NCBI GenBank assembly: GCA_947258655.1
Contig: CAMYJD010000029.1
Span: 1 to 41,855, forward strand
Source: an uncultured Gammaproteobacteria bacterium
GTDB taxonomy: Bacteria; Pseudomonadota; Gammaproteobacteria; JAADHQ01
DNA length: 41,855 nt
Reading direction: 5' to 3'
Shown here in pieces: positions 1 to 41,855 of the stretch (within the stretch, counting starts at the first letter, position 1; every line of letters starts with the position of its first letter). The translations under genes and the position numbers were made by a program. Below the pieces are notes generated by a model. The model was not told the origin of the DNA and did no database searches. It worked only from the letters and a program-made list of their open reading frames with translations.

Positions 1-90
1 GGGTATACACTGAAGGAGATTGGTGATTATTTTGGAATGCATTTTTCGACAGTGAGCGAGATTCTGAGGGATCATAAATCAAAGACCTGA
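1..90 (+). CDS. C-terminal end of a Y1 (REP-associated, IS200-like) transposase, partial
   Basis: The window opens inside a reading frame whose last 29 residues begin GYTLKEIGDYFGMHFSTVSEI and end at a TGA at 88-90. This GYT-x-x-EIG-x-x-x-G-x-H-x-STVS pattern is the helix-turn-helix tail seen at the C-terminus of many REP-associated tyrosine transposases and IS200-like proteins. The catalytic HUH/Tyr domain would lie upstream of the window, so the assignment rests on the tail alone. Similar tails occur on proteins labelled otherwise in databases. The CTAG-rich repeats just downstream (94-158) fit a REP-type context. Confidence 0.5.
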   Translation, partial: GYTLKEIGDYFGMHFSTVSEILRDHKSKT

Positions 91-93
91 CCC

Positions 94-159
94 TCTAGAC
101 TCTTCTAGACGCTCTCTAGACGAGCTGCAATTGTTCTTTGCCCCGTTTGCTTCTAGAAT
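94..159. repeat. CTAG-rich short repeats (TCTAGAC x3 plus TTCTAGAA)
   Basis: TCTAGAC occurs at 94-100, 104-110 and 116-122, and a TTCTAGAA palindrome lies at about 151-158. CTAG is usually under-represented in proteobacterial genomes, so four copies in 65 bp directly behind a Y1 transposase tail are unusual. They may belong to a REP-like element served by the transposase, but no clear hairpin spans them. Confidence 0.4.
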
Positions 160-211
160 TGCTCAGCTTGTTGAACTTGGGGTTCTGTTATAACTGAAAT
201 AGAATTCAGTC

Positions 212-997
212 CTACTGCTGCACTTTAAACAATCTGTTGAAATTATCCGTCGTAATTTCAGCAACCTCATCAAGGCCCAGTCCTCTCAACTCGGCGATCT
301 TTTCGGCCACGTATAACACATAGGCGGGTTCATTGGGTTTGCCGCGGTTGGGTATCGGGGCCAGGTATGGTGAGTCGGTTTCGATCAGCATTCGATCAAG
401 TGGGACTTTCATCGCGACGTCGCGCAGGTCCTGTGCATTCTTGAATGTCACGATGCCTGAAAATGAGATGTAAAATCCTAGATCCAGGGCGTGTTTTGCG
501 GTCTCCCAGTCTTCAGCAAAACAATGCATGACGCCGCCGGCATCCTCGGCATGTTCGTCACGCATCAGCGTGATTGTGTCCTTACGTGCATCACGGGTAT
601 GGATGATCAATGGTTTCGCGGTCTGTTTTGATGCTTCGATATGTACCCGGAAGCGGTTACGTTGCCAGTCCAGGTCGCCTTCTGAGCGGAAGTAGTCGAG
701 ACCGGTCTCGCCAATGGCGATGACCTTGTCGTCATAGGCAAGTTCGACCAGTCGCTCTACAGTCGGTTCCTCGCCTTCGTGTTCATTCGGATGAACACCG
801 ACCGACACCGAGATCTGTGGATAGGGGCGCACCATTTCGAGCATGGCCGGGTAGGCTTCGAGGTCGATCGATACGCAGAGCATGTGGCCGACATTGTTTT
901 GCGCGGCACTGTCGATAGCGCCCTGCAGGCTGCCATCGTATTTGGATAGCTCGAGACGGTCGAGGTGGCAATGGGAATCGACGAGATAGGCTGACAT
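212..997 (-). CDS. TatD family metal-dependent DNase/hydrolase (YcfH-like)
   Basis: The 261-residue product has the TatD amidohydrolase fold signature. DSHCHLD at residues 7-13 supplies the HxH metal ligands. GETGLDY at 96-102 supplies the bridging glutamate E97. IIHTRD with H133, HCF with H158 and IETDSPYLAP with D208 complete the metal site. Family members are divalent-metal 3'-5' exonucleases or deoxyribonucleases acting in the cytoplasm. The gene is last in the minus-strand block after pilZ, the position held by ycfH/tatD in many gammaproteobacteria (tmk-holB-pilZ-ycfH). A 253-bp gap containing a dispersed repeat separates it from pilZ, so it may have its own promoter. Family certain; the exact substrate is not shown by sequence. 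Confidence 0.95.
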   Translation of the reverse strand: MSAYLVDSHCHLDRLELSKYDGSLQGAIDSAAQNNVGHMLCVSIDLEAYPAMLEMVRPYPQISVSVGVHPNEHEGEEPTVERLVELAYDDKVIAIGETGLDYFRSEGDLDWQRNRFRVHIEASKQTAKPLIIHTRDARKDTITLMRDEHAEDAGGVMHCFAEDWETAKHALDLGFYISFSGIVTFKNAQDLRDVAMKVPLDRMLIETDSPYLAPIPNRGKPNEPAYVLYVAEKIAELRGLGLDEVAEITTDNFNRLFKVQQ

Positions 998-1150
998 GGT
1001 TTGAATAATCCGGTTTGAACTTGTTCGGTATTATAACGGAGTGTGGGGGGAATTAAAAAACTTGTATACAGATAATATAGTTGATTGGATACGCGGTTTG
1101 GGAGATTGTTTCAATGACAGGCGATAATTAGACTGGATAAGGATTTCAAG

Positions 1151-1230
1151 AAATTGCTTCGCTACGTCGTTCCCGCCCTTCCCTGGGCTCCACGACATAA
1201 GACCATGCATGGTCAAACCTCGCAATGACA
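1151..1230. repeat. Dispersed intergenic repeat (CATTGCGAGG ... GAAGCAAT type)
   Basis: On the minus strand this reads TGTCATTGCGAGG at one end and CGTAGCGAAGCAATTTC at the other, the layout of a widespread intergenic repeat in proteobacteria. It contains a perfect 14-bp palindrome, GACCATGCATGGTC, at 1201-1214. A short open frame across it (1031-1225) is not considered coding. A related element lies at 33612-33713. Confidence 0.6.
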
Positions 1231-1250
1231 GGAAGTGTTAGGTTTAATAA

Positions 1251-1610
1251 TTACAGTGTATGTGTGGCTCGATCTGCGCCCAGTGCGCCGGCCAGGTAGG
1301 TCTCGATCTTGTTACGTGCATTACCGCCGTCCTGGTCACTGAACTGTACACCGATGCCGGAGGCGCGGTTACCCTGTGCGCCTTTCGGGGTTATCCAGAC
1401 GATGGTTCCGGCCACGGGTAGTTTTTCGCTTTCTTCCATCAGCGTCAGCAACATGAATACTTCGTCACCGAGTTGATAGCTCTTGTTGGTGGGTATAAAC
1501 AGGCCGCCATTTTTGACAAAAGGCATATACGCAGAATAAAGCGCACCTTTGTCCTTGATGGTCAGTGATAGTATGCCCTGCCTGCCGCCGAGCCCGCCTG
1601 GTTTCTTCAT
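1251..1610 (-). CDS. pilZ: PilZ domain protein (type IV pilus assembly PilZ-like)
   Basis: The 119-residue protein is a single PilZ domain of the P. aeruginosa PilZ type, defined by length, by position between holB and tatD, and by segments such as GGLFIPTN (about 35-42) and GIGVQFSDQDG (about 85-95). True PilZ of this subfamily acts in type IV pilus biogenesis and does not bind cyclic-di-GMP. The N-terminal RxxxR c-di-GMP motif is indeed not evident here. The gene follows holB with only 4 nt between them, so it is probably co-transcribed. No other pilus genes lie in the window. Confidence 0.88.
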   Translation of the reverse strand: MKKPGGLGGRQGILSLTIKDKGALYSAYMPFVKNGGLFIPTNKSYQLGDEVFMLLTLMEESEKLPVAGTIVWITPKGAQGNRASGIGVQFSDQDGGNARNKIETYLAGALGADRATHTL

Positions 1611-1614
1611 TCGT

Positions 1615-2589
1615 CTACCTTGTCTTTATCCACGTAATAAACAGATCTTCCATCATCAGTTGTACATTGACCTGGGTGCTCAACTGTCTCGCACCCGCCT
1701 GCAATTTATCAAGATAAATGAACAGGTTGTTCAAGTCTAACTGCTTTGCCATCGGTTGCAAGTGCTGCTGTGCATCCCTGTTGATCAAGCGCGTTGTTGC
1801 CTGGCTTGATTTTAACCGTATCAGGTCCATGATCCAGTACATCATCCACTGCAAACAACGCTCAGGGTGTTGCTTGTACCATTTATCGGCCATTTGCATT
1901 GGATTCTGAATACCCGTCTTCAACTCAAGGAATTCACGGATAAATTCACTGCGTTGTTGTAACCTGTTGTCATTATAACAGGCCAGGGCTTCCAATGGGG
2001 CCTCATTGGCAAGCCCCAGCAACAGCGGGATGTCATCTGTAATGCCTTGTTCTGAAAGCCATTTTGTTGATATTTGCTGGTCGGGTACGGAGAATTCGAC
2101 ATGCTGGCAGCGACTCCTTATCGTTGCCGTCAATCTGCCGGGGTCGGAACTGACCAGCATGATCATGCTCGCCTCCCCCGGCTCTTCCAGCGTTTTCAGT
2201 AATGCATTCGCGGCGCTTATATTCATCGCTTCTGCCGGATGTATGATGCAGACACGGTAGCCCCCCAATTGCGGTTTAGTGCTCATGACATCGGATAGCT
2301 TTCGGATCTGATCGATCTTGATGGCCTTTCCTTCATCCTCGGCATAGACATCATGCATATCCGGGTGAGTACCGGCCTTGAGTAAATTGCAGTTCTTGCA
2401 CGTCCCACAGGCATGGCCCTGTTCGTCTGGCTGACTACACAACAGAGTGGCGGCGAACTGCTGCGCAAACTGCAACTTGCCCAGTCCAGCGGGACCGGAC
2501 AGTAATAGCGCATGCGGTAAACGACCACTGCGCAAGCGCTGGTATGTCTGCGACCATTGCCCCTGTTGCCATGGATATATTGTTGTCAT
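1615..2589 (-). CDS. holB: DNA polymerase III subunit delta'
   Basis: The 324-residue product is the clamp-loader delta' subunit, which with delta and tau/gamma loads the beta clamp on primed DNA. Visible features are the P-loop-like GPAGLGK (32-38), a zinc cysteine set C51, C61, C64 and C67, the helix NALLKTLEEP (about 128-137) and the SRC motif in TIRSRCQHVEF (C161). Length matches the family (about 320-340). It sits 38 nt downstream of tmk and 4 nt upstream of pilZ in the conserved tmk-holB-pilZ order, which makes co-transcription likely. Confidence 0.96.
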   Translation of the reverse strand: MTTIYPWQQGQWSQTYQRLRSGRLPHALLLSGPAGLGKLQFAQQFAATLLCSQPDEQGHACGTCKNCNLLKAGTHPDMHDVYAEDEGKAIKIDQIRKLSDVMSTKPQLGGYRVCIIHPAEAMNISAANALLKTLEEPGEASMIMLVSSDPGRLTATIRSRCQHVEFSVPDQQISTKWLSEQGITDDIPLLLGLANEAPLEALACYNDNRLQQRSEFIREFLELKTGIQNPMQMADKWYKQHPERCLQWMMYWIMDLIRLKSSQATTRLINRDAQQHLQPMAKQLDLNNLFIYLDKLQAGARQLSTQVNVQLMMEDLFITWIKTR

Positions 2590-2627
2590 TTTCTTTATAT
2601 ATCAAATAATAATATTATTATTTTAAT

Positions 2628-3269
<642 letters not shown>

Positions 3270-3279
3270 TTAATATCAG

Positions 3280-4359
3280 TTATTGGGCGACACGAGGCCG
3301 GGAAGAAAAAGCCTTTGTCCTGTCGCCCTTTAGTTGATAGCGAATCACCGCTTCATTATGCTCTTTCAGAGTGCTGGAAAAATGATGATAACCGTTACCT
3401 TTGGAAACGAAATACAGCGTCTTTCCATGTGCCGGTTGCAGAGCTGCCTTGATGGCATCGGCTCCTGGGATTGCAATCGGCGTCGGTGGCAGGCCTTTAC
3501 GGGTATAGGTATTGTAGGGCGTATCCTGGCGTAGGTGTTTGCGGGTCAGATTGCCGTCGAATTGCTCTCCCAGCCCATAGATGACAGTGGGGTCCGTTTG
3601 CAGTCGCATCCCCCGCTGTAAACGCCGGGTAAAAACGCCGGCAATCTGCCGGTATTCACTCTGTTGGGCCGTCTCTTTTTCAATAATGGATGCCAATATC
3701 AGGGCCTCATAGGCATTTTCAAGAGGCAGGTCCTGAGCCTTTGCCTGCCAGGCCCGGTTAAGAGTGTCCTGCATATGCCGATAGGCGCGCTTGAGGAATT
3801 CCACATCCGATGTGTTTTTCGGAAAACGGTAAGTCTCGGGGAAAAACCGGCCCTCCGGGTGCTCACCTTCATGGCCGATGGCCTGCATAACCTGCTCGGC
3901 TGTCTTGTCTATCAGTGTATGGCGTATTTGCATGTGCTGGTTCAACGCAGCCATGACTTCACGAAAGGTCCAGCCCTCTATTAATGTTAATGAATACTGT
4001 TTGACCTTGCCCTTGACCAGTTGGTCCAGCAACTCGTCAGGCAGTGTACCTTTTTGAATGCTGTATTCGCCAACTTTAATAGACTGGGCCAGCTCACGCA
4101 TGCGGGCACGCACGACCAGAAAAGTGGGCTCCTGCAGTAAACCCATGTCAGCAAAATCACGGGCGATATTACGCATCGAGGCGCCGCGCTGCACAATATA
4201 GTCGACCGAGTCTGTGTTGATATTAAGTGGCGAAGCGAGGAATTCCTGATAGCGGGAATAGGTAGAGATACCCTTCACAAGGACGGCCATTACGATAAGC
4301 GCCAGGAACAGATACCATTTATAAGCGCCGATGGTCTTTAGCAGTTTATTCATATTCAC
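3280..4359 (-). CDS. mltG: Endolytic murein transglycosylase MltG (YceG-like)
   Basis: The 359-residue protein has a short cytoplasmic N-terminus and one transmembrane segment at about 14-33, followed by a periplasmic YceG domain. The catalytic region LASIIEKET (222-230, likely glutamate E227) is followed by GVFTRRLQRGMRLQTDPTVIYG, the family hallmark. MltG cleaves nascent glycan strands and is thought to set chain length. Two closely spaced starts exist (M1 at 4359, M3 at 4353), and either overlaps the end of pabC by about 8-14 nt, implying translational coupling. Order pabC-mltG-tmk is conserved. Confidence 0.95.
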   Translation of the reverse strand: MNMNKLLKTIGAYKWYLFLALIVMAVLVKGISTYSRYQEFLASPLNINTDSVDYIVQRGASMRNIARDFADMGLLQEPTFLVVRARMRELAQSIKVGEYSIQKGTLPDELLDQLVKGKVKQYSLTLIEGWTFREVMAALNQHMQIRHTLIDKTAEQVMQAIGHEGEHPEGRFFPETYRFPKNTSDVEFLKRAYRHMQDTLNRAWQAKAQDLPLENAYEALILASIIEKETAQQSEYRQIAGVFTRRLQRGMRLQTDPTVIYGLGEQFDGNLTRKHLRQDTPYNTYTRKGLPPTPIAIPGADAIKAALQPAHGKTLYFVSKGNGYHHFSSTLKEHNEAVIRYQLKGDRTKAFSSRPRVAQ

Positions 4360-5167
4360 CTATTTGCGTTTCCAGCATCTTCATGATCTGTGTCGTGAGC
4401 GGTCCGCGTTGGTACATCTTATCGAGATATTCAATTACCGGCCATACCCTGATAATACTGTTGCAGACGAATATTTCATCGGCACACCTGAATGCATCAT
4501 GATCCAGGTCACGTTCGTGTACGCTCAGGCCTTGCTTATTCGCCATTTCTATAATCACATCGCGCATGATACCTTTAATGCCGGCGTATTGCAGGGCCGG
4601 TGTAAGCAATTCACTATCCTTGACGACAAAGACATTGGTGCGGGTGCCTTCGATTACGCGTTGATCCTGATCCAGCATCAAGCCTTCGGCATATTCAGCC
4701 TCGTCCCATTCCAGTTGTGCCATGACCTGTTCCAGGCGACAAAGGGTTTTCAGGCCGGCCAGTTTGTTATTGACACTAACCGGGGTCTGGCAGCGGAACA
4801 GGCGGATACCTTCGCTTGCATTGGTAGCGGCATATCCCGGCCAGGCATGCCAGGATACGACCCTGCGCACCTTGCAGCCGGCATCCGGTCGGTAACCGCG
4901 GCCACCACTCCCTCGCGTTATCATGATCTTGATGATACCGCGTTCATGCCCTGCGGCTAGTGTTCTACATTCTCGTAATAATCGCGCAGCGTCTTTGAAA
5001 TCGATTCCCAGTGCCTGGCAACCATGCAGCAAACGCTGCATGTGTCTTTTCCATAACACAGGCTGGCCTTTGCAGGCTTCAATCGTCTCGAACAGGCCAT
5101 CGCCATAGGCCAGGCCACGGTCATCTGCCGGAATATCTGTTGCCACTTGTCCATCTATCAGGATCAT
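4346..5167 (-). CDS. pabC: Aminodeoxychorismate lyase
   Basis: The 273-residue class IV PLP-dependent enzyme releases pyruvate from 4-amino-4-deoxychorismate to give p-aminobenzoate for folate synthesis. The internal-aldimine lysine is K140 in LAGLKTLCRLEQV. The phosphate/cofactor segment is EGTRTNVFVV, and DRGLAYGDGLFET (about 16-28) is the fold-type IV N-terminal motif. It overlaps pabB by 4 nt (ATGA) and mltG at its 3' end, so PabB and PabC are co-translated and supply consecutive steps. It could resemble a branched-chain aminotransferase, but length and context favour PabC. Confidence 0.94.
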   Translation of the reverse strand: MILIDGQVATDIPADDRGLAYGDGLFETIEACKGQPVLWKRHMQRLLHGCQALGIDFKDAARLLRECRTLAAGHERGIIKIMITRGSGGRGYRPDAGCKVRRVVSWHAWPGYAATNASEGIRLFRCQTPVSVNNKLAGLKTLCRLEQVMAQLEWDEAEYAEGLMLDQDQRVIEGTRTNVFVVKDSELLTPALQYAGIKGIMRDVIIEMANKQGLSVHERDLDHDAFRCADEIFVCNSIIRVWPVIEYLDKMYQRGPLTTQIMKMLETQIGEYE

Positions 5168-6525
5168 GAATCTTCCAACGCTAATGCGCGCAGCAGTCCA
5201 CGGGCCTTCGCCCGGGTTTCATCCAGTTCATGCTGGGGATCGGAGTCATATACGATGCCTGCCCCTGCACGCAGGTATATTTCATTGTTGTATTTTAGCA
5301 GGGTCCGGATAAGGATATTCAGGTCCATCGAACCATCCAGATTGATATATCCCATGGAGCCGGTATAAGCGCCTCTCGGTTCGGCCTCCAGTTCGGCAAT
5401 GATTTGCATACAGCGTACCTTGGGGCAACCGGTTATCGTACCCCCGGGAAAGACTGCGCGTATTATATCAGCTGGAGTGACTCCGTCGCGTAGTTCACCG
5501 CGGATATTAGAGACAATATGGTGTACATGGGCATAGGATTCGAGGCACATTAATTCATTCACATTAATGGAGCCCGGTTTGCATACCCTGCCCAGATCGT
5601 TTCTTTCCAGGTCGATAAGCATGATGTGTTCGGCCTGTTCTTTCGGGTGTGCCATCAGCTCATCAGCAAGTCTCCGGTCTTCCGCATCGTTGCCTGAGCG
5701 CGGACGCGTACCGGCGATAGGTCTTGTCTCTATAATCTTTTCCCTGACGCTGACCAGCCTTTCCGGTGATGAACTGATCACGGTAGAGTCCGTTAATTGC
5801 GCGATACCGGCGAATGGTGCGGGATTATTGATGCGTAAATTTCTGTATAAATCGCCGGCGCTGATCTCCTCCCCGGCCCTGGCCTTCCACAGTCGTGACA
5901 GGTTGACCTGGAAGACATCGCCTTCAATGATATATTCGCGTATCCTGCGAACGGCCTGGCGATATTGCTCCGGTGCTTCTTCGATAAGCCCATCCAGAGC
6001 TATTCTGGTTTGCACGGAATGGAAGCCTGTGTGCATGACAGTTTCCACATCCTGTCTCAGTTCCGTCAGCAGTTCGGTGTGCTCATCTTCTGCAAACAGG
6101 TGCATCAGCCCCTGTTCGTGGTCGCGAATAATGGCGGCCGGGCAGCGTACGGCACAGGCTACCGTCTGTTCATCGCTGGCAGCAGGAAGCTCGATAGCCG
6201 GCTCGATTTCACTGACCAGTTCATAGGCCAGGTATACGAACCACCCTCCGTGATAGGGTAACAGCGCATCGTTGCTGTGGTTTTTTTTCTCCTGATGAAA
6301 CCACTGATCAAGGGCATCAAGAAAGCCCTTTGCTCCGGATTCATATGGTGTGTGCAGTGTACCGGAAGACGTCAGGCGTAATGTTTGTTGCGGGCAGGCA
6401 AATAAAATATCGTAACGCGAATGTTCCGTACCATGGGCGACACTTTCCAGCAGGTAGGGATAGCGTTCAGGATTTAGCTCATGTAAACGGAACAGGTCTA
6501 TTGAAGCCGGCTGAGTATAATGCAT
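5164..6525 (-). CDS. pabB: Aminodeoxychorismate synthase component I
   Basis: The 453-residue chorismate-binding enzyme converts chorismate plus ammonia to aminodeoxychorismate, the substrate of PabC encoded immediately downstream. The N-terminal domain (about 1-160) precedes the chorismate domain. Visible motifs are QVNLSRLW (206-213), ETRPIAGTRPR (266-276), ERNDLGRVCKPGS, FPGGTITGCPK and YLRAGAGIVYDSDP. At residue 271 the motif reads PIAGT, whereas the best-studied PabB enzymes have lysine (PIKGT) and anthranilate synthase has alanine. The call as PabB therefore leans on pabC linkage and the 4-nt overlap; TrpE-like chemistry is the alternative. No glutamine amidotransferase gene (PabA) is nearby. 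Confidence 0.88.
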   Translation of the reverse strand: MHYTQPASIDLFRLHELNPERYPYLLESVAHGTEHSRYDILFACPQQTLRLTSSGTLHTPYESGAKGFLDALDQWFHQEKKNHSNDALLPYHGGWFVYLAYELVSEIEPAIELPAASDEQTVACAVRCPAAIIRDHEQGLMHLFAEDEHTELLTELRQDVETVMHTGFHSVQTRIALDGLIEEAPEQYRQAVRRIREYIIEGDVFQVNLSRLWKARAGEEISAGDLYRNLRINNPAPFAGIAQLTDSTVISSSPERLVSVREKIIETRPIAGTRPRSGNDAEDRRLADELMAHPKEQAEHIMLIDLERNDLGRVCKPGSINVNELMCLESYAHVHHIVSNIRGELRDGVTPADIIRAVFPGGTITGCPKVRCMQIIAELEAEPRGAYTGSMGYINLDGSMDLNILIRTLLKYNNEIYLRAGAGIVYDSDPQHELDETRAKARGLLRALALEDS

Positions 6526-6578
6526 ACATGAGCCATATATGAAAGTTGTGCGCTAGCCTTATTCACGGCCGGCGGGAA

Positions 6579-7817
6579 TCAGACCTTGCTGAAAATAATG
6601 GTCCCGTTGGTGCCGCCAAAACCGAATGAATTAGACAGGCAAACATCCATCTTCATTTCACGCGCCGTATTCGGGACAAAATCCAGGTCACACTCGGGGT
6701 CCTGATTTTCCAGGTTGATGGTCGGTGGTGCCACCTGGTCACGCAGGGCGAGGACACTGAATACGGCCTCGATGCCACCGGCAGCGCCTAGTAAATGCCC
6801 GGTCATGGACTTGGTTGAACTGGTGGCCAGTTTATAGGCATGATCTGCAAACGCACCCTTGATCGCATCACTCTCGGCCTTGTCACCTGCCGGCGTTGAC
6901 GTGCCATGGGCATTAATATAATTCACATCCGTCGTATTCAACTGTGCATCCCGCAGCGCATTTAACATACAGCGACTGGCGCCCTCACCACCCGGCGGTG
7001 GATTGGTCATATGAAAGGCATCGCCGCTCATACCAAAGCCGGCCAGCTCGGCATAGATGTTTGCTCCGCGGTTTTTAGCATGCTCATACTCTTCCAGGAC
7101 CAGCACGCCGGCACCATCACCAAGTACAAAACCGTCGCGATCCTTGTCCCAGGGACGGCTGGCGCCTTCAGGATCATCGTTACGGGTGGACAAGGCACGC
7201 GCAGCGGCAAAACCGCCCAGCCCTGTGGGTGTCGTTGCCATCTCGGCACCACCGACAATCATGATGTCGGCATCACCGTGCACAATCATTCTGCCTGCAT
7301 CACCTATATTATGTGTGCCCGTGGTACAGGCTGTGACAATGGCAAAATTAGGGCCCTTCAATCCGTATTGCACAGACAGATTGCCCGAAATCATGTTAAT
7401 GATACTTTGTGGAACGAAAAAAGGTGATATCTTGCGCGGGCCGCCTTGCAGATAATTATCATAACCTTTTTCAATAGAGGAAATACCACCGATACCTGAA
7501 CCAATGGCCACACCGATGCGATGTGCATTGTCCTCGGTGACTTCAAAACCGGAATCTTTAATGGCCTGAGTGGCCGCTGCAATCCCGTAATGAATGAAGG
7601 GATCCATCTTCTTGATGTCTTTGGGTGGAATATAATCCTTGGCATCAAAACCGACAATACGCCCACCAAAACGTGATGCGAAAGCACTGACATCGAATTC
7701 GCTAATAGGTGATATTCCGGACTTGCCAGCCAGGATATTGTCCCATGCTTCAGAAACGGATAGACCTACCGGGGAAATAATACCCAGGCCTGTAACGACG
7801 ACGCGTCTCTTTGACAA
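6579..7817 (-). CDS. fabF: Beta-ketoacyl-ACP synthase II
   Basis: The 412-residue condensing enzyme elongates acyl-ACP with malonyl-ACP. The Cys-His-His triad is present: C164 in [10 protein letters not shown]304 in [12 protein letters not shown] and H341 in [12 protein letters not shown], together with the supporting lysine K336. Length is typical for FabF. It lies 71 nt behind acpP in the universal acpP-fabF order and 53 nt before pabB. FabF-type enzymes also serve cis-vaccenate formation and thermal regulation in E. coli; that role is not shown by sequence here. Confidence 0.97.
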
Positions 7818-7888
7818 AATGGATCCCTCTTGGAGAAATAAATCAGAAGGTCAACGGCCGTGAAGGGCCAGTGACCGCTTGACCGTGT

Positions 7889-8122
7889 TCAGGTATGACT
7901 GTTGACGTAATCAATAGCCTGCTGGACAGTGGTAATATTGGCAGATTCCTCATCAGGAATCTCGCATTCGAACTCTTCTTCCAGTGCCATGACAAGCTCA
8001 ACTGTATCGAGGGAATCTGCGCCAAGATCATCTACAAAAGATGCAGCGTTTACTACCTGATCTTCATTGACACCCAATTGTTCAACGATAATCTTCTTAA
8101 CGCGTTCTTCAACAGTACTCAT
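7889..8122 (-). CDS. acpP: Acyl carrier protein
   Basis: The 77-residue acidic protein carries growing acyl chains on a 4'-phosphopantetheine arm attached to S37 in the motif [18 protein letters not shown]. It is nearly canonical AcpP in length and sequence. The start is supported by a strong GAGGAAG ribosome binding site about 8 nt upstream. The 215-bp AT-rich gap between acpP and fabG probably contains an extra acpP promoter, as is common for this highly expressed gene (inference). Confidence 0.98.
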
Positions 8123-8337
8123 GTTTTCTTCCTCTAAAATTTAGTAATTACAGCGTTTAGTTATTCTCTGTCTGCGGCGGGTATTTTAGTTAAATACGCG
8201 CCAATATACCAGCTTATCGAATACATTTCGTATCCAGAAAAAATCATAAAAATATACTATTAATGATAAATAATACATATGGTTACAATATTATTATAAT
8301 GTATTTTATATGATACCAGAAAAAATTTATTGCCGAC
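8123..8337 (-). promoter_or_regulatory. AT-rich acpP upstream region
   Basis: This 215-bp gap between fabG and acpP is much more AT-rich than the genes around it, consistent with an internal promoter for acpP read on the minus strand. A 14-bp sequence of the form TAxCCAGAAAAAAT appears twice, at 8231-8244 and 8313-8326 (TATCC- and ATACC- variants). I could not choose a single -35/-10 pair with confidence. Confidence 0.35.
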
Positions 8338-9081
8338 CTAGGTCATATACATGCCACCATTGACATGTATCGTCTCGCCAGTGATGTAACCGGCCAATGG
8401 TGAGGCCAGGAATGCGACACAGGCCGCAATCTCGTCCGCGGAACCCAGACGGTCCAGCGGGATCTGCTTGAGCAGTGCTGCTCTCTGTTCATCAGGGAGT
8501 TCACGCGTCATATCGGTATCGATGAATCCTGGGGCCACCGTGTTGACGGTTATCCCGCGCGAGCCCACTTCCCTGGCCAGGGCCTTGCTGAAGCCGATCA
8601 TGCCTGCCTTGGCAGCGGCATAATTGGTTTGCCCGGGATTGCCGGATACACCGACGACAGATGCAATATTGATAATCCGTCCCTTGCGTGCTTTCATCAT
8701 GGGGCGTAAACAGGCCTTGCTGAGCCTGTATACCGAGGTCAGATTCGTGTCGATGATGGAATCCCATTCTTCGTCCTTCATGCGCATCAGCAGGTTGTCG
8801 CGTGTAATCCCGGCATTGTTGACGAGTATGCTGACGGCGCCGTAGGCCTCGCCGATTTTATCAAGGACATGCTTGACGCTATCTGCCTCGGTCACATCGA
8901 GCGCCATGCCGGCACCATTGATACCTTGCTGCTGCAGATAGTCACTGATGGCATCAGCGCCCGCTTCACTGGTGGCTGTGCCAATTACAGTAGCACCTCT
9001 TGCGCCCAGCGTGAGTGCTATGCCTTTACCGATCCCGCGACTCGCACCGGTTACCAGCGCCACTTCGCCTTTTAATTCCAT
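8338..9081 (-). CDS. fabG: 3-oxoacyl-ACP reductase
   Basis: This 247-residue short-chain dehydrogenase reduces 3-oxoacyl-ACP with NADPH in each elongation round. TGASRGIG (11-18) binds the dinucleotide, and NNAG (88-91) is the structural motif. The catalytic set is S141, Y154 and K158 (YAAAK). The C-terminal YITGETIHVNGGMYM is typical FabG. It follows fabD by 13 nt. Family and role are secure from motifs plus the fabD-fabG-acpP order. Confidence 0.97.
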   Translation of the reverse strand: MELKGEVALVTGASRGIGKGIALTLGARGATVIGTATSEAGADAISDYLQQQGINGAGMALDVTEADSVKHVLDKIGEAYGAVSILVNNAGITRDNLLMRMKDEEWDSIIDTNLTSVYRLSKACLRPMMKARKGRIINIASVVGVSGNPGQTNYAAAKAGMIGFSKALAREVGSRGITVNTVAPGFIDTDMTRELPDEQRAALLKQIPLDRLGSADEIAACVAFLASPLAGYITGETIHVNGGMYMT

Positions 9082-9094
9082 GTCTAGACTCCTG

Positions 9095-10024
9095 CTATGC
9101 GTCGGCCAATGCCGCTGTCAATGAATCCGGATCAAATACCGGCATGGCCTTTATATTTTTATCGATGCGTTTACATAATCCAACCAGCACCTTGCCGGGT
9201 CCGCATTCGACGATGCTGTCAACACCCTGTGTTTTCATGGTCTCTATCGTATCCACCCAGCGCACCGGATTATACAATTGTTGTTGCAATGCCTGACGGA
9301 TGTCATCGCCATTGCTATGTGAATGTACGTCTACGTTATGCAGTACCGGGATGGCTGGTTCTTGAATCTCGATTGTGTTCAGTTTTTCACCCAGCTGTTG
9401 TGCCGCTGACATCATCAACTGGCAATGTGAGGGGACACTGACCGGCAACATCAACGCCCGTTTGGCTCCGGTTTCCTTCAGCAGATCGATGGCGCGCTGG
9501 ACCGCAGTCTTCTGTCCGGCAATAACAACCTGGCCCGGGGAATTAAAGTTAACCGCTGCGACCACCTCTCCCTGTGCCGCGTCGCGACAGGCCGTGATGA
9601 CCCGCTCATCATCCAGTCCAAGAATGGCGGCCATCGCACCCTCTCCTTCCGGGACAGCCTGTTGCATGAGTCTGCCGCGTTCGGCGACAAGTCCTATGGC
9701 ATCCTCGAATTGAATGGCGCCACTACAAACCAGGGCCGTGTATTCACCGAGACTGTGGCCTGCCATACAGACCGGGGTCTTGCCGCCATTCTGCTGCCAG
9801 ATCATCCAGCTGATATAGCCAACCGTCAACATCGCCGGCTGGGTCACTTCTGTACGATTCAGTGCATCGGCCTCGCCCGCGGAAATCAATTTCCATAAAT
9901 CATAATCAAGCACTGCAGATGCTTGTGCAAATGCGTCCTGGGCCAGTTCGTAGTCATCATAAAATGACTTCAGCATGCCGATCGATTGTGAACCCTGACC
10001 TGGAAAAACGATTGCTAGCGACAT
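9095..10024 (-). CDS. fabD: Malonyl CoA-ACP transacylase
   Basis: The 309-residue enzyme transfers malonyl groups from CoA to ACP. The N-terminal FPGQGSQ (7-13) is the oxyanion motif. GHSLGE (89-94) carries the nucleophile S91, and H200 in VPSH is the catalytic histidine. Length is typical. It sits 18 nt behind fabH in the conserved fabH-fabD-fabG order, consistent with one fatty-acid operon. Confidence 0.97.
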   Translation of the reverse strand: MSLAIVFPGQGSQSIGMLKSFYDDYELAQDAFAQASAVLDYDLWKLISAGEADALNRTEVTQPAMLTVGYISWMIWQQNGGKTPVCMAGHSLGEYTALVCSGAIQFEDAIGLVAERGRLMQQAVPEGEGAMAAILGLDDERVITACRDAAQGEVVAAVNFNSPGQVVIAGQKTAVQRAIDLLKETGAKRALMLPVSVPSHCQLMMSAAQQLGEKLNTIEIQEPAIPVLHNVDVHSHSNGDDIRQALQQQLYNPVRWVDTIETMKTQGVDSIVECGPGKVLVGLCKRIDKNIKAMPVFDPDSLTAALADA

Positions 10025-10042
10025 AGTTATACCATTTTCAAA

Positions 10043-10999
10043 TTAATATTTAACAAGAACCGAACCCCAGGTGAAACCTCCACCAAAGGCTTCCAACATC
10101 AGGGTCTCGCCACGCTGGATACGACCGTCACGGACTGCAACATCCAGTGCCAATGGCACCGAGGCCGCCGAAGTATTTCCGTGTTCATCGACAGTGACAA
10201 CAACATGGTCCATCGACATCTTCAGTTTTTTCGCCGTGGCATTGATGATACGGATATTGGCCTGATGTGGAATAAGCCAGTCAATATCCGACTTCTGCAT
10301 GTTGTTTGCCTCGAGGGTTTCATCCACTATACGGCCCAGTGTATTAACCGCCATTTTAAATACTTCATTACCCTTCATCTCGATAAATGCCGGGTTATCG
10401 TAGCCTTCGGATACGCCTGCCGATACCGTCAGCAGATTTTCATAGGCGCCATCCGCATGCAGGTGCGTAGACAGGATTCCGGCTTCGTCACTGGCGCCCA
10501 AAACGACTGCTCCTGCGCCATCACCAAACAGCACACAAGTGGTCCTGTCATTCCAGTCGACGATCCTGGACAGGGTTTCCGCACCTACAACCAGTGCATT
10601 TTTTGCCGAACCGGTGGCAATAAACTTTTCCGCCACACCCATGGCATAAACAAATCCTGTACACACCGCCTGTACATCAAAAGCGGCGCAACCATGTATA
10701 TCAAGACGCTGCTGCAACAGGCAGGCGGTGCTTGGAAAAACGCGGTCGGGTGTTGTTGTCGCAACGATGATCAGATCGATATCGGCGGCGGACATGCCGG
10801 CAGCATCCAGGGCCTCAAGGGCTGCCTTTTCTGCCAGATCACAGGTGGTCTCATCATCTTCTGCTATATGACGTTTTTTGATGCCGGTACGTTCCTGTAT
10901 CCATTGATCAGATGTATCTACCATCTTTTCAAGGTCGGCATTCGTTACAACTTTTTCAGGCAGGTAACTGCCCGTTCCCAATATGCGTGCGTATTTCAA
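10043..10999 (-). CDS. fabH: Beta-ketoacyl-ACP synthase III
   Basis: The 318-residue KAS III starts fatty-acid synthesis by condensing acetyl-CoA with malonyl-ACP. The Cys-His-Asn triad is C113 (QAVCTGF), H245 (IPHQANIRI) and N275 (HGNTSAAS). Glycine-rich [11 protein letters not shown] (158-168) and the C-terminal [13 protein letters not shown] are standard. It overlaps the end of plsX by 4 nt, indicating coupled translation, and is followed closely by fabD. Its presence beside plsX links initiation of acyl chains to phospholipid assembly. Confidence 0.97.
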
Positions 11000-12024
11000 T
11001 CCTGCTGCCTCTCGCTAAGCAATGATTCCAGGTGTGAACTGATCATTTGTGGGACTCCCTTGTCGATTTCGATCAGGGCAATATTAATCGCGTTCTCGAA
11101 TGCCAGAACATCGGCACCACCATGACTCTTGATGACAATACCGCGCAAGCCTACCAGGCTTGCGCCATTATACTGGCGAGGATCGATTTTGTTACGAAAG
11201 GATTTTAATACCGGCATCGTCATCATGCCTACAAGGCGTGTCAGGATATTGCGATTAAATTCCTGTTTCAGATAATAGCTGATCATTTTCGCCACACCTT
11301 CACTGGTCTTCAATGCCACATTGCCAACAAAACCATCACAGACCACGACATCAACGCCACCTTTATAGATATCATCGCCTTCAACAAAACCAATGTAATT
11401 GAGCGCGCTTTCAGCCAGTAAATGCGAGGCCACCTTGACAGTGTCATTGCCCTTCATTTCCTCCTCGCCAATATTCAACAACCCTACACGTGGCGCTTCG
11501 ATATTGTCGATGGCGCTGGCCAGAATGGAACCCATAACGGCGAACTGATACAGGTGTTCCGAACTGCTGTCGATATTGGCTCCCAGGTCGAGGACATGGG
11601 TATGACCCTCGATCGAAGGCAAGGCGGAGATAATAGCGGGTCGATCTATGCCGGCAAGGGTTTTCAGTACGAAACGGCCGGTCGCCATTAACGCGCCGGT
11701 ATTGCCCGCACTGACACAGGCATCGGCAACACCTTCCTTGACCAGATTAATTGCGATCCGCATCGATGAATCTTTCTTGCTACGCAAGGCACGCGATGGC
11801 GATTCATCCATACCGACCACTTCGGTGGCATTGTGTATCTGTAGGCTGTCGTTCTCGGATGCACCCAATGTTTTCAGTCGTTGGCGCAGTTCATCTTCCC
11901 TGCCAACCAGCAACAAGCGAACATCATCACGTTTTTCAAGAGTCTGGATAGCGGCCGGCAGTACAACTTCCGGACCGAAGTCGCCACCCATAGCATCCAG
12001 TGCAACAGTGTAACCGGCTTTCAT
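10996..12024 (-). CDS. plsX: Phosphate acyltransferase PlsX
   Basis: The 342-residue enzyme makes acyl-phosphate from acyl-ACP for the PlsY step of phosphatidic acid synthesis. The N-terminal [15 protein letters not shown] and the central [10 protein letters not shown] motif identify the family. Later segments [15 protein letters not shown] and [16 protein letters not shown] are also characteristic. It overlaps fabH by 4 nt and follows rpmF by 116 nt, the usual rpmF-plsX-fabH order. Confidence 0.97.
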
Positions 12025-12140
12025 AGGGTCATGTACAAGCTCATATTAAACGACAAAGACCGCAGCGTTCCGGAAAAGCTGGAAACATCTGCAGTCTTTA
12101 GTTCGAACTGCAAGGCCATTAATTGGCCCGCATGAATTAA

Positions 12141-12317
12141 CTATTTCTTGCCGGAAGTTATCTGCCGACCACGATAAAAACCATCGGGGCTGACATGATG
12201 TCGTAAATGAGTTTCACCTGTTTCATCATTCACAGACAAAGTGGATGCCTTCAGGGAATCATGTGAACGTCTCATTCCACGAGTGGAAGGTGTTCTGCGG
12301 CTCTTTTGTACTGCCAT
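12141..12317 (-). CDS. rpmF: 50S ribosomal protein L32
   Basis: A 58-residue basic protein is encoded here. It begins [20 protein letters not shown] and ends at a TAG at 12141-12143. This N-terminus is diagnostic of bacterial L32, and the middle segment [15 protein letters not shown] is also conserved. No zinc cysteines are present, as is normal in proteobacterial L32. It lies 23 nt behind yceD, the almost universal yceD-rpmF pair, and in front of plsX. Confidence 0.95.
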
Positions 12318-12340
12318 TTCTGTTACTCCTGGTAAAATAA

Positions 12341-12868
12341 TTAACCGTCAATTTTTAAATCTTTCAGCACTGTAAAAGGGCTGACCTTGTCTTCGTCAAG
12401 CGCCGGCTCACGAGATTGGTGCTCATCGTGCATATACGAGGCTGCGTCACACTGGGCTTCATCATGCATGGGTACCAATGTAATTCCCAGAATCAGCTCA
12501 TCTTCAACAATGTTGTACAGTGAAGTCGGAACTTCGTTTAACACTATTGCGTCAACATCATCCTGCAGGCCTTCCAGTTGATATTCGGAATCCAGCAGCA
12601 AAAGCCTGAAGGATGCCTGCATATCATGCCACATGGGTTGCATGCAGCGTTGGCAAAGTACCTGTACCCTGGCATTGGCCGTTCCCTGCAGAAAGGCCTG
12701 GTTGTGCTCATCAGTGCCCAGCCTGATATCGACGTCTACCTGCCCTTCACGACTGGCCAGATATTCAGCAAAACGCGGCATTCTCGCAATACTGATGGCC
12801 CCACTATAGTGACCATTCTGTCTTGCAGCCCGCATTAAATCCGCATGCTCGGGGATAGCCTTTGACAT
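12341..12868 (-). CDS. yceD: DUF177 / YceD family protein (rRNA accumulation factor)
   Basis: The 175-residue acidic protein belongs to the YceD/DUF177 family, whose bacterial members are needed for normal 23S rRNA accumulation. The family core [13 protein letters not shown] (with a CxxC pair) and the acidic ILNEV-type stretch ([21 protein letters not shown]) are visible. Gene order yceD-rpmF supports the call. It is the first gene of the long minus-strand block and is divergent from pycA across 175 bp, so the main promoter for the fab region probably starts there. Confidence 0.9.
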
Positions 12869-12956
12869 AAGGCGTGTATATTAGCCGTTGAGACCGTTGC
12901 TGTCAAAACTAAATAAACAAAATCCTAGCTTTTTCAATAATATCCCGTACTATTTC

Positions 12957-12985
12957 TTGACTTATGTGGCGCTTTTGCGTAGAAA
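12957..12985 (+). promoter_or_regulatory. Candidate sigma-70 promoter for pycA
   Basis: TTGACT at 12957-12962 and TAGAAA at 12980-12985 are separated by 17 bp. This places a start site near 12992, about 50 nt ahead of the pycA start. The -35 is a good match and the -10 is modest (4 of 6). Confidence 0.45.
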
Positions 12986-13008
12986 ATTTACTGTAATACA
13001 AGATATGC

Positions 13009-13022
13009 ATAATCCGGATTAT
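13009..13022. promoter_or_regulatory. 14-bp perfect palindrome upstream of pycA (candidate operator)
   Basis: ATAATCCGGATTAT is a perfect palindrome whose end lies 21 nt before the pycA start codon and just downstream of the proposed promoter. A repressor bound here could block transcription of pycA. No regulator gene is adjacent in the window, so the binding protein is unknown. Confidence 0.4.
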
Positions 13023-13043
13023 CACAATTAAAAGGCGCTCATC

Positions 13044-14462
13044 TTGATAAAAAAGGTACTTATAGCCAACCGTGGTGAAATTGCCGTACGTATCGTGCGC
13101 GCCTGCTCCGAGCTGGGCATCAAGTCCGTCGCTATCTATGCTGAGCCGGACCGTCACTCATTACACGTCAAGAAGGCCGACGAGGCCTATAACCTCGGTC
13201 CCGACTCGATAGCCGGCTATCTGAACGCGCATCGCATCGTTAATCTGGCTGTGGCCACCGGCTGTGATGCATTGCACCCGGGCTATGGATTTTTGTCTGA
13301 AAATCCATTACTTGCGAAGATCTGTAAAAGTCGCAATATCAAGTTTATCGGCCCCGAGGCAGACGTCATTCGCCATATGGGGCACAAGATAGAGGCCCGC
13401 CGCTCGATGATCGAGGCCGGTGTCCCGGTCGTTCCCGGCAGTGATGAAAACCTGCAGGGCATCGACGAGGCGGTCACATTGGCCGATCAGATCGGTTATC
13501 CGGTCATGCTCAAGGCCACATCGGGTGGTGGCGGGCGCGGCATACGGCGATGTAATACAGTCGAGGAACTGCGCAAGAACTATGACCGGGTTTTGTCGGA
13601 GGCCACCAAGGCATTCGGGGTAGCCGATATTTTTATGGAGAAATGCGTTGATAATCCCCGCCATATAGAGGTCCAGATCCTCGCAGATGAACATGGCAAT
13701 GCCATCCATCTATTCGAGCGCGATTGTTCGATCCAGCGTCGCCATCAGAAACTGATTGAAATAGCGCCCTCGCCCCAGCTGAGTCCCGAACAACGCAATT
13801 ATATTGGTGAATTGGCGGTTCGTGCCACAAAAGCCGCGGGTTATACCAATGCCGGTACGGTCGAGTTTCTGATGGATGAGGATGAACAGTTCTATTTCAT
13901 GGAAATGAATACGCGTCTACAGGTCGAACATACGATCACCGAACAGATTACCGGTATCGATATCGTCAAGGAACAGATCAGGATCGCAGCGGGATTGCCG
14001 CTTTACTATCAACAGGGCGATATAGAACACAATGGTTATGCGATGGAATTTCGTATCAATGCCGAAGATCCGCAAAATGACTTTTTACCCAGCTTCGGAC
14101 GCATCACCCGCTATTTTGCCGCCGGCGGTCCCGGTGTGCGCACCGATGGTGCCATTTACACGGGTTATCAGATCCCTCCTTACTATGATTCGATGTGTGC
14201 CAAGCTCATTGTCTGGGCCCGCGAATGGGACGAACTGCTGTGCCGAGGGCATCGGGCCTTGAACGATATTGTCGTCTATGGCGTCAAGACGACAATCCCG
14301 TATCACCTCGAGATTCTGAAGAATCCGCAATTCCGCTCCGCTGTTTTCGATACCAGCTTTGTTGAGGAACACCCGGAATTACTTAATTATTCCATTCGCA
14401 GGCCGCCCAGCCGTATGGCGGCAGTTATCGCTGCTGCTGTTGCTGCGCATATGGGCCTGTAG
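13044..14462 (+). CDS. pycA: Pyruvate carboxylase subunit A (biotin carboxylase)
   Basis: The 472-residue protein is a biotin carboxylase: an N-terminal domain (KKVLIANRGEIAVRI), an ATP-grasp domain with the glycine loop GGGGRGI (161-167), and the EMNTRLQVEHT signature (287-297). It carboxylates biotin on the partner subunit using ATP and bicarbonate. The next gene encodes a carboxyltransferase plus biotinyl domain rather than AccB, so this is the A subunit of a two-subunit pyruvate carboxylase, as in pseudomonads, and not AccC. The start is a TTG at 13044, with AAGGCG about 7 nt upstream. A short antisense frame over its 5' end is rejected as coding. Confidence 0.9.
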   Translation: MIKKVLIANRGEIAVRIVRACSELGIKSVAIYAEPDRHSLHVKKADEAYNLGPDSIAGYLNAHRIVNLAVATGCDALHPGYGFLSENPLLAKICKSRNIKFIGPEADVIRHMGHKIEARRSMIEAGVPVVPGSDENLQGIDEAVTLADQIGYPVMLKATSGGGGRGIRRCNTVEELRKNYDRVLSEATKAFGVADIFMEKCVDNPRHIEVQILADEHGNAIHLFERDCSIQRRHQKLIEIAPSPQLSPEQRNYIGELAVRATKAAGYTNAGTVEFLMDEDEQFYFMEMNTRLQVEHTITEQITGIDIVKEQIRIAAGLPLYYQQGDIEHNGYAMEFRINAEDPQNDFLPSFGRITRYFAAGGPGVRTDGAIYTGYQIPPYYDSMCAKLIVWAREWDELLCRGHRALNDIVVYGVKTTIPYHLEILKNPQFRSAVFDTSFVEEHPELLNYSIRRPPSRMAAVIAAAVAAHMGL

Positions 14463-14497
14463 CCTGGTGTAAGTTGATCTAATAGGGAACGACAATA

Positions 14498-16321
14498 ATG
14501 CCAAAAGTTGAAATAACTGACACTATCCTGCGCGATGCACATCAATGCCTGATCGCTACACGCATGCGCACCGAAGATATGCTGCCCGTATGTGACAAGC
14601 TGGATAAAGTCGGATTCTGGTCTCTGGAGGCATGGGGTGGTGCCACCTTCGATGCCTGTGTGCGTTTCCTGAAGGAAGATCCGTGGGAAAGGCTGCGCCA
14701 GCTGCGCAAGGCATTGCCGAATACACAGATCCAGATGCTGTTACGCGGGCAGAATCTTCTCGGTTATCGACATTACTCTGATGATGTGGTCCGTGCCTTC
14801 GTCAAACATGCCGCCAGTAACGGCGTTGATGTATTTCGTATCTTCGATGCGATGAACGATATTCGCAACCTCAGGGTCGCCATTGAAGCGACTCGTGAAC
14901 AGGGCAAGCATGCACAGGGGGCCATCTGTTATACCACCAGTCCGGTACACAACACCGAAATCTTCACGACCATGGCACGGCAATTACAGGACATGGGCTG
15001 CGACAGTATTGCCATCAAGGATATGGCCGGTCTGCTCACACCAACGGCGACTGATCAACTGGTAAAGAGCATTATTGATGCGATCGATATACCATTACAC
15101 CTGCATTCGCATGCGACCTCGGGCATGGCCGACATGTGTCAGTTAAAGGCGATAGAGAATGGCTGTTATCATATCGATACGGCAATATCGGCCTTTTCCA
15201 ACGGCGCCAGCCATCCGCCGACCGAGACCATGGTTGCCGCATTGAGAGATACCGAATTCGATAGCGGACTGGACCTGAAACTATTGCAGAATATCGGCAT
15301 GTACTTTCATGAGGTGCGCAAGAAATATCACCAGTTTGAAAGCGAGTTTGCCGGGCTCGATACCCGCGTACAGGTCAATCAGGTTCCCGGCGGCATGATA
15401 TCCAACCTCTATTCACAATTACGCGAACAGGGTGCGCTGCATCATATGAATGATGTGCTTGAGGAAATCCCGAAGGTGCGTGCCGATCTCGGCTATCCTC
15501 CGCTGGTAACACCGACTTCACAGATCGTTGGTACCCAGGCCGTACTGAATGTACTGACAGGCGATCGTTATAAAACCATTACCAATGAAGTAAAGCACTA
15601 TTTGCAGGGACGCTATGGCAAGGCCCCCGGGGAAATCAACAAACTGGTGCGGCAACAGGCCATAGGCAACGAGGATGTGATCGACTGCAGACCGGCAGAT
15701 CTGCTCGACCATGAACTGGATAAATTGAGCGCGGAAATTGGCGATGAAGCGAAGTCGGTTGAGGATGTGCTGATTTATGCCATGTTCCCCGAGATCGGCA
15801 AGGAGTTTTTACAACAACGTAACAACAACAGCCTCGTCCCCGAGGCTCTCGAACCACCATTGTCTGCAACGAATGGTGAGCAACCGGCACCGGTTGAGTT
15901 TAATGTCACGATGCATGGCGAGACATACCATATCAAGGTTACCGGCACCGGGCACAAGAAGATAGAAACCAGGCCCTTTTATGTCACGGTAGACGGTATG
16001 CCGGAAGAAATACTGCTGGAAACACTCGACGAGATACCCGCGGAGGGCACGGTCGAATCAGGGCGGGCGGGCGCTGCGAAAAGCAGCAAACGTCCGCGCG
16101 CGGCCAAACCGGGTGATGTAACGACATCGATGCCGGGCACCATTGTCGATATCCTCGTTACCGAAGGTGATATCGTCAATGCCGGTGACCCAGTTCTGGT
16201 CACTGAAGCCATGAAAATGGAGACCGAAATCCAGGCGCCAATCGCCGGCAGGGTCATCGCCATCCATGTTGAAAAAGGTGACAGCGTCAATCCTGACGAA
16301 GCATTGATCGAACTGGAATAA
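14498..16321 (+). CDS. pycB: Pyruvate carboxylase subunit B (carboxyltransferase plus biotin carrier)
   Basis: The 607-residue protein has an N-terminal HMGL-like carboxyltransferase domain. It starts [20 protein letters not shown], with the metal ligands HLHSHATSG and the catalytic lysine in AIKDMAG. A conserved PycB/OadA middle domain follows, then a lysine/alanine-rich linker (about 510-535) and a biotinyl domain. The biotin lysine is K573 in [10 protein letters not shown]. With PycA it would convert pyruvate to oxaloacetate, feeding the TCA cycle. The same architecture is used by the OadA subunit of Na+-pumping oxaloacetate decarboxylase, but no oadB or oadG gene is adjacent and a biotin carboxylase is, so anaplerotic pyruvate carboxylase is preferred. 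Confidence 0.9.
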
Positions 16322-16323
16322 TA

Positions 16324-16917
16324 ATGCCTGAAATCCAATCCTTACCCGTGGTGCTGGGATCAACATCACCGTTTCGCAAACAGATTCTGCAAAAACTCGA
16401 TATCCCATTTGCAACGGCCGCACCCGATATCGATGAGTCGGCTAAAGATCAGGAAAGCCCGCAGGACCTGGTGTTACGACTCGCACAGCAAAAGGCCCGG
16501 GCGGTTGCTGCACAATATCCGCAACACCTGATTATCGGTTCCGATCAAGTCGCCGCCATCAATGACAGGGTCCTCGGTAAACCGGGTACTCATGAAAAAG
16601 CAGTTGAGCAGTTGCGTCAGGCCTCCGGGCAGACGGTACATTTTTATACGAGTCTGTGCCTGTTCAATAGTGCCAGCGGGTCAATGCAGAGCGATGTCGT
16701 TCCATTCGACGTGGTCTTCAGGGAGCTGAGCAGTAGTGAAATAGAGAACTACCTGCAAAAGGAAAAACCCTATAACTGTGCCGGCAGCTTCAAATCCGAA
16801 GGCCTGGGAATCGCGCTATTTGAACGCCTACAGGGCGATGACCCGAATACACTAATCGGCCTGCCGCTGATCAGGCTGGTCAGGATGCTGAAAAACGAAG
16901 GTGTCGACGTTATCTGA
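16324..16917 (+). CDS. yceF: Maf family nucleotide pyrophosphatase (YceF type)
   Basis: The 197-residue protein is a Maf/HAM1-fold pyrophosphatase. The N-terminal [23 protein letters not shown] and the segment [19 protein letters not shown] match YceF closely and differ from the YhdE (dTTP/UTP) branch. YceF of E. coli hydrolyses 7-methyl-GTP and related modified nucleotides. The ATG lies 2 nt after the pycB stop, so it is likely translated with pycAB. In other gammaproteobacteria yceF neighbours yceD directly; here the pyc pair separates them. Confidence 0.92.
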
Positions 16918-16935
16918 GCGCAGCTCGGCCGTCTG

Positions 16936-17880
16936 TCAACGCAAGCCCAGTCTGCCCTGCGGCAATAGTGTCGTCGCGATTGAAGCCCCCAGGCGGTCAA
17001 TCAGCCGATCCAGCAAGTTCTGGCTTGGTGTGTAGTCGACGATATCCTCGGCACCGATGATCTCGCGGGCAACACCACTGGCACTGGAAAATTCATCCAC
17101 CAAGCCCATCGTTTTTGCCGTGGCCCCACTCCAGAAAAGCCCGCTGAAGGTATCCTCGCTGATTTGCAGGCGTTCTCCCCTGCCGTGTTTGACCGCATCA
17201 ATAAACTGCTGATGTACTTCATTCAATAAAGCGGTCATGTGTTTAACGTCTTCAGGCTTTTCGGGAGAAAACGGGTCAAGCGTTCCCTTGTGTTCGCCCG
17301 CAGTATACAGACGCCGTTCAATACCCAGTTTATTCATTGCACCAACGAAGCCGAAACTGTCGGTTAGTACACCAATGGATCCGACCAGGCTGGCCTCATT
17401 GGCAAAAATCTTATCTGCGGCCGAAATAATATAGTAACAGGCCGATGCGCATACATCGGTGACAACCGCGTATACCGGCTTGTCAGGATGAAGCTCACGC
17501 AGCCTGATGATTTCCCGGTAGATATAATCCGCCTGTACCGGACTGCCGCCGGGACTGTTAGCCCTGATGATCAGGGCCTCGCTTTTTTTATCTTCCAGTG
17601 CATCGCGCATACCCGTGACAATGATATCCGCACTGGCATCACTTTCAGCGGATATAACTCCGGATAACTCCACCAGTGCAGTATGACTGCCGACCTGCAA
17701 GGCTGACTTGCCGGCACCTTCATCGGGGAGATAGGCAATAAACAGGATGGTGACATACAGCAGGAACATAAACTTGAAAAATATACTCCAACGCCTGGCC
17801 TTGCGTTGTTCGTGCAGGGCAGAAAATGCAAGCTTGTTGATCATTTCCTTTTCCCATGCTTCTTTTTTTTCTTCAATCAT
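16936..17880 (-). CDS. sppA: S49 family signal peptide peptidase (SppA type)
   Basis: The 314-residue membrane protease has a cytoplasmic N-terminus and one transmembrane segment at about 34-51, followed by a single ClpP-like S49 domain. S147 in VCASACYYI and K198 in AGEHKGTLDPF are spaced like the Ser-Lys dyad of the short Bacillus-type SppA. ANSPGGSP (107-114) is the oxyanion segment. It degrades cleaved signal peptides. Single-domain length distinguishes it from the duplicated E. coli SppA. It follows the HAD gene by 11 nt, as in pseudomonads. Confidence 0.92.
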   Translation of the reverse strand: MIEEKKEAWEKEMINKLAFSALHEQRKARRWSIFFKFMFLLYVTILFIAYLPDEGAGKSALQVGSHTALVELSGVISAESDASADIIVTGMRDALEDKKSEALIIRANSPGGSPVQADYIYREIIRLRELHPDKPVYAVVTDVCASACYYIISAADKIFANEASLVGSIGVLTDSFGFVGAMNKLGIERRLYTAGEHKGTLDPFSPEKPEDVKHMTALLNEVHQQFIDAVKHGRGERLQISEDTFSGLFWSGATAKTMGLVDEFSSASGVAREIIGAEDIVDYTPSQNLLDRLIDRLGASIATTLLPQGRLGLR

Positions 17881-17891
17881 GCGTGTTTTCC

Positions 17892-18578
17892 TCAGGTTCC
17901 TCTGTGTACAACAAATTTATTGTCCAGCAAGCCGGGTAGTTCACTGATGGTATCAAGAATATGCAGAGGATTGTATTGTTGCAATCGGAGCGGTTCATGG
18001 ACACCATAGCTGACAGCGAGTGCCGGTACAGCCGCGTTTCTGGCCATTTCCATATCATATTCGCTATCACCAATCATGACAGCCTGGCCCGGCTCGACCT
18101 GCAGCGTCTGCAGGATTTCCTGCAACATAAGTGGATCGGGTTTGGAGCGTGTCTCATCGGCACAACGACTTTCTGCAAACAATGACCCGATACCCGTATC
18201 GCCAAGGGCCATGTCCAGACCGCGCCGGCTCTTACCGGTGGCAATGGCCAGGGTATAGCCCTGTTCCTGCAGGTAATTGAGCGTTTCCTGTACACCGTCG
18301 AAGAGACGTTGTGGTGGATTATCGGTAAAAAAATAGTTCCGGTAAGTGGCCGTGAAGCTGTCGGCAAAATCCCTGCTCTTATGCTCGGGATAGAGTGTGT
18401 AGATGGCCTCATGCATACCCAGGCCGATGACATCTCTCATCTCATGATCCTGTCTTGGTTCCAGCCCGAGTTGTTGTATGGTACTGCGCATGCTGTCGAC
18501 AATATGCTTGACTGAATCCATCAGGGTGCCATCCCAGTCAAATATCAGTAATTTTATATCGTTCATATATAAATTCAC
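17892..18578 (-). CDS. HAD family hydrolase (phosphoglycolate phosphatase-like)
   Basis: The 228-residue protein has the haloacid dehalogenase motifs. FDWDGTLMDS (13-22) carries the nucleophile D14 and general acid D16. ATGKSRRGLD holds motif II, KPDPLML carries the motif III lysine, and IGDSEYDMEMA provides the motif IV aspartates. A helical C1 cap lies between motifs I and II. Members of this group act on phosphoglycolate or other small phosphoesters; the substrate cannot be read from sequence. The first start overlaps rluC by 4 nt, which supports it over the internal ATG four codons later. Confidence 0.9.
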   Translation of the reverse strand: MNLYMNDIKLLIFDWDGTLMDSVKHIVDSMRSTIQQLGLEPRQDHEMRDVIGLGMHEAIYTLYPEHKSRDFADSFTATYRNYFFTDNPPQRLFDGVQETLNYLQEQGYTLAIATGKSRRGLDMALGDTGIGSLFAESRCADETRSKPDPLMLQEILQTLQVEPGQAVMIGDSEYDMEMARNAAVPALAVSYGVHEPLRLQQYNPLHILDTISELPGLLDNKFVVHRGT

Positions 18579-19525
18579 TCCAGATTACTAAGCACACTTT
18601 TCAGGTCTACTGGTAATGGCGTGTTCAGTTGTAGGGTTTCGTCCTGACCGGGCAATAACAGTTCCAGCCAGTGCGAGTGCAGGAACAGGCGTCCAAGCCC
18701 TTTGCTCCTGATCCATTGGTTATATTCTCTGTCACCATATTTTTTATCTCCCGCAACGGGATGTCCGGTATGCGCAGCATGTACCCTGATTTGGTGGGTG
18801 CGCCCGGTTTCCAACTCAACCTCCATTAGGCAAAGCCGCTCATATTGCTGCAGTGGAGTGAAATGGGTCACCGCAGCCTTACCGTCGGCATCGACTTCAA
18901 CCATGCGCTCCCCGCCCTGCAGGATATTTTTTCTTAGTGGGGCCGACACGGTCTTTTTTCCACCCTTCCAGGTACCAGCCACACCAGCAAGGTATTTCTT
19001 GATCACCCTTCCCTGCTTGAATTGTTCATGCAAAAAAGTAAGGGTTTTACGGTTTTTTGCCAGTATCAGGCATCCGCTGGTTTCACGGTCGAGACGATGG
19101 ACCAGTTCCAGATAATCTTGTTCTGGCCTGATTGCCTTGACGATATCAATCAATCCGAACGACAATCCGCTGCCCCCGTGCACGGCCAGGCCGGACGGCT
19201 TGTTGACAACAAGGCAATCATCATTCTCATAGAGCACGCTGGCATCAATTTCCTGTAACAATCCAGGTGGCAACCTGGGTGCCGTATCTTCCTGCTGGGT
19301 AACCGGTGGCACCCTGACCATATCCCCTACTTTTAACCTGTGATTAGGCTTTATCCTGCCTTTGTTGACACGCACCTGGCCTTTTCTGATCAGACGATAG
19401 ATTCGCGACTTGGGCACGCCCTTGAGTATGCGTGACAGATAATTGTCAATCCGTTGACCATCCTGATCTTCCTTGATTTCAATTACTTGTACCCCTCTCG
19501 GGGCATGTTTTGTCAATTCATTCAT
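18575..19525 (-). CDS. rluC: 23S rRNA pseudouridine synthase (RluC/RluD family)
   Basis: The protein is 316 residues from the preferred start MNELTKHAPRG; an upstream in-frame ATG at 19576 would add 17 residues without similarity to RluC. An S4 RNA-binding domain (RIDNYLSRILKGVPKSRIYRLIRKGQVRVNKGRIKP) precedes the catalytic domain. That domain carries HRLDRETSG, with the catalytic aspartate at residue 146 of the short form. E. coli RluC makes pseudouridines 955, 2504 and 2580 of 23S rRNA. Divergent location to rne is the classic rluC context. It overlaps the downstream HAD gene by 4 nt. Confidence 0.93.
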   Translation of the reverse strand: MNELTKHAPRGVQVIEIKEDQDGQRIDNYLSRILKGVPKSRIYRLIRKGQVRVNKGRIKPNHRLKVGDMVRVPPVTQQEDTAPRLPPGLLQEIDASVLYENDDCLVVNKPSGLAVHGGSGLSFGLIDIVKAIRPEQDYLELVHRLDRETSGCLILAKNRKTLTFLHEQFKQGRVIKKYLAGVAGTWKGGKKTVSAPLRKNILQGGERMVEVDADGKAAVTHFTPLQQYERLCLMEVELETGRTHQIRVHAAHTGHPVAGDKKYGDREYNQWIRSKGLGRLFLHSHWLELLLPGQDETLQLNTPLPVDLKSVLSNLE

Positions 19526-19576
19526 TATTATATGATACCAGCTGGCCTGGTACAGTCCTATACGAATTGCCGTCAT

Positions 19577-19913
19577 GGCTAAACACTGCTATATTAGTGG
19601 GGCAAAAATCGTTTTTAGTACAATACATTACATTGGCTAGCCCCATTGAATGTATCTATGCAGACCCCAATATTAAATAAAGACGATTGTGGTTGCTCAC
19701 GTTCTTGCATAAACGTGACAAACCCGCAACAAAAAGAGATATGACGGCCACAACAGGCCTACATAAACGGATGCAACGAGCGGGTGCCAACACTCGGTAT
19801 TCATCGCTCCGTGAGCAGAATAAATTTTTAAAGAATTTTACAGCGCTTTGCACTCCTGACCTGTGCTGATGGCAGGAATAGTGGTTCTAGCTGAAGCGCC
19901 TGAGAGAACATAA
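19577..19913 (+). promoter_or_regulatory. Divergent rluC/rne intergenic region and probable rne leader
   Basis: There are 388 bp between the preferred rluC start and rne with no credible gene. In E. coli a roughly 360-nt rne leader mediates autoregulation by RNase E. A leader of similar size would fit here, but I cannot identify the E. coli hairpin by eye. Small frames on both strands across 19656-19869 overlap each other and are not considered coding. Confidence 0.4.
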
Positions 19914-22280
19914 ATGAAAAGAATGCTAGTTAACGCAACTCAGCAAGAGGAGTTGCGCGTTGCCATGGTTGATGGCCAAAGGTTGTATGATCTTGACCTT
20001 GAGACTTCCTCGAGGGAACAAAAAAAATCAAATATTTACAAGGCCCGCATCACCCGGATTGAACCCAGTCTGGAAGCCTGCTTTGTCGATTACGGTGCAA
20101 CCCGTCACGGCTTCCTGCCACTCAAGGAAATCGCCCGCAGTTATTTCAAACAGGATGTCAAACCCGGTGGTGGGCGCGTCAATATCAAGGATGTTGTCGT
20201 AGAAGGCCAGGAACTTGTTGTCCAGGTAGAAAAGGAAGAACGTGGCAATAAGGGTGCCGCTCTGACAACCTTTATCAGCCTTGCCGGCCGCTACCTGGTC
20301 CTGATGCCGAATAACCCCAGAGCTGGAGGGGTTTCGAGGCGCATCGAGGGTGAAGATCGCAACGAGATACGTGAGGCCATGGCGGCCCTGAATATCAAGG
20401 AAGGTATGGGCCTGATTGTCAGGACTGCAGGTGTCGGTCGCCAACATGAAGAACTGCAATGGGACCTGGATTACCTGGTACAGTTATGGGAAGCCATCGA
20501 GAAGGCATCCAGCGAGCGTTCCGCCCCGTTCCTGATTTACCAGGAAAGCAATGTTATTATTCGTGCCTTGCGCGATTATTTACGTACCGATATAGGCGAA
20601 ATTCTGATCGATAATGAGGCGCTCTATAAGGATGCCCACGAGTTTATGCAGCAGGTCATGCCGCATAACATGAGAAAACTAAAACACTACCAGGATAGCG
20701 TCCCGCTATTCACCCGTTACCAGATTGAAAGCCAGATAGAAACGGCCTTCAACCGTGAGGTGCGCCTGCCCTCTGGCGGTTCTATTGTCATCGATCATAC
20801 CGAGGCGCTGGTATCTATCGATATCAACTCTGCCAAGGCGACCAAAGGTGGTGACATCGAAGAAACCGCCCTGAACACCAATCTGGAGGCGGCGGAAGAG
20901 ATTGCCCGCCAGTTGCGCCTACGCGACCTGGGCGGACTGGTCGTTATTGACTTTATCGATATGTACCAGTCACGTAATCAACGTGAGGTTGAAAACCGCT
21001 TGCGTGAATCACTCAAGGTTGATCGTGCGCGCGTCCAGGTTGGCCGTATATCCAGGTTTGGTCTGCTGGAAATGTCTCGTCAGCGACTCAGTGCATCTCT
21101 AGGCGAAGCCAGCCAGATAGTCTGCCCCCGTTGCAATGGCCACGGCACCATTCGTGGTATCGAATCATTGGCGCTATCTGTCTTGCGCATCCTTGAAGAG
21201 GAATCCATCAAGGAAAAGACCTCCAGGGTCATCGCCCAGTTACCGGTCAATGTCGCCACCTTCCTGCTTAATGAAAAACGCAAAATGGTGACTGATATTG
21301 AATCGCGCAATCAGGTGGAACTGATCCTGATCCCGAATATCGGTCTGGAAACACCCAACTATGAAATCACCAGGATGCGTGCCGACGAAACGGTTGCAGA
21401 AGAAAGCAGCCATAAACTGGCCACTCAGATACTGCGTGAAGAACCTGAGTCAGGCCAGGTGAGTCAGCAGAAAATTGAAAGCGAGGTGCCGGCTGTCAGG
21501 TCGTTGACTCCATCTGCACCGGCGCCTGTTACTACGCGGACGGACAAAACCCCGGAAGGCAGTTTTATCAAGAACCTGTGGGGCAGTATCTTCGGTGTTA
21601 AAAAGGAAGAGAAAAAAGAGGAAAAGAAAGAAGCCAAGCCCAAGGCAACGACGCAAGCCAGGAAACCGCAGGCTGGCCGACGTCCGCAACAGGGTAAGGG
21701 GCAACCTGGCCGTGGCCGTAAGAGCACTTCCAAGCAACAGGAAGCACAAAAAGCCCAGTCGCAGCCCAAGCAGGCTCAGCGTCGTCAGGAATCTGCGAAA
21801 AAAGCAGAAGGTCGAAAGAGCACGGATCAAAAGAAGCCTGATGAGAAACAATCCGAACAGAAACAAGCCAGAAGTGAAGGCAGTAGAGGTAGCAGACGTG
21901 GTCGACGTGGTGGCCGTAACCGTAGCAGGAAACCTGACCAGACCAGAAATCAGAGTGGGGCCGCCAACCCTGATACAAGCACCGCGGCAGAAAAAACCAG
22001 TCCGCAAACTGTAGAACCCCGGGAAAAAGCGGATACAGCTAAAAAGGCTGGTTCCCCTGCTCCTGCAGACACCGGTTCATCTGCGCGCAAGAGTGATAGC
22101 CGAACTGCGCAGGAACCGTCACAATCTGCACCCGTCGCTCGACAAAAGGATACTGAGGCGGCAGCTGACAAGCCGAAAGCAGCAGTAAAGGATGCGGCCA
22201 AGCCTGTAGTTACACCTGACAAGGATCAGGTCGTCGAGAAAAAACAGGAAGCCTCAAAGACAAAGGTTGTTTCTGAATAG
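19914..22280 (+). CDS. rne: Ribonuclease E
   Basis: The 788-residue endoribonuclease has the complete catalytic half. An S1 RNA-binding domain lies at about 36-120 ([21 protein letters not shown]). The DNase I-like domain carries the magnesium aspartates D303 ([11 protein letters not shown]) and D346 (VVIDFIDM), matching E. coli numbering. The zinc-link CPRCNGHGT starts at C404. From about 500 onward the protein is low-complexity: Lys/Glu-rich (550-580), Arg/Gly-rich [15 protein letters not shown] (about 650-670) and Ala/Pro/Lys-rich to the end. This tail is shorter than in E. coli and probably binds RNA and degradosome partners. It ends before a clear terminator at 22303. Confidence 0.96.
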
Positions 22281-22302
22281 ATACGACAGTGGACAGAAAA
22301 GT

Positions 22303-22332
22303 CGGCCAGATCCTGATGCCTGGCCGTTTTTT
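22303..22332 (+). terminator. Rho-independent terminator after rne
   Basis: CGGCCAG (22303-22309) and CTGGCCG (22320-22326) form a 7-bp stem with a 10-nt loop, followed by six T residues. It lies 23 nt past the rne stop. Confidence 0.85.
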
Positions 22333-22388
22333 GTTCAGTAGTTTATATTACGAAAGAGATCATACAACATCTGTTTGATGCCTGTAGC

Positions 22389-22859
22389 TCATAATCGTTT
22401 TTTCAGATCTTCCAGCAAACCCGTGGATGCCACTTCTATCAGGTCCAGCACCCGTTCAAATCCGGTCCGCCCGCCATAATACGGATCAGGTACCTCTTTG
22501 ACACCAAGATGAGGCGCATAATCAAGAAACAGTGATAATTTATGCTCAAGTCCTTCCGGTGCGATTGATGCCAGATGCCTGTAATTACTCTCATCCATAG
22601 CCAGGATATAATCAAACTCGAAAAAATCATCCTCAATAGCTTTACGCGCCCGTAGTTTCCGCAGATCAATATCCCTGCTAAACGCCGCTTCCTGGGCGCG
22701 CGGATCGGGTGGTTCGTCGATATGATAGGTATGAGTACCTGCTGAGTCTACAATCACACGGTCATCCAGACCTTCCTTATTGACAAGATCAAGAAATACA
22801 CCATGCGCGGTCGGAGAACGGCAGATATTACCCATACAAACAAAAAGTACCTTTAGCAC
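22389..22859 (-). CDS. Low-molecular-weight protein-tyrosine phosphatase
   Basis: The 156-residue protein carries the CX5R active site C8-MGNIC-R14-S at its N-terminus and the general acid D125 in DPYYGG (125-130), the defining pair of the family. SAGTHTYHIDEPPDPRA is also typical. Bacterial members dephosphorylate tyrosine kinases of exopolysaccharide synthesis or small phosphoesters, but no kinase or capsule gene is present here, so its partner is unknown. It stands alone, convergent with rne. A 950-bp gap lies on its upstream side. Confidence 0.93.
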   Translation of the reverse strand: MLKVLFVCMGNICRSPTAHGVFLDLVNKEGLDDRVIVDSAGTHTYHIDEPPDPRAQEAAFSRDIDLRKLRARKAIEDDFFEFDYILAMDESNYRHLASIAPEGLEHKLSLFLDYAPHLGVKEVPDPYYGGRTGFERVLDLIEVASTGLLEDLKKRL

Positions 22860-23254
22860 CTACATCTTCCTCATGTTTAAGCTCTTCCGAGTTTCTAGCC
22901 GAATAGTAATTACAGACAAGACTATATTCAACAACTATAAGGCGCAGTATTGTACAGGTATTGTTGACGCTACTGTATTTTTAAATTTGATATGCTAATG
23001 AATGCAGTATCATCCCCGGAGAAGTAAAAATGCGGGTATCGATACCATTGTGAGCAGAAAAACATAAAAAACCCATGGGCACCAGCCTCCAAGATGATTA
23101 CAGGCCTTCTTTAAACGACAATGTTTGCAGGACATACTTAACCTCTATTAGAACTTGATGCAGGCTTACAACAATCAAACAAACAATAAAAGCACTAACA
23201 TCAAGGTAAATACCATATTTCGTTAAATTCGACTTAAATCTAACTTATCTCATT
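22860..23254. other. Non-coding region upstream of the tyrosine phosphatase gene
   Basis: No credible gene is seen. It should hold the minus-strand promoter of the phosphatase gene. A perfect 12-bp palindrome, GGTATCGATACC, lies at 23035-23046. A seven-codon frame at 23030 with a GGAG-like site is too short to claim as a gene. Confidence 0.5.
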
Positions 23255-23273
23255 GATAATAATATATATTATC
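23255..23273. promoter_or_regulatory. Fur-like box (15 of 19 consensus positions)
   Basis: GATAATAATATATATTATC matches the Fur consensus GATAATGATAATCATTATC at 15 of 19 positions, with both outer hexamers intact. The local sequence is AT-rich, which raises the chance of a false match. It lies 24 bp ahead of a perfect FNR box and upstream of the proposed small RNA. Confidence 0.4.
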
Positions 23274-23296
23274 TCTAACAATTCACAGAATAACAA

Positions 23297-23310
23297 TTGA
23301 TCCAGATCAA
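23297..23310. promoter_or_regulatory. Perfect FNR/Anr box
   Basis: TTGATCCAGATCAA fits the FNR consensus TTGAT-N4-ATCAA exactly. The nearest plus-strand transcript that could use it is the structured region ending at the terminator at 23567. An AATAAT -10 candidate lies at 23340-23345. The nearest minus-strand gene start is about 440 bp away. Confidence 0.65.
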
Positions 23311-23349
23311 AATGTGAATAGATCACACACTTAATCCGCAATAATTCAC

Positions 23350-23567
23350 ATCCAGCATCTGCTATCTGGCATAACTTAAAAACAAGACCATGACCTGGCT
23401 GCATGGCGTAAATACCAGGTTAATGCTAGTCAGGGCACGGTGATAGCTTGTAATGGGATTACAAGCACTGACAAGTGGATCAGTTGATTCGATAAGTAAC
23501 AGATTCTAACGAAACATTATTATTGGGTTTCCTCCTGGGTTGGCGGGCTATTAAGCCCGCCTTTTTT
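23350..23567 (+). ncRNA. Candidate FNR-controlled small RNA with anti-Shine-Dalgarno tract
   Basis: Evidence is structural. The region starts after an FNR box and AATAAT -10 candidate and holds no credible frame. It contains ACCTGG/CCAGGT pairing (23393-23398 with 23415-23420). It also contains a perfect 9-bp hairpin, GCTTGTAAT-GGG-ATTACAAGC (23446-23466), enclosed by GTCAG/CTGAC. An unpaired TTTCCTCCTGGG stretch (about 23528-23539) complements the AGGAGG ribosome-binding sequence. It ends in an 8-bp terminator stem with a six-T tail. Known FNR-induced RNAs such as FnrS have comparable logic, and CCUCC tracts are used by several repressor small RNAs. The 5' end is a guess. The alternative is a long leader or read-through product of an unseen transcript. 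Confidence 0.5.
23542..23567 (+). terminator. Strong intrinsic terminator of the candidate small RNA
   Basis: GGCGGGCT (23542-23549), loop ATTA, AGCCCGCC (23554-23561) and T6 (23562-23567). No annotated gene ends just before it on the plus strand, which is why a small RNA is inferred. Confidence 0.92.
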
Positions 23568-23694
23568 ATCTACATCAGGTGATAAAAATCGGATGCCTGA
23601 CATCCATTAATATAAACCCGGGCGATTATATCAGGTATTCACTAACAGGACATAAAGGGGGGTAGCAAAGCCATACGTTCAATAAAATCAGTAG

Positions 23695-23786
23695 GATACA
23701 TAGATCACGTAGTTATTTAATTAATTATGTCAAATAATATTAAAGTTTTCTAATATCCTTACCGATACATTGGTCACGTTGTTACT
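23695..23786. repeat. 23-bp direct repeat pair upstream of the metalloprotease lipoprotein gene
   Basis: The sequence at 23695-23717 (GATACATAGATCACGTAGTT...) recurs at 23764-23786 (GATACATTGGTCACGTTGTT...) with 19 of 23 positions identical, starts 69 bp apart. The second copy ends 20 nt before the ATG at 23807. The common core is GATACATxGxTCACGTxGTTA. It may be a double operator or activator site; the binding protein is unknown. Confidence 0.5.
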
Positions 23787-23806
23787 AACCAAGAAGTGAA
23801 CAATCG

Positions 23807-24754
23807 ATGTCCCATTTATTCAAGCGGATTGTGTCTACATGCCTGCTGATTGCGAGTGTTGCCTTGCATGGCTGCTCAGGTTTGAGTACGAAAGCGGAAT
23901 CTACCTATATCCCGGCCAGCGTATTTCGTGATGATGTGAAAAATGTTTTGAATAGTTATGGTAATGAGGACATCCTGGAACACAGCATTTTCCGTCCGCA
24001 ATTTCTGAGTTATCTCGATACCATCAACCATGAAAAGGGCCCCATCGATATTCAGCGCTTACAACAGGCCATTGCTACATGGAATGCGGTCATGTCAGAA
24101 AGTAATGCACATATAGTCTTCAAGCCACTGCATTTTGAACGCCTGGCAGGCCTGTCTGATGAAAACGGTGACTGCAATACAATAAAATTCTGCCAAATCA
24201 CGGCTGAAGATCTTGAGCAAATCCGCACATGGAGTCACCTGTACCAAGATGATCTCTTTACATTTGAAGAGGATTCCGAGTACGAGTCATTTTATGATAC
24301 CTCTATCATCAGCAGCGTGGATTCCAACAGTACAGAACTCAACAAACTGTTACGACGTATTTATAAAGATCCAGTGGGTAGAAACCTGATCGAACATTGT
24401 ATTGCCACTGGAGTTAAATTCCGGGTCAGGGAACTCGAAGGAAAACATGGATACTATCAGCACAGTAATAATGTCATCGTTATTGATCCAAAGATTTTGT
24501 CCTATGAGTTCAATATGCGTTACATGATTCATGAGATGGTCCATGCGGTCCATGATGAAAGTAACAACTCGATTCAGGAAGAGGTGCTGGCTGAGCTGAT
24601 CGGCCTCGACACACAGAACCGCATTACAGGCATTCCAATGGAATTACACCCCTACGCTGTTTTTGTGCAGCATATTCTGCACCCGGATTACGGCAGGCTT
24701 GCGGTCTCGAATAATATTAAACAGAGTCTGAATAAAGTCGGTCTGGAGCTGTAA
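23807..24754 (+). CDS. Putative zinc-metalloprotease lipoprotein (HEXXH)
   Basis: The 315-residue protein has a signal peptide ending in a lipobox-like L20-H-G-C23, so it is probably a lipoprotein. No known family is recognised over its length. A zinc-protease motif H242-E-M-V-H246 sits in RYMIHEMVHAVHDESN, followed by EEVLAELIGLD (258-268), where E258, E259 or E263 could be the third ligand as in gluzincins. The region before it, NNVIVIDPKIL, is a beta-strand pattern common ahead of such helices. It lies behind a 23-bp direct repeat and in front of two small secreted proteins, which might be its substrates or partners (speculative). Confidence 0.65.
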   Translation: MSHLFKRIVSTCLLIASVALHGCSGLSTKAESTYIPASVFRDDVKNVLNSYGNEDILEHSIFRPQFLSYLDTINHEKGPIDIQRLQQAIATWNAVMSESNAHIVFKPLHFERLAGLSDENGDCNTIKFCQITAEDLEQIRTWSHLYQDDLFTFEEDSEYESFYDTSIISSVDSNSTELNKLLRRIYKDPVGRNLIEHCIATGVKFRVRELEGKHGYYQHSNNVIVIDPKILSYEFNMRYMIHEMVHAVHDESNNSIQEEVLAELIGLDTQNRITGIPMELHPYAVFVQHILHPDYGRLAVSNNIKQSLNKVGLEL

Positions 24755-24781
24755 TTCTCCGAAATTAAATAAAGATCAGGA

Positions 24782-24810
24782 TTAGCAGCTGCTAAGACAT
24801 ACGTACGTAT
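24782..24810. promoter_or_regulatory. Two adjacent perfect palindromes (14 bp and 12 bp)
   Basis: TTAGCAGCTGCTAA (24782-24795) and ATACGTACGTAT (24799-24810) are both perfect palindromes separated by 3 bp. They lie between the lipoprotein gene and the first small secreted protein gene. They look more like protein-binding sites than a terminator, since neither has a loop or a T tract. Confidence 0.4.
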
Positions 24811-24944
24811 CGAGCGCTAAATGCTACTTACACAAGTTTTATCGCAATGACCAAACATTATTGGTAATGACAGGTGACATGAATCACTGCTTGTATAGCG
24901 ACAGTAAAGAATTACTTTTTTGTTTAATAACTGGGAGATTTATT

Positions 24945-25349
24945 ATGAAACGTAAAAATCAAATCACTGGCATTATATGTTCGATGTTCCTGTTCGCAGG
25001 TAGCGCACAGGCATGTTACTACGAGGGTGACCCCGTTTTGACTGCATCGGGTTATGATACGCCTAAGACAAGCTCCAGTAGCAGTTGCTACTATGATGGC
25101 GATCCTGTCATGGAAAAGTCCGGTAACTATGATAGCCCTGCTATATCATATGAGGCAGGTGATTATTATACTGCCGATATGCCAGAAAAGGTCACCCACA
25201 ATGGCTCCGAAGAAAATGCAGAATTTTCTGCTTTTGAGGCTGATTGCGGGGATGCAGACGATTCTGCTATCAATAATGCTAGTGTCGATGCCAACAAGAC
25301 CAACACTAACGATGAGATGGAATGGATCCCGCAAAGCTGGAGCTTTTAA
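24945..25349 (+). CDS. Small secreted CYY-GDPV repeat protein, copy 1 (unknown family)
   Basis: The 134-residue protein starts at the ATG at 24945, behind GGGAGA, and not at the upstream frame opening at 24861. A Sec signal peptide (MKRKNQITGIICSMFLFAGSAQA) precedes the mature N-terminus CYYEGDPV. The mature part begins with two copies of C-Y-Y-x-G-D-P-V-x-x-x-S-G-x-Y-D-x-P, 24 residues apart. An acidic, Asn/Thr-rich region follows, and the protein ends in EWIPQSWSF. Three cysteines remain after cleavage. The A-Q-A-C site is not a good lipobox. I recognise no family or function. It is a paralogue of the next gene. Confidence 0.75.
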   Translation: MKRKNQITGIICSMFLFAGSAQACYYEGDPVLTASGYDTPKTSSSSSCYYDGDPVMEKSGNYDSPAISYEAGDYYTADMPEKVTHNGSEENAEFSAFEADCGDADDSAINNASVDANKTNTNDEMEWIPQSWSF

Positions 25350-25375
25350 GAACCATACTGCGAAGTATAGATCCA

Positions 25376-25410
25376 CATACCCGGTTGATAAATTCTGTTA
25401 ACCGGGTATG
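25376..25410 (+). terminator. 11-bp perfect hairpin after copy 1
   Basis: CATACCCGGTT (25376-25386) pairs perfectly with AACCGGGTATG (25400-25410) around a 13-nt loop. No T tract follows, so it may be a weak terminator or an RNA-stabilising 3' hairpin. A related hairpin sits behind copy 2 (26021-26048). Confidence 0.55.
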
Positions 25411-25585
25411 TCATTACCCTCCTCCGCTGCAGAATTTCCTCCCCGCTATTAACTCTTATTAACAATGTGAATATCACACAAAACTCCGGTAAATGCTCTC
25501 ACAGTAATTATTGACAACATGCATGATGATATCACTGTGCAATACATAACGATGTATGAAGGTTAATCATCCGAGGAGAAATAAA

Positions 25586-25993
25586 ATGAACATATATACT
25601 ATGGCTAGAGGAATAATCACTACATTCTGCTTACTTGCGGTTTCTGCTTTTGCTCAGGCATGTTACTACGAAGGTGATCCTGTATTAACACCATCGGGTT
25701 ATGATGTGCCGGTTACAAGTACCGATAGCGACTGCTACTATGGAGGTGATCCGGTAATGGAAAAATCGGGCCAATATGACACCCCGATAACACTGGCCGA
25801 GGGAAGCTATTACTACACAGCAGATCTGCAGGAAGGCATAAGCTACAGCGATAATTCAATAGAAATGACCGACTTTTCTGCATTCGAGCATGAAGCCGAC
25901 ACTGAAACCACAGGCGTGGTTGAAGTAACAGCAGCGCAACGTGATCTCGGCGATCATGAATGGTTGCCACAGGCCTGGACTCGTACATATTGA
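25586..25993 (+). CDS. Small secreted CYY-GDPV repeat protein, copy 2 (unknown family)
   Basis: The 135-residue protein starts at the ATG at 25586, with GAGGAG 8 nt upstream; the earlier in-frame start at 25556 lacks this site. A signal peptide ends in AFAQA before CYYEGDPVLTPSGYD. The second repeat unit is CYYGGDPVMEKSGQYDTP. YYYTADL, DFSAFE and the C-terminal EWLPQAW are shared with copy 1. Only two cysteines remain after cleavage, one in each repeat. Identity to copy 1 is highest over the first 45 mature residues and the C-terminus, and poor in the acidic linker, as expected when the repeats and tail carry the function. Function unknown. Confidence 0.75.
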   Translation: MNIYTMARGIITTFCLLAVSAFAQACYYEGDPVLTPSGYDVPVTSTDSDCYYGGDPVMEKSGQYDTPITLAEGSYYYTADLQEGISYSDNSIEMTDFSAFEHEADTETTGVVEVTAAQRDLGDHEWLPQAWTRTY

Positions 25994-26020
25994 TCCTTGT
26001 CTGTATGGAAGGAAAATACC

Positions 26021-26048
26021 CCCGGTTGATGCTTTTCGTTCAGCCGGG
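26021..26048 (+). terminator. 9-bp hairpin after copy 2
   Basis: CCCGGTTGA (26021-26029) pairs with TCAGCCGGG (26040-26048) with one T-G wobble around a 10-nt loop. Its CCCGGTTGAT left arm also occurs in the hairpin behind copy 1, suggesting that the duplicated unit included the 3' region. No T tract follows. Confidence 0.45.
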
Positions 26049-26148
26049 CGACACCTGAAGCATGCAGCTATTCATTATTCAGATCACAGCACAAGTCCTG
26101 GCAATATTCATGACCTTACCATGCAATATGCTTAATTACCCGCGAATG

Positions 26149-28635
26149 CTAGTTATCCAGAATCCTTGCCGGTGGTTGCATGATCACGCGGCGTGTATAT
26201 AACCAGCCCGTTAGCAGTATCAAGACGATTCCGGTGGCCGGACCGAGAATCCAGAAAGGCATGTGTAGTTCAAAACCCAGCTTGAATACACGACTGTACA
26301 GACCATAGGTTATGATTTCGGTCCCGGCGATGGCCAATAAACCGGAGAACAAGCCCAGTAATGTGAATTCAGCCAGCTGGCCCTTGCGTAAAAAGGCCCT
26401 TTTTGCGCCAAGTGTGCGCATGATGATTGCCGTATGTATGCGCTCATCCATACTCGATTGTAATGAAGCCAGCAGAACAACGAGTCCGGCAATCAGGACA
26501 AACAACATGACATATTCAACGGCCAGGGTAACCTGGTCCAGGATCACCTTGACTTGTTGCATAATGGCGTCGATTTCTATGACGGTCAGACCGGGAAATT
26601 CCCTGATCAACTCGTTAATAATATCCTTCATCTCGCTACTCAGATAAAAACTGCTGATATAGCTGTGTGGGTACTCATTGATCGTCGCCGGTGGAAATAT
26701 AATATAAAAATTGGGCTGGAATGAATCCCATTGAACCTTGCGAAAACTCCGGATCCGGGCTTTGAACTGTTTGTCTGCAGACTGAAAACTCAGTGTGTCG
26801 CCGAGCTTCAGGTTCAGCCGATCGGCCAAACCCCACTCAACCGATATCAGGTACTTGCCGGAATCAGCCTGTGTCCACCATTGGCCATCGAGGAGTTTAT
26901 TGTTTTTCTGTAATGACGATGCCCATGAGATATTCAACTCGCGTTTGAGGGCCTCGTCTATACGCGCCCCCGCAGGGACGGCCTCGAGGACCGGCACATC
27001 ATTGATGGCACTGATACGTGCACGTACCATCGGGTACAGGCCCTCTGTTGTTATCCCTTGGCCCTGAAAATAATCTGCAAGTGGCTTCACTTCGTTCGCC
27101 TGTATATTGATAACAAAGTGATTGGGGGCATGTGCCGGTAACTGGCTTTGCCAGCGATCGAGCAGATCAATCCGTAGCAATAGCACCGTCAACAGGATCA
27201 TCAGGGCCAGACCCAATGCCAGTATCTGTAATTGGTTGGCACGTCGATAACGAATGACTTGCATCAGACCCGTTCGCCATGGCCCCTGTAAATATCCAAG
27301 CAGGTAGCGGCTCAAAGCAATCATGATGGTCGACAACACAGTCAGGATCAGTACACAGGCCAGGGTGCCAAGCAAAACGATGAGCGTCAGGCTCAAATTG
27401 CCAGATTGCCACCACATCAATCCAGTAATACTGAGCAGTGCCAGTCCATAGACGAAAACGGCACTTATCGGTAATGGCATGCTGTCACGTCGCAACACAC
27501 GTAATGGTGGCACCGACTTCAAGCGCAGTATCGCCGGCAGACTGAAACCACTCAGAGTCAGTAAACCGGATAAGAAACCCGTAATAAAAGGTGCATAACC
27601 CGGATGAGGCAAATTGTCCGGAAGCAGTTCAACCATTACGAGCACCAGTCCCTGTTGGGCCGCATACCCAAGCAGACAGCCCAGTACGCTGGCCACCGTG
27701 CCGACCATAACAAGTTGCAGGCTATACAGCTTGACCAATCTTGACTGTGTGGCCCCCATGCATCGTAACAGCGCCGTTTGGTCAAAATGGCGCTGGCCAT
27801 AGCGATTCGCAGCCATGGCAATGGCGATACCTGCCAGCATCACGCTAAGCATCGATGCAAGCGCGAGATACTGCTCTGCCCTGTCGAGTGCAGTATTCAA
27901 TGCCGGCGAACCCTGTTTGCCACCGATGAGTCTGTCAGTAGGATTGAGCCTGGATTTGAGCCAGCGTGCAAAGCGCTCCCTGTCGGCCAGCTTTCCACTG
28001 AACAGGTACTGATAGGTGATGCGACTGCCTGGCTGTATGATGCCAGTCCGGCCAACGTCACTGTAGTGCATTAACATGCGCGGCGCTATTGGCATAAAAC
28101 TACCGGCCTGCCCCGGATCATGTTTCAATATTCCGCCAACCAGTAACTCGCTGTCGCCCAATTCAAAGGGCTCCCCTGCTTTTAGTTGCAGACGTTTAAG
28201 CAGGCGTTGTGTCAGCCACGCCTTTCCTGCCGGAGGCCCGTTAGCGGATTCAATGGTATCGCCATACAACTGCCTGGTATATTCTATTTTACCGAGCAAG
28301 GGATAGTGGTCGTCTACGGCCTTTACTTGCGCCAGCTGATACTCGTTATTGGCGACAACCACGGTTGAAAACAGCAGGCTCTTGCTGATTTGTAACTGTA
28401 AACTATCGGCCTTGTCCAATATCTGTTTATCAACCGGTCTGGGAGAATTCAGCATCAGATCGGCACCAAGGAACCTGCCTGTCTGGTCATGCATGGCCAG
28501 GTCGATACGCTGGGTAAAAATTCCGATCGAGGTAATACTGGCGACAGCGATAATCAGCGCCAGGACCAGGATTTTCAGTTCACCGACATACCAGTCGCGC
28601 TTCAGTAACCGCCATGCCAATCGCAGTGTATTCAT
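26149..28635 (-). CDS. ybbP: ABC transporter permease, FtsX/YbbP family
   Basis: The 828-residue membrane protein has about ten hydrophobic segments. One lies near the N-terminus (ILVLALIIAVASITSIGIF), a central group at about 260-500, and a C-terminal FtsX-like group at about 700-820. Large extracytoplasmic domains separate them, the plan of YbbP. It forms a transporter with the ATPase encoded immediately upstream (4-nt overlap). E. coli YbbA-YbbP sits next to tesA exactly as here. Its substrate is not established; a lipid- or lysophospholipid-related export role has been suggested by the tesA link. Confidence 0.92.
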   Translation of the reverse strand: MNTLRLAWRLLKRDWYVGELKILVLALIIAVASITSIGIFTQRIDLAMHDQTGRFLGADLMLNSPRPVDKQILDKADSLQLQISKSLLFSTVVVANNEYQLAQVKAVDDHYPLLGKIEYTRQLYGDTIESANGPPAGKAWLTQRLLKRLQLKAGEPFELGDSELLVGGILKHDPGQAGSFMPIAPRMLMHYSDVGRTGIIQPGSRITYQYLFSGKLADRERFARWLKSRLNPTDRLIGGKQGSPALNTALDRAEQYLALASMLSVMLAGIAIAMAANRYGQRHFDQTALLRCMGATQSRLVKLYSLQLVMVGTVASVLGCLLGYAAQQGLVLVMVELLPDNLPHPGYAPFITGFLSGLLTLSGFSLPAILRLKSVPPLRVLRRDSMPLPISAVFVYGLALLSITGLMWWQSGNLSLTLIVLLGTLACVLILTVLSTIMIALSRYLLGYLQGPWRTGLMQVIRYRRANQLQILALGLALMILLTVLLLRIDLLDRWQSQLPAHAPNHFVINIQANEVKPLADYFQGQGITTEGLYPMVRARISAINDVPVLEAVPAGARIDEALKRELNISWASSLQKNNKLLDGQWWTQADSGKYLISVEWGLADRLNLKLGDTLSFQSADKQFKARIRSFRKVQWDSFQPNFYIIFPPATINEYPHSYISSFYLSSEMKDIINELIREFPGLTVIEIDAIMQQVKVILDQVTLAVEYVMLFVLIAGLVVLLASLQSSMDERIHTAIIMRTLGAKRAFLRKGQLAEFTLLGLFSGLLAIAGTEIITYGLYSRVFKLGFELHMPFWILGPATGIVLILLTGWLYTRRVIMQPPARILDN

Positions 28636-29327
28636 GGCGATGCTTCCCGGATGATGCCATCTTCAAGGAGCAGTCGGCGTTGACACAGGCTGGCCAGATT
28701 TTCGTCATGTGTCACCATAACCAATGTTGTCTGTTGTTCCCTGTTGACCTCGAACAACAACTCGATGATATGCGCGCTGGTCGTGGTATCGAGATTGCCT
28801 GTCGGTTCATCTGCAAATACGATGGCTGGTCGAGCGACAAATGCGCGTGCAATCGCGACCCTTTGTTGTTCACCACCCGATAATTGACGTGGAAAATGTT
28901 GCAGGCGATTTCCCAATTCTACTCTTTGTAACAGCGCGCGTGCATGTGCCTGTGCATTGGCATCGGATTTAAGCTCAAGCGGTAACATGACATTCTCAAG
29001 TGCAGTCAGATTTGGCAGTAACTGAAACGATTGAAAAACAAAACCGACCTTGTCGAGGCGCAATTCAGCACGTCCGTCTTCATCCAGTGCATTCAGGCGA
29101 ATATTGTCGAAATAAACATCACCATCTGTAGGTAAATCCAGCCCGGCCAGTAATCCAAGTAATGTGGATTTGCCTGAACCTGACTTGCCCAGGATAGCAA
29201 TGGTTTCACCCGACTTGATTTCAAGCTCGACACCATTCAGGATATGAATCATCTGCCTTGATGAGCCGTCCAGTGAGGGCACATGTTTACACAGTTTACG
29301 GGCTGAAAGGATAAGGTCCGGGGTCAT
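28632..29327 (-). CDS. ybbA: ABC transporter ATP-binding protein, YbbA/LolD type
   Basis: The nucleotide-binding subunit has Walker A LGKSGSGKST, the signature QLSGGEQQRVAIARA, Walker B IVFADEPTGNLD and the switch histidine in MVTHDENLA. It belongs to the MacB/LolD subgroup, which works with FtsX-type permeases such as the next gene. The start is taken at MTPDLILSARKL (29327), 231 residues; an in-frame ATG at 29342 would add five residues. Either way the gene begins within a few bases of the divergent tesA start, so the two promoters must lie inside each other's coding regions. Confidence 0.93.
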   Translation of the reverse strand: MTPDLILSARKLCKHVPSLDGSSRQMIHILNGVELEIKSGETIAILGKSGSGKSTLLGLLAGLDLPTDGDVYFDNIRLNALDEDGRAELRLDKVGFVFQSFQLLPNLTALENVMLPLELKSDANAQAHARALLQRVELGNRLQHFPRQLSGGEQQRVAIARAFVARPAIVFADEPTGNLDTTTSAHIIELLFEVNREQQTTLVMVTHDENLASLCQRRLLLEDGIIREASP

Positions 29328-29331
29328 TTCT

Positions 29332-29958
29332 ATGTTACGCATTATTTATTGTTTATTGCTAGGCTTTGCCAGTGTCGCAGCAGCAGGGGTATCTGTGGAT
29401 AAGGATACACCAGCTATCCTGGTTATTGGTGACAGCTTGAGTTCAGCCTACGGCATAAAACAGGACAAAAGCTGGGTTTCTTTGATTGGACAAAGACTAA
29501 AGGAAAAAAGTTTCCATTACCAATTAATCAATGCCAGCATTAGCGGTGATACGACCGCAAATGGTGTCAACCGTATACAGTCCCTGCTGGAACGCTACCA
29601 ACCGGCTATTATTATTATCGAATTAGGTGGTAATGACGGGCTCAGAGGCCTGTCGATAAAATCAATGAAACAGAATCTGTCGACGATGATCACGCTTGGC
29701 CGGCAATATCAAGCAAGCGTCCTGCTTGCCGGCATAAAGATCCCGCCAAACTATGGCAAAAGGTATACCGAGGCCTTCTACAATGTATATATTGAGTTGG
29801 CCAACGAACATCGGCTAACGCTGATTCCGTTCCTGCTTGATGAAGTAGGCACGCGCTCGCGGTTAATGCAGCAAGATGGTCTGCACCCGACCGAAGAAGC
29901 GCAAGCCATCATAGTGGAAAATGTCTGGCCCTATCTTGTCTCGATGCTGCAAAAGTAG
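29332..29958 (+). CDS. tesA: Arylesterase / acyl-CoA thioesterase I (GDSL family)
   Basis: The 208-residue protein has a signal peptide (to about residue 18, ending SVAAAG), so it is periplasmic. The SGNH blocks are present: GDSLS with nucleophile S35, G72 in ISGDTT, GGND with N101, and D182/H185 in DGLHPT. TesA hydrolyses acyl-CoA, lysophospholipids and aryl esters. The divergent pairing with ybbA-ybbP is conserved across gammaproteobacteria. Its ATG lies 4 bp from the preferred ybbA start. Confidence 0.94.
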   Translation: MLRIIYCLLLGFASVAAAGVSVDKDTPAILVIGDSLSSAYGIKQDKSWVSLIGQRLKEKSFHYQLINASISGDTTANGVNRIQSLLERYQPAIIIIELGGNDGLRGLSIKSMKQNLSTMITLGRQYQASVLLAGIKIPPNYGKRYTEAFYNVYIELANEHRLTLIPFLLDEVGTRSRLMQQDGLHPTEEAQAIIVENVWPYLVSMLQK

Positions 29959-30025
29959 ACATAGCGCATCCCTCAAATCATGCCGTGCTACATTTGCAGG
30001 ACAATCCTTCGCACCCATACCGGCA

Positions 30026-30053
30026 TTGACTTATTAATGATAATCATTATCAT
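30026..30053 (+). promoter_or_regulatory. Candidate promoter of the di-haem cytochrome gene
   Basis: TTGACT (30026-30031) and TATCAT (30048-30053) are separated by 16 bp, and the Fur box covers the spacer and -10. This leaves a leader of about 75 nt before the ATG at 30135. Confidence 0.5.
30033..30051. promoter_or_regulatory. Fur box (17 of 19)
   Basis: ATTAATGATAATCATTATC matches the 19-bp Fur consensus at 17 positions; only the first two differ. It overlaps the candidate -10 element, an arrangement expected for iron-dependent repression of the downstream cytochrome gene. Confidence 0.8.
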
Positions 30054-30134
30054 TCGTATTAACGCGGATGCCATTAGCGCTATGCTGTAGTCAATTACCA
30101 GCTATGCAATACACATGAGGTTATCAGTTTACGT

Positions 30135-31787
30135 ATGAGTATTTCCTGTTCTACATCAAGAAGACCTCTTACATTATTGTTTCTACTTTATTTTATACTA
30201 TTCAGTAATTACATATTTGCAAGTGAACAACAGGAAACCAGCGATCCTGCACAGATCCTGGTCGGTGAACGGCTGTTCCTCGAGATACGGTTCGCCCAGT
30301 CCTATTACAGCAATCCAGACAAGCCTGACCCGGTATTGAGCTCCACAAAAACAACCGCAACTGACCTGCCGGGGGCATTTGCGGGTCAGCATATGAACTG
30401 CCGTGCTTGTCATATGGTGGATGAGCATGCTGACAATACAGCGGCGGGTATGCGCAGCTATGCAGATTTCGCCCGCCGCCCGCCAATACCGATGCGCGCA
30501 GATGGCAGGATGAATGCACCCAGAAACTCACAGCAACTGGTCAATATAGCGATAGCAAATGACGCCGGGCTGGCATTCCATTTTGACGGTCAGTTCGCGA
30601 CGATGGAGGCCCTGGTCAAGGCGACATTAACGGGCAGAAACTATGGCTGGCTGGCGCATGAACAGCAACAGGCGATAAAACATATTGCTGATGTCATCCG
30701 TAGTGATACGGACAAGGGTGAACTGGCGCGTGAATCGGGGGGTGATTACAGGACCCTGTTGCAAGGAACATCCGCGCGTATACCTGCCGATTTCCGCCTG
30801 GCGCAACCCTACCGAATTAATGTCGATCAGGCCTCAGACAGCGAGATTGTCGATGCAATCGCGAGGCTGATTGCCGCCTATGTCAACGACCTGGCATTCT
30901 CACGCGACGCTGACGGCCTCTACGACGGTTCTCCATATGACCAGTTCCTGATCAAGAACGGCTTGCCGCGCAAGCCCGCCAAGGGACAAACAGCCATCGA
31001 ATACAGCCGCAAGCTGCTCGTTGCTTTGAAGCAGTTAAAAAAGCCGGAATATATCAGCGCTTCGACCCGCTTCGACACGCATCAACAGGAATTTAAGTTT
31101 GGCCCAGCGGAACTTGCAGGCCTGAAAATATTTCTGCGTGAAGCCGCAGTAAACAATCAGCGTGTCGGTAACTGTATCAGCTGTCATGCAGCCCCCGACT
31201 TCACCGATTTCAACTTTCATAACACTGGAGTCAGTCAAATCGAATATGATGCAATTCACGGGAATAACAAATTTGCATCGCTGCACATCCCGTCTTTGTC
31301 CGAGCGCAATGCTAGTCATAACGATTTTCTACCACCTACGATGAAACACCCACAGGCAAGCGGCCGTTTTATCGCCATCCCGACAAAACAACAGCCCGGG
31401 CGGACCGACCTCGGCCTGTGGAATGTATTCGCCAATCCCGACGAACCAGCGCAGCAACAACATTTATCCGACCTGGTATGCAGCATGGTCAGTAAACAAG
31501 GCGGATTAAGCCGGGACAAATGTTCAGTTGAGCAACTGTTGCCGTACACCGTAGCCCGCTTCAAAACACCCGGCATTCGGGATCTCGGTCATTCAGCACC
31601 GTATATGCATAATGGCATGTTTGATACGCTCGAGGCCGTACTCGCGCATTACATGCAAGTATCCACACTGGCACGTGCCGGCAAGGTTCTGAATGCAGCC
31701 CCGGAATTAAGCGCTATGTATCTGCAGGCAGAGGATATCAGCATGCTGGCCGCATTCCTCAGAGCCTTGAATGAGGACTACGATTAA
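30135..31787 (+). CDS. Di-haem cytochrome c peroxidase / MauG-like protein, periplasmic
   Basis: The 550-residue protein has a signal peptide (about 1-29) and two c-type haem sites, C89-RA-C92-H93 and C347-IS-C350-H351. The wide spacing between them and the C-terminal PYMHNGMFDTLEAVLAHY place it in the cytochrome c peroxidase/MauG superfamily. It is longer than classical CcpA-type peroxidases (about 330-350) because of an extended inter-haem region and an insert after the second haem. Whether it is a peroxidase or a MauG-like oxidase cannot be decided here. The Fur box upstream indicates induction under iron limitation. No clear ribosome-binding site lies close to the ATG; GAGG is about 16 nt away. 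Confidence 0.85.
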   Translation: MSISCSTSRRPLTLLFLLYFILFSNYIFASEQQETSDPAQILVGERLFLEIRFAQSYYSNPDKPDPVLSSTKTTATDLPGAFAGQHMNCRACHMVDEHADNTAAGMRSYADFARRPPIPMRADGRMNAPRNSQQLVNIAIANDAGLAFHFDGQFATMEALVKATLTGRNYGWLAHEQQQAIKHIADVIRSDTDKGELARESGGDYRTLLQGTSARIPADFRLAQPYRINVDQASDSEIVDAIARLIAAYVNDLAFSRDADGLYDGSPYDQFLIKNGLPRKPAKGQTAIEYSRKLLVALKQLKKPEYISASTRFDTHQQEFKFGPAELAGLKIFLREAAVNNQRVGNCISCHAAPDFTDFNFHNTGVSQIEYDAIHGNNKFASLHIPSLSERNASHNDFLPPTMKHPQASGRFIAIPTKQQPGRTDLGLWNVFANPDEPAQQQHLSDLVCSMVSKQGGLSRDKCSVEQLLPYTVARFKTPGIRDLGHSAPYMHNGMFDTLEAVLAHYMQVSTLARAGKVLNAAPELSAMYLQAEDISMLAAFLRALNEDYD

Positions 31788-31889
31788 TTTGTAATAGATC
31801 AGACTCGAACTGACAGTATCTAAAAGAATTTAATGTCTTCAGTCACACTGTAGCAGTCGTTCAGATATTCAGGGTGCCAGGCAGAAAGC

Positions 31890-33504
31890 GGCCGAGGCTG
31901 TGTGAAAACCCTATTCGAGGTATAATTAGGTAACTGGAATAAGGAGATCATTCTATGAGTGGGTTTATCGAGGGAGAAGACCGCAGTCAGGCTACATTAT
32001 TTCCGGAACGGCTTGATGATTACATAGAAGAAAACAGTGCTGTACGTGTCATCGACGTATTTATTGATGAACTTGATATCTCAGGCCTGGGATTTAAAAC
32101 TGAATCGAGTAACACGGGCCGCCCCGCCTATCATCCGACCACTTTATTAAAGATCTATGTCTACGGTTATCTTAACCAGGTGCACTCCAGCCGTCGTTTG
32201 GAACGGGAAGCACAGCGTAACGTAGAGCTGATGTGGCTCACGGGGCGCTTAGCACCGGACTTTAAAACCATAGCCGATTTTCGTAAAGATAATGGTGAAG
32301 CAATCCGATTGGTCTGTCGCGAATTCGTTATGCTATGTCGTAAACTTAACTTGTTTGCAGACGCCTTTGTCGCCATTGATGGCAGCAAGTTCAAAGCAGT
32401 CAATAATCGTGACCGTAATTTTACACGTGCAAAAATGAAGAGGAGACTAGCAGAGGTCGACGAGAGCATTGATCGATACCTAAAACAAATGGCCAGTTCT
32501 GATCGACAAGAACCCTCAGAAGACAAGACACAGCGACTCGAAGATAAGGAACAACTTTCTCTCACTGACCCTGATGCACGCTCGATGAAATGCAGGGGTT
32601 CAGGCATAGTCGGATACAACGTGCAAACAGCGGTTGATGTACGTCATCATCTCATCGTCGCACATGAAGTGACAAACAATGGTTCTGACCGTCGTCAATT
32701 AACGAATATGGCAAAACAGGCTCAGTCAATTATAGGCTCCAAAGAAACACTAAAAGTCGTTGCTGACCGTGGTTATTACCGCAGCCATGAGTTTTTAGAC
32801 TGCGATAGAGCGAATATTATTACTTACGTTCCGAGACCAGACACTTCGAACAATAAGGCCAGGGGTCAGTTTGGTCCAGATGACTTTCGTTATATTGAAA
32901 AAGATGATCAGTACGAATGCCCAGGTGGGCGGCGCTTGGATTTTCGTACTACCATGCATTCCAAGGGAATGACTCTGCATCGTTACTGGGCGAAAGACTG
33001 TCAATCATGCGCTATAAAATCAAAGTGCACGACGGGTAAAGAGCGACGAGTGTCACGATGGGAGCATGAGGAGATTCTTGAATCAGTTCAAATGCGATTA
33101 ACCAATGATCAAAGTAAAATGCGTGAAAGACGTGCCACAGTCGAACATCCTTTTGGCACGCTGAAGTACTGGATGGGAGCTACACACTTCCTAACGAGAT
33201 CACTTGATCGTGTAAGTACTGAAATGAGTCTTCACATTCTTGCTTATAATTTGAAGCGGGTCATTAAAATTGTTGGTATCAAACCTCTGATTAAGGCTAT
33301 ACAAGTGTAAGAGCTTTACACTTGTATAAATGCCCGAGATATGAGCGCTGCACAGGCTGATTACAAAGTATTTATTTATGCCGACTAATATTATATTGGA
33401 ACTGGGATTATCGAGAATGGCTTGTGAGAACGCTTCAGAATGAGTGCTATGCCAATTATTGGCTTTTCAAGATCATAGGTTCATGTTTTCACACAGCCTC
33501 GGCC
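31890..33504 (+). mobile_element. IS1182-family insertion sequence, apparently complete
   Basis: Perfect 20-bp terminal inverted repeats bound the element: GGCCGAGGCTGTGTGAAAAC at 31890-31909 and its complement at 33485-33504. The transposase is intact. The five bases AAAGC precede the left end (31885-31889) and recur at 33506-33510, a possible short target duplication, though one base is ambiguous. Total length is about 1.6 kb. The right end abuts dispersed intergenic repeats. Confidence 0.88.
31955..33310 (+). CDS. IS1182-family transposase
   Basis: The 451-residue DDE transposase has the N-terminal DUF772-type domain (RPAYHPTTLLKIYVYGYLN) and the catalytic aspartates D142 (AIDGSKFKAV) and D271 (VVADRGYY). 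The glutamate is E397 in RRATVEHPFGTLKYWMG. A cysteine cluster (about 350-358) lies before the last motif, as in this family. AAGGAG about 10 nt before the ATG provides the ribosome binding site. The frame is intact, so the element may be active. Confidence 0.95.
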   Translation: MSGFIEGEDRSQATLFPERLDDYIEENSAVRVIDVFIDELDISGLGFKTESSNTGRPAYHPTTLLKIYVYGYLNQVHSSRRLEREAQRNVELMWLTGRLAPDFKTIADFRKDNGEAIRLVCREFVMLCRKLNLFADAFVAIDGSKFKAVNNRDRNFTRAKMKRRLAEVDESIDRYLKQMASSDRQEPSEDKTQRLEDKEQLSLTDPDARSMKCRGSGIVGYNVQTAVDVRHHLIVAHEVTNNGSDRRQLTNMAKQAQSIIGSKETLKVVADRGYYRSHEFLDCDRANIITYVPRPDTSNNKARGQFGPDDFRYIEKDDQYECPGGRRLDFRTTMHSKGMTLHRYWAKDCQSCAIKSKCTTGKERRVSRWEHEEILESVQMRLTNDQSKMRERRATVEHPFGTLKYWMGATHFLTRSLDRVSTEMSLHILAYNLKRVIKIVGIKPLIKAIQV

Positions 33505-33517
33505 AAAAGCGGCCGTT

Positions 33518-33557
33518 CCTTCCGACCGTCATCCCCGAATGATTTTGTCGGGAATCC
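33518..33557. repeat. Dispersed 40-bp repeat, copy A
   Basis: This sequence begins CCTTCCGACCGTCATCCCCG. It is the inverse complement of 41291-41330 with 38 of 40 positions identical. It carries the ATCCCCGAATGA / TGTCGGGAATCC palindromic arms typical of small dispersed elements. Confidence 0.75.
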
Positions 33558-33611
33558 ATTCAAATATTGCAGTTTAATAGTTTTTATTCTGGTCCCAAAT
33601 ATTTTGAGTAT

Positions 33612-33713
33612 CGTCATTGCGAGCTGCACAACCGTGTATCACAATCAACAGTAAAGTCGGACATAAAACTTAACAGATCGCCGCGGCGTAAGAATCCACG
33701 CCTCGCGATGACA
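33612..33713. repeat. CATTGCGAG-type palindromic intergenic repeat
   Basis: CGTCATTGCGAG (33612-33623) faces CTCGCGATGACA (33702-33713), giving imperfect terminal inverted arms about 100 bp apart. The class is the same as the element at 1151-1230. Confidence 0.6.
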
Positions 33714-33909
33714 ATGCTAATCAGTTTCTAATAATCTGATGCACATTCGTGACTGGCCGTTTAGAGTCACATTCTGCTATTAGCATATAATTCCTGCAGG
33801 TCTGCATCTGACAAGTATGAGACATCACTTTTGCCAGACAATTGGATCTCTTAATCTCTCCGCTCAGATTAAATCCTGGGTTTTTACAGATTAATAGCGA
33901 GTGATAACT

Positions 33910-34734
33910 TCAGGTGGCAGAAAACTGGATATGATAACCGCCGAATTTACGTATATTCAATACGCCGGTATCCAGAATCAGGTACTGTCCCTTGATACCC
34001 TGTAGCGTACCTTCAATCTGCGCGGTTTTATCGAAATTGAAGGATTTGACCTTGTCGGGATACTGTTCAACCGGATAATTGATTGTGACAGGTTGCTCAT
34101 CAGGCAATAGTGTTATGGATTCGGGATCAAATTGTTGCTCGACCTCCCTGATCTCTGCCTCGGTCTGCTGCAGCAATTCATCGCGTCTGATGCACAGGTC
34201 GATTGCTTCGGGTTCCCCTTTCAGCATCTTACGCCAGTCGGTACGGTCAGATACATGTTCCTTGATCGCGACTTCCAGCTTACCTGAGATCAGGCGATTA
34301 CTGACACGAAAAATCGGCAGTGCCTGACTGGCTCCCTGATCCATCCAGCGTGTGGGTACCTGCGATCCACGTGTGATCCCGACCTTGAGTCCTGACGAAT
34401 TCGCCAGGTAGACATAATGCTGCTGGAAACAATGTGTTTCCCCCCACTCCGGTTGCCGGCAAGTGCCTTTGAAATAATGGCAGGTCTCAGGTTTCATAAT
34501 ACACATATCACATGCGGCGAGAGACTGGAAACAGGGATAACAATAGCCCTGGCTGTAACTCTTGCTGGTTTTTCGTCCACACTCAATACAATGAATCTGA
34601 CCCAGGTAATTCAGTGAAACCGTGCTGCCGATAAACTGGTTCAGCGGAATCTGTTCATCATCCAGCGGCAAGCGGTACTCCACGGGTGATTCAAGCGTGG
34701 TTACCATTTTTTTAAGATGTCCTGTCGTTATCAT
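33910..34734 (-). CDS. DUF2797 family protein
   Basis: The 274-residue protein matches the DUF2797 pattern. A cysteine-rich N-terminal half (C49, C52, C65, C68, C75, C78, C85, C92, C102) suggests zinc binding. It is followed by YVYLANSSGLKVGITR (107-122), which resembles the core of GIY-YIG nucleases. The C-terminal third ends ILDTGVLNIRKFGGY. Function is not established for the family. The start may be the internal M10 (34707), since the first nine residues add nothing recognisable. It stands alone, divergent from the next gene over 327 bp. Confidence 0.85.
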   Translation of the reverse strand: MITTGHLKKMVTTLESPVEYRLPLDDEQIPLNQFIGSTVSLNYLGQIHCIECGRKTSKSYSQGYCYPCFQSLAACDMCIMKPETCHYFKGTCRQPEWGETHCFQQHYVYLANSSGLKVGITRGSQVPTRWMDQGASQALPIFRVSNRLISGKLEVAIKEHVSDRTDWRKMLKGEPEAIDLCIRRDELLQQTEAEIREVEQQFDPESITLLPDEQPVTINYPVEQYPDKVKSFNFDKTAQIEGTLQGIKGQYLILDTGVLNIRKFGGYHIQFSAT

Positions 34735-35061
34735 CCGATAATATTAACATATAAGCCGATCACCAGGCACTGTGATGCTTCGGTTAACCAAACCGGTGCA
34801 ATACTGATACGATATTTACCCTTACCCTCAAGCTATCACCAGCCATGTAAAATCTTGGCGCAATCCATGCCAATCAACCTGTCGCACAGTGTCATACGAT
34901 ACAAATAATCAAGCCTGGCAGAATAACAATATAAACAGTGTGGAATAATATGTCATTGATTCATTGGAAATAAATACATAGCACTGAAACCATTACACTT
35001 TTTCATAAATATATGACGTTTTGTGCCGATATAAATGCTACTTGTGGGACGGATTACAAAT
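34735..35061. other. Divergent intergenic region, no gene seen
   Basis: AT-rich sequence between the DUF2797 gene and the hydrolase-SBP-GGDEF/EAL operon. It must contain promoters for both sides. I found no strong operator or terminator in it. Confidence 0.4.
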
Positions 35062-35934
35062 ATGATTTTTAAATATAATTATCAGCTGCTTATGTCATTG
35101 TGGATCGTATTATTTTCGTCCATGGCAGGTGCAGAAACGGTTTCTCGGGAAGTCAGGTCTGGCGTGATGGCCATGGCCGAATATGAACAGGGCGAAGCAG
35201 ATAAACCAGCGGTCGTGGTCCTGCATGGTTTTTTACAAACCAATAACTACCTGACCTTGTCGAATATCAAGGAAGCGGTAGTCGATAATGGTTACAGTCT
35301 GCTGGCGCCAGTCATGTCACTGGATGTCAATAAGCGCACTACCTCCCTTCCCTGCCAGGCGACCCACAAGCATACGATGCAAGACAGCCTTGCTGAGGTT
35401 GACAGCTGGATGCAATGGTTAAAGAGCAAGGGGCATACAGAGGTCGTCTTGATTGGCCACAGTTTCGGCAGTGTCCAGGCAGTCGCCTATATTGAAAAGC
35501 GGTTTGGTAACACAAGTTTTCCAGCCATGAAAAAGGTCATCGGCGTCAGTCTGATAGATTCAGAATATGTACCTGACATTAAACGACGAGAACAGGACCG
35601 AAACATCGCACGCAAACGCTTACAACAGAAAGATAGCGATATTTACGCATACCGCCTGTCCTACTGCCATCAATACCGTGCACCGGCCAGGTCCTTCCTG
35701 TCGTATGCAGACTGGACCAGTGATCGTATCCTGTCAGCTCTGAAATCACTGACAACTCGTACCGAGATTATTTCCATACTGGGTAGTAAAGACAAACGCG
35801 TCCCTACTAATTGGCCAGACAAGCAGAAAAAGGCCGGTGCTGATGTAAGGATTGTCGAAGATGCCAATCACTTTTTTGGCGGCAATCAACAGATTGACCT
35901 GATTGATCTGCTGGACGAAATACTGGGTGAATGA
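35062..35934 (+). CDS. Secreted alpha/beta hydrolase
   Basis: The protein is 290 residues from the ATG at 35062 (MIFKYNYQLL); an upstream start at 35035 would put nine extra residues before the signal peptide. The signal peptide runs to about residue 24 (SSMAGA). VVVLHGFLQTNNY (51-63) is the oxyanion region. S134 in LIGHSFGSVQA is the nucleophile, and late residues SKDKRVPT and DANHFFGG supply the acid and histidine. The substrate is unknown. It overlaps the next gene by 4 nt, tying it to the substrate-binding and cyclic-di-GMP genes. Confidence 0.85.
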   Translation: MIFKYNYQLLMSLWIVLFSSMAGAETVSREVRSGVMAMAEYEQGEADKPAVVVLHGFLQTNNYLTLSNIKEAVVDNGYSLLAPVMSLDVNKRTTSLPCQATHKHTMQDSLAEVDSWMQWLKSKGHTEVVLIGHSFGSVQAVAYIEKRFGNTSFPAMKKVIGVSLIDSEYVPDIKRREQDRNIARKRLQQKDSDIYAYRLSYCHQYRAPARSFLSYADWTSDRILSALKSLTTRTEIISILGSKDKRVPTNWPDKQKKAGADVRIVEDANHFFGGNQQIDLIDLLDEILGE

Positions 35935-36926
35935 GATTGAGTATTTTTTCATGTTTTATTGATAACAAGTCAAACCCAATCGTGATGTATTTTTTCGGGT
36001 TTATATTACTGTCCGGGCTGAGCACGCATAGCCTGGCAGCCAAATGCCTGTATGTTTCTTCCTATCATAAAGGGTATGAATGGAATGATGGTATCGAACG
36101 CGGTCTCGAATCAGTTCTGAAAAGCAAATGTGAAATTGACAAATTTTATATGGATACCAAGCGTAATCAGGATGAGGAGTATGGTAAAAAACAGGGACTG
36201 GCTGCAAAGGACTATATACTAGCAACCAATCCCGATATTGTAATTGCCGCCGACGATAATGCTTCGCGCTATCTGGTCATGCCACATTTCAGAAATTCAA
36301 GTATTCCGTTTATCTTTTGCGGCGTTAACTGGACAATCGACGAATACGGTTACCCGTATACGAATACAACGGGCATGATTGAAGTAGCACCTATAGCGCA
36401 AACCCTGAAGACGATAAAGGATGTTCACAAAACACCATTACAAGGAGTTTACCTGTCATCCGATGTGTTTACCGAACACAAGGACTTTGAACGTTATCGT
36501 TCGTTATTTGCCAAGCAAAGTGTGGAACTGAGCGGTGTATTCGTAACGACAATGAAAGACTGGAAGGATTTCTATGTCAAGGCGCAAGAGGAAGATTTTA
36601 TTATACTCGGTAATAATGCGGGTATAAATGATTGGGAACGTAAGGAAGTGATTGAACATGTAATGAATACATCAAACACATTCTCAATCACCAATTACGA
36701 GTGGATGATACCCTATGCGATGTTCGCGATCACAAAACAAGCCGAGGAACAGGGAGAATGGGCCGGACAGGTCGCTCTTGCAATACTTGACAGGCTGGCT
36801 ATCAGTAATATCCCTGTTGTTGTAAACAGAAAAACGAATACGTACGTAAATCCAACATTGAGCAAGGCTGCGGGTATTCTTATTCCCGCGGACCTGTTCC
36901 ACAAAGCAGTCAAGATTGGTCAATAG
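35931..36926 (+). CDS. ABC-type substrate-binding-like periplasmic protein
   Basis: The 331-residue protein starts with an ATG overlapping the hydrolase stop (ATGA). A second ATG at 35985 would give a neater signal peptide (MYFFGFILLSGLSTHSLAA). The mature part, beginning KCLYVSSYHKGYEWNDGIERG, follows the PF04392-like substrate-binding fold, with segments NPDIVIAADDNASRYLV and IPFIFCGVNW. Such proteins are often encoded beside sensor kinases or GGDEF proteins and serve as periplasmic ligand sensors rather than transport parts. No permease or ATPase is adjacent, which supports a sensing role for the next gene product. Confidence 0.8.
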   Translation: MRLSIFSCFIDNKSNPIVMYFFGFILLSGLSTHSLAAKCLYVSSYHKGYEWNDGIERGLESVLKSKCEIDKFYMDTKRNQDEEYGKKQGLAAKDYILATNPDIVIAADDNASRYLVMPHFRNSSIPFIFCGVNWTIDEYGYPYTNTTGMIEVAPIAQTLKTIKDVHKTPLQGVYLSSDVFTEHKDFERYRSLFAKQSVELSGVFVTTMKDWKDFYVKAQEEDFIILGNNAGINDWERKEVIEHVMNTSNTFSITNYEWMIPYAMFAITKQAEEQGEWAGQVALAILDRLAISNIPVVVNRKTNTYVNPTLSKAAGILIPADLFHKAVKIGQ

Positions 36927-36927
36927 T

Positions 36928-39900
36928 ATGCCCCTCATCCGATCTATATATTCACTGCGTTTTCCACTGCTGGCATTAGTAGCAGGTTTAATCGTTGCAG
37001 GTGTCCTGCTGAGCAATGCCTTTGAACGATTACTGGCACGTGAGACGGACAAGTTCCTGTCTATGAGTACTCATATACAGGACAGAATAGTGTCGCGTGT
37101 AAGTGCAAGTGAAGAAGCACTGTTTAATCTGTCAACTTTCTTCAATTCATCGAATAATGTGGATTCAGATGAATTTCGTGTATTCTCCAATAAAATTCTG
37201 ACACGTCATAGGTATATACTATCTACCCAGTACCTCCCGCTGATAGCCTACGAACAGCGTAATGAATTTGAATCACGTATGCATAGCGACGGCTATGCGA
37301 CATTTTCAGTGACTGAATACCGTAACGGACGCTTTATTACTGCACCACCGCGTGGACACTATTTCCCGGTACTCTACCAGGAGCCATTTACGCCTTATAC
37401 AGCTTCAATGATGGGTTATGATTTATTGAGTAATAAACATATTTCAACAGCTGCTATGACAGCTATAGCGTCCGGCAACGTATATGCTACCTATGAAGTC
37501 GACCCTGTCACTAATAAAGGCTTCTATATCATGATAAAGGCCCTTTACTCAGGCAAGGAAACGCCACCAGAGGCAGATGATCGGCGAAAAATCGTCAATG
37601 GTCTGTTGATTTTGAAAATTGACATGCCCGCATTAATCAATGAGTTACAGGGTACGGATCATCTGGAACTGGCGCTGTTTACCCATGATAATAGCTCAGG
37701 AAAGAAATTGCGCAGGATTGCATATCATAAGGGAAAACATATTTACGATGAAGAGGAATGGCATATCGACTGGAATAGCAAGTCGCTTTCTATTCGGGTC
37801 CCGAGTGGAACGCTTGGCCTGGATTTACGCAGTCCCGTACACTGGCAGGATACTGACAATGAAGCATTGATATTGAACGGGCTGGTCGGAATACTACTTA
37901 CAATACTGTTGACTGGAGGTACAAGTATTGTCGTTTTCAGGACACGAAAACTACAGGACATCAATCAGGAAATATCGCGCCTGGTAGATCAGCGCACGGA
38001 AGAGCTGCAGAATGAAAAAGATATGCTTGAACATGAAATACAGGTTCGTCAACATGCAGAGCACAGGCTCCTCAGGCAGCAGGATTCGATGTTACAGTTA
38101 TCGTCTAGTCAGGTCAGCATCAATACCAACCTTGAAGAGGCCTTGAGAAAAATCACAAAAATATCGGCCCAGACCCTTGATGTCGAGCGTGTCAGTATCT
38201 GGCTCCTGAATGATGATCATACAGAAATCAGATGCATCGATCTCTATCTAAAATCAAGCGATCAACATTCTTCGGGTATGGTGCTTAAAAAAATCGATTA
38301 CCCACACTATTTCAGTGTACTGGAAGCGGGTCGACCGATTGCTGCTGATGATGCCAGGGATGATATACGCACCAGGGAGTTTGCAAACGGCTATCTATTA
38401 TCGCAGGATATATACTCCATGCTGGATGCGCCTATAAGGAAGGATGGTTTGATTGTCGGAGTTATTTGTCATGAACAAGTCAATAACAAACGTACATGGA
38501 AGCTGGATGAACTGAATTTTACCAGCGCATTAGGTGACATGATCTCGCTGGAAATGGAACGTCATGGGCGTAAACAGGCTGAGTCAAAAACTATCAAGCT
38601 ATCCAGTGCATTGGAACATGCAGCCGACTCCGTATTCATAACTGATATTGGCGGTGTAATCGAATACACCAATCCCGCGTTTGAAAATATAACTGGCTAT
38701 AGAGCAGAAGAGGTCATTGGAAAAAGCGCAAATATTGTCAGTTCAGGTAAACATGACAGGGTATTTTATCAAGACATGTGGAAAACACTGCTTGATGGTC
38801 ACGAGTTCCGCGATATATTTATCAATAAGAAAAAGGACGGGACGATCTACTATGAAGAAAAGACCATTACGCCATTACATGATGATAATGGTAACATATA
38901 TAATTTCGTATCCGTCGGCAAGGATATCACTGATAGAATGCAAACCCAGGAACGTCTGCATTTCCTGGCACACCATGACTTGTTGACCGAATTACCCAAC
39001 CGGGTCATGCTCACTGACAGGCTAGGTCATGCGATCGGCAATGCCCAGGCGCGTAGTGAGTCTCTGGCCGTCATGTTCCTGGACCTAGACCGCTTCAAGG
39101 TCATCAATGACACCCTGGGTCATAATATTGGAGACCAACTGTTGCAAATGGTTGCCGACAGACTCAGGCCCTGCGTACGTCAAACTGATACTGTTGCCCG
39201 TATCGGTGGTGATGAATTCGTTATCCTGCTGGAAGATATAAAGGACGTAACCAGTATTTCTTCTGTTGCTAAAAATGTTCTGGATACCCTGACCCAGGCA
39301 TTTATGCTGGAGAATCGCGAATTATTTGTTACCAGTAGTATCGGTATAAGTATCTATCCTCAGGATGGACACGATTCGAATACATTGCTAAAAAACGCCG
39401 ATACGGCAATGTATCGTGCCAAGGAATATGGCAGAAACAACTACCAGTTCTATTCATCTGATATGAACTTACGCACGCTGGAGCAACTAACACTGGAAAC
39501 CGACCTTCGTTATGCTTTGCAGCGAGACCAGTTTACACTTTATTATCAACCCCTGATTGACCTGAATAACGGGCTCATTGTCGGCTTTGAAACCCTGATT
39601 CGCTGGCAACATCCGGAATTTGGCTTAGTTTCGCCAGCTGACTTCATTCCCATGCTGGAAGAGACGGGTTTGATCATACCTGTTGGTGAATGGGTATTGC
39701 GCACGGCCTGTCAACAGAACAAGGAATGGCAAATGCAGGGTCTGCCAGCAATACCTGTGGCCATTAACCTGTCGGCCAGACAGTTCGGTGCAACGAATCT
39801 CACCGGGCAAGTATCAGAAATCCTGGAGGAAACCAGTCTGGAGCCGCGATACCTGCATCTGGAAATTACCGAAAGCGTCGTCATGAGCAATGCCTCAGGC

Positions 39901-40284
39901 ACCTATAAAACCCTGGATGAGCTGAACCAGCTCGGCATACATCTCGCCGTCGATGATTTTGGCACCGGTTATTCATCACTCAGTTACCTGAAACGGTTCC
40001 CGATCCATATACTCAAGATAGATCGTTCTTTTGTGCGTGATATCACCACGGACCCTGATGATGCGTCAATAGTTTCAACGGTTATCACACTGGCACATAG
40101 CCTGAAACTGAAAGTTGTCGCCGAAGGAGTCGAGACCGAGGAACAGGCCTCTTTCTTACGCGACAGATCATGCGATATAGCGCAAGGTTATCTGTATAGC
40201 AAGCCGCTTTCTACTGAAAAAATGACGGCATTACTGACCGAGCAATCACTCACGATTGATAAATTGAATAAACTCAGTTCCTAG
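36928..40284 (+). CDS. CHASE-GAF-PAS-GGDEF-EAL membrane protein (c-di-GMP turnover)
   Basis: The 1118-residue protein starts at the ATG one base after the preceding stop; an in-frame TTG at 36916 would add four residues. Transmembrane segments at about 10-30 and 311-336 flank a periplasmic CHASE domain. Then come a short coiled coil (340-390), GAF (about 395-540) and PAS (about 555-680). The GGDEF domain has intact GGDEF at 760-764 and an RxxD inhibitory site (R751-QT-D754). The EAL domain has E888 (ETLIRW), DDFGTGYSS and VAEGVET. Both cyclase and phosphodiesterase sites look intact, so it may be bifunctional. The periplasmic domain probably reads the state of the binding protein. Confidence 0.92.
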   Translation: MPLIRSIYSLRFPLLALVAGLIVAGVLLSNAFERLLARETDKFLSMSTHIQDRIVSRVSASEEALFNLSTFFNSSNNVDSDEFRVFSNKILTRHRYILSTQYLPLIAYEQRNEFESRMHSDGYATFSVTEYRNGRFITAPPRGHYFPVLYQEPFTPYTASMMGYDLLSNKHISTAAMTAIASGNVYATYEVDPVTNKGFYIMIKALYSGKETPPEADDRRKIVNGLLILKIDMPALINELQGTDHLELALFTHDNSSGKKLRRIAYHKGKHIYDEEEWHIDWNSKSLSIRVPSGTLGLDLRSPVHWQDTDNEALILNGLVGILLTILLTGGTSIVVFRTRKLQDINQEISRLVDQRTEELQNEKDMLEHEIQVRQHAEHRLLRQQDSMLQLSSSQVSINTNLEEALRKITKISAQTLDVERVSIWLLNDDHTEIRCIDLYLKSSDQHSSGMVLKKIDYPHYFSVLEAGRPIAADDARDDIRTREFANGYLLSQDIYSMLDAPIRKDGLIVGVICHEQVNNKRTWKLDELNFTSALGDMISLEMERHGRKQAESKTIKLSSALEHAADSVFITDIGGVIEYTNPAFENITGYRAEEVIGKSANIVSSGKHDRVFYQDMWKTLLDGHEFRDIFINKKKDGTIYYEEKTITPLHDDNGNIYNFVSVGKDITDRMQTQERLHFLAHHDLLTELPNRVMLTDRLGHAIGNAQARSESLAVMFLDLDRFKVINDTLGHNIGDQLLQMVADRLRPCVRQTDTVARIGGDEFVILLEDIKDVTSISSVAKNVLDTLTQAFMLENRELFVTSSIGISIYPQDGHDSNTLLKNADTAMYRAKEYGRNNYQFYSSDMNLRTLEQLTLETDLRYALQRDQFTLYYQPLIDLNNGLIVGFETLIRWQHPEFGLVSPADFIPMLEETGLIIPVGEWVLRTACQQNKEWQMQGLPAIPVAINLSARQFGATNLTGQVSEILEETSLEPRYLHLEITESVVMSNASGTYKTLDELNQLGIHLAVDDFGTGYSSLSYLKRFPIHILKIDRSFVRDITTDPDDASIVSTVITLAHSLKLKVVAEGVETEEQASFLRDRSCDIAQGYLYSKPLSTEKMTALLTEQSLTIDKLNKLSS

Positions 40285-40466
40285 ATGATTCGTACCTGTA
40301 TCACCCCATACCACTGCCCTATTCAGATTTAACAAATTTATTACAATTAGATTTTCTGGCATAAATAACAGACAACAAAGGGATTTTTCGACTGTTTCCA
40401 TGCTGTTGAAGATTCTAGCCGTCATTCGTACTTTACCTTGACAACTGTTTAGGACAGTATTCACCT

Positions 40467-41156
40467 ATGAATAGTGAAACAGTTGAAAACGACAAGCAAA
40501 CACGCAGCGGTTTGCGCTGGACACATGTACTGTTAATAGTATTGGTAGCGATGCTCGTCACCATAGGCATTACTGTATGGATTGTGACCAGTTACCTGTT
40601 CCCGTCAGAATTCACCCCTGTTACGCTCAGTGTAAAGGAAGAACGCATACTGGATTCAAAGCTCGAGAAACTTGAATCCTTTCAAGGTCCACGATCTCAG
40701 CCCGTCCCCAGCGCGGAAGACGGACAAGCATTGGAGCCAGAGGCCTATAGTGAAGTTGACGCAAAAAGAGAAATCAGTCTGAGCGAAAAAGAATTGAATG
40801 CCTTGTTGGCAAAAAATACCGATCTGGCCAGAAAGCTGGCTATCGATCTTTCCGATGACCTTGTCAGTGCCAAGCTTCTAATCGCTGTAGATCCGGATTT
40901 CCCAATCATGGGAGGCAAAATAGTCAAGGTACGCGCCGGTGTCGAGATTGCATATCGAAACAGCAAGCCCGTCGTGGTTATAAAGGGCATCAGCATCATG
41001 GGTGTACCGCTACCTAATGCCTGGATCGGTGGACTCAAGAATGCAGATCTGGTGCAGGAATTTGGCACTCAGCAGGGATTCTGGAAGTCATTCTCTGAAG
41101 GCGTTGATAATATAGCCGTCAGAGATAGTCACCTGTATATCAAACTTAAGGAATAA
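40467..41156 (+). CDS. Membrane-anchored conserved protein of unknown function
   Basis: The 229-residue protein has a short cytoplasmic N-terminus and one transmembrane segment (about 19-41). A flexible acidic stretch (about 65-105) leads to a C-terminal domain. That domain carries ISLSEKELNALLAKN, SAKLLIAVDPDFPIMGGK and GVPLPNAWIGGLKN, resembling DUF2140-like envelope proteins of beta-strand design. Most of the protein is extracytoplasmic. It is 182 nt behind the GGDEF-EAL gene and could be separately transcribed. I do not know its function. Confidence 0.6.
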   Translation: MNSETVENDKQTRSGLRWTHVLLIVLVAMLVTIGITVWIVTSYLFPSEFTPVTLSVKEERILDSKLEKLESFQGPRSQPVPSAEDGQALEPEAYSEVDAKREISLSEKELNALLAKNTDLARKLAIDLSDDLVSAKLLIAVDPDFPIMGGKIVKVRAGVEIAYRNSKPVVVIKGISIMGVPLPNAWIGGLKNADLVQEFGTQQGFWKSFSEGVDNIAVRDSHLYIKLKE

Positions 41157-41229
41157 TGTCCGAGTAATCACAGCGTTATTTACAAGGACGATCTAAATAT
41201 TTAGACACGATCTGACAGATTTATAGATT

Positions 41230-41330
41230 GGATTCCCGCTCCCCGACTAAACCATTCGAGGACAGGCTCCGCTGGAATGACGGGCTTTCTGGATCCCCGA
41301 CAAAGTCATTCGGGGATGACGGTCGGAAGG
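41230..41330. repeat. Dispersed repeat pair including 40-bp repeat copy B
   Basis: GGATTCCCGCTCC...GCTGGAATGACGGG (41230-41284) is followed by the 40-bp repeat copy B at 41291-41330, the inverse complement of 33518-33557 (38 of 40). Both carry the GATTCCCG / GGAATGACGG pattern of small palindromic intergenic repeats. They sit just outside the IS30-type gene. Confidence 0.7.
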
Positions 41331-41383
41331 TAGTAAAAGGGGTTATAAAGGTGTATTGATGAAGTAAAGGGAACAGCTTGGAC

Positions 41384-41855
41384 TCAAGAATCAAGTGCAA
41401 CACTGACTAACCCTCCATCAATCTCCATCTCGATCATTTCCTGTGGTGTTTGAAAGCCGTATCGCTTTCTTGGGCGTGTATTTAACAGCCAGGCAAAATG
41501 ATCGAGTTCCTCCTGTGAATAAATGGATAAATCTTCACCCTTAGGAAGAAATTGGCGCAACAAACCATTTATATTTTCACTACTTCCACGTTGCCAGGGT
41601 GCATTTCTATCGGCAAAATAAATCTTCATATCAAGATGTTTTGACATTAAGGGGTGTTGTGCCATCTCAGCACCACGGTCATAGGTTAAGGATAGTCTCA
41701 AGAAAGCCGGTAGGTTTTTCATATTAGCTTCAAATCCCTCGCGTACATGTTGCGCAGACTTACTCCGCATCTTACTCAAAATAAGATAGCCCGTTTTACG
41801 CTCTACCAGTGTGCCGACACAGGACTTGTTCATTGCACCAACAATCAAGTCGCCT
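41384..41855 (-). CDS. IS30-family transposase, partial (runs off the window)
   Basis: The frame is open to the window edge, giving about 157 C-terminal residues that begin GDLIVGAMNKS. The IS30 DDE catalytic core is visible: GDLI (first aspartate), LTYDRGAEMAQH (second aspartate) and the signature WQRGSSENINGLLRQFLPKG with the glutamate. The C-terminus (RYGFQTPQEMIEM...) is normal for the family, so the gene is cut only by the window. The IS end should lie at about 41340-41385. Confidence 0.92.
   Translation of the reverse strand, partial: GDLIVGAMNKSCVGTLVERKTGYLILSKMRSKSAQHVREGFEANMKNLPAFLRLSLTYDRGAEMAQHPLMSKHLDMKIYFADRNAPWQRGSSENINGLLRQFLPKGEDLSIYSQEELDHFAWLLNTRPRKRYGFQTPQEMIEMEIDGGLVSVALDS

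Follow-up and report, generated by a model that had tools for sequence, protein, structure and literature searches.

A patchily distributed orphan family of exported proteins with a repeated CYYxGDPV motif in Gammaproteobacteria

Two adjacent genes and their products

The window studied here is a stretch of 41,855 nucleotides (contig CAMYJD010000029.1, positions 1 to 41,855) from a gammaproteobacterial MAG of 3.5 Mb. It carries two adjacent genes, called A and B below, whose products had been described in the original prediction as exported paralogues of 134 and 135 residues, each with two repeats, an acidic linker and a shared tail. The translations bear this description out (Table 1). In both proteins, the CYYxGDPV...SGxYDxP repeat comes twice after a predicted Sec-type signal peptide, with an acidic, variable linker leading to the tail EW[IL]PQ[AS]W, and the ATG of each gene is preceded by a purine-rich stretch that resembles a Shine-Dalgarno sequence. 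Motif 1 reads CYYEGDPV in A and B and stands right after ...AQA, and motif 2, CYY[DG]GDPV, starts 24 residues further on. At the DNA level, a degenerate motif encoding CYYxGDPV is present at four places in the window and absent from 100 dinucleotide shuffles. The mature chains are acidic, with 23 Asp/Glu versus 4 Lys/Arg in A and 22 versus 3 in B.

Table 1. Features of the A/B locus (window coordinates)
Feature	Position	Strand	Basis or remark
Predicted lipoprotein zinc metallopeptidase (HExxH...E), upstream neighbour	23807..24754	+	Genomic context only; link not obligate
Gene A, 134-aa exported repeat protein	24945..25349	+	ORF translation; orthologue in L011
Predicted signal peptide of A, 23 aa, ...SAQA/CYY, signal peptidase I type, no canonical lipobox	24945..25013	+	Sequence; hydrophobic core, residues -4 to +1
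A repeat 1, CYYEGDPVLTASGYDTP (CYYEGDPVLTASG-YDTP)	25014..25064	+	Translation; DNA motif count
A repeat 2, CYYDGDPVMEKSGNYDSP	25086..25139	+	Translation; DNA motif count
A putative degenerate third unit, DYYTADMPEK, Cys lost	25161..25190	+	Alignment register with G286; weak alone
A tail, EWIPQSW	25320..25340	+	Translation; not in L011 or G286 relatives
Terminator-like hairpin 3' of gene A, CCCGGTTGAT...AACCGGG, no long T run	25380..25406	+	Fold z -6.9
Gene B, 135-aa exported repeat protein	25586..25993	+	ORF translation
Predicted signal peptide of B, 25 aa, ...FAQA/CYY	25586..25660	+	Sequence
B repeat 1, CYYEGDPVLTPSGYDVP (CYYEGDPVLTPSG-YDVP)	25661..25711	+	Translation; DNA motif count
B repeat 2, CYYGGDPVMEKSGQYDTP	25733..25786	+	Translation; DNA motif count
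B putative degenerate third unit, YYYTADLQEG	25808..25837	+	Alignment register with G286; weak alone
B tail, EWLPQAW	25958..25978	+	Translation
Hairpin 3' of gene B, paralogous to the gene A hairpin	26021..26047	+	Fold z -2.25

Because a related hairpin follows each gene, A and B seem to be transcribed separately and to have been duplicated along with a terminator-like element. The orthologue described below has an equivalent hairpin behind it, in that case with a T run.

Relatives and distribution

Three congeners of the window genome (G000) were available in the collection, namely G001, G002 and G003. G003 (CAMYJO010000014.1, isolate ES_Gamma_034) encodes one orthologue of 116 residues at the same locus (L011), flanked by the metallopeptidase gene on one side and the ABC transporter genes on the other, as in the window. 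The repeat gene is missing from G001 and G002, though both have the metallopeptidase gene. Outside the genus, G286, which belongs to another family of Gammaproteobacteria, encodes two 96-residue relatives in which the CYYxGDPV motifs are again spaced by exactly 24 residues from start to start. Homologues that share the repeat, for which the original prediction had proposed a search, are thereby at hand in two further genomes, and A and B are paralogues in a rare family whose members are small, acidic, exported repeat proteins.

How rare is the family? When 369 class genomes were scanned, first for the CYYxGDPV pattern and then with a profile, G286 was the sole further carrier (the reversed-pattern control gave 0 matches), and profile searches of 361 completeness-filtered class genomes, a set overlapping the 369, and of 398 phylum genomes uncovered no other. 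The family is present in 2 of the 271 class genera sampled. A strict peptide scan of 84,980 genomes used patterns that do not match the G286 proteins, and the extent of the family is therefore not bounded by it. Phage and plasmid records contained no relative of the repeat proteins, and the five matches in viral contigs, which we ascribe to chance, each have a single motif and never two copies; one lies antisense to another gene. A literature search on the CYYxGDPV motif found nothing.

The two G286 copies (L026:8155-8445 and L027:7921-8211) each adjoin a 100-N scaffold gap. Over the compared bases, the two are identical in the first 86 and in roughly the last 120 positions, and 35 differences fall in between; all 10 replaced residues lie outside the fixed motif positions. 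This could be a tandem pair that the assembly broke in two; alternatively, part of the pattern could stem from the assembly itself.

Conserved core, third unit and tail

Constant across the five mature proteins are two copies of C-Y-Y-x-G-D-P-V, 24 residues apart, and a few later positions. The only cysteines conserved throughout are the two that head the motifs, and although the spacers have diverged, A, B, the G003 orthologue and both G286 proteins all retain 24 residues from one motif start to the next. The SGxYDxP half, which the original prediction had included in the core, holds within the window genus and is lost in G286, and the core of the wider family is for that reason CYYxGDPV only.

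Comparison of A with the G003 orthologue revealed no nonsynonymous difference in the 16 motif codons (0 in 38.7 sites) versus eight synonymous differences in 9.3 sites. Considering that no amino acid has changed while synonymous sites are near saturation, the motif is under strong constraint, and it is the constrained part of the protein. Over the first two repeats as a whole, dN/dS is near 0.1, with a dS that is high and imprecise, and the distal linker evolves fast (dN 1.23, dS 1.86). The earlier proposal that selection acts on both repeats and tail therefore stands for the repeats and is not supported for the tail, since EW[IL]PQ[AS]W is confined to A and B among the five family members. 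Past the stop codon of the G003 orthologue, the in-frame codons at L011:8351-8390 read VCSDWIKIYSYF, with a weak resemblance to the A and B tails (54 of 3000 shuffles score as high).

Alignment in register with G286 points to a degenerate third repeat that the first reading of the sequence had missed, located 24-25 residues past motif 2, i.e. at 48-49 residues. The equivalent segment is AVYEGDPEYC in G286, and EYYTADMPEK is a further form from the window genus. This candidate unit is clear in the G286 proteins, where its score is reached by 3 and 6 of 1000 shuffles, and weak in A and B; taken alone in A, B and the G003 orthologue, it does not rise above shuffles (164-241 of 1000 reach the score).

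Family libraries and predicted structure

Searches of Pfam, NCBIfam, PHROG, PADLOC and PDB sequences found no family relative, in agreement with the original prediction, which recognised no family. The one match considered, between residues 68-119 of A and the bacterial Ig domain Big_8 (PF17961), has an E-value of 0.029 and 14.9 bits, below the 22.9-bit cut-off. We took it as chance: it involves one of five members, falls in the variable linker, and is not accompanied by an Ig-like AlphaFold2 model. Structure prediction, also proposed earlier, was unrewarding, with AlphaFold2 on the five-sequence alignment giving no confident fold (mean pLDDT 44 and 45). The low values fit disorder, but the shallow alignment may also be their cause.

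In all five proteins, the N-terminal segment is hydrophobic and CYY comes directly after what resembles a cleavage site. The junctions are AQAC in A and B, AHAC in the G003 orthologue and NAGC in the G286 proteins, and with no aliphatic residue at -3 they do not match the lipobox [LVI][ASTVI][GAS]C. Orphan proteins that are small, exported and built from short tandem repeats are, as a general kind, alike in signal peptide, repeats, patchy distribution and lack of a fold prediction; unlike these, the present proteins have a strict 24-residue register and two invariant cysteines common to two separate lineages. We conclude that they form a new orphan family of exported repeat proteins, uncatalogued in the libraries searched and patchy over two lineages.

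Genomic neighbourhood

Relatives of the metallopeptidase encoded upstream of A are found at L011:6888-7838, L014:1450-2400, L015:1495-2442 and L046:1498-2454, so that the protein is known from the four congeners and G047. Its HExxH and E residues are invariant in the four congeners, and against Pfam it has only a sub-threshold match, to DUF6782. As a partner of the repeat genes it was rejected, being present in G001 and G002, which have no repeat gene, and in G047, and absent from the repeat-carrying G286. In G002, a different small exported protein of 81 residues with two cysteines is encoded just upstream of the metallopeptidase gene (L015:2626-2871).

The window and G286 loci have no neighbour gene in common, and no metal-homeostasis gene lies beside any copy. 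A TlpA-type thioredoxin gene is located just upstream of one G286 copy, but not at the other G286 copy or the window copies. The adjoining ABC transporter is a LolCDE/MacB-like pair, which we regard as ordinary flanking genes. Further downstream, positions 30135-33310, between TesA-like and DUF2797-like genes, encode a di-heme peroxidase and an IS-type transposase; both genes are missing from the equivalent place in L011. The di-heme peroxidase (30135-31787) was considered as a maturase and discarded, since neither G003 nor G286 nor the other congeners gave a match.

Possible functions

What might these proteins do? The explanation that we favour, tentatively and with somewhat less than even confidence, is that each is an exported, largely disordered acidic peptide in which the two cysteine motifs, held at a fixed distance, make up one joint site, either a disulfide-closed loop or a metal-binding pair. 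The protein would be exported by Sec and cut by signal peptidase I just before the first cysteine, and the mature chain would be largely disordered in isolation. The invariant cysteines, their spacing and the constraint on the motif suggest that the two cysteines act as one unit. They could form a disulfide with each other and thus an oxidised loop, or they could, with neighbouring Asp and Tyr residues, coordinate a metal ion, or some other cation, in the periplasm or extracellularly; the linker and tail would serve as a variable spacer. The kept 24-residue spacing favours a fixed pairing over independent beads. It is nonetheless weak evidence for a joint site, coming from five sequences in two lineages. 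The lack of a metal-homeostasis gene beside any copy and the third cysteine in A and in the G286 proteins count against the proposal. The near-invariant octapeptide, with its fixed spacing in two lineages and no catalogued family, is a candidate exported Cys/Asp/Tyr site of a new and compact kind. If metal binding or modification proves true, the family would be a new sequence class among exported metal-handling peptides, and if neither does, it is still an orphan family worth cataloguing. A bolder view, in which the repeated CYYxGDPV cores, modified or cyclised, would be the active part of a new class of exported metal-binding or signalling peptide, sparse across distant Gammaproteobacteria, strikes us as unlikely.

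Perhaps the joint site is the wrong picture and the CYYxGDPV segments are excised after export, possibly by a secreted protease such as the neighbouring metallopeptidase, to act as signals or antagonistic peptides. A near-invariant octapeptide among divergent spacers, a signal peptide right before copy 1, tandem genes, the identical ends and differing middles of the G286 copies, and the metallopeptidase gene directly upstream in the window and L011 would all suit such a precursor. We nevertheless think it unlikely, given that peptidase and repeats occur without each other, as indicated above, that no transporter, receptor or immunity gene is obviously paired with the repeats beside the copies, and that free cores would not need an exact 24-residue spacing. 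The many tyrosines (7-11 per 69-111 mature residues), together with disorder-like models and predicted export, are consistent instead with a protein of the surface or matrix that is crosslinked, through its tyrosine pairs and cysteines, to itself or to the envelope; but the chains are very short, with only two to three repeats, the nearby peroxidase is unmatched in the other carriers and congeners, and we hold this to be improbable. The very patchy distribution, including the two congeners that have no copy, could even mean that the gene is specific to a lineage, evolves fast and is dispensable, having been kept by chance or drift. Against this stand the strong constraint on the motif, where amino acids are kept although synonymous sites are near saturation, and its conservation across taxonomic families; we consider this option the least probable of the alternatives.

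The remaining alternative retains a metal-binding peptide but has it modified by an enzyme encoded elsewhere, for example an MNIO acting on cysteine as in bufferins. Bufferin precursors have Sec signal peptides and modified cysteines, and precursor genes apart from MNIO genes have been reported (PMC12452194). The repeat proteins resemble bufferins and the Buf_EGKCG oxazolins described there in being small Sec-exported proteins (predicted here from sequence and hydrophobic core) with short cysteine motifs, which are repeated in the EGKCG group. Moreover, MNIO genes are found in all five genomes examined. These include the congeners without repeats, however, and most of the genes adjoin their own Cys-rich precursor and a DUF2063-type partner in bufferin-like operons. 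Around the copies of the repeat genes, neither an MNIO nor a radical SAM gene was recognised, and no DUF2063-type gene adjoins them. The proteins also differ from bufferins in being acidic and in having CYYxGDPV in place of EGKCG, and the Buf1 (DUF2282), Buf2 and EGKCG signatures were found in none of the five members by Pfam, NCBIfam or inspection of the sequences. Considering that MNIO genes are present throughout but show no genetic linkage, we set MNIO modification aside as a candidate, and modification in trans is in our estimate quite improbable. The repeat proteins are explained neither by the metallopeptidase nor by the peroxidase or MNIO enzymes. The joint cysteine site remains our preferred reading. 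As a separate observation, all four congeners encode exported precursors with EGKCG repeats directly before MNIO genes, in oxazolin-like operons (L042:954-1457, L041:2327-2860, L039:1024-1458 and L038:876-1460).
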